Of a DNA stretch of 64,000 nt, positions 1-64,000 are shown piece by piece. The position numbers and the translations under genes were made by a program. Origin of the DNA: Synechococcales cyanobacterium GL140_1_metabinner_5_sub (lineage in GTDB: Bacteria > Cyanobacteriota > Cyanobacteriia > Cyanobacteriales > Chamaesiphonaceae); the NCBI GenBank assembly GCA_025359065.1, contig JANYHM010000013.1, positions 62,001 to 126,000 of the forward strand, read 5' to 3'. Position 1 is the stretch's first letter; every line of letters begins with the position of its first letter. The notes under the pieces are model-generated. The model saw nothing but the letters and a program-made list of their open reading frames with translations. It had not been told where the DNA came from and searched no databases.

Positions 1-522
1 AATGATCAAGAGCTATACGAAAAGGTTTTAACTTTAAGCAATCATGGCCGTGCCAAAGGTCAAACCAAACAATTTTGGCCAGATGCGATTGGTTTTAAAT
101 ATAAAATATCCAATGTGCAAGCAGCGATCGGCTGTGCCCAAGTAGAGCGCATTGAAGAGTTAATTGCCGGTAAGCGCCGGATTTTTGAGTTTTATCGAGA
201 GAAATTGCAGCAGCTCCCAATCACCATGAATCCCGAACCTCTTGGTACTCAGAATGGATATTGGATGCCGACAATGATGGTGGAGCCATCTGTAGTATTC
301 GATCGAGAAGCATTACTCCGCACCCTCAAAGAAAATGATATTGATGGGCGAGTTTTCTTTTGGCCGTTGTCGATGCTGCCCATGTTTACAGAAAAAAGTG
401 CGAATACAGTCAGCTATAGCCTCTATTCCCAAGGCGTGAATTTGCCATCTTTCCATGAGATAGAATACACCCAGCTAGCAACCATAGCCGATATTATCAT
501 CGGTTTCTTTGAGAAAGGATAG
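1..522 (+). CDS. DegT/DnrJ/EryC1/StrS-family sugar aminotransferase, C-terminal part
   Basis: The reading frame is open from base 1, so the gene begins outside the window; about 173 residues are visible. The family makes amino sugars by PLP-dependent transamination of nucleotide-linked keto sugars. Seen: an SNHGR segment near the left edge, followed by GFKYKISNVQAAIGCAQ, which is the conserved post-lysine block of DegT proteins, then the usual C-terminal small domain. The PLP lysine itself lies upstream of the window. It ends 4 bases before the dioxygenase gene, so it is probably the upstream member of the same operon. The substrate cannot be told from this part. Confidence 0.9.
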   Translation, partial: NDQELYEKVLTLSNHGRAKGQTKQFWPDAIGFKYKISNVQAAIGCAQVERIEELIAGKRRIFEFYREKLQQLPITMNPEPLGTQNGYWMPTMMVEPSVVFDREALLRTLKENDIDGRVFFWPLSMLPMFTEKSANTVSYSLYSQGVNLPSFHEIEYTQLATIADIIIGFFEKG

Positions 523-526
523 AATA

Positions 527-1375
527 ATGGGCAATATTCTTACAGCACAGCAGCAATCGGAGTTCCAACAAAATGGCTTTTTGGTGATCCGGGGTTTTTA
601 CAATCTACCCGAGCAAATTTTGCCGGTTCAGCAGGCTGTTTACGACCTGATTGGGAAGGTGATGGAGCGTCATGGAGTAACTGATCAACGGCAGGTTTTT
701 GATTCTCAGGATTTTGACTTGGGCTATCAGATACTGGCTGCAATCGATCGCGCTTTTGGTAGCGAGGTCTATGATGCAGTTAAGCATATTCCTAGCTTTC
801 TGCGAATTGTGGCCGATCCTCGTCATGAAGCAATCTTTCGAGAGGTCTATCCCAATTCTCTACCGGGTTCTGCGGTTGGCAGTTCTGGGATTCGGATTGA
901 CAATCCCCACGAGCAGAAGTTTTTGGCTCCTTGGCATCAAGAATATCCTGCGCAACTGCGCAGCCCTGAAGGACTGGTCTTTTGGAGTCCGCTAGTGCCA
1001 GTAACGCCAGATATTGGTCCCCTAAAATTTTATGTCGGTTCCCATCGGGAAGGTTTGATTCCTGTCTTTACCGCCGATCCGAAAAATCCTGATAAATCTG
1101 GAGCCTATTCCTTGATTTTGAATAATGAGGTAGAGTTGGCTAATCGATACCCCTTACTTAATCCTCTGACAAAGCCGGGGGATTTGGTGCTGCTAAATTA
1201 CCAGGTAGTGCATTCTTCGAGTCCAAATATGGGTGATCGCTCTCTTTGGTCAATGCAAATGCGCTATTTTAATTTTGCGGAACCGATCGGGATGCAGTAT
1301 GGTTGGAAAGGCTCTTACGCCGCTGGAATCGATTTCCGCACGATTCACCCAGAACTTTGCGCCGATCTCGATTGA
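527..1375 (+). CDS. Phytanoyl-CoA dioxygenase (PhyH)-family protein
   Basis: A 282-residue protein of the Fe(II)/2-oxoglutarate oxygenase superfamily. ATG at 527 is chosen over an upstream in-frame codon because GAGAAAGGA stands just before it. Visible metal ligands are His137-x-Glu139 (WHQEYP) and a distal His229 in VHSSSPN, followed by conserved arginines near 238-246. The family usually has HxD; HxE is less common but can still bind iron. Such enzymes in sugar clusters hydroxylate or otherwise oxidise a sugar or small precursor; the substrate here is unknown. It sits between the aminotransferase and a C-methyltransferase, which suggests a shared modified-sugar pathway. Confidence 0.85.
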   Translation: MGNILTAQQQSEFQQNGFLVIRGFYNLPEQILPVQQAVYDLIGKVMERHGVTDQRQVFDSQDFDLGYQILAAIDRAFGSEVYDAVKHIPSFLRIVADPRHEAIFREVYPNSLPGSAVGSSGIRIDNPHEQKFLAPWHQEYPAQLRSPEGLVFWSPLVPVTPDIGPLKFYVGSHREGLIPVFTADPKNPDKSGAYSLILNNEVELANRYPLLNPLTKPGDLVLLNYQVVHSSSPNMGDRSLWSMQMRYFNFAEPIGMQYGWKGSYAAGIDFRTIHPELCADLD

Positions 1376-1388
1376 TCGGAAAATCACT

Positions 1389-2531
1389 ATGAACTGCAAT
1401 GTTTGCGCTAATCTGCTAACGACAATCATTTACGATCCTCAGAACAAAATTTCCCTTACCTCTCTATGTCAACTCCAAGCTGGGAGTATTCGGATCTGTG
1501 CCTGCGAGACCTGCGGACATTTACAGACCAATGAAATGGCCGATTTGGAAAGTTACTACAGCAAATCCTACACTATTTTGCTAAATAGCGAAGAAGAGGA
1601 TCAGATCTACAAAGTTATCGATGGCAAACCTCTCTATCGTACTCAGCATCAAGTTGACACACTCTTACAGAAAGTGGTTAACAAGGGGCTACGTATTTTG
1701 GACTATGGCTGTGCTAAGTCCTCGACCATGAAACAGCTCAGTCGTCACGATCTTGATACTCAGATCTATCTCTTTGATGTCAGCGATATGTACGTGGAGT
1801 ACTGGAAATCTTTTTTACCCGCTTCTCAATGGGCAACCTATCAGATTCCGGCAGATTGGTTAAAAACATTTGATTTGGTGACATCCTTTTTTGCATTGGA
1901 ACATATTGCAGATTTAGAACTATGTCTCAATCAAGTCAAATCTTGCTTAAAGCCCAAAGGCACCTTCTATTTTATTGTGCCCAATACCTTTACCAATCCC
2001 AGCGATTTTATTGTGGCCGACCACGTTAACCATTTCACGGTGGCTTCGCTGCAATATCTGCTTCAGAAAAATGGCTTTATAGAAATATCCGTGGATGATC
2101 AAGCTCACTTTGGTGCCTTTGTCGTAAAAGCTCAGCTAGAGCCTAATTCAAATGCTACGGTACTACCTACTGAAGTTTCGCAAGCTTTGCAAGATGCCCA
2201 GCAGATGGCAGATTACTGGAGTAGTTTGAGTGTCAAAATCCGCACGTTTGAAACAGCTCATTCGGATCGCCCCGCTGCTATCTATGGTTCTGGTGTTTAT
2301 GGTTCTTTTATTCTGAGCAATTTACAAAATACTAACAATATTCGTTGTTTTATTGATCGCAGTCCTTTTCAGCAAGGTCAACAAGTCTTTGAGAAGCCAG
2401 TGATTGCGCCCAATGCGGTGACTGATGAAGTAGAAGTGATGTATGTCGGTTTAAATCCGCAAATTGCCCGAGGAGCGATCGCCGAAGTAGCTGCCTTTCA
2501 ATCTCTTAACTGCGAATATCTATTTTTATAG
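1389..2531 (+). CDS. SAM-dependent C-methyltransferase with zinc-binding N-terminus
   Basis: 380 residues starting at the ATG of 1389, which lies 13 bases after the dioxygenase stop; an in-frame extension upstream lies inside that gene and is rejected. Domain order: a four-cysteine zinc-binding segment (C3-x2-C6 and C39-x2-C42), a class I methyltransferase core with ILDYGCAKS near residue 105 in place of the usual glycine-rich loop, then a C-terminal Rossmann-like domain starting AIYGSGVYG. This three-part layout is that of deoxysugar C-methyltransferases of the NovU/TylCIII type and their relatives. It probably methylates a nucleotide sugar in this glycan cluster; the exact substrate is inferred, not shown. 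Confidence 0.85.
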   Translation: MNCNVCANLLTTIIYDPQNKISLTSLCQLQAGSIRICACETCGHLQTNEMADLESYYSKSYTILLNSEEEDQIYKVIDGKPLYRTQHQVDTLLQKVVNKGLRILDYGCAKSSTMKQLSRHDLDTQIYLFDVSDMYVEYWKSFLPASQWATYQIPADWLKTFDLVTSFFALEHIADLELCLNQVKSCLKPKGTFYFIVPNTFTNPSDFIVADHVNHFTVASLQYLLQKNGFIEISVDDQAHFGAFVVKAQLEPNSNATVLPTEVSQALQDAQQMADYWSSLSVKIRTFETAHSDRPAAIYGSGVYGSFILSNLQNTNNIRCFIDRSPFQQGQQVFEKPVIAPNAVTDEVEVMYVGLNPQIARGAIAEVAAFQSLNCEYLFL

Positions 2532-2533
2532 TT

Positions 2534-3058
2534 ATGCTAGAAAGCAAACGTCTGATTCTCAGAAGCTGGCAAGACCAAGACCTAGAGATGCTATTGCACC
2601 TGCGGAATGACGTGGAACTGCAATTGCAATTAATATCTCAGCCTCGCCCCCATTCTATTGACCGCCTGCGTCGCTGGCTGTCAGAAAAATCCAGCAGCGC
2701 TGACTTAATCTTTTTTATCATTGCTCAGAAAGAAAACAATGAATCGATCGGCTATCTGCAATATAACAACCTCAATTTACTGCACCGACATGGAGAACTC
2801 GGTATTTGTTTGGCGGCAGAGTATCAGGGACAAGGCTTGGCTAGCGAAGCAATGGCAATCTGCGAGGCATACCTGATGCAGACTTTTAATATTCGGAAAA
2901 TTAGTCTGAGTGTTTTAGAAGAAAATCAGAGAGCTATTCGTTCCTATCAGAAAAATGGTTTTGTACAGTGTGGCCTGTTACAACGACATGTTTTTTTGAA
3001 TGGCCGAGAACAGAATGTGGTGTTGATGGAAAAATTCATTGAGCTGGCGAAACCATGA
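2534..3058 (+). CDS. GNAT-family N-acetyltransferase
   Basis: 174 residues, RimJ/RimL-like. Seen: the N-terminal RLILRSWQDQDLEMLLHLRND segment typical of this subfamily, the acetyl-CoA binding loop GLASEAM near residue 100, and ENQRAIRSYQKNGF near the C-terminus. It begins 2 bases after the methyltransferase stop and overlaps the next gene by 4 bases (ATGA), so it is translationally coupled. In a cluster with an amino-sugar transaminase, acetylation of the amino sugar is the natural inference, but GNAT proteins are hard to assign from sequence alone. Confidence 0.85.
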   Translation: MLESKRLILRSWQDQDLEMLLHLRNDVELQLQLISQPRPHSIDRLRRWLSEKSSSADLIFFIIAQKENNESIGYLQYNNLNLLHRHGELGICLAAEYQGQGLASEAMAICEAYLMQTFNIRKISLSVLEENQRAIRSYQKNGFVQCGLLQRHVFLNGREQNVVLMEKFIELAKP

Positions 3059-3777
3059 AAATTGTTATTTCTCAATCCATGTTTTTTCCTTGGGTCGGAC
3101 TTCTAGAGCAGATCCGACTAGCTGATATTTATGTCTACTATGATGACGTACAGTTTTCTAAAGGGAGCTTTGTGAACCGGGTGCAAATTAAGACTGAGCG
3201 CGGTCAGCAGTGGCTCACTGTGCCGGTGATTCAGAAATTTGGACAGTCGATCGCCGATGTGGCGATCAACAATCGGCAAAACTGGCAAGAGCGGCATATT
3301 CAAATCCTTAGACGTGCTTACGATCAGGCAAATTTTCGGGATGAGATGCTAGCCTTAGTAACTGATCTCTACCAGCAAAACCACACCCATATCGGTGCTC
3401 TCAGCCGCGCTTCGCTGCAATCGATCGTGCAATATTTTGGCCTGGAAAAAGGCCGTCAATTTATAGATGTAGCAGCACTCAATATTGGAGGTAACAGCAG
3501 CCGACGGGTTTTAGATGTTGTCATGGCCTTACAAGGCACTCAATATATTACCGGGCACGGTGCCGCTAAATATTTAGACCATAGTTTATTTGAAGCAGCT
3601 CACATTGATGTGCAATATATGGAGTACCAGAAAAAACAATATGTCCAATTGCATGGTGAATTTACTCCTTTCGTCTCTTGCCTAGACCTGATCGCCAACT
3701 GTGGTCGAGCTGGCAGATCATATATATGTTCCGAAACCGTTCCCTGGCAAGATTTTTGCACATATTCTCTCGCCTGA
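3055..3777 (+). CDS. WbqC-like family protein
   Basis: 240 residues, full length for the family. The N-terminal block ISQSMFFPWVGLLEQIRLAD and the following YDDVQFSKGSFVNR are diagnostic of WbqC-like proteins, which occur in O-antigen and other surface-sugar clusters next to DegT aminotransferases. A biochemical role is not firmly established; association with amino-sugar modification is known from gene context. The start overlaps the stop of the acetyltransferase in ATGA, so both are read from one transcript. A 51-base gap and a drop in GC content follow. Confidence 0.88.
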   Translation: MKIVISQSMFFPWVGLLEQIRLADIYVYYDDVQFSKGSFVNRVQIKTERGQQWLTVPVIQKFGQSIADVAINNRQNWQERHIQILRRAYDQANFRDEMLALVTDLYQQNHTHIGALSRASLQSIVQYFGLEKGRQFIDVAALNIGGNSSRRVLDVVMALQGTQYITGHGAAKYLDHSLFEAAHIDVQYMEYQKKQYVQLHGEFTPFVSCLDLIANCGRAGRSYICSETVPWQDFCTYSLA

Positions 3778-3828
3778 GACCATGTGCAAACTGTTGTCCT
3801 CTCTATCTTATAATTAGCTACAATTCAT

Positions 3829-4866
3829 ATGAATAATAACAGTCCTACAATTACCACAATTATTTGCACTTATCGTAGGCCAAAAATGCTTCGTCGGGCT
3901 ATCGAAAGTGTTCTAAATCAAACATATCAAGACTTTCAAATTTGTATTTATGATAATAATTCCGGCGATGAAACTGCTGCTGTCGTAGCTGAGTTTGCCA
4001 AAGAAGATCCAAGGATTAAATACTATTGCCACTCCGAAAATATTGGATCTACAAAAAATTATTTATATGCAATGAATGAAGTGTCTACGCCAATATTTTC
4101 GTTTTTAGCTGATGATGATTTGATATTGCCTAACTTCTATAGTGTGGCCATGGCTGGTTTTGATAGGGAACCTCGTGCTCTTTACTCTGCAACTTCTTTT
4201 TTGTCTCTATCATTAGATGGCAAAAAAGTCTATAGTATTCTTTTTCCGTCCAAAGTCTGTTATCCACCAGATGGCTTGTTTGAATTTCTTGAGTCTCGCA
4301 CTCAGCCTCACTTACATGCAATATTAATGAAAAAAGAAATTTTGTCTGAATGTGCTGCATTTAACCCATATCTATGGGCTGACTTAGACTTTTTGTATAG
4401 AGTTGCAGCAGCACATCCTGTGGTGCTCAGCTCCGAAGAATGCTTCCTATCTATTGTTCATGATTTGGATAAAAACAGAAAAATTATAATTGATCACGCT
4501 TGGCTAGAACAAGAAACCATTGCAGCTAGTCTGAAACCACTACTGTCAGATGAATCATATCAGAGACTTGAAAATATATTCGATAAAAAAACTAGATCAG
4601 TCATTTATCTATTAGCAATAGAGTTGATCTATGCTAATGATTTAGAAGGTGCAAAGGTAGGCGCTGATAGATTGATTAGTAAATATGGAATGTATCGACA
4701 AGCTTTTACGCTGAAGACACTAGTATACATTTTTAGTGTATTTCCATTTATATTGAGTTTTTTGAGATCTGTACGGTACCTAAGACTTTTCCCTGCCAGT
4801 AAAGAGAAACATCCTATTTTAAGCTACTCACAATACATGAATATTTATCGAAACAAAAAATATTAA
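3829..4866 (+). CDS. Family 2 glycosyltransferase
   Basis: 345 residues with a GT-A fold N-terminus: ITTIICTYRRPKMLRRAIESV, then YDNNSGDET and the metal-binding ADDDL near residue 90. It transfers a sugar from a nucleotide donor to a growing surface glycan. A hydrophobic stretch near residues 295-315 (YIFSVFPFILSFL) may attach it to the membrane. The coding sequence is visibly richer in A and T than the genes on either side of the cluster, hinting at separate acquisition. The acceptor and linkage are unknown. Confidence 0.88.
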   Translation: MNNNSPTITTIICTYRRPKMLRRAIESVLNQTYQDFQICIYDNNSGDETAAVVAEFAKEDPRIKYYCHSENIGSTKNYLYAMNEVSTPIFSFLADDDLILPNFYSVAMAGFDREPRALYSATSFLSLSLDGKKVYSILFPSKVCYPPDGLFEFLESRTQPHLHAILMKKEILSECAAFNPYLWADLDFLYRVAAAHPVVLSSEECFLSIVHDLDKNRKIIIDHAWLEQETIAASLKPLLSDESYQRLENIFDKKTRSVIYLLAIELIYANDLEGAKVGADRLISKYGMYRQAFTLKTLVYIFSVFPFILSFLRSVRYLRLFPASKEKHPILSYSQYMNIYRNKKY

Positions 4867-4873
4867 TTAAGAA

Positions 4874-5971
4874 ATGCCATTATTCTTAATATCTAAGCCA
4901 ACTAAATTCCATATCAAATCAAGACTATATATGAAAAAAGAAACAGATGTCATCCTTCCTAAGTTCGACAGTACCACTAAAATAATTATCTTTACTCATG
5001 GTGGAGGCAGATTTGGTAATCAAATGTTTTCATATGCTCATTTACTGGCATTTTCATTAGAACACAAAGATATCGATTTTATCAATATAGCTTGTTGGGA
5101 ATACTCAGATTTACTAACAGCAAAATGTACTAATTCTATATGCTCTAGATGCCTGGACAGAAAATGCTATTATTCTTGGTATCTTCTTCATCTGTTTTGC
5201 AAATACTTATCAATTAAGAATAATACCACATTGAAAAATATTATTATTCATCTTTTATATTTTTATGGCGGCAACTATTTTGCAAAATACTACCACGCAC
5301 AATCACTTTTAGTCAAAAAGCCCTGGATAAATGAAACGTTACTGGCTGCTAAAATTTTACCAAGCTTAGATCTAGCTGATCCTGAAAGTTTTAATCTAAT
5401 CAACCAAGCAAACATTACTTTCCTCTCTGGTTGGGAAATTTGTGATTGGAAACTTGTAGAAAAGCATCAAATAGAAATCAGGAATTCCTTGCAAATCAAT
5501 CACAAATACACAGAGATTAGTCTATCTTTCATCTCTAATTTACGCAAAGAATATAATTTAATCATTGGTATAATGATTCGGCAAGGAGATTATCAACAGT
5601 GGGAAGGTGGAAAATATTACTTTACTACACAGCAATATGTTGATAGGATCAATCAAATCAATGGCATATTGCAATACCAAGGAAAAATAGGCTTTGTAAT
5701 AGCTTCTGATACCAAGCAAGAATTAAGCGTTTTTAATAATCCAAATATTCATTGCACTACAGGGATAGCTGGAGGTCAAGGACATTACATAGAAAGTTTA
5801 GTACAGTTATCACTTTGTGATGCGGTAGTCTCTCCTCCCAGTAGTTTTTCTATGTGGGCAACATTTCTGGGTAATATTCCTTTTGTTTCCTTAAATACAT
5901 CTGAACAAATTATTACACAAGAACAGCTTATGCATAATAGCTGGCTTGATTTTATCAGTACAAAATGCTAA
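4874..5971 (+). CDS. GT11-type (alpha-1,2-fucosyltransferase-like) glycosyltransferase
   Basis: 365 residues. The GGGRFGNQMFSYA block (about residues 43-55) and the RQGDY segment (R236 to Y240, the R/HxGD donor-binding motif) match family 11 glycosyltransferases, which add fucose from GDP-fucose; the later FVIASD and SPPSSFSMWA blocks also fit. A second possible start is the ATG at 4931 (Met20), which would remove a weakly conserved leader. The gene is AT-rich, contains an unusual number of cysteines around residues 74-109, and overlaps the next small frame by 7 bases. Fucose as donor is inferred from the family only. Confidence 0.78.
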   Translation: MPLFLISKPTKFHIKSRLYMKKETDVILPKFDSTTKIIIFTHGGGRFGNQMFSYAHLLAFSLEHKDIDFINIACWEYSDLLTAKCTNSICSRCLDRKCYYSWYLLHLFCKYLSIKNNTTLKNIIIHLLYFYGGNYFAKYYHAQSLLVKKPWINETLLAAKILPSLDLADPESFNLINQANITFLSGWEICDWKLVEKHQIEIRNSLQINHKYTEISLSFISNLRKEYNLIIGIMIRQGDYQQWEGGKYYFTTQQYVDRINQINGILQYQGKIGFVIASDTKQELSVFNNPNIHCTTGIAGGQGHYIESLVQLSLCDAVVSPPSSFSMWATFLGNIPFVSLNTSEQIITQEQLMHNSWLDFISTKC

Positions 5972-6186
5972 TCTTGGAAAGATCAAAAGTCATATCATGG
6001 CGAAACAATCTGGGAATTGACATTAAAGTTTTGCATGAGCAGAAACCCCTCGATTGTTGTAAGAATCGTTTCTTGCTTCATCTTCCAGCAGGCAAGAAGT
6101 TTTTGGCATCTATCAGCCAAAAAACTTTTATTGATGCCAAAGAATTTCAATCTCATAATCCTTGGTTCTCATGGCTGAAAAGATGA
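5965..6186 (+). CDS. Hypothetical small protein, possibly a gene remnant
   Basis: A 73-residue open frame whose ATG overlaps the end of the GT11-like gene. I do not recognise it. It is moderately basic, has two adjacent cysteines (DCCKNR) and no clear signal peptide or membrane segment. Its position between two glycosyltransferases with only 55 bases to the next start favours a real or formerly real gene, perhaps the tail of a lost enzyme. No ribosome-binding site is obvious. Confidence 0.35.
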   Translation: MLILERSKVISWRNNLGIDIKVLHEQKPLDCCKNRFLLHLPAGKKFLASISQKTFIDAKEFQSHNPWFSWLKR

Positions 6187-6241
6187 CATGTATTTACTCT
6201 GCACATTTATAAATCACAACTATTTTTTAACTACTAAACCA

Positions 6242-7162
6242 ATGAAAACACCGGTAGCATTATTTATCTTCAATCGATCAGATACCACTATCAGAGTATT
6301 TGCAGCAATTCGCCAAGCCCAACCAGCAAAATTGTTCATAGTTGCTGATGGGCCACGACTTAATCAACCGACAGATCAAGAAAAATGTTCTGAAGTTAGA
6401 GCAATTATTGACCAGGTAGATTGGCCCTGCCAAGTCTATAAAAACTTCTCAGAAGTAAACCTGGGCTGTAAAAAACGAATGCTCACTGGTTTGAACTGGG
6501 TATTTGAGCAAGTTGAAGAAGCAATTGTTCTCGAAGATGACTGCTTGCCACATCCTAGCTTTTTTCGATTTTGTGAAGAGCTATTAGAAAAATATCGGCA
6601 TGATTCTAGAATTGGTATAATTTCTGGCCAAAATAGTTTGTTGGGCTATCAACGAAATGCTGATAGCTACTATTTTGCTCAGATTCCTTATATTTGGGGT
6701 TGGGCAACCTGGCGCAGCCGCTGGCAGCTATACGATTTTAAGATGAGTCATTGGCCGGAAGCCAGAGATGGAAAATGGTTGAAAGATATTTTCAAAGAAA
6801 ATGCTGTGGCCGAGTCGTGGCTTAGTACTTTCGATCATAATCATGCAGGCTTTTTTAATGCTTGGGATTATCAGCTAACGTTTACTTCATTAGTCAATAA
6901 TTGGTTGAATCCTACAGCTAATATTAATTTAGTAACCAACATCGGATTTGGAGAAGGAGCCACTAATACTAGTGAAACTGGCAGCATTTTTGCAGATTTA
7001 GCAGCACAAGAAATATCCTTTCCATTGCAACACCCAAAATTCATGGTACCTGATCGCACCTCCGAACTACGAGTTTTTAGAAAGAAATTCTATGTGCCCA
7101 TTACTCTTAAGCTCGACCGAGCAATTCGCCGCTACTGGAAAAAAAGATTTAACAATCTTTAG
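6242..7162 (+). CDS. Glycosyltransferase, HlpA-like (GT-A fold)
   Basis: 306 residues from the ATG at 6242; a longer in-frame reading from 6188 adds a poorly conserved leader. The N-terminus KTPVALFIFNRSDTTIRVFA, VADGPR, the EEAIVLEDDCLPHP block with the EDD metal site, and IWGWATWRSRW are characteristic of a glycosyltransferase group often labelled hemolytic protein HlpA. It probably adds one residue of the glycan encoded by this cluster. It is followed after 8 bases by a family 4 glycosyltransferase. GC content returns toward the genome level here. Confidence 0.82.
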   Translation: MKTPVALFIFNRSDTTIRVFAAIRQAQPAKLFIVADGPRLNQPTDQEKCSEVRAIIDQVDWPCQVYKNFSEVNLGCKKRMLTGLNWVFEQVEEAIVLEDDCLPHPSFFRFCEELLEKYRHDSRIGIISGQNSLLGYQRNADSYYFAQIPYIWGWATWRSRWQLYDFKMSHWPEARDGKWLKDIFKENAVAESWLSTFDHNHAGFFNAWDYQLTFTSLVNNWLNPTANINLVTNIGFGEGATNTSETGSIFADLAAQEISFPLQHPKFMVPDRTSELRVFRKKFYVPITLKLDRAIRRYWKKRFNNL

Positions 7163-7170
7163 CCCTCAAT

Positions 7171-8418
7171 ATGTTTATTAAACCATTAATTCTCAATACC
7201 TATGATCGAGTGGGCGGTGCGTCAATTGCGGCTTATCGTCTACATTGTGGCTTACGACAAGCCAATGTAGATTCCAAAATGATGGTGGGCTACAAGTTTA
7301 CTAACGATGATACCGTAATTAAATCTAGCCAGAATTTAGGAGATCAAGCCCTAAATTTTTTCAGGCCAGCATTAGATTCTTTTCCTCTGACCCCTTACCC
7401 ACAACGGCAAAACAATACCTTTTCTTTTCAATGGTTTCCCGATGGTTTAGAACATAAAATTGCGCTTTTAGCACCAGATATTATTAATTTGCATTGGGTT
7501 GGGTCAGGTTTTGTGCAAATTGAAACCATCGCTAAATTTCGTCAGCCAGTGTGCTGGACTTTGCATGATATGTGGGCTTTTACCGGCGGCTGCCACTATA
7601 GCGATGGCTGCGATCGCTTTACCCAGAATTGTGGAGCCTGCCCAATTCTATGCAGTAACCAAGCTTCAGATATTACTAAGCAAGTATGGCAAAGAAAAAT
7701 GACTGCTTGGGCAAAGGCCAACTTGCAGATTATTACCCCCAGTCGGTGGCTCGCCGATATTGCCCGGAGTAGCAGCCTGCTTCATAATTCATCTATCAGG
7801 GTGATTCCCAATGGTGTTGATACCGAAACTTATCGATCGATCTCGCCCGAATCGACTCGTGTACAGCTCAAACTACCAATAGATAAAAAACTAATTCTTT
7901 TTGGTTCACTAAATGCCACTAGTGATACCCGAAAAGGCTTTGATCTGCTGATTGCAGCATTGGCATTATTAGATGACATTACCAAAGAACAAGTTGAACT
8001 GGTGATTTTTGGTGCCGATCAAAAACGAAATTCTCCAAATTTTGGTATGAAAACCCATTATTTAGGTGAACTAAAAACTGATCAAAGCCTAGCTTTAGCC
8101 TATGGAGCAGCAGATGTGTTTGTATTGCCATCGCGTCAAGACAACTTGCCGAATACTTTGTTAGAAGCTCTGGCCTGCGGCACCCCTTGCGTGTCTTTTG
8201 GCATCGGCGGCATTCCAGAAGCGATCAATCATCAAGTCAACGGCTATGTAGCACAAGCTTTTGATCCTCAAGATTTAGCAACTGGTATTAGTTGGGTCTT
8301 AAATCAAGCTTTGCCGCTCAATCTCCGTCAAAAGGCTCGACAAAAAGCCGAACAAGAATATTCCTTAACAGTGCAAGCCAATAGATATCGATCGCTATAT
8401 GAGTCTTTGTTAATTTAG
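7171..8418 (+). CDS. Family 4 glycosyltransferase
   Basis: 415 residues with a GT-B fold. N-terminal acceptor domain starts NTYDRVGGASIAAYRL; C-terminal donor domain has the LPSRQDNLPNTLLEALACG block with the two glutamates of the EX7E-type motif and GIGGIPEAI. A cysteine-rich loop (CHYSDGCDRF... CGACP, about residues 140-160) is typical of cyanobacterial homologues that begin with a WTLHDMWAFTGGCHY block. It is the last gene of the surface-glycan cluster; a 215-base gap without any recognised gene follows before prfB. Sugar specificity is not evident. Confidence 0.9.
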   Translation: MFIKPLILNTYDRVGGASIAAYRLHCGLRQANVDSKMMVGYKFTNDDTVIKSSQNLGDQALNFFRPALDSFPLTPYPQRQNNTFSFQWFPDGLEHKIALLAPDIINLHWVGSGFVQIETIAKFRQPVCWTLHDMWAFTGGCHYSDGCDRFTQNCGACPILCSNQASDITKQVWQRKMTAWAKANLQIITPSRWLADIARSSSLLHNSSIRVIPNGVDTETYRSISPESTRVQLKLPIDKKLILFGSLNATSDTRKGFDLLIAALALLDDITKEQVELVIFGADQKRNSPNFGMKTHYLGELKTDQSLALAYGAADVFVLPSRQDNLPNTLLEALACGTPCVSFGIGGIPEAINHQVNGYVAQAFDPQDLATGISWVLNQALPLNLRQKARQKAEQEYSLTVQANRYRSLYESLLI

Positions 8419-8633
8419 TTGGCAATGGGTCATTTATCAACGATCTGAGTTTTATTGATCTCAATTATTATTTTTGCTGTTATCGAAATCAAAGTACAAT
8501 AGTGTAGCAAACATTACTACAGAAATTATATGTTAAATTTACGTGGTAAAAAAGTATGTTTAGTAATCAGCATTAATATTGCTCTCTTTGAGAGGTAGAA
8601 TCTGATTAAGGACGTAAATTAGTTATTAAACCC

Positions 8634-9753
8634 ATGATCGATCTAGTAGACATTAAACGAGACATTGACACATTGGGTGATCGCTTGGGTAAAACCCAAG
8701 ACTATCTTTGACTTGCCTACCCTTCAAGCCCGCATTGCCGACCTAGAGCAAGTCGCCGCCCAGCCAGACTTTTGGGATGATCGCACCATCGCCCAAGCCA
8801 CCCTGCAAAGCTTGGACGACTTAAAATCTAGTCTAGAGCAGTTCGAACGCTGGAAATCTGACCTTGCCGATGCCGGGGCGGCCTTAGAAATTTTATCGAT
8901 CGAAAACGATGATCTGCTTTTAACCGAAGCCGACCAAAACCTACGGCAGTTAGCCGAAGAACTCGATCGCTGGGAACTAGAGCGGCTGTTGTCTGGCATT
9001 TACGATACCAAAGGTGCCGTGCTTACCATCAATGCCGGAGCCGGTGGCACCGATGCTCAAGATTGGGCAGAGATGCTGCTGCGCATGTATACCCGCTGGG
9101 CAGAAAAGCATAAGTATCAGGTACAGATCGATGAAATTTCCGAAGGAGAGGAAGCGGGCTTGAAATCAGTGACGATCGAAGTAATTGGTCGCTATGCCTA
9201 CGGTTATCTCAAAGGCGAAAAAGGCACCCATCGCCTAGTACGCATCTCACCCTTTAACGCCAACGACAAGCGCCAAACCAGTTTTGCAGGGGTAGAAGTA
9301 ATGCCCCTCATTGACCAGTCGGTGCATCTAGATATTCCTGATACCGATCTAGAAATTACCACCACCCGGGCTGGCGGCAAAGGCGGCCAAAACGTTAACA
9401 AAGTTGAAACGGCAGTGCGAATTGTCCATAAACCCACCGGAGTCGCCGTGCGCTGTACCCAAGAGCGCAGCCAGTTGCAGAACAAAGAAAAAGCTCTGGT
9501 AATTCTCAAAGCCAAGCTCTTGATTATTGCCCAAGAGCAAAAAGCCCAAGAAATCGCCGAAATTCGCGGTGATATTGTAGAAGCTGCCTGGGGCACCCAA
9601 ATTCGCAACTATGTGTTTCAGCCCTACCAAATGGTCAAAGATCTGCGTACCAGCGTAGAAACTAGTGCGGTACAAGACGTAATGAATGGTGATTTAGACG
9701 ACTTCATCGAAGCCTATCTACGCCAGGAAAACCAGATGGTATCTGATGATTAG
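8634..9753 (+). CDS. prfB: Peptide chain release factor 2, expressed by programmed +1 frameshift
   Basis: Recognises UAA and UGA stop codons and releases the finished peptide. The ATG at 8634 opens 25 codons ending TAT CTT and then an in-frame TGA at 8709-8711; slipping +1 on CTT-T continues as GAC TTG CCT and gives a protein of about 372 residues. The joined product has the SPF tripeptide (ISPFNAND) that reads the stop codon and the catalytic GGQ in GGKGGQNVN. The 25-codon leader (start [14 protein letters not shown]) matches RF2 N-termini. Expression is thus self-limited by RF2 level. A short hairpin-like CTCTCTTTGAGAG lies at 8582-8594 in the leader. The next gene follows after 11 bases. 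Confidence 0.95.
8703..8712 (+). promoter_or_regulatory. prfB programmed +1 frameshift site
   Basis: The sequence TAT CTT TGA C is the canonical RF2 slip site: CTT in the P site, a poorly terminating UGA followed by C in the A site. In E. coli a Shine-Dalgarno-like AGGGGG just upstream stimulates slipping; here the preceding bases are ACCCAAGAC, so no clear stimulator of that kind is present. Confidence 0.93.
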
Positions 9754-9764
9754 AGAGGTTTAGT

Positions 9765-10136
9765 GTGGATCTATCCAAGTCCGTGCAAGAAGCGATCGAT
9801 TCTTCCCTGAAAAATTGGCTCCAGAGCCATTGGCCACTGGGTTGGATCATCACCAACCTGTGGCTGAGCATATTACTGCTATTGATCTCGATCATTCTAT
9901 TTTGGGGGCTATTGAGTGCTTTGGGGCGTAGTGTCCAGCAAGGCTGGATTTGGGTGCTAAGTAGTCCTATCCAGCTACTAAGATTAGCAAAACCAGCAGG
10001 TGTGCTGAAAAAATTCCGCTTACCTGATCGAGAGCAAAAAATTGAGATACTCATGCAGCAATTGACCAGCAACCAGCAACAACAAGCGCGATTACTTGCT
10101 GAACTCACTGCTTTAGTACAAAGCAAAAATAGCTAA
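9765..10136 (+). CDS. Small membrane protein, conserved-hypothetical type
   Basis: 123 residues starting at GTG 9765, preceded by AGAGAGG. Seen: an amphipathic N-terminus, one strong hydrophobic segment around residues 28-52 (LGWIITNLWLSILLLLISIILFWG), a basic middle and a polar C-terminal helix rich in Gln, probably coiled coil. It starts 11 bases after prfB and is likely co-transcribed with it. I cannot name a function; the layout resembles small cyanobacterial membrane proteins of unknown role. Confidence 0.7.
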   Translation: MDLSKSVQEAIDSSLKNWLQSHWPLGWIITNLWLSILLLLISIILFWGLLSALGRSVQQGWIWVLSSPIQLLRLAKPAGVLKKFRLPDREQKIEILMQQLTSNQQQQARLLAELTALVQSKNS

Positions 10137-10411
10137 GGCACAGAATTAAATAAACATCTATCCGCATCCCGCCCTCTCACTATGTTGAAATATTCCACAG
10201 AATAGCAACAAATACTTGGCAGATTAATAATTATTAAGCAGGAAATATGATCAAGCTGAAAAGCATCAACCTGACATTTTCATCGAGTAAATATATGAAT
10301 ATATCGTACTCCCAGAATCAAAAATCTAAACAGAAGGCATATCATCTACACCTTAGTGATGCAGAAAACTTTTTGGTATTAAATAATGATTGTAGTAGTA
10401 AAATAAATGAC

Positions 10412-10837
10412 TCAAAAAGAGAACATAGTAACTTTTGAGAATTCGACTTGTTTATCCAAATCCTCTCGCTTTTTGCGGGAAGCACAAGCTGGGCCTATTT
10501 TACCCCACGGTATTGGAATTAGTCTTGGCAGCATCAAAGCGTTATAGCAAATTTGCTTCACCTCTCTTATTCCAAGCTGTAACAGGCTTAGCCCCCTGTC
10601 CCAATGCCAATCTAGAACTCTTCGTCTTCCTGTTTCCATTACTATCAACCCTATTCTAATTGCCAACAGTTGGGCGATTTCTAACATTATCAGCAAGTTC
10701 CCCAAAGCCTTAGCATCTCTTATCTTCGACTTCAATATCTCAAAAGTACCGGATTTATAATCCTTATAATGCGATTCTATTCCTCCAAATCTTTCTCCGT
10801 ATAGTCTAAATGTTTGCAGTGAAAGCTCTGTACTTGT
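10412..10837 (-). pseudogene. IS4-like transposase remnant, C-terminal part
   Basis: About 140 codons on the minus strand read without interruption from the edge of the IS630 element to a stop at 10412. The segment YGERFGGIESHYKDYKSG resembles the YREK region around the catalytic glutamate of IS4-group transposases, and the following RVLDWHWDRGLSLLQLG and ACASRKKRE are typical of the C-terminus of an IS4-like group common in cyanobacteria. The catalytic N-terminal two thirds are missing and are not found on the far side of the IS630 insertion, so this is a decayed copy. Confidence 0.65.
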
Positions 10838-11989
10838 TATAGCAATCCTAAATGGATTGGCGGACAGGCTGGTATAAATGAACTTTAGGGAAATCAAACT
10901 TTTGTCCATCAGTAAAAAACTTAAATAATACTTTAACAGCCTCAAAAGACCTGCATAGATGCCAGTATTTCCTCAAGAAGTTTTTAGCTTGCAACCAAAC
11001 ATCTTCTATCGGATTTTGCTTGGGAGCATTTGGAGCAAATAAAACACAAGTAACCGGCCAATCTTCTGGAGCAATTCCATCATTAATTGTTGCCAAGTAA
11101 TCTCGAAATTCTCCAAACCTATGATAGCTGGCTCCATCCCAAATTAATATGATTTTCGCTTTTCCATACCTATTTTGTAAATGCTTAACAAATTCAACTG
11201 TTGATGCACCATTACCAGCAGGATATGCTTGAACGGTAAGCTCTTGAGTTTAATAGTTTAGCGCACCATAGTATGTTTGACGATCTTTCTCATTCATGAT
11301 AGGAATTTCAGTTCGTTCATTAGTCTTGCCCCAAACATATCCACAGATATCTCTGTTGACCAAGTGACATTCATCTTGAAAAAGCACTACGACATCCCCT
11401 AGCTCAATCTCTGACTGCTTTTCAGCTAAAATATTGTTTATCTCATCAGTCTTTTTTTTACTAATGTTTCATCAAATTTAGGGTTGATTTTTTGAGACTT
11501 TTTCCAGCTAATGTTTGCTAAATCAAAAAGATCATAATAGCTTTGTTTTGACTTATATACAATTCCATATTGATTGTCTATGTGATTAATTAGCTCATCT
11601 AAATGCCAATACTGTCTATCTCTTAGCCATTTGGATATTTCGACTGTTTGTTCCAGAGTTAAGTACTTTTTTGATCCCTTGTAACCTAATTTTATTCCTT
11701 CGATTCCATTGGCTTCAAAATTCTTTTTCCAATCACCAACAAAGTCCTTGCCAGCTCCTAATAATTGTGATATTAGTTTGTGAGGGTGTCCTTCAATAGC
11801 CATTTTGACAGCTACTGCTCTCTTGAGTTCTCTAGCATCTATATCACTTTTAATAAATGACTCTAGGCTGGAAATTTTCTCATCTTTTATCTTTTGTTCT
11901 AGTAAGAAGTTATGCATTGCCTACCTTTGCATAATTAGCCTTTAAATATAATCATACCATGAATCGAATTCTGATTTAGGATTGCTATA
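10838..11989 (-). mobile_element. IS630-family insertion sequence, about 1.15 kb
   Basis: Bounded by a perfect 16-base inverted repeat, TATAGCAATCCTAAAT at 10838-10853 and its complement at 11974-11989. Outermost TA dinucleotides (10838-10839 and 11988-11989) fit the TA target duplication of the IS630/Tc1 group. Between them is one transposase read in two frames on the minus strand. The left end abuts an IS4-like remnant; the right end abuts 103 bases without recognised features before the DUF6985-like gene. Confidence 0.88.
10848..11917 (-). pseudogene. IS630-family transposase, two-frame gene with one nonsense codon
   Basis: The first frame (11917 to 11438) encodes the helix-turn-helix half, with SQLLGAGKDFVGDWKKNFEANG and a KYLTLEQ segment. 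It reaches a run of eight A residues (11452-11459 on the complement); a -1 slip there continues into the DDE half: VVLFQDECHL (first Asp), IILIWDGASYH (second Asp) and NPIEDVWLQAKNF (Glu). This arrangement is the normal programmed frameshift of many IS630 elements. One TAA at 11250-11252 interrupts the DDE frame between GALNY and TQEL, one base away from a CAA codon. The element is therefore probably inactive unless the stop is read through. Confidence 0.85.
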
Positions 11990-12092
11990 GTGCTATATAA
12001 AATCGATGGCTTCGTACCATTTCTCAATTAATCATACAATTACTTAGGAAAACACTCATGATGTAATTGCATTATTCACAAATTAATTGCCA

Positions 12093-12638
12093 TCAGGTTT
12101 TAGAGGTTGATCGATAAATAACATCCTCTAGCTTTTCATCAGCATAAGCATCGGAGTTGGTAAGATAACTAGAACAGGAGCCAACCATGTTGACAGTTAA
12201 GCCATTTTTGAACACCATCAACAAGCCATGCTCTTCTTCCCAGTCGCAATAAGATGATAAAGAAATGTAGATACCTTCATCACCACCAAAGCGCCGTGAC
12301 ACCACAGCTTCACCACCAAGCTCAATGTGTTCCCAAATATCTTCGGGGGCAGCAATCTCAATAAATTCTTCGTCGCTGGGAGCAAAGCAACTATTGCAGT
12401 CTTGGTAATATTGGTAAATATCCTGTTCCACAGCACGAATCACAGATTCATCGATCAATAAAAAGTTCTGAATAGCAACATGAAAATCTTGTTGGCAAGG
12501 ATCCTCATCATAGTTCTCGATGCTAATAAAGCAAGTCTCATCACCAAGCACGGGGATATGCCTTGGTTCGCTACAATACCAATCATCTTCGCTCTCTTGG
12601 CGAAATACTCCTAGTCCAGGGATTTTGATCGTTTTCAT
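12093..12638 (-). CDS. DUF6985-like protein
   Basis: 181 residues, acidic, with no signal peptide or membrane segment. The sequence opens with IPGLGVFRQESEDDWYCS and contains ELGGEAVVSRRFGGDEGIYISLSSYCDWEEEHGLLMVF, which looks like the DUF6985 group, a small soluble family often found near polymorphic-toxin immunity proteins; this assignment is from memory of the family and not certain. It is a lone gene beside mobile-element debris and upstream on its strand of nothing obvious. Function unknown. Confidence 0.6.
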   Translation of the reverse strand: MKTIKIPGLGVFRQESEDDWYCSEPRHIPVLGDETCFISIENYDEDPCQQDFHVAIQNFLLIDESVIRAVEQDIYQYYQDCNSCFAPSDEEFIEIAAPEDIWEHIELGGEAVVSRRFGGDEGIYISLSSYCDWEEEHGLLMVFKNGLTVNMVGSCSSYLTNSDAYADEKLEDVIYRSTSKT

Positions 12639-12789
12639 AAGGGTTTATAGAAAAGTGATTGATGTCGTTATTTATGTTGACACACTATGGAAATACATGA
12701 GTAGAAGTACGAATTTCTCAAGAAGTTGCTATCAATGGCTACTTTGATGTTGGTTGTACCAACTAATGGCAGCAAATTCAGTTATTTCT

Positions 12790-13983
12790 TCACATGGAGG
12801 AAAAATCATACTCAGAAAAATCCGATATTTCTAGTAACGTTGTGAACACGGAATTTTGGCGAATAGAATTAAAGTCTGGATCTTGGTCAGCAAATTTGAT
12901 AAATTGATCTGGATCTATGCTAATAGCATATTGCAGTGAATCGAGACTTTCTTCTACCTTGCCCCAAAGAGCATAAGTACAAGCACGATGATAAAAAACG
13001 TTGGCATCTGCTTGAATACTTATAGCTCTGTTATAACTTTTGATCGCCTGCTCATATTGACCCAAATGATTGAGAGATATACCACAGTTATACCAAGCCT
13101 GATGATAGTTTGGCCTAATTTTGATAGCTTCCTTATAAATAGCGATCGCCTTTTCAGTCTCACCCAAATGACTCAAGGCTACTCCACAATTACCCATAGC
13201 TTTATATAGATTCGGGTCAATTTCTAATGATTGACCATAGCTTCTAATTGCTTCTTGATACTGCCCTAACTGCACCAAGGTATTGCCGCGATTATACCAA
13301 ACATCAGCATCATCGGCTTGGAAAGAAATAGCAATATTATAGCTATTGAGCGCTTCTTGGTAACGAGCTAATTTCTCTAGAGAATAGCTGCGGTTTTTCC
13401 ACGCCGGATGGAACTCTGGTTGAATTTCTAAAGCATGATTACAACTAGTAAAAGCATCCTCATACCGCTGCATTTTATTTAGGGTACAGCTCCGATTATA
13501 CCAAGCTTGATGATTTTCTGAATTCACGCAGATAGCATTTTCGTAGCTAATCAAAGCCTCATCATATTTTTCTAATTTGTCTGAAACCAAACCACGGCTA
13601 TACCAAGATTCGCCATCAGCAGGATTTATTTCTAATGCTCGATCAAAGACTTTCACCGCAGCAGTAAATCTTCCTAAACCACTTAGAGCCACACCATAAT
13701 TGTACCAAGCTTGATAAAAATTTGGATTAACTTCAACGGCGCATTCAAAACTTTCGATCGCCTCTGAATATTTCTCTAAGCTAATATAAGCTATACCCCG
13801 ACTGTACCAAGCATTGTAATCATAAGGCTCTAAATCGATCACTTGATCGTAGCATTCGATCGCCTCTTGGCAATAACCTTCATTAAATAGCTCGTTTCCT
13901 TGTGTGACACTTAGGAATGCTTTTTCATATTGCAAGCCTTTCAAAACAGACTGACGTTTACTACTATATTTAGATGAGTTCAT
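12790..13983 (-). CDS. Tetratricopeptide-repeat protein
   Basis: 397 residues made almost entirely of 34-residue TPR units, about ten in a row, recognisable by repeated blocks of the form AWYNRGxxLxxLGxYxEAIxSYxxAIxIxPD. There is no signal peptide or enzymatic domain; a short unrelated tail (residues about 365-397) closes the protein. TPR arrays are protein-protein interaction scaffolds. It stands alone, with 123 bases to the symporter gene and 151 bases to the DUF6985-like gene. Partner and process are unknown. Confidence 0.9.
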   Translation of the reverse strand: MNSSKYSSKRQSVLKGLQYEKAFLSVTQGNELFNEGYCQEAIECYDQVIDLEPYDYNAWYSRGIAYISLEKYSEAIESFECAVEVNPNFYQAWYNYGVALSGLGRFTAAVKVFDRALEINPADGESWYSRGLVSDKLEKYDEALISYENAICVNSENHQAWYNRSCTLNKMQRYEDAFTSCNHALEIQPEFHPAWKNRSYSLEKLARYQEALNSYNIAISFQADDADVWYNRGNTLVQLGQYQEAIRSYGQSLEIDPNLYKAMGNCGVALSHLGETEKAIAIYKEAIKIRPNYHQAWYNCGISLNHLGQYEQAIKSYNRAISIQADANVFYHRACTYALWGKVEESLDSLQYAISIDPDQFIKFADQDPDFNSIRQNSVFTTLLEISDFSEYDFSSM

Positions 13984-14106
13984 TTACAAAACCTTCTTCA
14001 AGATAGGACAGGCAATTACCGCCAACTGTTAATAACATTCCCCTAACATTTTGCTTTGTAACACGCTGATTCAAAAAAATACTTTTTGAAGTGCGCCGTG
14101 AATTGA

Positions 14107-15549
14107 TTATTTTGGCTCACTCATTTGCTTTCGTTCTGCTAAAGCTAATAAAGTCTGTTGGTGACGTTCTTTCGTAATCGGATAAAAATAAGCACAAATC
14201 AAACCACAAATCAAAGATAAAGTAGGAATTGGCCCAATTGACCAGCGAATTGCCATTAAAACTTCTGGGGCTTGTACTTGTGAAATATTATCAATGGGTG
14301 GCTTAAAGCCAGTAGCGTCAAGGCTTTGAAGCATTAATGCTACTGCAAAACCCAAGCAAATTTTCTGACTAAATACCATAAAGCTATAGAAGAATCCCTC
14401 CCGTCTTTTACCGGTATTTAACTCGTCCAATTCAATTACATCTGGCAACATCGACCAAGGAATCAGGTAAGCTGTGGATACCCCCACACCTGCCAAAATT
14501 GCCAATCCGTACATCAAACTAACCTGTCCTGGCTGTAACAAGAACAAACCACCTTGAGCAAAGATCCATAGGATCATGCCAATTACATATACAGTCTTTT
14601 TACCTAGTTTTTGTGCTAGTTTACTCCATACTGATAACATTGCTAATGCCGTTCCTTGCACCGCCAACATCACTAACGGCATATCCTTATTGCTCATGCG
14701 CATATAATCCACCACAAAATAGGGAATTACGGCGGCAGTGAGTTGCAAACTAAACCAAGAAGATAAATAAATACCAATCACATACAAAAAAGGCTTATTA
14801 CCTAAAGCCGATCGCATTTGTTCTAGCCAGCCCATATTCGCTGATTCATCCTGTGGCTCAGCGTTTAACTTGGCCTGTCGTCGGGTGCCAAATACCGACC
14901 AAAATAACGGCAAAATTGAAATTACCCCGCAGATAGCACCAATCCATAGATATTGTGCCTGAGGCGAAATTTTTATATTAAAAGCAGCAGTGGCAATTAA
15001 CAAGGCCAAAATACTGCCGCCGATCGAGAAGGTAAACCGAAAGCTGCTCAGGCTAGTGCGCTCATCGTAATCTTGGGTCAACTCTGCCGTCAGCGCCGTA
15101 TAGGGCAGGTTCACCACCGTATAAAAACTGTTGAATAGAATTGAGATCAGAGTATAGAAAAGAAACAGACCAAGCTGGTTTTCCACTCCAAACGGCACCA
15201 ACCACTGTAAAAAGAAAAACAGCCCAAAGGGAATCGCCCCCACCAACATCCAGGGATAACGCCTACCCCAGCGCTGCTTAATTTTTTCCCCAAAGACATC
15301 TCCCCGATCGCTCATCATGCCCACGATCGGATCATTAATGGCATCCCAAATTTTCCCTACCAACTGGCTCTGACCAGCCAAGCCGGGACTGAGATGTGCC
15401 ACATTAGTCAAAAAAGGCGAGAGAAAAGACAGTAACACCATTGCCGTAATTGCTGGCCCTAAATCTCCAGCGCCATAGGCCATCTTGGTACTAAAAGTTA
15501 ATTTCTCTTTGGGGGCGGGCTTAGCTGGCAGCGAATCTGACTGAATCAT
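14107..15549 (-). CDS. GPH-family sugar:cation symporter (MFS)
   Basis: 480 residues with about twelve hydrophobic segments. The N-terminal block KMAYGAGDLGPAI and the loop KIWDAINDPIVGMMSDR are the signature of the glycoside-pentoside-hexuronide:cation symporters, and NLPYTALTAELTQDYDERTSL is the matching cytoplasmic loop. It would import a sugar or glycoside with Na+ or H+; cyanobacterial members are usually unassigned. It sits in the inner or thylakoid membrane. Neighbours (rsmA upstream on the same strand, TPR gene downstream) give no substrate hint. Confidence 0.88.
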   Translation of the reverse strand: MIQSDSLPAKPAPKEKLTFSTKMAYGAGDLGPAITAMVLLSFLSPFLTNVAHLSPGLAGQSQLVGKIWDAINDPIVGMMSDRGDVFGEKIKQRWGRRYPWMLVGAIPFGLFFFLQWLVPFGVENQLGLFLFYTLISILFNSFYTVVNLPYTALTAELTQDYDERTSLSSFRFTFSIGGSILALLIATAAFNIKISPQAQYLWIGAICGVISILPLFWSVFGTRRQAKLNAEPQDESANMGWLEQMRSALGNKPFLYVIGIYLSSWFSLQLTAAVIPYFVVDYMRMSNKDMPLVMLAVQGTALAMLSVWSKLAQKLGKKTVYVIGMILWIFAQGGLFLLQPGQVSLMYGLAILAGVGVSTAYLIPWSMLPDVIELDELNTGKRREGFFYSFMVFSQKICLGFAVALMLQSLDATGFKPPIDNISQVQAPEVLMAIRWSIGPIPTLSLICGLICAYFYPITKERHQQTLLALAERKQMSEPK

Positions 15550-15593
15550 GTTGATTGCTCTTGATGTAATACATTTCTTAACTTATTAACCGC

Positions 15594-16445
15594 CTAGGTT
15601 TCAGGCACCGCTGAAAGCTCTTCTTTACCCAATATATTACTCAGCTCAATCCACTGACTGACGCTAAGATCTTCAGCTCGGGCTTCTGCGGTTGATCCTA
15701 GCTGGGCTAATAGACAACCAATTTTTTCGCGGTTTTCGTCAGGATCACCAGTGATCGATGATTGTAAATTCTTACGTAACATTTTGCGCCGACTACTAAA
15801 ACCCATCCTTACTAGTTTATCTAACCACAAAGGCTGGGCAGCGACTTGCCCAAAAGGCCGAGGTCGCAGTTGAATCACCGCCGAATCTACCTTGGGTGGC
15901 GGCGAAAAATCTTTGGCTAGCACCGGACAGATTAACTCACAGTCAGCTAAATACTGAATTCGCACAGTAAAAGCGCCAAAGGCTTTGGTGCCCGGTTTGG
16001 CTGTTAATCTTTCGGCGACTTCCTTTTGTACCAGCAGGGTAATACTGGCAAAAGCCGGAGTCAGCGGCGCTGATATATCACCCAAAAGCTTTTCTAAAAT
16101 CGGGCCAGTAATGTTGTACGGAATATTGGCGACCACCTTATTGGGCTGCTGAAAGCGCGGGAAATTGGTGAGTTGCTCTGCTACATCCATCTGCAAGAAA
16201 TCGCCCTGGAGCAACAAAAAGTCATCCAAATTACCAAATTTCTTTACCAAATGCGCACAGAGATCTCGATCGATCTCTACAGCTACCACCGGCACTTTTC
16301 TAGCCAGTCGGGTAGTCAAAACCCCCATCCCAGGGCCAATTTCTAACACTCGATCATTCTCACCCAGCGCCGCAGCCGCCATAATCCGATCGAGTACCCG
16401 TTCGCTGCGCAGCCAATGCTGTCCAAACTGTTTCTTTGTTTTCAC
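15594..16445 (-). CDS. rsmA: 16S rRNA (adenine1518-N6/adenine1519-N6)-dimethyltransferase
   Basis: 283 residues, normal KsgA length. It dimethylates two adjacent adenines in the 3'-terminal hairpin of 16S rRNA. Seen: KKQFGQHWL N-terminus, SAM loop EIGPGMGVLTTRLA, the acidic VEIDRDL, and catalytic NIPYNITGP; C-terminal FSSRRKMLRKNL is the conserved RNA-binding domain block. It follows the Crp/Fnr regulator gene by 60 bases on the same strand, and the symporter gene follows after 44 bases, so the three may share a transcript. Confidence 0.97.
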   Translation of the reverse strand: MKTKKQFGQHWLRSERVLDRIMAAAALGENDRVLEIGPGMGVLTTRLARKVPVVAVEIDRDLCAHLVKKFGNLDDFLLLQGDFLQMDVAEQLTNFPRFQQPNKVVANIPYNITGPILEKLLGDISAPLTPAFASITLLVQKEVAERLTAKPGTKAFGAFTVRIQYLADCELICPVLAKDFSPPPKVDSAVIQLRPRPFGQVAAQPLWLDKLVRMGFSSRRKMLRKNLQSSITGDPDENREKIGCLLAQLGSTAEARAEDLSVSQWIELSNILGKEELSAVPET

Positions 16446-16505
16446 TTCTTTGTGCGTACTTCTTTGTTTTTAGGGTGCCGTAGCATCCGCCAAACCAGAG
16501 CGGCT

Positions 16506-17234
16506 CTATTCTATCAGTTGCAGATGCCGGGTTGGATTTTTGTGGATGGGCAGAGAAATTTTGTTGCCGCCAGAAATGCGGATTTCGCCATACTTGCGCA
16601 GCTCGCCCAGCATTCGGGTGATGGTTACTCTGCTGGCACCGATCGCCCCAGCCAATTGGGAATGGGTTAACACAAAGGGGATGCAAAGACCTGTACTATC
16701 TTCTTCGCCAAACTCTTCTGCTAAAAGATGGAGATAGCCCAAAAGCTGATCTACCGTGCGACCTCGGGTAAGATTATTGAGCCGCAGCATTTGCCGCTGA
16801 TGCTGATAGCAAAAAGCCTGGAGCGTATCCATTTCGAAACCGGGCACCAAAGACAGCTCCCTTGCATGAATGCGTAGCACTTCGGTATTACGGATATGAG
16901 CAGTGGCTTGAATCTGAATATGGGGATCTCGCCCTACTTCAAAAGGTTGATTATTGCCCACCAAAGCTAATAAAGAAGGTACTGGATCTTTGAAAGAGTC
17001 AAGAACTCCTCTGGATGTTGATAACTTAGACCGGCTAGGCAAAGACTCACTGATTTGTTGACCATGTAACCGCACTACTCCTCGCTGGACAAAATATATC
17101 CACCCAATTTCACAAAATACTACAGCATCTTTTTGATATTGCTGACAGCGATCATTCTCCTGTGCCCAATGGCAAATTTGCTGCCAGCGCAATAGAGAAT
17201 CTTCAATGGTGGGTGGTGCGTAAACACTATACAT
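16506..17234 (-). CDS. Crp/Fnr-family transcriptional regulator
   Basis: 242 residues from the ATG at 17234; a TTG at 17258 would add eight residues. The N-terminal half resembles a degenerate cyclic-nucleotide-binding barrel (IYFVQRGVVRLHG), and the C-terminus is a Crp-type winged helix with LTHSQLAGAIGASRVTITRMLGELRK and IRISGGNKISL. The ligand pocket is not clearly conserved, so the signal it senses is unknown. It differs from NtcA in the sensor half. It is divergent from the gene at 17302, with a 67-base shared control region, and is followed by rsmA. Confidence 0.85.
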   Translation of the reverse strand: MYSVYAPPTIEDSLLRWQQICHWAQENDRCQQYQKDAVVFCEIGWIYFVQRGVVRLHGQQISESLPSRSKLSTSRGVLDSFKDPVPSLLALVGNNQPFEVGRDPHIQIQATAHIRNTEVLRIHARELSLVPGFEMDTLQAFCYQHQRQMLRLNNLTRGRTVDQLLGYLHLLAEEFGEEDSTGLCIPFVLTHSQLAGAIGASRVTITRMLGELRKYGEIRISGGNKISLPIHKNPTRHLQLIE

Positions 17235-17301
17235 AACTAATATACATAGGTAATTCAACAGTAGGTTCGGGCTTCCAGTATATTACATTGAGTACTCAAA
17301 A

Positions 17302-18189
17302 ATGTCAGTTTTCTTATCTTGCAACGTATTAGCTGATTTAGCACTTTCTGCCAAAGCTAGCAAAATATTATCTGAGTTAATTGTTGATAATAATCAGCCA
17401 CAGATACTGCTAAAAATCACACCGATAGCAATGGCTCAATCGCATACATTCCTTACCCAAAAAGGGTTGTACTTCAGTATCATCATTTATCAAGCAATAT
17501 ATAATAATGCCAGCTTGAGTGCAAAAACCTCCCTGGAGCTGCTTAATTTTGGTCTTACAAATGCTTTCAATGAACGAACGTTCGTTCATAATCGATTGCA
17601 ATCAAATAGCAATGAACTATCACTAGGAAACAGGACAAAATGGGGAGAATTACTAATAACTCAGCTTGCCAACAGTAATTTAAAAACTGACCTGGCAGGT
17701 TGGACTATCTGGATAGATGATCGCGGGTATTTATACTTTCAACCAACGCCTAAAGCCTTGAGCATTTGGCTAAAAATGCTGTTTGATCGTACCGGTATGG
17801 TAGATCAAGATCCAAGATTTTTCATATCGACAGCCAGTGAAGACCTTTTGCACTACATTAAATTACGATGTAGTCAAATACTCAAGTTAGCTGAACCTCA
17901 AATTAATCCTTGGATCCAGGGGGAGTTGAATTGTACTCAATCAGCAGAACTAGAGCTGGTCTATGGAATTATTCAGGTATATGACTCTCTGTATATGGGT
18001 GCAAAGTACAAAATCGTGGCAGCGGGTAAATCTTTAGGAGAGAAATTTTTAGAGTTTGATCGCACTTGTCGGTTATTAGACCTCGATCCTCATTCCTCAG
18101 CATTCCACGAGCGAGCGAGCCTGATTGCGATTGTTCGATCGGCGATCAGTGATTTGTTGGCTAATCAGATCTTCATTGAACCGGAATAA
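17302..18189 (+). CDS. DALR anticodon-binding-domain protein, ArgS-related (NrtX-like)
   Basis: 295 residues with no catalytic synthetase motifs. The C-terminal half, with FLEFDRTCRLLDLDP and ending RASLIAIVRSAISDLLANQI, resembles the all-alpha DALR anticodon-binding domain of arginyl-tRNA synthetase. Free-standing proteins of this kind, called NrtX in some cyanobacterial annotations, have no settled function. The N-terminal 120 residues are not recognised. It is transcribed away from the Crp/Fnr regulator. The family call rests on pattern memory and should be treated as moderate. Confidence 0.55.
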   Translation: MSVFLSCNVLADLALSAKASKILSELIVDNNQPQILLKITPIAMAQSHTFLTQKGLYFSIIIYQAIYNNASLSAKTSLELLNFGLTNAFNERTFVHNRLQSNSNELSLGNRTKWGELLITQLANSNLKTDLAGWTIWIDDRGYLYFQPTPKALSIWLKMLFDRTGMVDQDPRFFISTASEDLLHYIKLRCSQILKLAEPQINPWIQGELNCTQSAELELVYGIIQVYDSLYMGAKYKIVAAGKSLGEKFLEFDRTCRLLDLDPHSSAFHERASLIAIVRSAISDLLANQIFIEPE

Positions 18190-18311
18190 TATAAATCGCC
18201 AAAATCTTTATTCCTTGTTTATGTGATTGGTAGACAAAATTGGGGCAGAATCCTGAATCCGCGCCACATTTTTGATAAAATCTAGAACCAGCAATCCTTT
18301 AGAGAAAAACC

Positions 18312-19400
18312 ATGAGCAAAAACTACCGGATCACCCTGTTACCTGGCGATGGTATTGGACCAGAGATTACAACAGTGGCGGTGGCGATGCTCAAGGCCGT
18401 AGGAGCCAAGAGTGGCATTAACTTTGTATTTAAAGAAGCCCTCATTGGTGGAGCGGCGATCGAAGCCACTGGCAACCCCTTACCCACCGAGACTTTAGCC
18501 GCTTGTAAAGACAGTGATGCAGTAATGTTGGCGGCGATCGGCGGCTATCAGTGGGATAACTTACCCCGTGCCCAGCGCCCCGAAACTGGCCTGTTGGGTT
18601 TGAGATCAGGCTTAGAACTATTTGCCAATCTGCGACCAGCTTCGATCGTCCCCCAGCTTGTGGATGCTTCGAGCCTAAAGCGCGAAGTAATTGAAGGCGT
18701 AGATATTATGGTGGTGCGAGAATTAACCGGCGGCATTTATTTTGGCCAGCCACGCGGGGTATTTAGTACCGAAACCGGCGAACAGCGCGGGGTCAATACC
18801 ATGGCTTACACCGGTTCAGAGATCGATCGCATTGCTCGGGTGGCTTTTGAAACCGCTCAGAAACGGACAAAAAAACTCTGCTCGGTAGATAAAGCTAACG
18901 TATTGGAAGTGTCTCAGTTCTGGCGCGATCGGGTGATCGAAATTGCCAAAGAATACCCCGATGTAGAACTCACCCACATGTATGTGGATAACGCGGCAAT
19001 GCAGTTGGTTCGATCGCCCAAGCAGTTCGATACAATTGTGACTAGCAACTTATTTGGCGATATTTTGTCAGATATTGCCGCCATGCTCACCGGCAGCATT
19101 GGCATGTTGCCCTCGGCTAGCCTCGGAGCCAGCGGTTTGGGAGTATTTGAACCAGTACATGGTTCTGCACCCGACATTGCTGGGCAAGATAAAGCTAACC
19201 CACTTGCTCAAGTACTCAGCGCTGCAATGATGCTGAAGTATGGGCTAAATGAACCAGAAGCTGCTCAACAACTGGAAAAAGCCGTCATAACTGTGTTAGA
19301 TGGCAATTATCGCACCGGCGATATCATGTCTTTAGGGATGACTCCAGTTGGCTGTAAGCAAATGGGCGAGTTGTTAGTTCAAGCATTAGCTAAAATTTAA
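18312..19400 (+). CDS. leuB: 3-isopropylmalate dehydrogenase
   Basis: 362 residues, standard length. It oxidises and decarboxylates 3-isopropylmalate with NAD+ in leucine biosynthesis in the cytoplasm. Seen: [14 protein letters not shown]-terminus, [16 protein letters not shown], the substrate and metal region [10 protein letters not shown], and the signature [27 protein letters not shown], followed by [15 protein letters not shown] at 18312 is preceded by TTTAGAGAAA. It is followed after 6 bases by a small gene and then by pilD. Confidence 0.97.
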
Positions 19401-19406
19401 ATAAAC

Positions 19407-19679
19407 ATGAAAACACAACACCCCAACTCATCAAGTCAGACTAATACTCCTTCTGAAGTAGAGAATTTCTATGAGCCAGAAGAGCTAGATTTGGTGGGTG
19501 CTGCCCGCGCCCTGTATCAAAAATACCTGCAAATCCATGAGCATCGCGCCAAGGAGCCGATCGGGGTGGTATTGAACCCTATTTCTTATCGGGGCAAGCT
19601 GTTGTTTCGTCAAGCACCTGTTTTATTACCAGAAGAGCGCTTTATTCCATTGCACCAAATGCGTAACGGCACTAGATAA
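19407..19679 (+). CDS. Hypothetical small protein between leuB and pilD
   Basis: 90 residues, hydrophilic, with a Ser/Thr/Asn-rich N-terminus and a conserved-looking core (ELDLVGAARALYQKYLQ, then ISYRGKLLFRQAPVLLPEERF). No membrane segment. It starts 6 bases after leuB and ends 5 bases before pilD, so it is almost certainly translated as part of that operon. I do not recognise the family. Confidence 0.65.
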   Translation: MKTQHPNSSSQTNTPSEVENFYEPEELDLVGAARALYQKYLQIHEHRAKEPIGVVLNPISYRGKLLFRQAPVLLPEERFIPLHQMRNGTR

Positions 19680-19684
19680 CAATC

Positions 19685-20587
19685 ATGATTGACGAAAAAA
19701 TGATTCTGGCGGGGCTTGTTTTTGGTATCGGGGCTTGTGTTGGCAGTTTTTTGAATGTGGTTATCTATCGACTCCCTGCCGGGATCTCTTTGTTGTGGCC
19801 GCCTTCTCGCTGTCCAAAATGTGGCCATAAGTTGGGGTTGACAGAAAACATTCCAATTTTGGGCTGGTTGATGTTGCGGGGGCGCTGTCGCCATTGTCAT
19901 ACGGCAATCTCGGTACGCTATCCGTTAGTAGAAACTTTTACGGCAGTAATGTGGCTGGTTACTTTTCTGCACTTTGGAGCTACTTGGCAAACGGTCGGAT
20001 ATTGTTTGCTGTTGGCTTGGCTGATTGCTTTGGCGGCGATCGATCTAGATACCATGACTCTACCAAATCCGTTGACTAGCTCGGGGTTAGTATTGGGTGT
20101 AGTTTTTCAAACTTTTGTAGGTTATCAAGAAACTCAGACGACCGCTGGGGCGGTGCAGTATTTTATGGGTTCGATCGGCGGCATGGTGCTAGGGATCTGG
20201 ATCTATGACATTATTCAAATCTTGGGAACCTTGCTGATGGGTCAGTTGGCTCAAGGTGGCGGAGATGCCAAGCTGATGGGGATGGTTGGTGCTTGGTTAG
20301 GCTGGTCAGGAGTTGTGCTTACTGGTGGAATGGCATCCTTCGTTGGATCGGCAGTGATGGGCGGTGCAGTATTATTGGGCAGTAGTCGCCGCAAGTTTCC
20401 CCTTGGGCCATTTTTGGCATCAGGAGCAGCAGTGAGTTTATTTATGGGTGATAAAATTATTTTGGCCTACCAAAACACCATGGCTAAGATGGATAGCAGC
20501 ACTAATTTGCTTTTAGCTGGCATCATGTTTGTAGTACTAATCACTTATCTGGTCTATATTCGCCGCAGTCGTCGCCAGCGCAGTTAG
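19685..20587 (+). CDS. pilD: Type IV prepilin peptidase/methyltransferase
   Basis: 300 residues, a polytopic inner-membrane aspartic protease that cleaves the leader of type IV pilins and methylates the new N-terminus. Seen: GSFLNVVIYRLP N-terminal block, the zinc-type cysteine loop (RCPKCGH ... GRCRHCH, two CxxC pairs), IDLDTMTLPN containing the first catalytic Asp, and GGGDAKLMGMVGAWLG with the second Asp (GxGD motif). It serves pilus-dependent motility and DNA uptake. Last gene of the short operon beginning at leuB. Confidence 0.94.
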   Translation: MIDEKMILAGLVFGIGACVGSFLNVVIYRLPAGISLLWPPSRCPKCGHKLGLTENIPILGWLMLRGRCRHCHTAISVRYPLVETFTAVMWLVTFLHFGATWQTVGYCLLLAWLIALAAIDLDTMTLPNPLTSSGLVLGVVFQTFVGYQETQTTAGAVQYFMGSIGGMVLGIWIYDIIQILGTLLMGQLAQGGGDAKLMGMVGAWLGWSGVVLTGGMASFVGSAVMGGAVLLGSSRRKFPLGPFLASGAAVSLFMGDKIILAYQNTMAKMDSSTNLLLAGIMFVVLITYLVYIRRSRRQRS

Positions 20588-20647
20588 AGAATGTTTGAGA
20601 AGCGGCTTGGATTAACGAATCCTTAAAACCTTGGGGGTTAAAATCTC

Positions 20648-21229
20648 ATGATCATGCAGGCTGAAGAGAAAAAAATCTATCCACCAGAAGATTATCTTGA
20701 CTTTGAGGTGCATTCAGATATCCGGCACGAGTATATCAATGGAGAAATCATTCCCATGACTGGCGGCACCCCTGAACATAATGAAATTGCCAGTATCTTA
20801 AATGCTGCCCTGAGAATGAGTTTGAAAGGTCAACCCTACAGTATTTTTGTGGCTGATCAGCGGCTCTGGATACCCGATCGCAACATTTACACCTATCCAG
20901 ATGTCATGGTTGCGCCTCGTCCACTGCAAAGACAACAAGGGCGAACTGACACCATTACTAATCCAGTGATGATTGCCGAAGTGCTTTCCAAATCAACCAA
21001 AAATTACGATAGAGATGAGAAGTTTTCAGCTTATCGCACCATTTCAACATTTCAGGAATATTTGTTAATTGATCAGTATAAGCTTCATGTCGAGCAATAC
21101 TCTAAAGTTGACTCTCATAAGTGGATCTTTAATGAGTACAACGATCCAGAATCTTCTATTTCGCTTTTATCAATTCCGTTTGAAATCCGTTTAGCCGACC
21201 TATACGAGAGTGTGGAATTTGAATTTTGA
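20648..21229 (+). CDS. Uma2-family (DUF820) putative endonuclease
   Basis: 193 residues. Seen: PPEDYLDFEVHSDIRHEYINGEII N-terminal block, YPDVMVAP, IAEVLSKSTKNYDRDEKFSAYRTI and EYLLID, which carry the PD-(D/E)xK-like acidic residues and the terminal Asp of the family. These genes are highly multiplied in cyanobacterial genomes; biological role is unknown, though a nuclease fold is established. The start could be the second ATG at 20654. It is convergent with the Fic gene. Confidence 0.92.
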   Translation: MIMQAEEKKIYPPEDYLDFEVHSDIRHEYINGEIIPMTGGTPEHNEIASILNAALRMSLKGQPYSIFVADQRLWIPDRNIYTYPDVMVAPRPLQRQQGRTDTITNPVMIAEVLSKSTKNYDRDEKFSAYRTISTFQEYLLIDQYKLHVEQYSKVDSHKWIFNEYNDPESSISLLSIPFEIRLADLYESVEFEF

Positions 21230-21303
21230 AGATATTCACCATAGTTTCTTTGGCCGTAACCAAAGCTGCCCACGAAGTGATAATTCCGAAGTTCGCATTT
21301 CGT

Positions 21304-22770
21304 CTAAATACTTTTATTCCAGTATTCCAGGCCAGTTAAAATGATATCTTCTAGCCACGGCTTAAAACGCTCTACTAAGCTCTCTTCTGTGTCTGCGTAA
21401 GAAAACTGGAATGGAGAATCAGCTAAAGTTTGAATATCGTTGATGTTATGTTCGCCTTCCTCAGAGTCATCTCGATGATAAGCACAGGTAGTACATACAA
21501 GCAATCCTCGATATTCATGTCCAAAAGCATGAAATGACAGGAGAAGTGTTGTTGGTGATTCTATATTAATAACTAGTTGAATCCAAGTATGATAGTTCCG
21601 AAGATTAGCAAAATAACCTAACTGCTTTGCTGTTTCCACAACTTGGTAACGATGATAGTATGAACGCGAATTATCAGCAGGAGCAGAAATGGTAAAAACC
21701 TGTGCATCATTTACAAAATTTTGAACGGATAGCCTAATCTCTTCTGCCACATCCTGTAACCGATTAGAAGCAATGTCAAATAATTTCACAGCAAAACTTT
21801 CAACTTTTCTGCACCGTTCTTGAATAGATGCTGACTGGTTCTGTTTTAATTTATCAGCAATAGAGGAAATGATGACTTGTGTTCTTCGAGCCTCAGATAA
21901 AACTTGCTCTGACAAACCAAGACTTCTCAAGAAAGCTTGCTTTTGGCTTTTTGCAAACAAATTAACCAAAGCAGACAGATCACCCTGATCTGCTGTTTCT
22001 AACGCCTCAATATATACTGCTCGGTCATCACGAGTGAGCACTAGCGGAAACCAATTAGCTTGAATGAATACCAAACTAGCCAAGCAACGGGCAACACGAC
22101 CGTTACCGTCCTGAAATGGATGAATCTGAGTAAATCGATGATGTAGCCATGCTGATTTGATTTCAGGTGGAATGTTTTGATCGCGATGCTGATGATGTAG
22201 TGCGATTAATGTATCCATCTCAGATGTGACTTGTTCTGGAGAGCAGTACTCATGAATGGTTCCGTCTTGTCTCAAGGGATTGTTAGGCTGACGTTTCCAA
22301 TCTCCTTTAATTAAAGAGACGCTAAATATCTTGCTGGTTAGCGGGTCTTGAGCCTCCGTGCTATCCTGACTCTGCGTCAGAAGTTGATGTAACTGTTTTA
22401 TATAAGAAGATGATAGTGTTCTCTGCCCGCCTACAAAATCAAATAATCCTTCGATCGCTGCTTCTTGATCCTTAATAAGTGAGACTACTTGCCTAATAGG
22501 ACGATCTGTTGCGCCATGAGGAATTAATGCTTCGTTGATTCCTTGCTCAATAAGTAAACGAGTAACTCCGCGATCGATGTTGTATAGTCGCTCAATTATC
22601 CCAGTTTCAATAGCTATCTCTCTGCGGAGCTTCTCACTAAAAGATTTAAATTCACCAGATTGACGTAAGCGATCTGCTTGCTCATTCCAAACCGTTACTA
22701 AAGGAGGTAACTCAGCACTTGCTAAACTCTGCCAGTTTGGCATTAAATTCTTTATTGGTTGCCATAGCAT
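21304..22770 (-). CDS. Fic-domain protein (putative AMP-transferase)
   Basis: 488 residues. The active-site motif HPFQDGNGRVAR is intact at residues 217-228, so AMP (or related nucleotide) transfer to a hydroxyl of a target protein is expected. The N-terminal helix REIAIETGIIERLY occupies the place where the inhibitory (S/T)xxxE(G/N) helix stands in class II Fic proteins, but the Ser/Thr is not evident. A long C-terminal part beyond residue 310 is not recognised and may define the target. No antitoxin-like small gene adjoins it. It is probably a stand-alone, self-inhibited Fic protein. Confidence 0.9.
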   Translation of the reverse strand: MLWQPIKNLMPNWQSLASAELPPLVTVWNEQADRLRQSGEFKSFSEKLRREIAIETGIIERLYNIDRGVTRLLIEQGINEALIPHGATDRPIRQVVSLIKDQEAAIEGLFDFVGGQRTLSSSYIKQLHQLLTQSQDSTEAQDPLTSKIFSVSLIKGDWKRQPNNPLRQDGTIHEYCSPEQVTSEMDTLIALHHQHRDQNIPPEIKSAWLHHRFTQIHPFQDGNGRVARCLASLVFIQANWFPLVLTRDDRAVYIEALETADQGDLSALVNLFAKSQKQAFLRSLGLSEQVLSEARRTQVIISSIADKLKQNQSASIQERCRKVESFAVKLFDIASNRLQDVAEEIRLSVQNFVNDAQVFTISAPADNSRSYYHRYQVVETAKQLGYFANLRNYHTWIQLVINIESPTTLLLSFHAFGHEYRGLLVCTTCAYHRDDSEEGEHNINDIQTLADSPFQFSYADTEESLVERFKPWLEDIILTGLEYWNKSI

Positions 22771-22921
22771 AAACGCTTTCTCACACTGATTTCAAGCTAT
22801 TTTAGCACTTGCTGCTTTTTTCCAGCTCTAAGTTTTTTCAATCTGACAGATAATTAGGCGTTCGCTTAAAGCGGTTATCAACTCACTGCGATTAAATGCT
22901 TTACGGGTGCATGAAATAGGG

Positions 22922-23401
22922 CTAGATCGATCGAGTGTTATTAATTTCATCCATCACCCAAGTTACATAGGTGCCCACTGGACTCCAGAGCAGGTAAGGG
23001 ACTAGCAGCAGACCACCCCACAGGGAAACCGGAAAAACCAAAGTGGCCAAAATTGCCCCTAATACGAAGCCAAAACCGCCGATCCAGACTCCAATGCGTA
23101 AACTTTTGAACCAGCCCATCACTGGGTTATAGAGCATAATTGCTACTTCTACTAGGGCATAAAATGCCATCAAAAACCAAGTTTTGATGCTGCCCGGTTC
23201 TTTTTCCCAGACGCTATAGGCTGACCAAGCCCCGCAGATAAAAATGGTGATCCAAATGACTGGAATTAGCCGTTCAAAAGTCAGCCATCTGGGGCGGCGC
23301 TGGTGATTGAACCAGCGAATACTTTCTCTGGTATTGAGTTTGAGCAACGCATAGCCAATAACAGTTGCAGCCACACCGATCGCCAGCCAGGAAGGTATCA
23401 T
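22922..23401 (-). CDS. TspO/MBR-family membrane protein
   Basis: 159 residues with five hydrophobic segments, the standard TspO size. Seen: RPRWLTFERLIPVIWITIFICGAWSAYSVW near helices 1-2 and VPYLLWSPVGTYVTWVMDEIN at the last helix, which fits the LLPYxxW...N end of the family. TspO proteins bind tetrapyrroles and sterol-like ligands and affect stress and tetrapyrrole metabolism in cyanobacteria. The two downstream-oriented neighbours encoding membrane proteins lie upstream on the same strand with gaps of 29 and 9 bases, suggesting a three-gene operon. Confidence 0.85.
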   Translation of the reverse strand: MIPSWLAIGVAATVIGYALLKLNTRESIRWFNHQRRPRWLTFERLIPVIWITIFICGAWSAYSVWEKEPGSIKTWFLMAFYALVEVAIMLYNPVMGWFKSLRIGVWIGGFGFVLGAILATLVFPVSLWGGLLLVPYLLWSPVGTYVTWVMDEINNTRSI

Positions 23402-23430
23402 GCAAAATACTGAAGAGATCTAAATTTATT

Positions 23431-23736
23431 TTAGCGGCGAGTTCTCACCAACAGCAATAATCGCACCAATTGCCACCCTAATTGCCAGAGTCGATTAATC
23501 ATACCCCAAGGCTGTTGATAAAGCTGCTGGATTTGTTGCTGTCGTTCACGCAATATCTGTGAAGCAGAATCGGCCAACAGTGTTGGCACCAGACCTAACT
23601 GCTCTACCGAGAGAGTGGCATCATCAATCACCGTTACCAGCGCCACTATTTGAGGCTGCAACAGAATCAACTGCCAAGCAATGAGCCAACAGATTAAAGA
23701 AATAAGCAGATCGAGAGCAATCACTAAAGCCGTCAT
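23431..23736 (-). CDS. Small membrane-anchored hypothetical protein
   Basis: 101 residues. A long hydrophobic N-terminal segment (residues 3-30, ALDLLISLICWLIAWQLILLQ) anchors it; the rest is helical and Gln/Leu-rich with a basic end. No family recognised. It lies between the TspO gene and the beta-barrel-like gene, all on the minus strand with short gaps, so it is probably co-expressed with them. Confidence 0.6.
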   Translation of the reverse strand: MTALVIALDLLISLICWLIAWQLILLQPQIVALVTVIDDATLSVEQLGLVPTLLADSASQILRERQQQIQQLYQQPWGMINRLWQLGWQLVRLLLLVRTRR

Positions 23737-23745
23737 TCAATCACC

Positions 23746-24420
23746 CTATGGCATCCACTCCAAACCAATCCCCACCCGACTTTCTTGGATTTCGCGAGAA
23801 TTTTGCCACTGAATTTCGCCTGATAAGCGCAGTTGATTGGTGAGAGCATAGCCAGTGCTGATGCTCGAAATTCCTACCTCTTCAGCGGTGCCCACTTTCA
23901 GCCAAGTTTGCTGAAGAGCAAGATCACCACCGCCACCCCGAGCCGGAACTAGTAGTATTTTGGCTCCCACATTCACTCCATCTCTCTGATAGGCGTCGGT
24001 ATCAATTTTGCGGTAGCCCACCACCGGAGCCACATTCAAGTAGCCACCCAAAGGCAGCACATAGTAATTTGCTTCGACTCCATAAGAATTGCGATTACCG
24101 CGTCCATGATAGTCAGCATTGAGGGCAATGCCCGATCGATCTAGTAACACTTCTTTCACGCTAGCATCCCAACCACCAGCTTGACCATTGGCTGGATACT
24201 GGGAATAACCTATTCTGACCCGAGGACGAAAACTGGGGTCGTTTTGAATTTCTGCTCCCACGTCGGGGATTTGTTTGAGCCAGCGCTGTAGCACTGGGCT
24301 TTCTTTAATAATTGCTGGATCGATATCGATCTGTCCAATATTTTCTTGACTAAAGATTGGGACTGCCCAAAATATGACAGCTAGCCAAGGAAGTTGACGC
24401 AAAATTGCAGAGATCGACAT
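23746..24420 (-). CDS. Putative outer-membrane beta-barrel protein
   Basis: 224 residues. A signal peptide is visible (hydrophobic residues 9-23, likely cleavage after IFS or nearby). The mature part alternates aromatic and small residues in strand-like blocks (RVRIGYSQYP, NSYGVEANYYVLPLGGYLNVAPVVGY, GEIQWQNSREIQESRVGIGLEW) and ends in a terminal strand with a C-terminal aromatic near the end, as expected for an outer-membrane barrel. No family name is assigned. It is the first gene of the minus-strand trio with TspO. Confidence 0.6.
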   Translation of the reverse strand: MSISAILRQLPWLAVIFWAVPIFSQENIGQIDIDPAIIKESPVLQRWLKQIPDVGAEIQNDPSFRPRVRIGYSQYPANGQAGGWDASVKEVLLDRSGIALNADYHGRGNRNSYGVEANYYVLPLGGYLNVAPVVGYRKIDTDAYQRDGVNVGAKILLVPARGGGGDLALQQTWLKVGTAEEVGISSISTGYALTNQLRLSGEIQWQNSREIQESRVGIGLEWMP

Positions 24421-24493
24421 GAAGTTCTGAGGTAGCGATTTTGTCTATTCTACCCACAGTTTGTTGGGTTATTCGCAGTATTTTAGTCTTAGG

Positions 24494-24540
24494 CCGCTCC
24501 CTCAGCCTATTTCAGCCAGAATCAGCTAGAATAGGAGCGG
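24494..24540. repeat. Inverted repeat upstream of the nitroreductase gene
   Basis: CCGCTCC at 24494-24500 is repeated in inverse orientation as GGAGCGG at 24534-24540, and an inner CCTATT / AATAGG pair partly extends the stem. It lies 32 bases before the nitroreductase start, so it could fold in its 5' leader. No known element is recognised. Confidence 0.5.
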
Positions 24541-24571
24541 TTGCAAATCAACTCTATTACAGGAGAGTATT

Positions 24572-25228
24572 ATGAACAGTGTTGCAGTATCACCCACCCA
24601 AGTGCTTGCCCAATTGCAGTGGCGCTATGCCGTCAAAAAATTTGACTCCAGCAAAAAGATCCCCGCCGACGCTTGGGATGTTTTAGAACAGAGCTTGATT
24701 CTGACTCCTTCTTCTTTTGGCCTTCAGCCCTGGAAATTCTTTGTAGTAGAGAACCCTGCATTGCGTCAGGAGCTGTTAGCAAATTCTTGGAATCAAGCTC
24801 AGGTAGTAGAAGCTTCACATCTAGTAGTACTGGCGATCAAAAAAGAAATGGGCGATGGCGAGGTCGATCGATATATTCAAGATATGTCTGATAAACGCAA
24901 TGTGCCGATCGATGGTCTAGCTGGTCTGAACAAAATGATCAAGGGCTTTATGGCTAATCCCGATAAAGGTTTTACTACCAATGAATGGGCAATTCGCCAA
25001 GTCTATATCGCGATCGGTCAATTTATGACCAGTGCCGCCATGCTGGGCATTGATACTTGCCCCATGGAGGGCTTCAACCCAGCTAAGTATGATGAAATCT
25101 TGGGTCTGACTACTCAGGGCTATGCCTCGGTGTTGGTATGTCCCGCTGGCTACCGGGCGGCTGATGACAAGTATGCCACCATGGCCAAGGTGCGTTTTGA
25201 TCGATCGGAAATGATTGACCACATCTAA
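24572..25228 (+). CDS. Nitroreductase-family NAD(P)H-dependent oxidoreductase
   Basis: 218 residues, FMN-binding fold, NfsB-like. Seen: WRYAVKKFDSSKKIP and SSFGLQPWKFFVVENP at the N-terminus (flavin phosphate and isoalloxazine contacts), QVYIAIGQFMTSAAMLGIDTCPMEGF in the middle and ASVLVCPAGYRAADDKYA near the end. It reduces nitro compounds or quinones with NAD(P)H; the physiological substrate is unknown. ATG at 24572 follows an ACAGGAGAG ribosome-binding site. A hairpin follows the gene at 25273-25303. Confidence 0.9.
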   Translation: MNSVAVSPTQVLAQLQWRYAVKKFDSSKKIPADAWDVLEQSLILTPSSFGLQPWKFFVVENPALRQELLANSWNQAQVVEASHLVVLAIKKEMGDGEVDRYIQDMSDKRNVPIDGLAGLNKMIKGFMANPDKGFTTNEWAIRQVYIAIGQFMTSAAMLGIDTCPMEGFNPAKYDEILGLTTQGYASVLVCPAGYRAADDKYATMAKVRFDRSEMIDHI

Positions 25229-25272
25229 ATTTTTGTCTGAAATATTTCATACTAAAGTCTGAAAAATATTTG

Positions 25273-25310
25273 ATCCCCTTGTCATTACTACTAACAAGGG
25301 GATATTTTAC
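25273..25310 (+). terminator. Hairpin downstream of nitroreductase gene
   Basis: ATCCCCTTGT (25273-25282) pairs perfectly with ACAAGGGGAT (25294-25303), followed by ATTTTA. The T tract is short, so termination is likely but not strong. Confidence 0.65.
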
Positions 25311-25349
25311 AGGTATTGATTTTCACTCTGATTTTGGCTTTTCAACTTT

Positions 25350-25643
25350 ATGAGTCCCACAAATAAGTCACTGAGAATAATCGCTGGTTTAGTAGGGATG
25401 CTCTTAATCAACTTGTCCTTTGCGGTAATTTGCTTACTCAGTCATTCTGTTTCAGCGATTTTTTATTTGCTGTTGTCGGCGATCGGTTTTGCTCAATTTA
25501 TTTATGGCATACCGCTGCTGATTTTTCTTTGGTATAGCAATCGAGGTAGCACCATGCCTGGAGTTTGGGCAGGGATGGGGATCACCATTTTACTCAATGC
25601 CGGGTATTATCTGTTTTGGATTATGCGTTTGCCCGGTCGTTAG
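25350..25643 (+). CDS. Small hypothetical membrane protein
   Basis: 97 residues with three hydrophobic segments (about 8-30, 36-60 and 70-92) and little else. No family recognised. Its last 54 bases overlap the tail of a convergent small gene. The downstream terminator-like hairpin of the nitroreductase separates it from that gene, so it probably has its own promoter. Confidence 0.55.
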   Translation: MSPTNKSLRIIAGLVGMLLINLSFAVICLLSHSVSAIFYLLLSAIGFAQFIYGIPLLIFLWYSNRGSTMPGVWAGMGITILLNAGYYLFWIMRLPGR

Positions 25644-25841
25644 CTCTGGAGCCGCCGGATCAATCAATTCAGCAGTGTTTACCAAATTTTGGGGTAAGTA
25701 TTTAACGGCATTAGAGGCGATCGCCAGCAGAATTCCCAATACTAAATACACTGGCATTGGCAATTGGACACTTTTGAGGGACTGATAGATTTCGACCACT
25801 GCAAATAGGCCGAAAAATAGGACGATCGATAACTGCACCAT
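25590..25841 (-). CDS. Small hypothetical membrane protein
   Basis: 83 residues. Two hydrophobic segments (about 4-17 and 30-47) are followed by a polar C-terminus ending in HNPKQIIPGIE. The length and layout are those of short cyanobacterial membrane proteins; no function is known to me. The 3' end overlaps the convergent gene at 25350-25643 by 54 bases. It lies between that gene and the terminator of prk. Confidence 0.6.
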   Translation of the reverse strand: MVQLSIVLFFGLFAVVEIYQSLKSVQLPMPVYLVLGILLAIASNAVKYLPQNLVNTAELIDPAAPELTTGQTHNPKQIIPGIE

Positions 25842-25863
25842 TTTTTAATCTCGCAAAATATAA

Positions 25864-25902
25864 AACCAAAAAAGCTGTGCAAATATTATATCTGCACAGC
25901 TT
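25864..25902 (-). terminator. Rho-independent terminator of prk
   Basis: On the minus strand a perfect 10-base stem (AAGCTGTGCA with TGCACAGCTT, plus-strand positions 25872-25881 and 25893-25902) is followed directly by TTTTTTGG. It stands 21 bases after the prk stop codon. Confidence 0.9.
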
Positions 25903-25923
25903 ACTTGAGTGTTTAAACCAAAC

Positions 25924-26934
25924 CTAGATACTGCTAGCTACAGTTTCGGCAGTTGTACCAGTCAACCTTTCATAGGCTTCACGCATCTTGAGGCCAACCA
26001 ACACTTGGAACAAACCAGTGCCGTTGTTAGAGCCAGGATATTCTTTGTGTTGTAATAAGAGCTTGGTCATTTCACCTTCAAAGCGAGTAGAAATCTTGCT
26101 CAAGTGAGTTTCGATATACTTAACTTCTTCCAGGTTTTCTAGTTGACCGTCGATTTCCAATACCGAAACTTCGTGTCCATAGTAATCATCGGGGCCGTAG
26201 AACATCTTGATGCCAGGGTAGCTACAGGTCAATTTGCGTCCACAAGGCCGCCAATCGATGGTAGAACCTTCATCAAACAGGTAAGAAGGCTCTGGTAGAC
26301 CTGCTACGCCTTCACGCTGTACTAGGCGTACTCGCAATAGATCGCTCTTTTGACCAGCAGGTACGAGCTGAGTAGGCAGCACTTGAATTACTACGTCAGC
26401 ATGACCGCGTTGGGGTTCAATATAAGCGCTAAAGTCTGGGCGGCGAGCCTGCATGGCAGCAATTACTTCGTCATAGCTGTGACCACGCTCGGCCATATCG
26501 CGCTGGATCTTCCATTCGGCTTTTACTTCATCGCTGATGTCCAGATAAACGCTGAAGTCTAAGGAAGCGCGAACTCTTTCGTCATAGAGGGGATGTAGAC
26601 CTTCAACCACAATTACATGATTAGGTTCAATGATTTCGGGAGGATCAATTAGACCAGTTTCGTGGTTGTAGATAGGCTTGTTGATCGACTTGCCTTCTTT
26701 GAGTGCTTTGATTTGCTCAGCCATCAAGTCGAAGTTGTTGGCGCGAGGGTCTAAAGCGGTGATACCAGTTTCTTTGCGCTGATATCTATCTAGGCTGTGA
26801 TAATCATCCAAGCAGATAACCGTAACAAAAGACTCGCCGAACAAATCTGTGATCCGACGGAGAAAGGTCGATTTACCACACCCAGAATCTCCGGCAACGC
26901 CGATAATTACTACTCTATCTACCTTATTGGTCAT
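25924..26934 (-). CDS. prk: Phosphoribulokinase
   Basis: 336 residues. It makes ribulose 1,5-bisphosphate from ribulose 5-phosphate and ATP, the step before Rubisco. Seen: P-loop GDSGCGKST with Cys19, and VICLDDYHS with Cys41, the light-regulated dithiol pair of the family; the EPNHVIVVEGLHPLYDERV block; a second cysteine pair in DWRPCGRKLTC, the pair involved in CP12/GAPDH complex formation. Thioredoxin and CP12 regulation is therefore expected. It is transcribed away from petH across 285 bases that contain no gene. Confidence 0.98.
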   Translation of the reverse strand: MTNKVDRVVIIGVAGDSGCGKSTFLRRITDLFGESFVTVICLDDYHSLDRYQRKETGITALDPRANNFDLMAEQIKALKEGKSINKPIYNHETGLIDPPEIIEPNHVIVVEGLHPLYDERVRASLDFSVYLDISDEVKAEWKIQRDMAERGHSYDEVIAAMQARRPDFSAYIEPQRGHADVVIQVLPTQLVPAGQKSDLLRVRLVQREGVAGLPEPSYLFDEGSTIDWRPCGRKLTCSYPGIKMFYGPDDYYGHEVSVLEIDGQLENLEEVKYIETHLSKISTRFEGEMTKLLLQHKEYPGSNNGTGLFQVLVGLKMREAYERLTGTTAETVASSI

Positions 26935-27210
26935 AGTATCCCTCTATAATAAAATCTATAATGGTTAGCTTGTATAAACTTAAAAAGCAATAAGTAATTA
27001 CTACTAGCGATCGAAGTTCCATTGACATTGAATTTTACCAGAAGGTAGTGTCGGTAACAATATCAACCGGGCATAAACCGGTAATTTGTTGGAGCTTACC
27101 ATCAGCAATTTTAAGCTTTCCACTTGTGCGATCGAGCCAGGATCCGCTAAGCTGACCGGGAGATTCCTGCACCAAATTGCAATTATATATATTTAGAATA
27201 GGGGATATAA

Positions 27211-28368
<1,158 letters not shown>

Positions 28369-28387
28369 ATTGCCAAACTTTCTGAGA

Positions 28388-28425
28388 ACCCTGATCGACC
28401 CATCGGGGTTCTTTTTTGTGCTTCT
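28388..28425 (+). terminator. Rho-independent terminator of petH
   Basis: GAACCCTGAT pairs with ATCGGGGTTC across a short loop, followed by TTTTTTG, about 20 bases after the petH stop codon. Confidence 0.88.
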
Positions 28426-28470
28426 AATATTCTTTAAATGAGAGATAGCTTGCATCCAATCTGAGAATTA

Positions 28471-28500
28471 CGTTACATTTGATTAAGAAGAAATGTAACG
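28471..28500. repeat. Perfect 10-base inverted repeat upstream of ftsH
   Basis: CGTTACATTT at 28471-28480 and AAATGTAACG at 28491-28500 are separated by ten bases. It lies about 160 bases before ftsH and 85 bases after the petH terminator, with no T tract. It could be a protein-binding operator or a leader hairpin; no known factor is recognised. Confidence 0.6.
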
Positions 28501-28658
28501 CTCTTGCTCTTTGGCCTATTTCTGGTTGCAGACGGATTCTATTTACAGTCAAAATTACTTCTCATAGCCCCACCCAGTAAAGTATCTAGCTAATTACTCC
28601 TAGCCCATTACTCCGTGGCAATTTATATAATCCTTTATTCAAACAAGGCAGACAACAC

Positions 28659-30548
28659 ATGAAATTTTCTTGGCGCATAGCCCTGTTGTGGTCAATTCCA
28701 CTCCTAGTCATCGGTTTCTTTCTTTGGCAGGGTGTCGCGCCCAGCTTTACTGGTGAAGTGGGTAAAAATACAGCCAGTGCCCGGATGACCTATGGTCGTT
28801 TCCTGGAATATTTGGATACCAACAGAGTAGTGAGCGTAGATCTTTACGACGGCGGCAAAACAGCGATCGTCCAAGCTACTGACCCAGACCTAGAAAACCG
28901 CATACAGCGCTTGCGAGTAGACTTGCCTACCAATGCTCCTGAGCTAGTTACTCGTCTGCGTAACACCACCAAAATTCAGTTCGATAGCCATCCTGCCCGT
29001 AACGATGGTGCAATTTGGGGCTTCTTGGGTAACTTATTATTCCCCGTGCTACTTGTTAGTGGCTTGTTCTTACTGTTCCGCCGCTCCAACAACATGCCCG
29101 GTGGCCCTGGCCAAGCCATGAGCTTTGGTAAATCTAAAGCTAAGTTCCAAATGGATGCTAAAACCGGCGTAATGTTCGATGACGTTGCTGGGATTGATGA
29201 GGCCAAGGAAGAACTGCAAGAAGTTGTTACTTTTTTGAAGCAGCCCGAGAAATTCACTGCTGTGGGTGCCAAGATTCCCAAGGGCGTGTTGCTGATTGGC
29301 CCGCCTGGAACCGGTAAAACCATGCTGGCTAAGGCGATCGCTGGTGAAGCTGGTGTACCTTTCTTCAGTATCTCTGGCTCGGAGTTTGTAGAAATGTTTG
29401 TGGGTGTGGGTGCTTCCCGCGTTCGTGATCTGTTCAAAAAAGCCAAAGAGAACGCTCCTTGCTTAATCTTTATTGATGAAATCGATGCAGTTGGTCGCCA
29501 GCGTGGCTCTGGCATCGGTGGTGGTAACGACGAACGAGAACAGACCCTGAACCAAATGCTCACCGAGATGGACGGTTTTGAAGGCAACACCGGCATCATC
29601 GTTATTGCAGCTACCAACCGTCCTGATGTTTTAGATTCTGCCTTATTACGTCCCGGTCGCTTCGATCGCCAAGTACAAGTGGACACTCCCGATATCGCTG
29701 GTCGTTTGGAAGTCCTTAAAGTTCACGCCCGCAATAAGAAACTAGGTGAAGATATCTCCTTAGAAGTCATTGCTCGGCGGACTCCTGGCTTTAGTGGTGC
29801 TGATTTAGCTAACTTGCTCAACGAAGCAGCAATCCTTACTGCTCGTCGGCGTAAAGATGCCATGACCATGCTAGAAATCGATGATGCCGTCGATCGGGTA
29901 GTAGCTGGGATGGAAGGCACGCCGTTAATTGATGGTAAGAGCAAGCGCCTGATTGCTTATCACGAAATTGGCCACGCCATTGTGGGCACCTTGCTCAAAG
30001 AGCATGACCCTGTGCAAAAGGTTACTTTGATTCCTCGCGGTCAAGCCCTAGGTTTAACTTGGTTTACTCCCGATGAAGATCAAATGCTAGTTTCTCGCTC
30101 TCAGCTTCGCGCCCGGATTTCCGGTGCATTAGGTGGTAGAGCCGCCGAAGAAGTGGTCTTTGGTGACTCCGAAGTTACTACTGGAGCCGGTGGCGACTTG
30201 CAGCAAGTCACTTCCATGGCGCGTCAAATGGTTACTCGTTTTGGTATGTCTACCCTGGGGCCATTGTCCTTAGAAAGTCAATCTGGCGAAGTGTTCTTGG
30301 GTGGTGGTTGGAGCAGTCGATCGGAGTATTCCGATGAGATTGCCGCTCAGATTGATCAGCAGGTGCGGGTGATTGTGGCTGAGTGTCACGTCGAAGCCTT
30401 GCGAATTATGAAAGAGAACCGGGTAGTGGTCGATCGGCTAGTAGATCTTTTGATCGAAAAAGAGACGATCGATGGTGATGAACTACGTCAAATTGTTGCG
30501 GAATACACTGTGGTTCCTGAAAAAGATCGGTTTGTACCGGCCATCTAA
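28659..30548 (+). CDS. ftsH: ATP-dependent zinc metalloprotease FtsH
   Basis: 629 residues. Two membrane segments (residues 5-24 and about 126-142) bracket a periplasmic or lumenal domain; then AAA+ ATPase with Walker A GPPGTGKT, Walker [12 protein letters not shown], pore residues and the second region of homology; then the M41 protease domain with zinc motif HEIGH and downstream Asp in TGAGGDLQQ. It degrades damaged membrane proteins, including photosystem II D1 in cyanobacteria, as a hexamer. The paralogue (FtsH1 to FtsH4 type) cannot be fixed by eye. ATG at 28659 follows AAACAAGGCAG. Confidence 0.96.
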
Positions 30549-30569
30549 ACCAAGATTAAATTACTAACA

Positions 30570-30610
30570 AAAAGCTGTTCCGGGTCTTCTGGAGCAGCTT
30601 TTGTTTGTTT
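30570..30610 (+). terminator. Rho-independent terminator of ftsH
   Basis: AAGCTGTTCC pairs with GGAGCAGCTT (one G-U wobble), followed by TTGTTTGTTTT, about 25 bases after the ftsH stop. Confidence 0.85.
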
Positions 30611-30719
30611 TAAGCTTTTTTACCATGGTCATCTTTTCTCGATCGGCAGTATCCTAAATTAAAGGGATGATTATGCCCTTGGCTTTAATCACCTCCTGTA
30701 AAATTTCCCAACCAGACTT

Positions 30720-31760
30720 ATGATTGCTCCTGTAAATGTACCGCCTTCGCAACTGCAAATAATTCAGGGTTTTTCACTGGACAAGTCCGCTATTAGCCCT
30801 CCCAATCTCAACGCTGCCCCCAGCTTAAAGAAAAAAACTCAGCCTGTACTACAAATAGCACGGGTCTCCACCACTCTTAATGAAGCTGTATTAGCAGCCG
30901 AGCCGCAAGCTACTCCTCAGGCTTCTGAAGCAGAAGCTGAACAGACCCAATTTCCCAAAGCACGGATTTTACCATCCCCATTAGTTAACCCCCAGGAAAA
31001 GGAATTGCCCAAAGCAGGGGAGCCGAAGTCTGGTCAACTAGATCCCAATCTTAAACCCTTAACTCCAGATGCTCAGTCAAATTCGGATCAACTATTACCG
31101 GGTTCTCAGTTACCTGAAACCAAGCCAGAATCTAAAGAGCAGCAAAAACCTCTAGTTCCAGATGCTCAAGAACGGCTCAATCCCAATCCAATAATGCCAG
31201 AATCTCAACCGGCAGAGAATCCTGAGACGAAACAAAACTCTAAGCCAACTCCACCGCCACTTCCTAGTGAAATATTTCCTGCTCCTTCCCAGCAGCCCCA
31301 AAGTCCTTTGCCCAGTGGTCCTCCATCAACAGAACCTGGTAACTACCCCAACAACACTGGCCCTGGTGCAGCTTATTACAACCAAAATTACATCGCCCCA
31401 TCGGTATCTTTTGGCAAAGATACATTGATTGGTGCCACCTCTCGGTTTGGGATTGGTAAAAATCTGTCCGTACGTCCTAGCTTGTTCTTGGGCAATACTG
31501 CCCGCATTGCTGTTCCTCTCACATACGATTTTGGCTTTAATGAGAATGAACAATTTGAGAAAAATCCCCTGGTAGTTTTCCATGCAGGCGGTGGTTTAGA
31601 CTATTCTTCCAGAAGCGGCTCTAACACCAGCACTCTAAACCCTTTGGTAGTCTTTGGTGCAGATGTTTACTTAGGTGACGGTGCTTCGGTGCTGTTGCAA
31701 ATTGGTAATACTTTCAATTCAGACTTCGTCGCTGTTGCTGGTGTCGGCTTGCAATTCTAA
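30720..31760 (+). CDS. Proline-rich protein with C-terminal beta-strand domain, hypothetical
   Basis: 346 residues in two parts. Residues about 60-220 are low-complexity, rich in Pro, Gln, Glu and Ser, with loosely repeated PDAQ/NPxxxPxSQ units; residues about 220-346 look like a beta-barrel or beta-sandwich with glycine-rich strands (FGIGKNLSVRPSLFLGN, PLVVFHAGGGLDY, VAVAGVGLQF, ending in Phe). No signal peptide is visible with the ATG at 30720, which is odd for a surface protein; a start further upstream is not open. Its last 42 bases overlap the convergent trmD gene. Function unknown. Confidence 0.7.
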   Translation: MIAPVNVPPSQLQIIQGFSLDKSAISPPNLNAAPSLKKKTQPVLQIARVSTTLNEAVLAAEPQATPQASEAEAEQTQFPKARILPSPLVNPQEKELPKAGEPKSGQLDPNLKPLTPDAQSNSDQLLPGSQLPETKPESKEQQKPLVPDAQERLNPNPIMPESQPAENPETKQNSKPTPPPLPSEIFPAPSQQPQSPLPSGPPSTEPGNYPNNTGPGAAYYNQNYIAPSVSFGKDTLIGATSRFGIGKNLSVRPSLFLGNTARIAVPLTYDFGFNENEQFEKNPLVVFHAGGGLDYSSRSGSNTSTLNPLVVFGADVYLGDGASVLLQIGNTFNSDFVAVAGVGLQF

Positions 31761-32435
31761 CCAGGCAGCATACAAGTCTGGCCTTTTGGTTTTCGTCCGG
31801 TGGAGCTGCTGTTCATAGCGCCATTGGGCGATTTTTTGGTGGTTGCCCGAAAGTAGCACTGCTGGCACTTCTAAATCTCGAAAAGAGGGCGGACGAGTGT
31901 AATGAGGATAATCGAGCAAGCCACTCTCAAAACTGTCTTGCTTTAAGGAATCTATTTTACCCACTGTACCTGGAATCAGCCGAGTCACTCCATTAACCAG
32001 GGTCAATGCCGGGATTTCACCACAGGTCAACACAAAGTCACCCAAAGAGATCTCTTGATCGACCACGCTCATTACTCGTTCATCGATCCCTTCGTAATGA
32101 CCACAAATAATTACTAGCTGTTCATAGTTTTTTACCAGATCCCAAAACAGCGGCTGACTCATGGTTTCCCCTTGAGGACTCATCATTAGCACCAAGCGAT
32201 TAGGGAGCATTGGCAAAGATTCTAAGGCGGCAAACACTGGCTCGGGTTTAATCACCATGCCGACTCCGCCACCATAAGATTCATCATCTACTTTGTGATG
32301 TCGATCGAATGTAAAATCCCGAGGATTGCAGAGGTTTACCGTGACTAGTTCTTTGACGATCGCCTTACCTAACAGCCCCGAGGACAAGGGCGAGGTGAAA
32401 AAATCCGGAAATAGAGTAATGATGTCAAAACGCAC
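31719..32435 (-). CDS. trmD: tRNA (guanine37-N1)-methyltransferase
   Basis: 238 residues from the GTG at 32435, chosen because family members begin VRFDIITLFPDFF; a GTG at 32456 adds seven residues. It methylates G37 next to the anticodon and prevents +1 slippage. Seen: the trefoil-knot SAM blocks ICGHYEGIDERV and SLGDFVLTCGEIPALTLVNGVTRLIPG, and the C-terminal YTRPPSFRDLEVPAVLLSGNHQKIAQWRYEQQLHRT region. Length is normal. It is divergent from atpD and its 3' end overlaps the preceding plus-strand gene by 42 bases. Confidence 0.95.
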   Translation of the reverse strand: MRFDIITLFPDFFTSPLSSGLLGKAIVKELVTVNLCNPRDFTFDRHHKVDDESYGGGVGMVIKPEPVFAALESLPMLPNRLVLMMSPQGETMSQPLFWDLVKNYEQLVIICGHYEGIDERVMSVVDQEISLGDFVLTCGEIPALTLVNGVTRLIPGTVGKIDSLKQDSFESGLLDYPHYTRPPSFRDLEVPAVLLSGNHQKIAQWRYEQQLHRTKTKRPDLYAAWLELQADTSNSDEV

Positions 32436-32702
32436 AAGGAAATAAGTTAAAACCACTGTCTCATTGTAAGGGCTGAGGGCAGTGGCAAGTAATCTTGGCC
32501 ATATTCGATGGCAAGCTGCTGCATAGATGGTCTAAACATTTCCAAACAGGTATTGTAAGCTGCATATTAAGGAATACTTTTTAAGGCATTGTGCTCAAAT
32601 CTAGAGGATTGATCCGAGGTTGCGGGTTTGCATTGTGGCACCTTCCCGTTTACTATCTGTTAAGGCATTTCAAAATGTTAAGACTATTCTCTATATTCGT
32701 AA

Positions 32703-34172
<1,470 letters not shown>

Positions 34173-34246
34173 TTTGACCTGGTAAGTTGTCGGGCAGAGA
34201 TATAAATCTCTGCCTATCCCTGTGAAACTTTTAAATTTAATTAATT

Positions 34247-34642
34247 ATGTCTTTAACTGTGCGGGTCATTGCTCCAGATAAAACTGTCTGGGATGCAACT
34301 GCGGATGAGGTAATTTTGCCTAGTACTACTGGCCAAATGGGGATTTTGTCTGGTCACGCTCCTTTGGTTACTGCTTTGGATATTGCGGTGATGCAGGTGA
34401 AGTCTGGCAAAGATAAATGGATCAAAATTGCTCTGATGGGCGGTTTTGCTGAAGTTGAAGAGAATGAAGTAACTGTGTTGGTCAATGGTGCTGAGTTAGG
34501 CTCCAATATTGATGTTAGTAAAGCGAAGGCTGAGCTGGCTGAAGCTGAAAAATTAGCTGGCAAAGCTAGTACTAAGCAAGATGAGTTAGAAGCTGCTCAA
34601 GCAGTGAAGAAGGCTAAAGCGAAGATTTTGGCTGCAGCCTAA
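34247..34642 (+). CDS. atpC: ATP synthase subunit epsilon
   Basis: 131 residues, normal length. It links the gamma shaft to the F1 head and can inhibit ATP hydrolysis. Seen: N-terminal beta-sandwich with VRVIAPDKTVWDATADEVILPSTTGQMGILSGHAPLVTALD and a C-terminal two-helix domain rich in Ala, Glu and Lys. It follows atpD by 74 bases and ends before a clear terminator. Confidence 0.97.
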   Translation: MSLTVRVIAPDKTVWDATADEVILPSTTGQMGILSGHAPLVTALDIAVMQVKSGKDKWIKIALMGGFAEVEENEVTVLVNGAELGSNIDVSKAKAELAEAEKLAGKASTKQDELEAAQAVKKAKAKILAAA

Positions 34643-34659
34643 TTTCCAGCTATTTTAAA

Positions 34660-34694
34660 AACCGGTGGTTAGATTGATAACTACCGATTTTTTG
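34660..34694 (+). terminator. Rho-independent terminator of atpD-atpC
   Basis: CGGTGGTTA pairs with TAACTACCG (one G-U wobble) across a six-base loop and is followed by ATTTTTTG. It lies about 20 bases after atpC and before the inserted restriction-modification genes. Confidence 0.88.
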
Positions 34695-34778
34695 ATCTGT
34701 ATAAGCTAGAATTTGACACGATGAGTCGTGATTTAGCTCATTGTTCAGCAGTTATACCCACACCTATTTTGCCCCAAC

Positions 34779-36332
34779 TTAGAACTTAGACTTAAATGCC
34801 GTTTCCGAAGTGTCTCTATTAAAAGAATTGCCATCACGATCATCACTTCCCAGCACCCCCGTTTCCACAATTGCCCTCCCCAACATCTCAACCACCGGCA
34901 CTGAAACACTATTCCCCAACAACTTCATCCACCGTACCCGACTCTCTGGCAACATAAAATCCTCTGGAAACCCCTGGATCAAACAAGCCTCCTCCTTAGT
35001 AATTTTCCGATAATTCTTCTTCTTGTAAACCCGCTCAATAAACAGCCGCTTATAATCCTCCACCTTCTCAGCCTTGATTTCCTCCAAAGTAATATAATCA
35101 TTAGAATCACTAGCCACCAACGTAGGGAAAATATCCGAAGTAGGCAAAAATATTCGATTAATACCAAACAACCCCGTGCTTATTTTAGTATTTTTAAAAT
35201 CATACCTGACCTCCTCACAAACGATAACATCCTTATCCAACAACGCCGACACAGTTTTCAAAACCGATATTTTCTTAAGTTTTAGTTCACCACTACTTTT
35301 CAAATCATCAATCACTAACTTTTTATTGTTGCCATGCTGCAACACCGCGTACTCCTCATCAGAAAGATCCTCCGCATCAAAAGACCTGATCGAAAAAGCA
35401 TATTTCTCGGCCTTGAAAATATCCAGCTTCACCAGCCCATCTAAATCCTGTTGCTTGATCGTTGGATCTAACCCCTGAAAATGCTGAAGAGACAAAGGGT
35501 TTCCATCTAAATTACCATAAGCACTTTTCCGACGATTCTTTAACAACAAATAGCAAATCTCTTTCTGCCTTTCCGTGGTGTCGATAATATCCCAAGAATG
35601 TATAGTCGAATGACCGTTCCGCAGATCATTAAACAAAAAGTAATCATTAATACCATTATTACTGGATAAACTAGTGTACTTCTTCTGGGCAAAATTTCCA
35701 AATAAACTCTGTTGAATGACCTGCTCTTTTTTCACAAACTTTGAATTGAAATTTGATAAAATACTCCCCAGCCTAATCTTTTCACTAAAAGGATTGGTAA
35801 TATTGAACTTCAAAGAGAACTCTTGATCTCTAAAACCTACAATATAAATCCTCACTCTGTTCTGAGGAACCCCATAATCAAAAGAATTGATCACATAATA
35901 ACTAGCAAAATATCCAGCATCCTTGATTCGCTTCAAAATATAAAAAAGAGCATCTCTGTTTCTAGGATCAGCCAAGCCTTTCACATTTTCAAAGATAAAA
36001 GCCTTTGGTCTAGATTGATTCAGTAAATAAATAGTATCATTCCATAATTGCCCTCGATCATCATCAAAACCCAGATTTTTACCAGCGATCGACCAACTCT
36101 GACAAGGGACTCCTGCTGTTAAGATATCATGCTGTGGTATTTTTTTTATCTTAGTAATATCTCCCAAATTACCATCAGTACTTTCTTGGAAATTTGTGCA
36201 ATAAGTGTTTATTGCATCATTATTAATCTCACTGAAATTCTGACACTCTCCTCCAATGTTGCTGAGTGCAATTCTAAACCCTCCAATTCCAGAGAATAAA
36301 TCTATAAATGTAAACTTATTTGAGCTATTCAT
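34779..36332 (-). CDS. DNA (cytosine-5-)-methyltransferase
   Basis: 517 residues. Modification half of a type II system. Conserved motifs in order: I FIDLFSGIGGFRIAL, IV GVPCQSWSIAG with catalytic Cys in PCQ, VI FENVKGL, VIII QNRVRIYIVGF, a long variable target-recognition region (about residues 200-430), IX near EEACLIQGFPEDF and X LGNSVSVPVVEMLG. It begins 3 bases after the stop of the endonuclease gene, so both are one transcript. Paired with a TdeIII-like endonuclease, a GGNCC target is a family-based guess. It lies between the two convergent atp transcription units. Confidence 0.95.
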   Translation of the reverse strand: MNSSNKFTFIDLFSGIGGFRIALSNIGGECQNFSEINNDAINTYCTNFQESTDGNLGDITKIKKIPQHDILTAGVPCQSWSIAGKNLGFDDDRGQLWNDTIYLLNQSRPKAFIFENVKGLADPRNRDALFYILKRIKDAGYFASYYVINSFDYGVPQNRVRIYIVGFRDQEFSLKFNITNPFSEKIRLGSILSNFNSKFVKKEQVIQQSLFGNFAQKKYTSLSSNNGINDYFLFNDLRNGHSTIHSWDIIDTTERQKEICYLLLKNRRKSAYGNLDGNPLSLQHFQGLDPTIKQQDLDGLVKLDIFKAEKYAFSIRSFDAEDLSDEEYAVLQHGNNKKLVIDDLKSSGELKLKKISVLKTVSALLDKDVIVCEEVRYDFKNTKISTGLFGINRIFLPTSDIFPTLVASDSNDYITLEEIKAEKVEDYKRLFIERVYKKKNYRKITKEEACLIQGFPEDFMLPESRVRWMKLLGNSVSVPVVEMLGRAIVETGVLGSDDRDGNSFNRDTSETAFKSKF

Positions 36333-36335
36333 CTT

Positions 36336-37172
36336 CTATTTGAGTAAGTCCTGGTCAAAGTTTGTCGGTGGTTCTATTTCTAGAAATTCTCTATAAATTC
36401 TTTCCCGATATTCCTTTCCTATTAAATTCACTTCTGTTATGAAATTGTTGTAAGTTCCTTCTCCACCTATTAACTCCCAAAACTCATCCCCAATCAGAAC
36501 AGATTTGTCATGCTGCATATCAAACCATCGCCTTGGAAAAGTCCAAGCGTAGTCTTCTTTTTTACCATAAGGGTTATAAGGCAAAGCAAAAAAAGCATAA
36601 TTAACTTTCTTTGGCTTCATTGCTAACAACTTAAAAATTTTCTCTTTGCTTACCTTTGTTTGGTCACTATTTGGCATAGGAGCTTTCAATTCAAAAGCAT
36701 ATTTCGTTTTCGTTTTCTCATTGTGAATGAAAATATCACAAACAACACTAACTGGAATGGGTTCACCACCACCTTTATTAATATATTTAATTTCTTTTTC
36801 CCAATCAGGCTTGATTTTTTCATCGCCTTTTTTACTATGTTCTAACTGATTCAATACTTCCTGAATTCTTCTTAGGCTTTCGCTGCCTACCAAGCCATCG
36901 ATCGTGTGACCCATTAAACAACTTCCATGAGCCTCCATCGCAACAACTTGAGCCAGTCTCTCCCAAACATTACCAAAAGGAGTGACAAATCTTCTTTCAA
37001 AATGCGAACCTTTAAATATTTCATCAGGAACTAATGCTGAATAGAGCGGTTTACTAGCATGATGTTTTTCCTTGATGAAAGGATCTTTGATCAACACATT
37101 ATCCATTACTCGATTCATCATACTAGAAACCACTTCTTTGATAGCCAATGCAACTCGTTCTTGCTTACTCAT
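36336..37172 (-). CDS. Type II restriction endonuclease, TdeIII-like
   Basis: 278 residues. The order and blocks resemble the TdeIII family of type II enzymes: an N-terminal helical region, GNVWERLAQVVA, and a PD-(D/E)xK-type core in which VVCDIFIHN supplies the Asp and YAFELKAPMP supplies ExK. DNA cleavage at a short palindrome is expected; GGNCC is the target of the type member and is only inferred here. It is the first gene of the pair, with the methyltransferase 3 bases behind, an order that requires the host to be methylated before entry or the methyltransferase to be made quickly. Confidence 0.8.
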   Translation of the reverse strand: MSKQERVALAIKEVVSSMMNRVMDNVLIKDPFIKEKHHASKPLYSALVPDEIFKGSHFERRFVTPFGNVWERLAQVVAMEAHGSCLMGHTIDGLVGSESLRRIQEVLNQLEHSKKGDEKIKPDWEKEIKYINKGGGEPIPVSVVCDIFIHNEKTKTKYAFELKAPMPNSDQTKVSKEKIFKLLAMKPKKVNYAFFALPYNPYGKKEDYAWTFPRRWFDMQHDKSVLIGDEFWELIGGEGTYNNFITEVNLIGKEYRERIYREFLEIEPPTNFDQDLLK

Positions 37173-37270
37173 AATTGCTTGATTCTAGTACTGCAATATT
37201 CCTCATTGATTTTAGCCTTGTTTTGCGCCATCATGCCTAAGATGATCGGAGAACATAATTTTTGGTCAAC

Positions 37271-37298
37271 AAAAAGCCCGTAGCACCATGCCACGGGC
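37271..37298 (-). terminator. Rho-independent terminator of the large atp operon
   Basis: On the minus strand GCCCGT pairs with ACGGGC and is followed by TTTTTG. It is about 30 bases after the atpG (gamma) stop codon. Confidence 0.85.
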
Positions 37299-37326
37299 AT
37301 CCTAAAAAATCCAGAATTACAATCAA

Positions 37327-38277
37327 TTAACCTTGTAAAGCCTCTGCTCCACCGACCACTTCCAGAATTTCTTGGGTGATCGCTGCTTGCCGTGCCTTGT
37401 TGTAAGTCAAAGTCAAACTACTAATCAGAGACTTGGCGTTATCGCTGGCATTATTCATTGCCGTCATCCGCGCTGCCAACTCACTCGCCGCCGCCTCTTG
37501 TAGCGCCCGTAGTAACTGGTTATTTAAATATAACGGCAACAGCGAAGCCAAAATTTGGGTAGGTTCTTGTTCAAAAATAGTGTCCTTGGGTAGAGGAGCC
37601 ACTGTCGAAGTCATCTTTTCCCGAGAAACTTCAAAACCGCCGCCCCGAGTAGTTAACCGGAAAACTTCATCATCTTTTACTTCCAAGCCTTGAGGGCTAA
37701 GAGGCAACAGAGTTTGAATGACTGGACGAGAAGCAATCAAGGAAACGAACTTGGTGTAAACCAGTTCCACTCGATCGACCTCTTCACCCAAAAACAAAGC
37801 GGTAATTTTATCGCCAATCTTATTGGCTTCCATGGCAGTTGGAATTTGCTCCAGGCCAGTAAAAGTAGCGGCGATCGGCTGTTCCCGGCGTTGGAAATAC
37901 TGGGAAGCTTTCCGTCCGACAATTACATAGGTATACTTCAAGCCCTGTGCAGCAAGCTCTTTAGCCCGTAGCTCAGCTTTTTTGATAATGCCACTGTTGT
38001 AACCACCGCATAAGCCACGATCGCCGGTAACTACCAAAATTGCTACAGTCTTTACTTCGCGACTGTCCATTAAAGGTAAATTTACATCTTCAAAGCTCAA
38101 GCGATCTTGCAAGCCATACAGCACTTGAGCCAATCGATCGGCAAAAGGACGAGTAGCAATTACTTGCTGTTGTGCTCTGCGTACCTTGGCTGCGGCTACT
38201 AGGCGCATTGCTTCAGTAATTTTTTTGGTGTTTTTGACCGACTGAATCTGGTCACGAATTGCTTTAAGGTTAGCCAT
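37327..38277 (-). CDS. atpG: ATP synthase subunit gamma
   Basis: 316 residues, longer than the bacterial 286-290 because it carries the insertion found in cyanobacteria and chloroplasts (around residues 195-235). The insertion has no cysteine pair, so thiol regulation of the chloroplast kind is absent. Seen: N-terminal helix [45 protein letters not shown], and the C-terminal [17 protein letters not shown] ... [13 protein letters not shown]. It is the rotating shaft. A hairpin with a T tract lies between atpA and this gene. Confidence 0.97.
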
Positions 38278-38321
38278 TTTATTTAAGTCTCCAGAAAATA
38301 TATTTATGAGTGCGCTATATC

Positions 38322-38360
38322 TAAAAAAGGCAAGAGTCTTTAATTGAAAAACTCTTGCCT
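38322..38360 (-). terminator. Terminator-like hairpin inside the atp operon, between atpA and atpG
   Basis: On the minus strand AGGCAAGAGT pairs perfectly with ACTCTTGCCT (plus positions 38328-38337 and 38351-38360) and is followed immediately by TTTTTTAG. It lies 16 bases after the atpA stop. It has the form of an intrinsic terminator, probably partial, that would lower atpG transcription relative to atpA. Confidence 0.8.
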
Positions 38361-38376
38361 CCTTAAATTCCTATCA

Positions 38377-39951
<1,575 letters not shown>

Positions 39952-39974
39952 TCACTGAGATCTTTCTGGGCAGG

Positions 39975-40529
39975 CTATTTAGCCAGACTCATGCCGATGA
40001 GGCGCAGTTGGCTCCGCAGGCTAGAGTCAATAATTTGGGAGCCAACTTTGACGATCGCCCCACCAATAATCGCTGGATCGATTTTCACCGCAATATCAAC
40101 GTTGTTAGCGCCGGTCATGGCCTTAACTCGATCGACGATCGCTGCTTTTTGGGTGTCAGTTAGCTCTACTGCGGTGGTGACTTCAGCTAGTTCGTTGCCC
40201 TTTAGTTTGCGCAGCAGTACTTGATACTGTGTGCAAATGCCGCTCAGGAAACTCACCCGGCCTCGATCAATTAGCACCATAATGACGTTCATCATTACAG
40301 GGTTAATATCATTACCCAAAACTTTTTGCAGTACAGCTTTTTTGTCAACGGCCTGGACGATCGGACTACCCAAAAATTCGTTAAAATCAGGAGAGTCGAT
40401 CAATGCCTGCTGAACAGCCTTACAGTTTTCATCAAAAATATCCAGAAGATTCTGGGACTGAGCCACGGACATCATGGCTTCAGCATAGGGGTTCAAAAAA
40501 GAAGCGCCTACATTGGAATTGCCTTGCAT
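39975..40529 (-). CDS. atpH: ATP synthase subunit delta
   Basis: 184 residues. It joins the F1 head to the peripheral stalk. Seen: N-terminal LNPYAEAMMSVAQSQNLLD, and the C-terminal block VGSQIIDSSLRSQLRLIGMSL diagnostic of delta/OSCP. The start is 3 bases from the atpF stop, so the two are translated together. Confidence 0.96.
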   Translation of the reverse strand: MQGNSNVGASFLNPYAEAMMSVAQSQNLLDIFDENCKAVQQALIDSPDFNEFLGSPIVQAVDKKAVLQKVLGNDINPVMMNVIMVLIDRGRVSFLSGICTQYQVLLRKLKGNELAEVTTAVELTDTQKAAIVDRVKAMTGANNVDIAVKIDPAIIGGAIVKVGSQIIDSSLRSQLRLIGMSLAK

Positions 40530-40532
40530 TGT

Positions 40533-41078
40533 TTAGCTCCCTACTAGCGCGATACTACGTTCTACCAAGGTGTTTTGCTTGGCGCTGTCTAAAGCTGCTG
40601 GTAACTGCGCTTCGGCCTTAGCAATTGCCATGGCTACTACCCGTTGGCGTAACTCGGCGATCGCTCGGTCTTGCTCAGAAGAAGTATCTTGGCTGGCGGT
40701 TTGCTTCAGGGTTTCAATATCCCGAGCGGCCTTGGCCATGATTTCTGCTTTTGCATTGGCAGCACTGGTTACTGCGTCTTTTTTAATGTTTTCGGCCTGT
40801 ACCTGAGCTGCTGCTAACTGCTTTTTGGCTTCAGCCAAGGCGGTTTCAGCTTGCTTTTGGCGCTTTTCGGCATCAGCAATCGCGGTAACAATCCGCTCTC
40901 GGCGTTCGCCCAGGGTCTTAGTTAAAAACTTCCGACCAAAGACAAATACCAAAACGCCAACAATCACCAGATTGACAATATTGGCTTCAAATATATCTGT
41001 GTTCAAACCAAAGCCAGCAGATTCGCCGGGAGCTTCGGTTGCAAGCAATAAATTGGCGAGAAATAAACCGGTTGCCAT
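40533..41078 (-). CDS. atpF: ATP synthase subunit b
   Basis: 181 residues from the ATG at 41078; a TTG at 41114 would add twelve residues and is less likely. A hydrophobic segment near residues 35-52 (ANIVNLVIVGVLVFVFG) anchors it and the long Ala/Glu/Lys-rich helix forms half of the peripheral stalk. The GFGLNTDIFEANIVN sequence before the anchor is typical of cyanobacterial b. It is paired with the b' gene just upstream. Confidence 0.95.
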   Translation of the reverse strand: MATGLFLANLLLATEAPGESAGFGLNTDIFEANIVNLVIVGVLVFVFGRKFLTKTLGERRERIVTAIADAEKRQKQAETALAEAKKQLAAAQVQAENIKKDAVTSAANAKAEIMAKAARDIETLKQTASQDTSSEQDRAIAELRQRVVAMAIAKAEAQLPAALDSAKQNTLVERSIALVGS

Positions 41079-41178
41079 GATTATTTTTAATCTATTTGTG
41101 ACTGAGTTTTTCAAGTGGCAAAACCACTCAAAAACCGCTTAATTGTTAAATTTAGTCGGGGCAAATACTTTGGAGTAT

Positions 41179-41670
41179 TTAGACATTTACTAACTTAGAA
41201 AGAATTTGCTGGCTTAAAGCATCTACATCTTTCTCTAGGGTCGAGAAAGCAGCCTGCTTTTGATCGGCAATTTCTTTAGAAGCTTTTTCTTTTTCTGCCT
41301 GGGCTGCTTGTTGAGCAGTTGCAAGTTCGTCGCTAGCAATTTTTTGAGCTGCGGCCTTAGCCTCGGCAATTACTGCCTGAGATTGGCGACGCGCATCAGC
41401 TAACTCGGTTTCGTATTGCTGAGTCAATTTCTTAGCTTCAGCTAAGCGATCTTCTCCACCAGCAGAGTTGGTTCTGATATATTCATCCCGATCGTCCAAC
41501 ATTTTACCAACTGGCTTGTAGAACAGCGAGTTAAGCAAGGTAGTTAGCACGATGAACTGAATCATCATAATTGGCAGTGTCGCATTGAAGTCGAACAAAC
41601 CGCCTTCTTTAGCCACTGGCTCGGCAGCGGCGGCTGCGGCAGCAACCAAGGGAATAAATTGGAACATCAT
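41179..41670 (-). CDS. ATP synthase subunit b'
   Basis: 163 residues, the second, diverged b subunit of photosynthetic organisms (often named atpG or atpF2). It has an Ala-rich N-terminus, the anchor LPIMMIQFIVLTTLLNSLFYKPVGKMLDDRDEYI, and a long stalk helix. With subunit b it makes a heterodimeric peripheral stalk. A short AT-rich palindrome (AAATACT...AGTATTT) covers the stop region at 41163-41180. Confidence 0.95.
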   Translation of the reverse strand: MMFQFIPLVAAAAAAAEPVAKEGGLFDFNATLPIMMIQFIVLTTLLNSLFYKPVGKMLDDRDEYIRTNSAGGEDRLAEAKKLTQQYETELADARRQSQAVIAEAKAAAQKIASDELATAQQAAQAEKEKASKEIADQKQAAFSTLEKDVDALSQQILSKLVNV

Positions 41671-41707
41671 ATATGTAGTGCTTCTTTAAATAAACCGCAG
41701 GAGAAGC

Positions 41708-41730
41708 CGGATTGGGCAAGCCCAACTCCG
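41708..41730 (-). repeat. Intercistronic hairpin after atpE
   Basis: CGGATTGGGC and GCCCAACTCCG form a ten-pair stem with one bulged base just 16 bases after the atpE stop on the minus strand. No T tract follows, so it is more likely an mRNA-stabilising or processing hairpin than a terminator. Confidence 0.55.
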
Positions 41731-41745
41731 ACATCTAAAATTGGC

Positions 41746-41997
<252 letters not shown>

Positions 41998-42058
41998 TTA
42001 CCTTAATTTAGAAAACAGTTAATAAGTATGAGGCAGTTCGATAAACAGAGGGCTGTTA

Positions 42059-42817
42059 TCAATGTTCTTCTTCGTGTTCGCCATGGCCTTCGATGGCTTC
42101 ACCAATATACGCTGCCGCGAGGGTAGCAAATACCAGAGCTTGAATCGCACTGGTGAATAAGCCCAGCACCATTACTGGTAAAGGGATAAACAGAGGCACT
42201 AGCAATACTAATACTCCAACTACCAATTCATCAGCCAGAATGTTTCCAAACAGACGGAAGCTTAGGGAGAGGGGCTTAGTGAAGTCCTCCAGAATATTGA
42301 TTGGCAATAGAATTGGCGTTGGCTCAATATATTTGGCAATATATCCAATGCCGCGCTTACGAAAGCCTGCATAGAAATAAGCCAAAGAAGTCAACAGCGC
42401 CAGAGCCACAGTGGTATTGATGTCGTTGGTAGGAGCAGCTAACTCGCTTTCAGGCAAGTGCAGCAACTTCCAGGGCAACAGCGCACCAGACCAATTGGAT
42501 ACGAAGATAAATAGGAACAGCGTGCCAATAAATGGTACCCACGGACGATATTCTTTCTCGCCGATTTGGTTTCTTGCTAGTTCACGGATGTATTCCAAAG
42601 CGTATTCCAACAGGTTTTGTAAACCGCCGGGAACTCGCTGCATGTTGCGCGTGGCCAACACCGAAACACCCAATAGAGCTGCAATCACAAACCAGGATGT
42701 GATCAACACTTGTCCGTGTATTTTCAATCCACCAATCTGCCAATAGAGATGATGACCCACGTCAAGCGCGGCCACCGGCAGCAGGCTTATATTATTCAAA
42801 ACACCTAGCATTTCCAT
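42059..42817 (-). CDS. atpB: ATP synthase subunit a
   Basis: 252 residues with five to six membrane segments. It holds the two proton half-channels. Seen: the essential Arg in [20 protein letters not shown] and the C-terminal [26 protein letters not shown] at 42817; an AAGATCT-free region gives no alternative. It follows atp1 by about 40 bases. Confidence 0.97.
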
Positions 42818-42858
42818 TCAGGAGCGTTCCCCAGAGTGAGGTTCATACGAGCAATAAC

Positions 42859-43350
42859 TCATAAATCTGACGGCGATTTAGCAGAGCCGACGTTGGGCGA
42901 ATTTTCTTCGTTAGCAGGAGCAGAAGCCCAGCGCACGGCGTAGATTAATAAAGCCACTTTGTAGGTTAAAAAACCTAAAAAAACCGGCAGTATTTTTAAT
43001 TCAGGGACTTTAGCAGCTAGGATGATGACTCCTGCTACCAAGCCAAGACGGTTGGAATTCAACTTGGTCTTAGCGCCACCGACATTTTCTACTTCACGGG
43101 CAAGCATTCTGAGATATACCAACCCTGTAACTGCTCCCAATAGGTAATTGAGGGCAATGTTCAGGCCAAATTTCAGCCAGACAAGGGCAAACAAGGCGAG
43201 GCTTAGAGCAACTATGACAATCAGCAACTCACGCTTGAGCTGTTGATATTCGTTCATTCCACTGTCGATTGGCTCTTGGGCAGATTTCTCTGCTTCGGGC
43301 TGTTCTTCAATAGAAACTGCTTCGCTAGTTTCTTGCTCTGGTGATTCCAC
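42859..43350 (-). CDS. atp1: ATP synthase protein I (Atp1)
   Basis: 163 residues with four membrane segments after an acidic N-terminus rich in Glu, Ser and Pro. The position directly before the a subunit, the YLRMLAREVENVG block and the GLVAGVIILAAKVPELKILPVFLGFLTYK segment fit the assembly factor Atp1/UncI, which helps build the c ring but is not part of the final enzyme. It is the first gene of the operon; about 200 bases upstream without a gene carry the promoter. Confidence 0.88.
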   Translation of the reverse strand: MESPEQETSEAVSIEEQPEAEKSAQEPIDSGMNEYQQLKRELLIVIVALSLALFALVWLKFGLNIALNYLLGAVTGLVYLRMLAREVENVGGAKTKLNSNRLGLVAGVIILAAKVPELKILPVFLGFLTYKVALLIYAVRWASAPANEENSPNVGSAKSPSDL

Positions 43351-43547
43351 AACGGTTTAAATGCTTTTTCGAGCCAGACCAGAATCGATTGTATCATCGA
43401 GCGGTAACATTACTTAAAAAAACTTTTCCTTCTGGTGCTGGCTTCTGGCTATTCTTTCGCAAATTTGAAATAATATTAACCAATTATGTCGAGGCTAGAT
43501 TTTAATAGCAAATCAGAACTAGCTGGCTATTGTAAGGCAATGAATCA

Positions 43548-45179
43548 GTGAAACATCCCGAGCAGGCTTTACAATCTGAATCAACCTATTGGTATATAGG
43601 TAAATGCCCTCTGAGTGGTAAGGAGCTGCGGCTACCGCGTACTTTACAGGTTGAAGATCTCGCCCAACAATGGATGGCCAAGATGGCAACAGACGCTCAG
43701 TTTCCATTGGCAGGTAAAATGTATGGCCTGCTGCTGGCTAAATCTGCCACCGGTGAAATCTCAACGCTCAAAGCATTTTCGGGGCTATGGCAAGGCCAAT
43801 CTAGCGTAGCGGGTTGGGTGCCTCCATTGCCTGGTCGAGAAACTTTAGGTGTTGCTGAGCTGGAGACAATTCAGCAGTTAACGGTCTTGCGTGAACAGAT
43901 TGTGCTTGCCCAAAATTCTCCAGTTCACCAGGAATATGCGGCTTTACTCACAGAATCTCAGAAACAGCGCGATCGACTAAACATCCAGCTCCAAACCCGT
44001 CGCCATGAGCGTCAACAGCAGCGCGATCAGGCGATTCAGCGACCCAATCCTGAAATAGCTCTAGCCGCAATTGAGCAAGCTAGCAAAGCAGATAGTCGCT
44101 GTAAACGCGAACTCAAAGAGTATTGGCAAACTCGCTTGCGACCATTGCAGTTAGAGTTCGATCAATTAAACAACAAGATCCGCGATCTCAAGCAACAGCG
44201 ACAAGTTCTTTCGCAAACTCTCCAAGCCCAGCTTCATGCTACCACTACAATTACTAATTTTGCTGGAGAAACTAAGTCATTACAAACGCTACGTCCTACT
44301 GGTCTACCCACTGGCAGCGGTGAATGCTGTGCTCCTAAGCTTTTACACTATGCTGCTAGCCATCAATTAACCCCGGTAGCGATGGCAGAGTTTTGGTGGG
44401 GGGAGGCAGTGGGCGATAAGCAGCCTGGAGTATTTTATGGAGCCTGTGCCGATCGCTGTCAACCAATGATGGGCTTTATGCTGTCGGGGTTGGCAGCGGA
44501 GGTGCAAAAGCGCGTTCCCACCAACCAGTTAAAAGTTATTTATGAAGATCAAGATTTGGTGGCGATCGATAAACCATCTGATTTGTTATCAGTCCCTGGT
44601 CGATATGGTCAACCTAATGCTCAGCAGTTGTTGGAGCAGCAACTAGCTATCAATCTTTATCCCGCCCATCGATTGGATCAAGATACTTCTGGGGTGCTGC
44701 TGTTTGCCAAGAATTTAGGGGCTTATCATTGGGTTGCCCGGTGTTTTGCTGAACGAAGAGTGGTAAAAGTTTATCAGGCGGTTTTGGTTGGCAATGTATT
44801 GGCATCTGAGGGGGTAGTAGATTTACCATTGGCGGCAGATATTAATGATCGACCTCGGCAAAAGGTCGATCGAGATTTGGGCAAACTATCTGTGACGGAA
44901 TTTCGGGTGTTTAAACGTCGGGATGGTTTGACTTGGGTGGAGTTGCGTCCTTTGACTGGGCGGACTCATCAATTGAGGCTGCATATGGCGATCAGTCTAG
45001 GGGCGGCAATTTTAGGCGATCGGCTCTATGGTAACAATGTAGCTATTGATGACCGTTTTTTAGCGGAGACTCGGCTGCATCTACATGCTCAAACTTTGAT
45101 TTTGCCATCCAGAGAGGCTAAGGATGCTGAGATTATGATTGTTAGTCAATCAGATCTGCGCATCACAGAATCAATTTAA
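43548..45179 (+). CDS. RluA-family pseudouridine synthase with N-terminal extension
   Basis: 543 residues starting at GTG 43548. The C-terminal 210 residues are a pseudouridine synthase with the active-site HRLDQDTSGVLLFAK and LTGRTHQLRLHMA. The N-terminal 330 residues hold a conserved block (LKAFSGLWQG...GWVPPLPGRE), a long coiled-coil region (about 120-225, rich in Gln, Arg and Glu) and a cysteine-bearing GSGECCAPKLLHYA block. This long architecture recurs in bacteria and may bind another RNA region; the modified RNA site is unknown. ATG alternatives just upstream run into a stop. Confidence 0.88.
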   Translation: MKHPEQALQSESTYWYIGKCPLSGKELRLPRTLQVEDLAQQWMAKMATDAQFPLAGKMYGLLLAKSATGEISTLKAFSGLWQGQSSVAGWVPPLPGRETLGVAELETIQQLTVLREQIVLAQNSPVHQEYAALLTESQKQRDRLNIQLQTRRHERQQQRDQAIQRPNPEIALAAIEQASKADSRCKRELKEYWQTRLRPLQLEFDQLNNKIRDLKQQRQVLSQTLQAQLHATTTITNFAGETKSLQTLRPTGLPTGSGECCAPKLLHYAASHQLTPVAMAEFWWGEAVGDKQPGVFYGACADRCQPMMGFMLSGLAAEVQKRVPTNQLKVIYEDQDLVAIDKPSDLLSVPGRYGQPNAQQLLEQQLAINLYPAHRLDQDTSGVLLFAKNLGAYHWVARCFAERRVVKVYQAVLVGNVLASEGVVDLPLAADINDRPRQKVDRDLGKLSVTEFRVFKRRDGLTWVELRPLTGRTHQLRLHMAISLGAAILGDRLYGNNVAIDDRFLAETRLHLHAQTLILPSREAKDAEIMIVSQSDLRITESI

Positions 45180-45228
45180 ATCTGAAGTGCAATCCCTATG
45201 GAATTGAACGTAGCAGCAAGAAGCATTA

Positions 45229-45435
45229 ATCGCTATCTTGTTGGTCGAAGGCGAGGGCTTGGTCGAGGATTGATCGCTCTTCTTTGGCCAACCCGAGCCA
45301 CAGGCGTTTTTGTTTGTCGGGGGTAATTTTGTAGGCGATTCTGCTGCGCGGACACTACGTGAACGTGGTGGTCATGAGGCGCAGGGGCATTTGCAGGGCG
45401 GGTTATTGGCCAAGGTGCTGTTGCCAGAGAGCTAG
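45229..45435 (-). pseudogene. Duplicate 3'-end fragment of the NTPase-TPR gene
   Basis: About 200 bases are closely similar to the 3' end of the NTPase-TPR gene at about 47145-47330 (shared blocks such as TTGATCGCTCTTCTTTGGCC and CCACAGGCGTTTTTGTTTGT). Relative to that copy, this one carries an extra 26 bases or so around 45352-45378 and several changes that destroy the frame. It is the remnant of a lost paralogous copy of the same gene, or of a partial duplication. Confidence 0.8.
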
Positions 45436-45728
45436 TCATTAAGCTCATACTTGCGGCTAAATTCCAAGGCTACACAAAAGCTATGAAGTCTCGCTAGTAA
45501 AGCATTATAGTACGAGTAAGCATCCTCCCGTTCTTCTTGGAGTAGGTGGTACAAGGTCAACTCTGGCTCCGCAGCCAAGCAGTCTATTGGAATATCCAAA
45601 CCTGCTTTAGTCAAGCGCGTGGCAGCGATCGATACCAATAGCGCCCCAACAGTATTAGCCTTGCCGTTATGCAGATCCTCTAGTCCTGGCAAAATAAACT
45701 CTGCTCCCGGTAGTTCATTAATGGTCAT
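45432..45728 (-). CDS. Hypothetical small protein
   Basis: 98 residues, soluble, mostly helical, with LHNGKANTVGALLVSIAATRLTKAGL and EREDAYSYYNALLARLHSFCVALEFSRKYE blocks that look evolutionarily conserved. No known domain. Its ATG overlaps the stop of an upstream small frame in ATGA, indicating an operon of two small genes, the first of which is truncated. The end touches the NTPase gene fragment. Confidence 0.6.
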   Translation of the reverse strand: MTINELPGAEFILPGLEDLHNGKANTVGALLVSIAATRLTKAGLDIPIDCLAAEPELTLYHLLQEEREDAYSYYNALLARLHSFCVALEFSRKYELND

Positions 45729-45880
45729 GGTTCCACGTCAAACAGGGTATCAATTTGTTCTAGAGTTCTCATGATGATTTTTTCCTCGCTAGTGAGTTCT
45801 TGGGGATCTCGGCTCTGTAGGTAGGTGGCGTACTGGGCGCATACCCATAGGATATCATTTCGCTCTCGGCGATCGCCAGA
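45725..45880 (-). pseudogene. 5'-truncated small gene upstream of the 98-residue protein
   Basis: An open stretch of 51 codons ending in TGA overlaps the next start as ATGA. It encodes a sensible helical segment (RNDILWVCAQYATYL, then LTSEEKIIMRTLEQIDTLFDVEP) but no start codon exists before an in-frame TAG at 45881-45883. The tight overlap suggests that an intact copy once formed a two-gene unit with the 98-residue protein. The break coincides with a GCGATCGC octamer region. Confidence 0.5.
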
Positions 45881-46006
45881 CTATTTGCTCGATTGTGCTG
45901 AAAGCCTTTTGGTAGCTTTACATGAGGGCGCGAGGTTGTAAAATGGAGGAACTCGGTGCTAATGCGTTCATCCTATTTTTCCTCATTCACATACCTTAAA
46001 CATATT

Positions 46007-46237
46007 ATGAACTGGCAATCTCGAATTATGATCGATCCCAATATCTTGGTGGGTAAGCCGACGATTAAAGGCACTAGGTTAGCGGTTGGATTTATCATTG
46101 AGTTGCTGGCTCAAGGCTGGAGTACAGAGGAAATTTTGCAAAATTATCCAGGGATCGTGATCGAGGATATTCAAGCCTGCCTGAGCTATGCCAGTGCCTC
46201 GCTCCAGTCGGAAAAAGTTTATGCTATTCCGGCTTAG
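46007..46237 (+). CDS. DUF433-family antitoxin
   Basis: 76 residues from the ATG at 46007 (start MNWQSRIMIDPNILVGKPTIKGTRL); an in-frame extension to 45956 is unlikely. DUF433 proteins have a helix-turn-helix fold, seen here as WSTEEILQNYPGIVIEDIQACLSYA, and usually act as antitoxins of PIN-like DUF5615 toxins. The cognate toxin frame follows after 3 bases but is truncated, so this antitoxin may have no active partner. Confidence 0.92.
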   Translation: MNWQSRIMIDPNILVGKPTIKGTRLAVGFIIELLAQGWSTEEILQNYPGIVIEDIQACLSYASASLQSEKVYAIPA

Positions 46238-46240
46238 GTT

Positions 46241-46399
46241 ATGCGATTTCTGGCAGATGAAAATTTTCCTTTAGATGCTGTCGAGGCGCTTCGGCAAAGT
46301 GAGCATGATGTAGCGTGGATTAGATCTGATTCTCCTGGTATTGCCGATCCGCAAGTATTAGAACGTGCTCAATGTTTGTCGGGGTCTTTTTATATTTAA
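46241..46399 (+). pseudogene. DUF5615 (PIN-like) toxin, truncated
   Basis: 52 codons starting MRFLADENFPLDAVEALRQS, the family's N-terminus with its first acidic residues (ADEN), and SPGIADPQVLERA. The family is normally about 110-120 residues; here the sequence diverges after residue 43 and stops at 46397-46399, so the later catalytic Asp residues of the PIN fold are missing. It overlaps the 3' end of the convergent MazF gene by 4 bases, suggesting that arrival of that gene removed the tail. Confidence 0.85.
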
Positions 46400-46758
46400 T
46401 CTTCTGAGGATTCTTGATATTCAATAATTGCAGCAATCGCTCTCGTAACTTCTTGCAAATCCGATGCTGTTAATAAGCCTAGCTTCCGGACAAAACGTCT
46501 GGTATCAAGGCTTCTAGTTTGCAATGCGTCAATAGCAGATGGTTTGCTAAGGCCATTTTGGTTAGTGGGGTCTAGTCGGACATGCCATAGATCTGAGGCA
46601 AAAGAGTCTTTCCAATCGGTAATTGGCACGACTAGCTTGAGCGGTAGTTTGCCGATGAAATCAGAACTAATCACTACTGCTGGGCGAGTTTTTTGAATTT
46701 CTGCACCTACTGTTGGATCTAGGTTGACTAGCCAAATTTCGCTCCGTTTAGGAATCAT
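46396..46758 (-). CDS. MazF/PemK-family mRNA interferase toxin
   Basis: 120 residues. Sequence-specific endoribonuclease of a type II toxin-antitoxin pair. Seen: the N-terminal KRSEIWLVNLDPTVGAEIQKTRPAVVIS (with the catalytic-loop Arg), VVPITDW and the CcdB/MazF-fold IDALQTRSLD segment. Length is normal and it appears intact. Its start overlaps the upstream antitoxin-like gene by 11 bases. Confidence 0.94.
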   Translation of the reverse strand: MIPKRSEIWLVNLDPTVGAEIQKTRPAVVISSDFIGKLPLKLVVPITDWKDSFASDLWHVRLDPTNQNGLSKPSAIDALQTRSLDTRRFVRKLGLLTASDLQEVTRAIAAIIEYQESSED

Positions 46759-47062
46759 GAGTTGTCGTAATATCGAGGTTGAGCCATTCTTGCCATTCTG
46801 CTTGATTCTGTTGGTAGTTTGGTAAAGAATTTTCAGCTTGTTGTTTCAGAATGCGATTGCGTTCTTCGATCGGCAGCTTTAAAAAAGACTTTCGATCGCT
46901 GAAGGTGTTCGCAAAATCATCGATCGGCTGGTGTTGAGGTTCGGGCAAGCTGGGAATGATCAGAATTACTTCTACTGTTTGCCCGATGGGAAGATTGGGT
47001 AAATCAATCTCTAGGCGGTTTCCAGCTTGAACAGTGGTTGTAATGTAGCGAGTTTGTTTCAT
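46748..47062 (-). CDS. Putative antitoxin partner of MazF
   Basis: 104 residues from the ATG at 47062 (GTG at 47068 adds two). The N-terminal region TTTVQAGNRLEIDLPNLPIGQTVEVILII looks like a swapped-hairpin AbrB-like or similar beta-rich DNA-binding domain, and the C-terminal half, charged and Gln-rich (IEERNRILKQQAENSLPNYQQNQAEWQEWL), is the kind that wraps the toxin. The 11-base overlap with mazF is typical of such pairs. Confidence 0.75.
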   Translation of the reverse strand: MKQTRYITTTVQAGNRLEIDLPNLPIGQTVEVILIIPSLPEPQHQPIDDFANTFSDRKSFLKLPIEERNRILKQQAENSLPNYQQNQAEWQEWLNLDITTTHDS

Positions 47063-47120
47063 GGCCACAATGGGACGGTATTATCACTCATTGTACTCTG
47101 GGTGTTGACCAGTAGGTGTG

Positions 47121-49520
47121 TCACCAGATAGCGTTGGCCTTGCCATCTTCTTGGTTAAAGCCAAGAGCTTGATCAAGAATTGATCGCTCTTCTTTGGCCA
47201 GCCCCAGCCACAGGCGTTTTTGTTTGTCGGGGGTGTTTTTGTAGGCGATCGCTGTGGTCATGAGGCGCAGGGGCATTTGCAGGGCGGGTTCGTGGCCGAG
47301 GTGCTGTTGCCAGAGGGCTAGCCACTGGTCGGCGGTGGTATTGCTGAAGGCGGATTCTATGATTTGGGGCAGGGTTTTGATCAAAGCGGTGCCGAGTTCG
47401 TTGAGGACTGTGGCCTGTTGATACAGAGCCAGTACTTGAGGCAGGAAGTCGGCAGGAATCTGCGTAAACCGAGGAATCAGCTCTTCGATAAACTCTTGAA
47501 TCATCACAGACACTTCGCAATATCGTGGCACGTCAGGATCTTGAACGTAGCTAAATGTTTGTTGCCAACTATCAAAGGCAGCAACATAATTCTGAATAAC
47601 AAAGTAGGTTACGCCTTTGCAGTGCCAAGAATTATACCTATTAGGTCGGATTTTGGTCGCTGAGTTGTAGCACTCTAAAGCCTGTTCACATTTTTTCCAT
47701 TTGAAATAACAATAGCCATTATTATGCCAAGCTGAATAGTTATCTGGATTGATTTCAATGACACGGCCAAATGAGACGATCGCTTCTTCATGACGACCTA
47801 AGTTCTCCAGAGCAATTCCCCGGTTATTCCAAGCTGAATGTTTATCTGGATTGATTTCGATGGCACGTTCATAGGAGGCGATCGCTTTTTCATGAAAACC
47901 CATGCTCGATAGAATAATTCCGTGCAAAGTTTCACTTTCATCTGGCGTGATTTCATTAGCGCGTTTATAGGAGGAAAACTTTTCTTCTAGTAAAAATCCG
48001 AGACCATGAAGACATAAATTAAAGTGAAAAAGTGATTTTTGGTGTTCTGGTTGTTGAGTTCTCTTCTGAGCCAGATATTCCAATGCTTCTATGAATTTAT
48101 TTTGTTGAATGAATTCCTTCATCTTTTCACAGTCTCCATCGCTCAAGACCCCCATATCGAGCAGCTCTTCTAGGGTTTGCAAAGAACTTTCAGCATTTTG
48201 GATACTCAGAAATTTCTTCAGTTCACACAGACAAATCTTTGCTACTAGATCGTCCTCACTTTCCGCCAAACTCCGCAGATCCTCCAACCCGATCAACTTG
48301 CTATCACCAAAGCGCTCTAACAATCCCCGTCGCTGCTCCGGGCGATACCACACCTTCAAAAAATCTAAAATCAGTTCCACCCAGCGCCCCCGAAACTTCT
48401 TCACCTCCAAACATAGCCGCATCAACACCTCCCGCAACTCATACAGCGAATCTCGCCCATCCTGCGTCGCCTCCACATAGCCAATCTGTCGCAGTACCCG
48501 TAACTGGCTCCCCGCCGTCCCCGCATCAATAAAACACTCCCCCGCAATCTCCTTCACCATCAGCGGCTGCCGTCGATCGACCAACAGCTCCACAATCTTC
48601 CGCTGCTGATTAGAAAGCTCCTTCATCCGCGCCTGATAGTAAGGAGTCAGATCATCCAGCATCTTCATAAACGCCTGCACCAAACTATCTAAACTATCCC
48701 GCGAAATAAACTGCGAAAACAGCATATACACCCGAGGATTTCCCCCCGCCAAATGATGCACCGCCCGCACCCGCGATCGCCCCTCCGCCGTGCGCAAAAA
48801 CACCGCCAACTCCTCCTGTCCCCCCAACGTCGCAATCTTCTCTAGCAGCTCGATCGCCTCCGGCACCGATAGCAGATCTAAATTCCGCGTATTAAAAGAC
48901 CCAAAAAATGGCTTTTCTCGGCTCTCCACATCCTCAAATAAGCCGGGTGTAGTTGCCAAAATCGTACAGCACTTCTCCTCCTGTAAAAACGATCGAAACT
49001 GCTGCTGTCCCCGCAGTCCTAGACCCTTAAACAGATCATCCAAATTTTCCATTATCAACAGCAAGGTTCGATCGCCAATGGCTTCCCGCAACAACCGGCT
49101 AGCATTCACCGCCGCCAGTTCTACCGAATGTTCCACCGCAATCCGTCGCAGCTCCGCCCACAATGCTGCTGCTTTGGGATCATCATCCGCCATAGCCCGC
49201 AAAATCCGATTCACAAAATCTAACCACGAATCTACCCCCCATTCTTCCTCCCGTAGCCAAGCAATCACCAACTTATCCTTCAGAGCCGGATTCACCGTAA
49301 ATTCTTTTAGCAATCGATGATAAACCAACGCTACCAAATGCGTTTTACCAATTCCCCGCATTCCTACCAACAGCGCATAGTGTTTTGCCAGTGTTGTGGC
49401 ACTCAAAATAATTTTTTCTACCAGCTCCTTTGCCAGCCACTCCCGCTGTACAAAAACCTTTTCCAGCTCCTGATGAGACATCAAGCTGGGGGTAAACGCC
49501 GAAATAATTGCATCTGCCAT
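47121..49520 (-). CDS. NTPase-winged-helix-TPR protein (STAND-like)
   Basis: 799 residues. Order: P-loop NTPase with Walker A GMRGIGKTH (about 53-61), Walker B LLLIMENLDD (about 153-162), a sensor-like TILATTPGL and a STAND-type GGNPR box (259-263); a winged-helix region (about 300-375); a linker; then TPR units (about 525-660: KAIASYERAIEINPD, EAIVSFGRVIEINPD, QALECYNSATKIRPN) and a C-terminal helical region. The tripartite NTPase-wHTH-repeat plan is that of STAND signal-transduction NTPases, used in regulation and in anti-phage sensing. No nuclease or other effector domain is visible. It starts 4 bases after a second NTPase gene. Part of its 3' end is duplicated at 45229-45435. Confidence 0.8.
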   Translation of the reverse strand: MADAIISAFTPSLMSHQELEKVFVQREWLAKELVEKIILSATTLAKHYALLVGMRGIGKTHLVALVYHRLLKEFTVNPALKDKLVIAWLREEEWGVDSWLDFVNRILRAMADDDPKAAALWAELRRIAVEHSVELAAVNASRLLREAIGDRTLLLIMENLDDLFKGLGLRGQQQFRSFLQEEKCCTILATTPGLFEDVESREKPFFGSFNTRNLDLLSVPEAIELLEKIATLGGQEELAVFLRTAEGRSRVRAVHHLAGGNPRVYMLFSQFISRDSLDSLVQAFMKMLDDLTPYYQARMKELSNQQRKIVELLVDRRQPLMVKEIAGECFIDAGTAGSQLRVLRQIGYVEATQDGRDSLYELREVLMRLCLEVKKFRGRWVELILDFLKVWYRPEQRRGLLERFGDSKLIGLEDLRSLAESEDDLVAKICLCELKKFLSIQNAESSLQTLEELLDMGVLSDGDCEKMKEFIQQNKFIEALEYLAQKRTQQPEHQKSLFHFNLCLHGLGFLLEEKFSSYKRANEITPDESETLHGIILSSMGFHEKAIASYERAIEINPDKHSAWNNRGIALENLGRHEEAIVSFGRVIEINPDNYSAWHNNGYCYFKWKKCEQALECYNSATKIRPNRYNSWHCKGVTYFVIQNYVAAFDSWQQTFSYVQDPDVPRYCEVSVMIQEFIEELIPRFTQIPADFLPQVLALYQQATVLNELGTALIKTLPQIIESAFSNTTADQWLALWQQHLGHEPALQMPLRLMTTAIAYKNTPDKQKRLWLGLAKEERSILDQALGFNQEDGKANAIW

Positions 49521-49524
49521 GTTT

Positions 49525-50703
49525 TTACCCTCGTTGTTGTTGCCAATAGCGCTTTATTAGTTTGAAGCGAAACTGGTACTCTCCAGCAGAATTCCGACGA
49601 GTATAGTGATCCTGCTCCAGAAGCTTCAGAGTCGATCGCAAAATCTCCTTGCTGTCCTGACTGATAACGCTACCATCAGATGGTGTCAATACCTGACTGC
49701 GCAAGTCTTCCACCGACAAAGATTCTCTAGTACACAGTTTATCTAAAACCATAAGTGCCAAGTTTTTGTGTTCCCCATAATATTCGCTCACGCGATCTTC
49801 GTAGTAATTCATCTTCCACGCATCAGATTGTTCTACAACAACTTGCAGCATTTTTTCTACTTGCTCAACGGTCACTACCTTTAGTCGCAGCTCCTTCAAG
49901 CTAGCAACACTGTGATGGATATAAAAAGGAATGCAGTCAACTGCCATGGCGATCGCCTTACTGACTTCTTCTAGCCCCTCCACTGCAATTTCTTCGCCAA
50001 TTAGTAAGTCTTGGGCTAGCTCCCAAGCATCCGTTTCAGTCAAAGGCTCAATGTCTATGCGAGGCATGTCATTGGTTGGAGCATTACGATAGCCTTGTTT
50101 ATTCAATTCGGAAATCACATGGTGCAACCCAATTGAGCCTGTGTAAATCATCCGAATTTGTCGATATTCTTGACGAATCGATCGAAGCGTATCCAATACA
50201 TGCATTGCCACCCTAGCCCCCTGATTTTCTCGAATATTGTTGATGGCCAAGGGCAACTCATCAAAACAAAACAACAATCGATCCTGTTCATCTAACTGAG
50301 AATACAGATCTTCCACTATCCCTTTCAGGTGTTGATGCCAAGTCATTTCAGGTTTTGGCAAACTCACCCCAACCATTTTTTCACCCCCCAATCCCCAGTT
50401 CTTCAAAAACTGCTGGAATTTTCCCTGCCATTGTTCAAAACCACCCAGAACCTTGTAGACTTCAGCGAAAATTTCCTGAACTAAAGCTTCTGATGAGCCA
50501 ACATCCTCTAAATCCCAATAAAAAGCAGTGACATTATCTGGATGCTGAGCCACCATCTTGTTAACAACACTGGTTTTACCCATACGTCGCTCAGCCGTCA
50601 TCTGCACACTGTAGCGATCGAGTCTGTCCCACAAATCTGCAATTAACTCGTCACGTCCCACCACCTCATCAGGAGTAAGAATACCACCGGGATTGGTTCT
50701 CAT
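49525..50703 (-). CDS. Archaeal-type (MNS-like) P-loop ATPase
   Basis: 392 residues. Walker A TAERRMGKTSV (36-46, Lys43), Walker B LLFCFDEL (143-150, Asp-Glu), and sensor MIYTGSIGL (185-193), followed by a helical lid and a C-terminal winged-helix-like region (about 320-385). The RRMGKTS form of the P-loop is typical of ATPase_2/MNS ATPases in which an upstream arm is fused to DNA-binding or sensing modules. It is the first gene of a two-NTPase unit, 4 bases ahead of the STAND-like gene. Function unknown. Confidence 0.82.
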   Translation of the reverse strand: MRTNPGGILTPDEVVGRDELIADLWDRLDRYSVQMTAERRMGKTSVVNKMVAQHPDNVTAFYWDLEDVGSSEALVQEIFAEVYKVLGGFEQWQGKFQQFLKNWGLGGEKMVGVSLPKPEMTWHQHLKGIVEDLYSQLDEQDRLLFCFDELPLAINNIRENQGARVAMHVLDTLRSIRQEYRQIRMIYTGSIGLHHVISELNKQGYRNAPTNDMPRIDIEPLTETDAWELAQDLLIGEEIAVEGLEEVSKAIAMAVDCIPFYIHHSVASLKELRLKVVTVEQVEKMLQVVVEQSDAWKMNYYEDRVSEYYGEHKNLALMVLDKLCTRESLSVEDLRSQVLTPSDGSVISQDSKEILRSTLKLLEQDHYTRRNSAGEYQFRFKLIKRYWQQQRG

Positions 50704-50814
50704 GTGTTTTACCTGGCTTAAAAAAGCATGTTGATTTCAACACGTAATGAATCTAACACGTATTTTTCTTGCTGTCTACTTCATTGTGGCAGCCTGCCAA
50801 ATTATAGAACTCAA

Positions 50815-51972
50815 CTAACCCAATTTTGATCGATAGTCTGAATAAGAGAACTCTCGCCAAAGCTGGAATTCACCATCTTTTTTGATCCTGCCGATCGAGG
50901 GATGTACTACCCCATTAAACATAGAGGTTTTTACCATGGTATAGTGCATCATATCTTCAAAAATTAGCCGATCGCCGATCGCCAAAGGCTGATCGAAACC
51001 ATAGTCTCCGAGAAAATCACCAGCTAGACAGCTAGAGCCACCCATCCGATAAAATGTTTCGCCTGCTTGGGGTTCATGAGCACCGCGAATTGCTGGCTTA
51101 TAAGGCATTTCTAAACAGTCCGGCATATGGGCAGTAAAAGATACATCTAGCATGACATTAGTTAAATCTGCCGCCGGAATTAAATCTAATACTGTGCCCA
51201 ATAAAAAGCCGGTTTCCCAGGCGATCGCCGAACCCGGTTCCATAATTAAATGCAGATGAGGATGACGCTGATGGAAAGCTTGGAGCGTGGAGATCGCGTG
51301 ATCAACGTCATAACCTTGACGAGTCATTAAATGGCCGCCGCCAAAATTCAGCCACTTAATTTGTGGTAACAAATGTCCAAATAGTTTTTCGATATTGGCA
51401 ATAGTTTTCTCTAGAGCAAAAGAATCACTTTCACATAAATTATGAGATAAAAATCCCTCAATGCCCGCTGGCAACGTATCACCTAACTGAGAGGCCGAAA
51501 CCCCCAAGCGAGTAGATGGTTGACAAGGATTGTAGAGTGCGGTTTTGACCGGGGAGTATTCGGGATTGATGCGTAAGCCGATCGAGATTTTTTTTGTTGC
51601 ATAAGCAGTGACCTGAGAGTGAAATTGTTGCCATTGCCCGATCGAATTAAAGGTCAGGTGTGAGGCATAGGGCAAAATCTCGGGGATATCTACCTCTCGG
51701 TAGGCTGGAGAATATACATGCACCTCGCTGCCAAATTCTTCGGCAGCTAGGCGAGCTTCCCACAAGGAGCTGGCGGAAGCGCCTTTGAGGGTTTGGCGAA
51801 GTTGGGGGAAACTGTGAAATAACGAGAATCCTTTAAGGGCTAGCATGATGTGAATCGGTGCAGCTTTTTGCACTCGATCAAAGATAGCTAGATTGCGATC
51901 GAGTAGTTGTTCTTCTAATACAAAGCAGGGTGAGGGAATTGTAGATATGATTTTGTCGTTATTTTGATTCAT
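50815..51972 (-). CDS. nspC: Carboxynorspermidine/carboxyspermidine decarboxylase
   Basis: 385 residues from the ATG at 51972 (start MNQNNDKIISTIPSP); an open extension to 52146 runs through a palindromic repeat and is rejected. A PLP enzyme of the alanine-racemase fold: MLALKGFSLFH holds the PLP lysine, then NFGGGHLMTRQGYD and MEPGSAIAWETG bind the phosphate, and GSSCLAGDF carries the C-terminal catalytic cysteine. It makes spermidine or norspermidine from the carboxylated precursor. The partner synthase gene is just upstream. Confidence 0.93.
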   Translation of the reverse strand: MNQNNDKIISTIPSPCFVLEEQLLDRNLAIFDRVQKAAPIHIMLALKGFSLFHSFPQLRQTLKGASASSLWEARLAAEEFGSEVHVYSPAYREVDIPEILPYASHLTFNSIGQWQQFHSQVTAYATKKISIGLRINPEYSPVKTALYNPCQPSTRLGVSASQLGDTLPAGIEGFLSHNLCESDSFALEKTIANIEKLFGHLLPQIKWLNFGGGHLMTRQGYDVDHAISTLQAFHQRHPHLHLIMEPGSAIAWETGFLLGTVLDLIPAADLTNVMLDVSFTAHMPDCLEMPYKPAIRGAHEPQAGETFYRMGGSSCLAGDFLGDYGFDQPLAIGDRLIFEDMMHYTMVKTSMFNGVVHPSIGRIKKDGEFQLWREFSYSDYRSKLG

Positions 51973-52016
51973 GATTATGCGGCAGTTTGAAGTGAGACAG
52001 AATAGCAGAAATATTA

Positions 52017-52139
52017 CACTTGCCCTCATCCCCCAGCCCCTTCTCCCAAGTTTGGGAGAAGGGGAGCCGGAGTACCCCACCAACGTAGTCTCTTGCGCCC
52101 TCTCCCAAGTTTGGGAGAGGGCTGGGGAGAGGGCAAGTG
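52017..52139. repeat. Long nested palindrome between the two polyamine genes
   Basis: An outer inverted repeat (CACTTGCCCTC at 52017 and GAGGGCAAGTG ending 52139) encloses two perfect hairpins: CCCCTTCTCCCAA-TTGGGAGAAGGGG core at 52037-52064 and GCCCTCTCCCAA-TTGGGAGAGGGC core at 52097-52122. The two hairpins are diverged versions of the same unit. This CCCTCTCCCAAATTTGGGAGAGGG-like word is a dispersed repeat in many cyanobacterial genomes, in the style of REP or MITE-derived elements. Confidence 0.85.
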
Positions 52140-52154
52140 CAACCACGTCTAGCT

Positions 52155-53348
52155 TTACTCAAATGGCGACACTCCATCGATAACTTCGTGCCAAGGTAAG
52201 CCCATGGAGCCTAAGAGCTGCATAAATGGATCGGGATCACATTCTTCTACATTGAATACACCAGGTTTTTGCCAAGTGCCATTGACTACCATCAGTGCGC
52301 CAATTACTGCCGGAACACCGGTAGTATAAGAAATACCTTGTGCCCCTACTTCGGCATAAGCTTCAGCGTGTTGGCAGTTATTGTAGACATAGTATTTGCG
52401 CTGTTTGCCGTCTTTGATGCCGCTAATATGACAGCCGATCGAGGTTTGCCCGGTATAGTTAGTAGCTAACGAAGCTGGTTCGGGCAGCAGGGCTTTGAGG
52501 AATTGCAGCGGGATGATTTGATGCCCTTCGTATTCGATCGGGTCAATCCGGGTCATGCCAATATTTTCTAACACTCGTAAGTGAGTGATGTAGTTTTCCG
52601 AAAACGTCATCCAAAACCGCGCTCTTTTGAGAGTAGGGATATTTTTGACCAAAGATTCTAGTTCTTCGTGGTATAGCAGATAAGATTCTCGATCGCCGAT
52701 TTCGGGATAAGGCACCGGACGATGAACCGATAAAGCTGGGACTTCTACCCATTGACCATTTTCAAAATATCGACCAACTTGGGTGATTTCTCGGATGTTA
52801 ATTTCGGGGTTAAAGTTGGTGGCAAAGGCTTTGCCATGATTGCCATCGTTGCAATCGATAATATCTAGGTAGTGAATTTCATCAAAATAATGCTTGAGGG
52901 CATAGGCGCTAAAGACTCCGGTAACTCCCGGATCGAAGCCACAGCCGAGAATGGCGGTAAGTCCGGCTGCTTTGAATCTGTCTTGATATTTCCATTGCCA
53001 ACTGTATTCAAATTTGGCCACATCGATCGGCTCATAGTTAGCCGTATCTAGATAGTGAACACCGGTTTCTAGGCAGGCATCCATCAAAACTAAATCTTGG
53101 TAAGGAAGCGCCACGTTGATCAAGATATCGGGTTTGAATTCTTTGATGAGCTTGACGGTATTGGCAACAACATCGGCATCGAGCGCGGCTGTGGTTACTT
53201 TTGGTGAACCAATGTGTGCGGCAATTTTATCGCATTTATCCACGCTGCGACTGGCCAACAAGATGGCGGTAAATTCTTCGCGGGCGGCGCATTTATGCGC
53301 GACCACGTTACCAACTCCACCTGCACCCACAATTATTACCCGTGCCAT
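52155..53348 (-). CDS. Carboxynorspermidine/carboxyspermidine synthase (saccharopine dehydrogenase family)
   Basis: 397 residues. It condenses diaminopropane or putrescine with aspartate semialdehyde, using NADPH, as the first step of the alternative spermidine pathway. Seen: N-terminal Rossmann loop ARVIIVGAGGVGNVVAHKCA, DILINVALPYQDL, ILGCGFDPGVTGVFSAYA, and a C-terminal region ending in GVSPFE. The decarboxylase gene nspC follows on the same strand, separated by the palindromic repeat. The pairing identifies the pathway more securely than either gene alone. Confidence 0.92.
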   Translation of the reverse strand: MARVIIVGAGGVGNVVAHKCAAREEFTAILLASRSVDKCDKIAAHIGSPKVTTAALDADVVANTVKLIKEFKPDILINVALPYQDLVLMDACLETGVHYLDTANYEPIDVAKFEYSWQWKYQDRFKAAGLTAILGCGFDPGVTGVFSAYALKHYFDEIHYLDIIDCNDGNHGKAFATNFNPEINIREITQVGRYFENGQWVEVPALSVHRPVPYPEIGDRESYLLYHEELESLVKNIPTLKRARFWMTFSENYITHLRVLENIGMTRIDPIEYEGHQIIPLQFLKALLPEPASLATNYTGQTSIGCHISGIKDGKQRKYYVYNNCQHAEAYAEVGAQGISYTTGVPAVIGALMVVNGTWQKPGVFNVEECDPDPFMQLLGSMGLPWHEVIDGVSPFE

Positions 53349-53535
53349 ACTGTCTCCTTGAGTTAAAGTGACTTTTATCTGCGATCATCTACAGCCGAGC
53401 CTTTGCTGAAATAAAGACTCTTTGCTCTCACTGAAGCTGCTGTCGCCGAAGGCATTATAGCAGTATCAGATTAAATGCAGATGTACAAAAGCTTTACTAT
53501 AATACTTCAGTTGTTTTTAGTGAGGCATAAGGTTG

Positions 53536-54309
53536 ATGGCATCTGAAAATATTCAAGGCAAGCCCAATTATGGCATTGATGCACCGGGCTTATTGCGTTT
53601 CTTTTTCATCGCTGGTGCTGTTGCACTCACAATCTTTCTTGTGACGCTGTGCTCATCGACATTAGGGCAACTTATAAAAATAACTGGCACTGTAGTATTT
53701 GGTACCGCTGCTATTTACTTGCTCGGAATGGGTTGTTTGATGCTTTATAGCAGTAAAGCGATGAAGCTAAAAGACAGAGAAAAACTGCTGGATCTGGTTC
53801 AATGGTCAGGAAGTGAACTTGTTCTGGATGTAGGTTGTGGCAGAGGTTTAATGCTAATAGGGGCTGCAAAGCGACTTACTTCTGGTAAGGTAATTGGCAT
53901 TGATTTATGGCAGCAGCAAGATCAAGCCAACAATAATTCTGATGCTGCATTATCAAATGCTGAAGCTGAAGGTGTTATGGAGCGCATTGAAGTCAAAACA
54001 GCCGATATGCGCCAGTTACCTTTTTTAGATGATTTGTTTGATGTTGTGGTTTCAAGTTGGGCGGTGCATAACCTAGAAGCAGAGGCCGATCGCGAAAAAG
54101 CACTAGATGAAATTATTAGAGTTCTCAAACCGAACGGAATGATCATTTTGTCAGATATCGTCTATCAGCTTGAGTATGCAAAATATTTTGAGCTTCGTGG
54201 CATGGTAAACATCCGGTTTTATAACAATGCAATCCGAGATGTCATTCTTAAAACAGTCACTTTTGGCAGTTTTGCGCCATCTGCTGTTTCAGCATATAAA
54301 AATGTATAA
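53536..54309 (+). CDS. Membrane-anchored SAM-dependent methyltransferase
   Basis: 257 residues from the ATG at 53536, preceded by AAGG. Two hydrophobic segments (about 16-45 and 51-75) precede a class I methyltransferase domain with VLDVGCGRGLMLIGAAKRL, VIGIDLW, and the post-core VLKPNGMIILSDIV. Homologues annotated only as class I SAM methyltransferases occur in many bacteria; the substrate is unknown, plausibly a lipid or quinone because of the membrane anchor. No neighbour suggests a pathway. Confidence 0.85.
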   Translation: MASENIQGKPNYGIDAPGLLRFFFIAGAVALTIFLVTLCSSTLGQLIKITGTVVFGTAAIYLLGMGCLMLYSSKAMKLKDREKLLDLVQWSGSELVLDVGCGRGLMLIGAAKRLTSGKVIGIDLWQQQDQANNNSDAALSNAEAEGVMERIEVKTADMRQLPFLDDLFDVVVSSWAVHNLEAEADREKALDEIIRVLKPNGMIILSDIVYQLEYAKYFELRGMVNIRFYNNAIRDVILKTVTFGSFAPSAVSAYKNV

Positions 54310-54397
54310 CCGTCTGTAAAACTGTCACCAATTCTTCTGCCTTGAACCTAAAGTTGGGATTTAGGGGTGATTCCTGGAGAACCAATGGTTTGATGGC

Positions 54398-56983
54398 CTA
54401 AAAATCTTGGTCGAATTCTCGCAAGCCCATGGCGATCTTGCTATGTTCCTCAATTTGGCTCATGACTCGCTTCGCCCGATCGATCACCACCGGTGGCAGC
54501 CCAGCCAATCTGCCCGCTTCAATACCATAAGACTTACTAGCCCCACCGGGTTTCACCTGATGCAGAAAAATAATCTCATTGGGTAACTCCTTAACAGTCA
54601 CCTGATAGTTAGCTACATTATTCAACAGCGAAGCCAACTCATTTAGCTCATGATAGTGCGTAGCAAAAATAGTGCGTGATCGAATAGTTTGTGCCAGATA
54701 TTCTGAGACTGCCCAAGCGATCGATAAACCATCAAACGTCGCTGTTCCCCGACCAATTTCATCCAGTAACACCAGAGACTTGGACGTGGCATGATTCAAA
54801 ATATTTGCTGTCTCATTCATTTCTACCATGAACGTAGATTGCCCAGTGGCTAAATCATCCACCGCTCCTACACGGGTAAAAATGCGATCGCAGATCCCTA
54901 ACTTGGCGCTGCGGGCAGGCACATAGCTACCCACCTGTGCCATGAGCTGAATCAAGCCAATCTGGCGTAAATAGCAGCTTTTACCACTGGCATTTGGCCC
55001 CGTTAATACAACCAGATCGGTGCCGCTGGCTCCGGCTAAATCGGTGCCATTGGGCACAAAGAAACCGGCTGGTAGCGTTTGTTCTACTACTGGGTGCCGA
55101 CCATTTACTATTTCGATCGGGCGTTCTTGGGTCATTTCTGGACAACAATAGCCCTGTTGCACTGCTACCTCTGCCAAACCACAGAGGACATCGACGGCGG
55201 CTACTCGCTGAGCTACGGCGCGGATCTGGGCGGCATGCTCTGAGACTTCCGTGCGTAGTTCATTAAAAATATCGTGCTCTAGTTTGCCGACATCTTCTTT
55301 GGCATTTAAGATACGGGCTTCGCGTTCTTTGAGTTCTGGGGTAATGTAGCGTTCTTCGTTAGTTAATGTTTGTTTGCGCAAATAGTCATCGGGCACGAGA
55401 TCAGCTTTAGAACGGGTAATACTGAGGTAATAGCCAAAGGTTTTATTGAATCCTACTTTCAGATTGCCAATGCCGGTGCGCTCTCGTTCTAGGGTTTCCA
55501 AGTTAGCCAGCCACTGATGATCGTCTACGCTGGCGGCGCGCAGTTCGTCTAATTGGGCATTGATATTCGATCGAATCAACCCACCTTCAGTTAACAAAAT
55601 TGGCGGACTTTCTACGATGCTTTTTTGGATTTTTTGACCGAGGGCAACTAGTTCGATCGGGTATTTCTGCAAATTCTGCAAAAATCGCGCTGTGGCATCT
55701 TTGGTTAGCTCTGCTAATTCGGGTAAACGACAAAGAGAATCGGCCAGAGATAATAGCTCCCGCGCATTCACTCTACCCGCCGCCGCTTTACCGGTAAGAC
55801 GTTCTAAGTCATAAATTTGCTTTAGTAGTTGTTGCAGATCTTGACGAAGAAAAGTGTTTTTGTATAGTTCTTCGATCGACTCTTGGCGCATTTTAATCTG
55901 CCCAATATCTAACAGCGGCTGAGATAGCCAACGTCTGAGGGCACGACCACCCATGGCTGTAGCAGTGCGATCGAGCGCCCACAACAACGAGCCACGCAAA
56001 TGACCATCTCTGGATGTCTGAAAAATCTCTAGGTTCCGTCGTGATTGATAATCTAGCACCAAATAATCGGTGAGAGAATAGGATCTTAGGAGTTGGAGAT
56101 CGATCGGGTTGCCCCGTTGAGTATCGGCCAAATAATCTAATAAACCTCCCGCTGCTCTGACCGCCAAAGGCATTTGATCACAGCCGGTTGCCTCTAACGA
56201 CTTCAACCGAAAGTAATCTAACAGACTCTCTTGAGCTGTCAATAATGTAAAAGCTGTTTGAGTGCGCAGAGCATAGCAAAACTGCTGGGGTAAAGGAGCG
56301 GGTACTCGATCGTCTTTTTCCCCAGCCCGCAGCAGTTTATTAATATCGGGAGCCGCCACTGGTAACAAAATCTCTGCTGGTTGCAGTCGTAGCAATTCTT
56401 GGCTAAGAATCTCTAAATCGCAGCTTTGGGTAGCGACAAATTCCCCAGTAGAAATATCGGTATAGGCCAAGCCCCAATGGTCGCCGCTGAGGACGATCGC
56501 CACTAAAAAGTTATTGCGGCGGGCGGTGAGCAGCCCTTCTTCCATTACCGTGCCGGGAGTCAAAACTCTGACGACTTCGCGGCGGACTAGACCAACAGCG
56601 GCGCTGGCTTCTTCCATTTGGTCGCAGAGTGCTACGGCAAAGCCTTTTTCGACCAAGGAAGCGCAATATCGATCGACAGAGTGATGGGGTACGCCGGTCA
56701 TGGGCACTCGCCCCACTTCTCTACCGCCTTCTTTACTGGTTAAAACCAGCTCTAGCTCCCGCGCTATGGTTACGGCATCCTGAAAAAACGTCTCGAAAAA
56801 ATCTCCGCAGCGGTATAGTAGGAGAGCGTGAGGATACTGCTCTTTTACCGAAACAAAATGCTGAAACATTGGCGACAGCAGCTTGATATCGATCTCCCGA
56901 TAATCGGCATTGCCAATGGCGTTTTGGCTAGTGCGCAGACCGGTAAGATCGACGGAGTTTTCTACAGCAGGTTTTTCGGACAT
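54398..56983 (-). CDS. mutS: DNA mismatch repair protein MutS
   Basis: 861 residues, full length. Mismatch recognition domain has [14 protein letters not shown] (the Phe-x-Glu probe, here FFE), followed by connector, lever and clamp regions, and the ABC-type ATPase with Walker [26 protein letters not shown], and [11 protein letters not shown]-driven dimer that finds mismatches and starts repair. A gene for a small coiled-coil protein lies 5 bases upstream on the same strand, so the two may be co-transcribed. Confidence 0.98.
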
Positions 56984-56988
56984 TTTGA

Positions 56989-57390
56989 CTATTTGGAAGG
57001 ACGGAAGGCCGAGTAGCCGACACTAGCTCCTACGGCAATAATACAGAGTACGGTAATTATGATATTCCAAATGTTCATTTCATCGCTGTCAACTTCATCT
57101 CGATCGGTGATTTCGGCTAGCTGCTGATGGGGGACAACGCTGGCCACTCGCTGCGCTGGTACGTTTACGCTGCCATCAGAGCCACGTTGAAATTGATTGA
57201 CGCTGCCCAAAAAGCGACTGATTTCTTGTTGGAGCTGTTGATTTTCTTTCCACATTTCTCTATTTTGGGCTTCCAGACTGCGGATCATTGACTGGGCTTC
57301 TTGCAGGTCTGCTACCACTTCTTGGTAGATATCAACGGGCACAACGGTTTGATAAGCGGCATTATAAGACGAAGCAGCAGCGTAGGTCAT
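56989..57390 (-). CDS. Coiled-coil, tail-anchored hypothetical protein
   Basis: 133 residues. A helical, heptad-like middle (about residues 22-65, [24 protein letters not shown] and [11 protein letters not shown]) precedes a C-terminal membrane segment (about 106-128, [20 protein letters not shown]) and a short basic end. No signal peptide. Family not recognised; such tail-anchored coiled-coil proteins are common and unassigned in cyanobacteria. It is divergent from the SMI1-like gene and ends 5 bases before mutS. Confidence 0.65.
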
Positions 57391-57513
57391 AGCAAAAATT
57401 TTGGCTAGATTAAGAATGTTTTACCGAAATTCAGATGACTCACCACTCAATCATCATAAGCTAGTCTGGTGTTCGTGGAGCGCTGTGAGCACAAAAATTT
57501 ATCAGGTGACATC

Positions 57514-58191
57514 ATGGGCAAGTTAGCCGAACAATTAGAGCTGAAATTACTGCCGAGCATGACGATTCCAGAGCCACTTCGATCGCTCTATGACTGGATT
57601 GAATCCCGAGGCACCTACACCGATGGCTTTGCTGATGAAGCCGGTGGCAGCGAGGAAGAGGAAATGAGAACTGGTTTTTTGTTTCCAGAAGAAGCGCAGA
57701 TTGAAGGCTGGACAGAAACTGGTCGTCCGGGCGGTACAGATATTGAGTTTGCGGCTCATGGCCAGTTGGGTTTAGAGGATTGGTTTGGTCATGGCCGAGC
57801 GGATGTTTTGAACCGTCTATGTGTCTTTGCTCATACCAGTCATGATGGCTCTATGGCTGCTTTGTGGCTAGATGATCAGGGCAATCAAAAAATTGTTCAT
57901 CTTGGCTCCGGCTCTTGCCTAACGTGTGTTTTGGCTACTGACCCAGTGGATTTTGTGCGGTTGCTGGCGATCGGCTACGACGAAATCTGTTGGAGCGAGG
58001 AATTTGCTTTTCCTCCTAACCATGAGAGTGATTTTAAGGTGCAGCCAAACCTGGAGTTTCAGTATTGGGTCACTAAAACTTTTGCTGTATCAATCCCTGT
58101 GACTGCTGCCGAAATTGTCAAATACCCTGACGAAATGGACAATGAAGATCCTCAAGATGAATTTGCAAAATGGTTGAATGCCAACAAGTGA
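57514..58191 (+). CDS. SMI1/KNR4 (SUKH-type) family protein
   Basis: 225 residues from the ATG at 57514, which has AGGTGA seven bases upstream; an in-frame start at 57469 lacks this. The fold is suggested by LRSLYDWIESRG, FGHGRADVLNRLCVFAHTSHDGSMAALWLDD and VDFVRLLAIGYDEICW. SUKH proteins are often immunity proteins of polymorphic or contact-dependent toxins, but this copy stands alone with no toxin gene near it. It ends 7 bases before the convergent methyltransferase. Confidence 0.75.
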   Translation: MGKLAEQLELKLLPSMTIPEPLRSLYDWIESRGTYTDGFADEAGGSEEEEMRTGFLFPEEAQIEGWTETGRPGGTDIEFAAHGQLGLEDWFGHGRADVLNRLCVFAHTSHDGSMAALWLDDQGNQKIVHLGSGSCLTCVLATDPVDFVRLLAIGYDEICWSEEFAFPPNHESDFKVQPNLEFQYWVTKTFAVSIPVTAAEIVKYPDEMDNEDPQDEFAKWLNANK

Positions 58192-58198
58192 AAAAATT

Positions 58199-59740
58199 TT
58201 ATGCCCTGTAAGATAAGCTTTTTTCTACCAGCCCTAACTCCAATTGCCCGTTTTGATTTATCTGGATAGCCTCAGCCCAATCCAGATAATCTGCCAACAT
58301 CCCAATTTCTTGAGCTACTGCTCTCAGAGACAGCCTTCGCAATAGCTCGATCGTGATTGGTCTCTTTTCATCCCAAAAAATCATTGCATCCAAAAATTCT
58401 AATGCTGGAACTGCTGTTACCAACTTAAAAACCAACTGAGCCTCCTCTTTCGTCTCAAAAGACAAGAAATTTACCGTATCATCAAACATCACAGCCTTAC
58501 CATCCAGAGGACTTACCAAGGAAAAACTCAATCTTTTATATAGCCCAGAGATAGCTATTTTCCAACGTTTAAAAGAATATGCCCCAATACCAAAGATAGA
58601 ATACAGTGGCTTGTTTTTGTAAATAGAACTTTTTCTACTGCCAAGATATTCATCGTGGTCTATTAAATACTGCCAAGTTTTAGGTGCCTTCTCTCGAATA
58701 ATTTCTGTGTTTTCACCGACCATTTGCTGAGTTATTAAAACCAGCTTACGACATTCATTGACTCTGCCATTACCAATATCAGAACTTTTGAGCAACGGAT
58801 ACAAATAGTCTTCTTCTAAAACATATTGCTCTCCCAATCCATTCTGAAACAAGTTTTTTCGAATACGTTCTAGTTCCATTACTTTCGAACAATCATGCTT
58901 CACTCCAGAACGCCATAAGTACTTTAAATCTTGACCGGCTAAATGCTTCCATTTTTCATACTTGACCGTATCATGCAAAATCAATCCATCTCTTTGCCCG
59001 ATCAAGTATATAGATTTAGTAGACTGAAGATCCTCATAGACTTCACAATCAATACTGTCAATATTATTAGTAGACAAAACGAAAAGACACGCATCTACTG
59101 CTGCTCCAAAGTGAATTTTGGCATCTATCAAATATATATATCCCGCAAATCTATTACCTGTTTTTTGTTTTACTTGACGAATCACTTTACGTGCCACAGC
59201 ATATTTACACAATAATGCGATTGTCCCCTCTTTTTTTGATAGCCATTCAATATGCTGTAATAGCATCCACTCAGAAATATCAAAGTTTCCTGAACCCGTA
59301 ATAGCTTCAATTCCACGTCTTTGCTGAAAATTTGATTTTGTTGGAAGATTTTCACTGTTGAGAAGGCTTAGCTCACTACTTGTCACCCAAGGTGGATTCC
59401 CTAAAATTAAGATATGGCCTAAAAGCTCAGACATAATAGTTTTCCAGTCCATATCAAAAAAATCTGCTTGCCGAATAGTAATATTTTTGATGTTTGAAGA
59501 ATTAGTAATAGAAGAATTTGCTGCTGTGACATACTCAGCATTTACATCGAATCCCAAGATTTGAGAGTTTTTGAATTCACTTATTGCTGCTCGTATAAAA
59601 GCACCTTTGCCACAGCTAGACTCGATGATAACCTGTGGTAATATTTGGTGATTTCGAATTAGTGTTCTACATACTTCAATGGCTAAATCATCTGGAGTTT
59701 GAAAATCACCAAATTGCCATTTATCCCTTAACTTTACCAT
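58199..59740 (-). CDS. N6-adenine DNA methyltransferase (type II, gamma-like class)
   Basis: 513 residues. SAM-binding region IIESSCGKGAFIRAAI (in place of DPACGSG) near residues 38-53, acidic GFDVNAEY, and the catalytic ILGNPPWVTSSEL motif (NPPW) near residue 113. The remaining 350 residues form a C-terminal target-recognition domain. N6-methylation of adenine in a short DNA target is expected. Its ATG lies inside the end of the truncated endonuclease frame, so the endonuclease is gone but the methyltransferase looks complete. Confidence 0.9.
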   Translation of the reverse strand: MVKLRDKWQFGDFQTPDDLAIEVCRTLIRNHQILPQVIIESSCGKGAFIRAAISEFKNSQILGFDVNAEYVTAANSSITNSSNIKNITIRQADFFDMDWKTIMSELLGHILILGNPPWVTSSELSLLNSENLPTKSNFQQRRGIEAITGSGNFDISEWMLLQHIEWLSKKEGTIALLCKYAVARKVIRQVKQKTGNRFAGYIYLIDAKIHFGAAVDACLFVLSTNNIDSIDCEVYEDLQSTKSIYLIGQRDGLILHDTVKYEKWKHLAGQDLKYLWRSGVKHDCSKVMELERIRKNLFQNGLGEQYVLEEDYLYPLLKSSDIGNGRVNECRKLVLITQQMVGENTEIIREKAPKTWQYLIDHDEYLGSRKSSIYKNKPLYSIFGIGAYSFKRWKIAISGLYKRLSFSLVSPLDGKAVMFDDTVNFLSFETKEEAQLVFKLVTAVPALEFLDAMIFWDEKRPITIELLRRLSLRAVAQEIGMLADYLDWAEAIQINQNGQLELGLVEKSLSYRA

Positions 59741-60068
59741 TATCTATTGTGCTCTTACTATACCGGGAATAGCCCCGGATTGCTGAATTACTCGATGCTG
59801 ATCTGAAGGGGCAAGAAGACTGTGGCTGCTTGATGCTTGTGACCTTAATGTCTACATTCAGAGATGGAATATCAATACCCAAAGCTGAGTTGCCTGGTTC
59901 ATAGGCGTAACTTTCAGCTAAATATGCAGTAAATTTGTGCTCCAGATAAGTGCCAACAGCTTTTCCATCGGTTACTCCATAAAGTGATGGTTCATCATGT
60001 AGAGATTCGATCGCCGCAAACCGAGCTGCTGCGGCACACAAATTCTCAATAGTTAAAATTGACTTCAT
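59721..60068 (-). pseudogene. Type II restriction endonuclease fragment, truncated
   Basis: 115 codons from the ATG at 60068. The first 90 look like the N-terminus of a type II endonuclease: FAAIESLHDEPSLYGVTDGKAVGTYLEHKF, then GNSALGIDIPSLNVDIKVTS, which contains the Asp and the D-x-K of a nuclease core, and IKQPQSSCPF. Known relatives of this layout are about 250-300 residues; here the frame continues for only some 25 residues and runs into the methyltransferase start. It may retain metal-binding residues but lacks most of the fold, so it is judged inactive. Confidence 0.75.
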
Positions 60069-60187
60069 TTTTTTAAACAGTATTTTTGGCAAGATTTTTA
60101 CCAGAGGCTACTATCAAAATTTGTTTGATAGACCTCATTTTCCGGCCAGTGGTAGAATCAGATGAATTATATCTTTTCCTTACCATT

Positions 60188-60673
60188 ATGTTTACTCGCT
60201 TCCAGCGCTTGGTCTGTACAATTTGCTTAGGAATGTTCTTGTTTCTCTCTATGCCCATTCCAGCCTGGGCGAACGCCTATGACAAGCAAACCCTTATTGC
60301 CGCTGACTTCGCAGGCAAAGATCTCCGAGGTTCGCAGTTTAACCAAAGCAACATGCGCAACAGCACCTTTAAAGGCGCAAACCTTCAGGGCGTAAGCTTC
60401 TTTGGTACCAACCTCACCAACGTCGATATGACTGGAGCTGACATGACCGGGGCGGCGATCGATAATGCCAGATTTAGTAACACCAACCTCACCAACGCCA
60501 TTTTAGTAGGAGCATTTGCCACCAGCGCCAAGTTCAACGGCGCAATCATCGAAGGCGCAGACTTTACTGACGTGTTATTTCGCAAAGATGTCCAAAAAAT
60601 TCTTTGTGCCACCGCCAACGGCACCAACCCCACCACTGGTCGCAAAACCAGAGAGACTTTAGATTGCCCCTAG
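60188..60673 (+). CDS. Secreted or lumenal pentapeptide-repeat protein
   Basis: 161 residues from the ATG at 60188; upstream in-frame codons from 60086 lie in the divergent gene's region and are rejected. A signal peptide is clear (RLVCTICLGMFLFLSMPIPAWA, cleaved after AWA near residue 28). The mature part has A(D/N)LxX pentapeptide repeats (ADFAGKDLRGSQF, ANLQGVSFFGTNL, ADMTGAAIDNARF). Such proteins occur in the thylakoid lumen; function is unknown. Single gene with a short gap to the DUF39 gene. Confidence 0.88.
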   Translation: MFTRFQRLVCTICLGMFLFLSMPIPAWANAYDKQTLIAADFAGKDLRGSQFNQSNMRNSTFKGANLQGVSFFGTNLTNVDMTGADMTGAAIDNARFSNTNLTNAILVGAFATSAKFNGAIIEGADFTDVLFRKDVQKILCATANGTNPTTGRKTRETLDCP

Positions 60674-60756
60674 AGTCGTATCAGGGAACCTCACAAATTC
60701 GGCTAAACTAATCTAGCTGTCAGCAAATAGGCCGAAGCTGTTTCAGGAGAGGAAAA

Positions 60757-61935
60757 ATGCGCACCATTGATGAAATTAACGATCGAATTGCTAAAGGCAC
60801 CGTGGTAGTGTGCGCGATCGACGAGTTTAAGGCCAAAATTAAAGCCAACGGTGTCAAAGCCACGGCCAAAGCCGTAGACGTAGTGACTACCGGCAGCTTT
60901 GAACCCATGGAATCTTCTGGTGCCATTATTAACCTTGGCCACACCGACCCGCCAATTAAAATCCGGAGCTGCTGGCTGAATGGCGTACCGGCCTACGCTG
61001 GGTTTGGCGCGGTGGATTTGTATTTGGGAGCCACCCAACTCGCTGATGAGGGCGAAAACAACGAAGAGCGGGGTGGTGCCCATGTAATTGAAGACCTAAT
61101 TGCTGGTAAAACTGTCAATCTGCGCGCTGTGGGCCAAGAAACCGACTGTTACCCCCGCGCTAGCTTTAGTACCACCATTACCAAAGACACTATTAACCAA
61201 TTTTATCTATACAACCCTCGCAACCTCTACCAAAACTTCATTGTGGGAGTCAACGGTGGCGATCGAACTCTCTACACTTATCTAGGTCCATTACAGCCCC
61301 GCTTAGGCAACGCGGTTTTCTCTAATGCTGGAGCGATCTCACCTTTGTTGAATGACCCAGAACTACAGTCGATCGGCATTGGTAGCCGTATTTTCTTGGG
61401 TGGCGGCATTGGTTACATTGCCTGGGAAGGCACTCAGCATTTTCCGCTACAAAAGAGACTAGATAATCAAACCCCGGTAGGTCCGGCGGCGACTTTGGCC
61501 TTGGTAGGTGATGCGAAGCAGATGGATCCCAACTGGGTGCGGGGTTGTCATTTTAAAAACTATGGCCCTTCTTTGATGCTGGGTGTGGGGGTGCCGATTC
61601 CGATTTTGAATGAGCAGATTGCGGCTCGTTGTGGAATTACTGATGACCAAATTTTGGCACCGATCGTCGATTTTTCGATTCCGCGCCGGGTACGACCCAC
61701 TTTTGGGGTAATTGACTATGCTCAGCTCAAGAGTGGCAAAATCAAAATTGAGGGACGCACCGTGAGAGTTGCACCCTTGGTGAGTTTGAGTCGATCGCTA
61801 GAGATTGCCCACTTACTGAAAAATTGGATTGCGACTGGGAAGTTTACTTTAACTGCGCCGGTAGCGGCTTTGCCGATTGATCGGACTTTTATTCCTCAAG
61901 ATCGGCGCAGCAGTGAACCATTGAACGACGAATAG
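60757..61935 (+). CDS. Homocysteine biosynthesis protein (HcyBio, DUF39 family)
   Basis: 392 residues. The family takes part in a route that inserts sulfide into aspartate semialdehyde to give homocysteine, known from methanogens and some bacteria. Seen: VDVVTTGSFEPMESSGAIINLGHTDPP near the N-terminus, GAHVIEDLIAGK, RLGNAVFSNAGAISPLLNDP and the cysteine-bearing WVRGCHF and AARCGITD. Cyanobacterial copies lack the extra ferredoxin domain seen in archaea; none is visible here. RBS GAGAGGAAAA stands before ATG 60757. Confidence 0.85.
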   Translation: MRTIDEINDRIAKGTVVVCAIDEFKAKIKANGVKATAKAVDVVTTGSFEPMESSGAIINLGHTDPPIKIRSCWLNGVPAYAGFGAVDLYLGATQLADEGENNEERGGAHVIEDLIAGKTVNLRAVGQETDCYPRASFSTTITKDTINQFYLYNPRNLYQNFIVGVNGGDRTLYTYLGPLQPRLGNAVFSNAGAISPLLNDPELQSIGIGSRIFLGGGIGYIAWEGTQHFPLQKRLDNQTPVGPAATLALVGDAKQMDPNWVRGCHFKNYGPSLMLGVGVPIPILNEQIAARCGITDDQILAPIVDFSIPRRVRPTFGVIDYAQLKSGKIKIEGRTVRVAPLVSLSRSLEIAHLLKNWIATGKFTLTAPVAALPIDRTFIPQDRRSSEPLNDE

Positions 61936-61976
61936 CAGTTTAGATGCCGATTACTTATAGACCTCTGCGTGACTTA

Positions 61977-62885
61977 CTATTCCTCAGCCTCCTCAACCTT
62001 CTTAGCTTTAATCACTGGTCTACTCAAAGATTCACCGGTGGATGGAGCCTTGTGCTCCCAAGGCTTACCAAAATGCTTCTTATCACCACCAGGTTTACCC
62101 TTCACACCCTTAGGCCGCAGAGCCGCAATCATTTGACCCGTGCGAATCACCAAATCATCACCTTGGCGGAGCACATCAAACTCCCAAAAATTGCCCACCA
62201 TCTTTTCAGCAAAATCACCAATGAGCCGCAGCTTAAACTGACGGGGTTCAGTATCTTTCTTGCGGGCAGCTTGGCGAATCTTCACAAACACCTCCTTGTT
62301 CTCCCGCGATTGGAAAACCACCTCACCGCGCACCGAGAAATAATTATTTGGAATCTCCATCGGCTCGATCGGCGCTGCTACTCCATCCACTGGCTCAATT
62401 AATTTGGGTTCCCAAATACCCATAATTTGCACATGCAGCTTGCCATCATCCTTGCGCACCCGAGGATACACCACCCACAAGTGAGACTCACCCAAATCTA
62501 AATGCTTCTTGGCCAGACTCATGATCCGCCCTAACAGCACCGCATCAATTAGCGTGCCATCATCAGTGATTACCGAGCCTTTGGTAAATTCTTCCGCCGA
62601 AGCCAAATATGCCCCTTTGACCAAGCCGATCGCCCGATACTGCAACGGCTCGCTGGCCATCGGAATCGGCATATTGCCACTCAGCTCAAACATCGGCAGC
62701 GGTGGCGGATAGTCTTTGGGCTTGACCGGTTTACTCGGACGAGGTTTAGGAATACCTTCAGGTTTAAAAGTACTCTCAGGTTTGGGGGTGCCCTCAACCT
62801 CTGTGTCAGATTTGGGTCGCTTCACCGGCTTATTAGGCCGAAGTGGAGCCGGTAATTGCTCGGGGGTAAGATTCTCGGAATTCAT
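61977..62885 (-). CDS. Hypothetical cyanobacterial protein with proline/lysine-rich N-terminus
   Basis: 302 residues. The first 65 are low-complexity (Pro, Lys, Thr, Glu), followed by a globular part (about 70-270) with PMFELSGNMPIPMASEPLQYRAIGLVKGAYLASAEEF and KEVFVKIRQAARKKDTEPRQFKLRLIGDF; the C-terminal tail is again basic and disordered. No signal peptide or membrane segment. The beta-rich core with an RQFKLRLIG strand may be nucleic-acid binding, but this is a guess. It is convergent with the DUF39 gene and downstream on its strand of the kinase. Confidence 0.65.
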   Translation of the reverse strand: MNSENLTPEQLPAPLRPNKPVKRPKSDTEVEGTPKPESTFKPEGIPKPRPSKPVKPKDYPPPLPMFELSGNMPIPMASEPLQYRAIGLVKGAYLASAEEFTKGSVITDDGTLIDAVLLGRIMSLAKKHLDLGESHLWVVYPRVRKDDGKLHVQIMGIWEPKLIEPVDGVAAPIEPMEIPNNYFSVRGEVVFQSRENKEVFVKIRQAARKKDTEPRQFKLRLIGDFAEKMVGNFWEFDVLRQGDDLVIRTGQMIAALRPKGVKGKPGGDKKHFGKPWEHKAPSTGESLSRPVIKAKKVEEAEE

Positions 62886-63023
62886 GGATAGACACCCTGG
62901 GGTTTACTCAACTAAAACAATGCTAGCAACAAAGATTGCCAAGGGAAAGATTGCCAGTCACTAGCCGCCTCCATCTTAAAACCAGATCGTAAGTTTTCAA
63001 CGCCGGTTGATCAACAGAATCTA

Positions 63024-64000
63024 TTAAGATGGCGTACCAGTAGTCTTGCGTTGCTTACGACTCAGACTAGCCAAAAGCTTCACTTTTACCGACTCAAACT
63101 CCTCTCGCAGATAGGATCTGCTCAGCTTTTGCTGGTTAGAGCCAGGAGTGACCCGGCTTTCTTGCAGCCACTCTTGGAGTTTTTGCACCTTGGTATGAGG
63201 AATTTTACCCTTGATCACACTAACACAGCGGTTCTCACCATCTAGGCCAAAAAACAGCAGGCGATAAGACTGAGTTTCAGCCAATACGCGCAGAGTGTTG
63301 TCGCTAGTTTGCTTTTTCAAATCGAGATAAGAAGGCAAGAGACGATGTTGCTGATCGTTGTGAAACAGCGCCGCAATCCACAGCAACATCGGATGGGGAT
63401 TAGCAATAAACAAAAACTGACAGTGGGGCGGATGCTTTTTGTAATATGCGATTTCTTCCCGAGAGAGCATAATCCAGAGGGTGGCGCTCACCTCGCCCTC
63501 ATATTCCATTAAACGAGGGAATACAATCTCAGCACGGGGTTTATCCATTGGCCAGGTAGACTGTAAACACAAGTCATCCAGATTTTTAATATCACTGGAT
63601 TTAGCGGCTTTACGGCTATTGGCGGTACTTGAAGCAGATAAGTAATTTTGTTCAATTCGTTCGATCGACTGCAAAATATCTTCTACGTTCGGCGGACGAT
63701 TGCGTACATCCTTGGCCATACAGGCCATCACCAGCTCTTGTAACTCCTGGGGAATCACCAGGTTTGGCCCTACTTCCTTAAAAGTTTTGGGAGGAGTTTT
63801 GTGGTGAGCATTAAACCAGCCTTCAAAAGAGCTGCTAGTGGGGCGAATCGGCAATTCACCGCTGAGCATCTGGAACATCATAATGCCCAGACTATAAATA
63901 TCTGATCGATTATCTAAAGTCTTGCCCTCCATCTGTTCTGGCGAACAATAGGCTGGAGTACCCATAAAGCCAGTGGGCGAATCATCCGATCGCAGGAGGG
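63024..64000 (-). CDS. Serine/threonine protein kinase, C-terminal part
   Basis: The frame is open to the edge of the window, so the kinase N-lobe and catalytic loop are missing; about 325 residues are seen. The activation-segment end GTPAYCSPEQMEGKTLDNRSDIYSLGIMMFQMLSGELPI and the RPPNVEDIL segment (late kinase subdomains) are diagnostic of eukaryotic-type bacterial kinases. A C-terminal domain of some 210 residues, without a membrane segment, follows; it is not recognised, although similar tails occur in cyanobacterial kinases. Substrate unknown. Confidence 0.92.
   Translation of the reverse strand, partial: LLRSDDSPTGFMGTPAYCSPEQMEGKTLDNRSDIYSLGIMMFQMLSGELPIRPTSSSFEGWFNAHHKTPPKTFKEVGPNLVIPQELQELVMACMAKDVRNRPPNVEDILQSIERIEQNYLSASSTANSRKAAKSSDIKNLDDLCLQSTWPMDKPRAEIVFPRLMEYEGEVSATLWIMLSREEIAYYKKHPPHCQFLFIANPHPMLLWIAALFHNDQQHRLLPSYLDLKKQTSDNTLRVLAETQSYRLLFFGLDGENRCVSVIKGKIPHTKVQKLQEWLQESRVTPGSNQQKLSRSYLREEFESVKVKLLASLSRKQRKTTGTPS

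Follow-up and report, generated by a model that had tools for sequence, protein, structure and literature searches.

It is a general question how a single bacterial operon can yield its subunits in unequal amounts, and cyanobacteria meet it without Rho. In ATP synthase, subunit c is present in about 12-15 copies, alpha and beta in three, and the others in one. The window (the whole 64,000-nucleotide stretch of cyanobacterial DNA analyzed here) raises the question between its alpha and gamma genes, where a hairpin is followed by a T run. An earlier note on this DNA proposed that partial termination at this hairpin matches transcript supply to the 3:1 stoichiometry. We lean modestly towards the view that this is a real hairpin of the intrinsic-terminator type inside the atp1 operon, and that partial read-through into gamma would leave more RNA for the atpA end than for gamma.

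The atp1 operon lies on the minus strand in the order a, c, b', b, delta, alpha, gamma (Pfam), and a beta-epsilon pair on the plus strand faces it (ORFs, Pfam). The alpha and gamma identities given in the earlier note agree with Pfam, but its name for the gamma gene, atpG, does not follow cyanobacterial usage, which we take to be atpC. The features of the operon and its surroundings are as follows.

38377 to 39897, minus strand: atpA, ATP synthase alpha subunit, 506 aa (ORF; Pfam PF00006, PF00306, PF02874)
37327 to 38277, minus strand: gamma subunit gene, 316 aa, with its start 45 nt past the U-tract (ORF; Pfam PF00231)
38289 to 38292, minus strand: probable Shine-Dalgarno sequence of gamma, GGAG, clear of the hairpin (read and interpreted from the sequence)
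37276 to 37298, minus strand: operon-end terminator past gamma, a hairpin then TTTTTGTT (scan, terminator rule, fold)
34192 to 34215, plus strand: hairpin of the beta-epsilon gap, a companion to the alpha-gamma one, 10 bp with a 4-nt loop and lacking a U-tract (z -5.05)
34663 to 34686, plus strand: terminator-like hairpin past epsilon, then ATTTTTTG (scan, fold)

Alpha and gamma share a strand and a conserved order, with a gap of 99 nt. We looked for a gamma promoter that would bypass the hairpin as a possible refutation. Promoter-like sites in 12 kb numbered 15, compared with 19.5 expected, and none beyond chance level was found for gamma. The single candidate in the gap, a 9/12 match at 38325-38297, was rejected: the congener has a changed second hexamer, and total matches were below chance. 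The beta-epsilon hairpin (34192-34215, plus strand) has a perfect 10-bp stem including one G-U pair and sits at the second 3-to-1 step of the enzyme. Downstream of gamma, genes for a C-5 cytosine DNA methylase and for a TdeIII-type restriction endonuclease (34779-37172, minus strand; Pfam) separate the atp1 operon from the convergent beta-epsilon pair.

The element between alpha and gamma has the following parts.

38323 to 38360, minus strand: hairpin and U-tract (inverted repeat, fold, terminator rule)
38351 to 38360, minus strand: 5' arm of the hairpin, AGGCAAGAGT (read from the sequence)
38328 to 38337, minus strand: 3' arm of the hairpin, ACTCTTGCCT, its final base being the first T of the T run (read from the sequence)
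38323 to 38328, minus strand: T run (U-tract) of six T (read from the sequence; the same in the congener G001)

The earlier note had described a perfect 10-base stem followed by TTTTTT on the minus strand, 16 bases past atpA, and the sequence bears this out (atpA stop at 38379-38377, minus strand; 16 nt to the hairpin), except that the stem and the T run share a base. The first T already belongs to the tenth pair (A-T), leaving five T after a 10-bp stem or six after a 9-bp stem. Five of the ten pairs are G-C, and four extra pairs (one U-G and three U-A) shrink the loop to 5 nt, for a stem of 14 bp counting one wobble. The 38-nt element has a minimum free energy (MFE) of -18.2 kcal/mol (z -6.4), with none of 200 shuffles as good, and the wider 76 nt around the hairpin give a z of -4.9. 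The label terminator-like also holds by sequence: of the two sequence marks of an intrinsic (Rho-independent) terminator, the element has a stem-loop of the stability just given and, next to it, a U-tract (TTTTTT at 38328-38323, its first T within the stem). The stem occurs once each in G000 (the window's genome) and G001, which excludes a dispersed repeat as its source. We note that AAGGAGG at 38358-38364 (minus strand), presumably a complete match to the usual anti-Shine-Dalgarno, lies 12 nt past the atpA stop and partly inside the stem, and that no ATG, GTG or TTG stands at usable spacing from it.

To place the element among other gene ends of the same genome, a stricter hairpin-plus-U rule was applied to 273 gene ends in 463,561 bases of G000 (the window, the part of L282 without overlap, and another 20 stretches), with gaps below 25 nt excluded (including 55 co-directional pairs). 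The rule matched after 45 of the 273, the gamma and epsilon ends included. Close co-directional gaps (25-120 nt) had six matches in 85, the alpha-gamma element being one of them, compared with 0 of 255 shuffles of those 85 gaps; background gene calls here are plain ORFs, and some of these close gaps may be operon ends. Matches were present in 12 of 63 co-directional gaps of 121-250 nt, 8 of 37 longer than 250 nt, and 19 of 88 convergent gaps, and shuffled rates across gap classes ranged from 0 to 1.1%. The alpha-gamma hairpin is not a chance occurrence. An earlier crude hairpin scan, with a loop limit of 8, had missed it, and the totals of that scan were at chance (13 found, 12.8 expected). 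Among the 45 terminators, the alpha-gamma hairpin ranked 13th by stem energy and 25th by a terminator score used for ranking only, on which the terminator past gamma was 1st and the one past epsilon 43rd. By its sequence the element is a predicted intrinsic terminator of middle strength, so partial termination would be the best guess. Middling strength is compatible with partial rather than full termination, though no proof of it.

Conservation within the genus extends to the whole element. Between the window's genome and G001, the only congener met, none of the 38 element columns differs, compared with 8 of the 61 remaining gap columns (Fisher p 0.022), in a comparison of two genomes whose gamma proteins are 97% identical. 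The loop, too, is unchanged, so the constraint shown is on the element and not on pairing as such. Across cyanobacteria, alpha followed by gamma could be paired in 136 of the 138 loci fetched (L049 and L089 have no atpA in their stretch) and in the window, giving 137 rows that hold the window twice and several genomes from both collections and that represent 123 distinct gaps. A stem of -8 kcal/mol or better with five T in the next eight nucleotides was present in 19 of the 137 rows. At least four T directly after such a stem were found only in the window's genus (four rows, two genomes) and in L048, Calothrix sp. PCC 7103, the sole distant exception. A directly adjoining U-tract was absent from all seven other genomes of the window's family that gave the gap. 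Judged from these sequences, the U-tract is a feature of the window's genus, L048 excepted, and a canonical terminator conserved throughout cyanobacteria is excluded.

We then considered predicted structure in a panel of 60 genomes representing 39 families, in which z of MFE was computed over the first 150 nt of gaps of at least 25 nt (100 shuffles); genomes absent from a count had a shorter gap or genes for which pairing failed. In 52 of 55 panel genomes the alpha-gamma gap contained a hairpin of -8 kcal/mol or better, and at least five T followed within the next 8 nt in 3 of these 52, a count that leaves out the window because the automatic U-tract count misses a T run absorbed by the fold. 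Conservation in relatives, proposed in the earlier note as a check, is found for the hairpin, which is identical in the congener and predicted in most cyanobacteria examined; the U-tract is kept in the congener but, L048 excepted, not outside the genus. Hairpins started a median of 9.5 nt after the upstream stop at alpha-gamma, 9 nt at beta-epsilon and 24 nt at a-c, and a median of 34-35 nt remained between the alpha-gamma or beta-epsilon hairpins and the next start. In many alpha-gamma gaps (Nostocales and others), an array of ~7-nt repeats is followed by its inverse and folds into a long stem. Across many loci from L016 to L130 the unit of these arrays varies by species and the stem forms each time; structure may possibly be retained during sequence turnover. 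In family f41 (six small genomes, presumed to be picocyanobacteria), alpha-gamma gaps were 31 nt or less or uncounted, with no hairpin there, so the device is dispensable. Beside this absence stands a report that the sRNA Yfr10 of Prochlorococcus MED4 targets atpA and atpC and, in the part of that report available, not other operon genes (PMC6778093).

Across the atp genes, the gaps with strong structure were c-b' (median z -3.26; 43/52 at -2 or below), alpha-gamma (-3.64; 42/55) and beta-epsilon (-3.87; 41/54). Less structure was found at a-c (-0.98; 19/58), b'-b (-1.40; 11/44) and delta-alpha (-0.29; 12/58), and co-directional background gaps (n=98) had a median z of -0.36, with 16/98 at -2 or below; these too were defined by plain ORFs, so that some close ones may be operon ends. 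Between b and delta there is an overlap or hardly any gap (median -4). When each of the three structured gaps was compared with each of the other three in paired tests, p values ranged from 1.5e-6 to 3.9e-8, and alpha-gamma was more structured than delta-alpha in 45/54 genomes and than a-c in 44/54. Family means showed the same division, with alpha-gamma at -3.19 (27/37), beta-epsilon at -3.68 (30/36) and c-b' at -3.47 (28/32), compared with a-c at -0.92 (9/38), delta-alpha at -0.39 (9/38) and b'-b at -1.40 (6/30). In atp operons, strong structure lies at the falls in copy number and not at the rises, which fits the stoichiometry idea.

Gap structure is not reserved for such falls, however, since two pairs of 1:1 genes could not be distinguished from alpha-gamma. 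Among four 1:1 controls (30 loci per pair, from as many as 41 of the 60 panel genomes), psaA-psaB (median z -3.97; 20/26 structured; Mann-Whitney p 0.96 against alpha-gamma) and rpoB-rpoC1 (-3.25; 19/25; p 0.73) were equally structured, petB-petD was intermediate in value (-1.69; 14/30), and cpcB-cpcA was mostly open (-0.83; 5/29); the gap after cpcA, a presumed fall, had a median z of -4.5 (29/30 structured). The idea that hairpins occur only at falls in stoichiometry was cut back on these grounds. The data are described equally well if gaps that precede strongly translated genes (a-c, delta-alpha, cpcB-cpcA) remain open while the rest tend towards structure. In the window's genome, where the contrast is sharper, the 1:1 gaps had z values of -0.98 (psaA-psaB), 0.32 (rpoB-rpoC1), -0.95 (petB-petD) and -1.5 (cpcB-cpcA), and the fall gaps about -4 (alpha-gamma), -3.4 (beta-epsilon) and -3.75 (after cpcA); c-b' at only -1.4 and b'-b at about -2 fit the stoichiometry idea less well. 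We note that the psaA-psaB (L404-L432) and rpoB-rpoC1 (L312-L341) gaps, which lack it in the window's own genome, have strong predicted structure in many other cyanobacteria. Of the proposed 3:1 matching, what stands is that the three structured atp gaps are the three copy-number falls; the equally structured 1:1 gaps, the U-tract restricted to one genus and L048, and the hairpin-free presumed picocyanobacteria weigh against it. Selection of the element to match the 3:1 ratio is only suggested. It is rather unlikely, in our view, that a stem-loop is kept at each atp copy-number fall as a structural mark of subunit ratio, with its sequence rebuilt repeatedly out of differing repeats, lineages tuning between stabilizer and terminator by loss or gain of the U-tract, as in the window's genus.

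These patterns bear on what the hairpin might do other than terminate. One possibility, which we hold tentatively and as short of likely, is that it serves mainly as a 3' stabilizer or processing site: the transcript would be cut downstream, exonucleases would halt at the stem, and the alpha segment would outlive gamma, termination being minor. The panel leans this way, given how seldom its alpha-gamma hairpins are followed by five or more T, and so does the placement of the stems, which lie near the alpha and beta stops and some 34-35 nt before the next gene, a position that favors an effect on the RNA behind the stem. The window's own beta-epsilon hairpin, having no U-tract, points in the same direction; were a single logic to govern both 3-to-1 falls, it could not consist of termination only. 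Selective RNA processing and stabilization (SRPS) with stem-loops in Clostridium operons, with predictions including ATP synthases, is described in the available text of PMC8219983. The U-tract in the window's genome, retained in the congener, speaks against this alternative, as does the account, from the accessible part of a study of S. elongatus, that ends without U-tracts are mostly unstructured (PMC13289151). In the same account, 3' ends with U-tracts act as intrinsic terminators and longer U runs allow less read-through, but hairpin and U-tract together occur at only 22% of transcription units, which counts against the termination reading (PMC13289151). With a U-tract, as in the window, intrinsic termination is the leading reading; without one, as in most relatives, a stabilizer or processing site is likelier.

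We consider it unlikely that the stem-loops are a general, repeat-derived trait of cyanobacterial gaps with little effect on expression at alpha-gamma. The 1:1 gaps that match alpha-gamma (psaA-psaB, n=26; rpoB-rpoC1, n=25) would suit such a trait, as would the inverted arrays of Nostocales and others and the f41 genomes that manage without the hairpin, and a Nostoc study holds, in the portion available, that such intergenic repeats may be functionless (PMC2408588). In the window's genome, however, all four 1:1 gaps are unstructured and the alpha-gamma hairpin is single-copy, and the co-directional background of the panel shows little structure. A restriction of gamma translation, not transcription, seems very improbable. 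Structure limiting translation has been reported for epsilon in E. coli, and at both alpha-gamma and beta-epsilon the structure precedes a low-copy subunit, but past the U-tract there are 30 nt before the GGAG of gamma (38292-38289) and more before the start codon, which makes masking of the ribosome site unlikely.

Returning to partial termination, we infer from the sequence that termination occurs at the element, that it is partial, and that it lowers gamma. The stem would form behind RNA polymerase leaving atpA, during a pause on the U-tract, where part of the complexes would release and the rest would continue into gamma. Terminated transcripts would end in a stable hairpin, which may shield atpA and the preceding genes from 3' exonucleases, and the net outcome would be more atpA-end RNA than gamma RNA. 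Partial termination is plausible because gamma comes next in a conserved operon shared with alpha, the promoter search gave nothing above chance, and the element ranks mid-field among the terminators of this genome.

If the hairpin attenuates gamma, a core energy complex would be under simple RNA-level control, and a ready set for comparing structure with measured RNA ratios in many species would be available in the alpha-gamma, beta-epsilon and c-b' gaps. The phylum-wide pattern of gap structure is a more interesting lead than the single element. A search of open-licence papers, which is weak evidence of absence, found no study of the cyanobacterial alpha-gamma hairpin.

Three known systems offer comparisons, each drawn from the available part of the reports cited. 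In ABC importer operons of Ruminiclostridium cellulolyticum, internal intrinsic terminators set ratios, as tested by experiment (PMC9045158). There, as here, a stem-loop separates a gene in higher demand from genes in lower demand. Partial termination sets the ratio there and would do so at alpha-gamma, a case known from sequence, in another operon and another phylum; compared with ordinary terminators, the internal ones of R. cellulolyticum also show fewer U and longer GC-rich stems, unlike the plain six-T run at alpha-gamma (PMC9045158). An internal hairpin in the Bacillus ars operon is likewise said, in the text available, to lower full-operon expression (PMC4562236). SRPS stem-loops are found where a high-ratio gene within an operon has its 3' end, with predictions that include ATP synthase operons, and the alpha-gamma hairpin, 16 nt past the atpA stop, has this position, but it bears a U-tract, and SRPS requires a cut and segmental stability (PMC8219983, PMC10311766). 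The intrinsic terminators of Synechococcus elongatus PCC 7942 share the hairpin and U-rich run in a phylum without Rho, but they mark the ends of transcription units, whereas the alpha-gamma element lies inside an operon (PMC13289151). Together, these comparisons place the alpha-gamma element as a putative further case of the internal ratio-setting terminators already known elsewhere.
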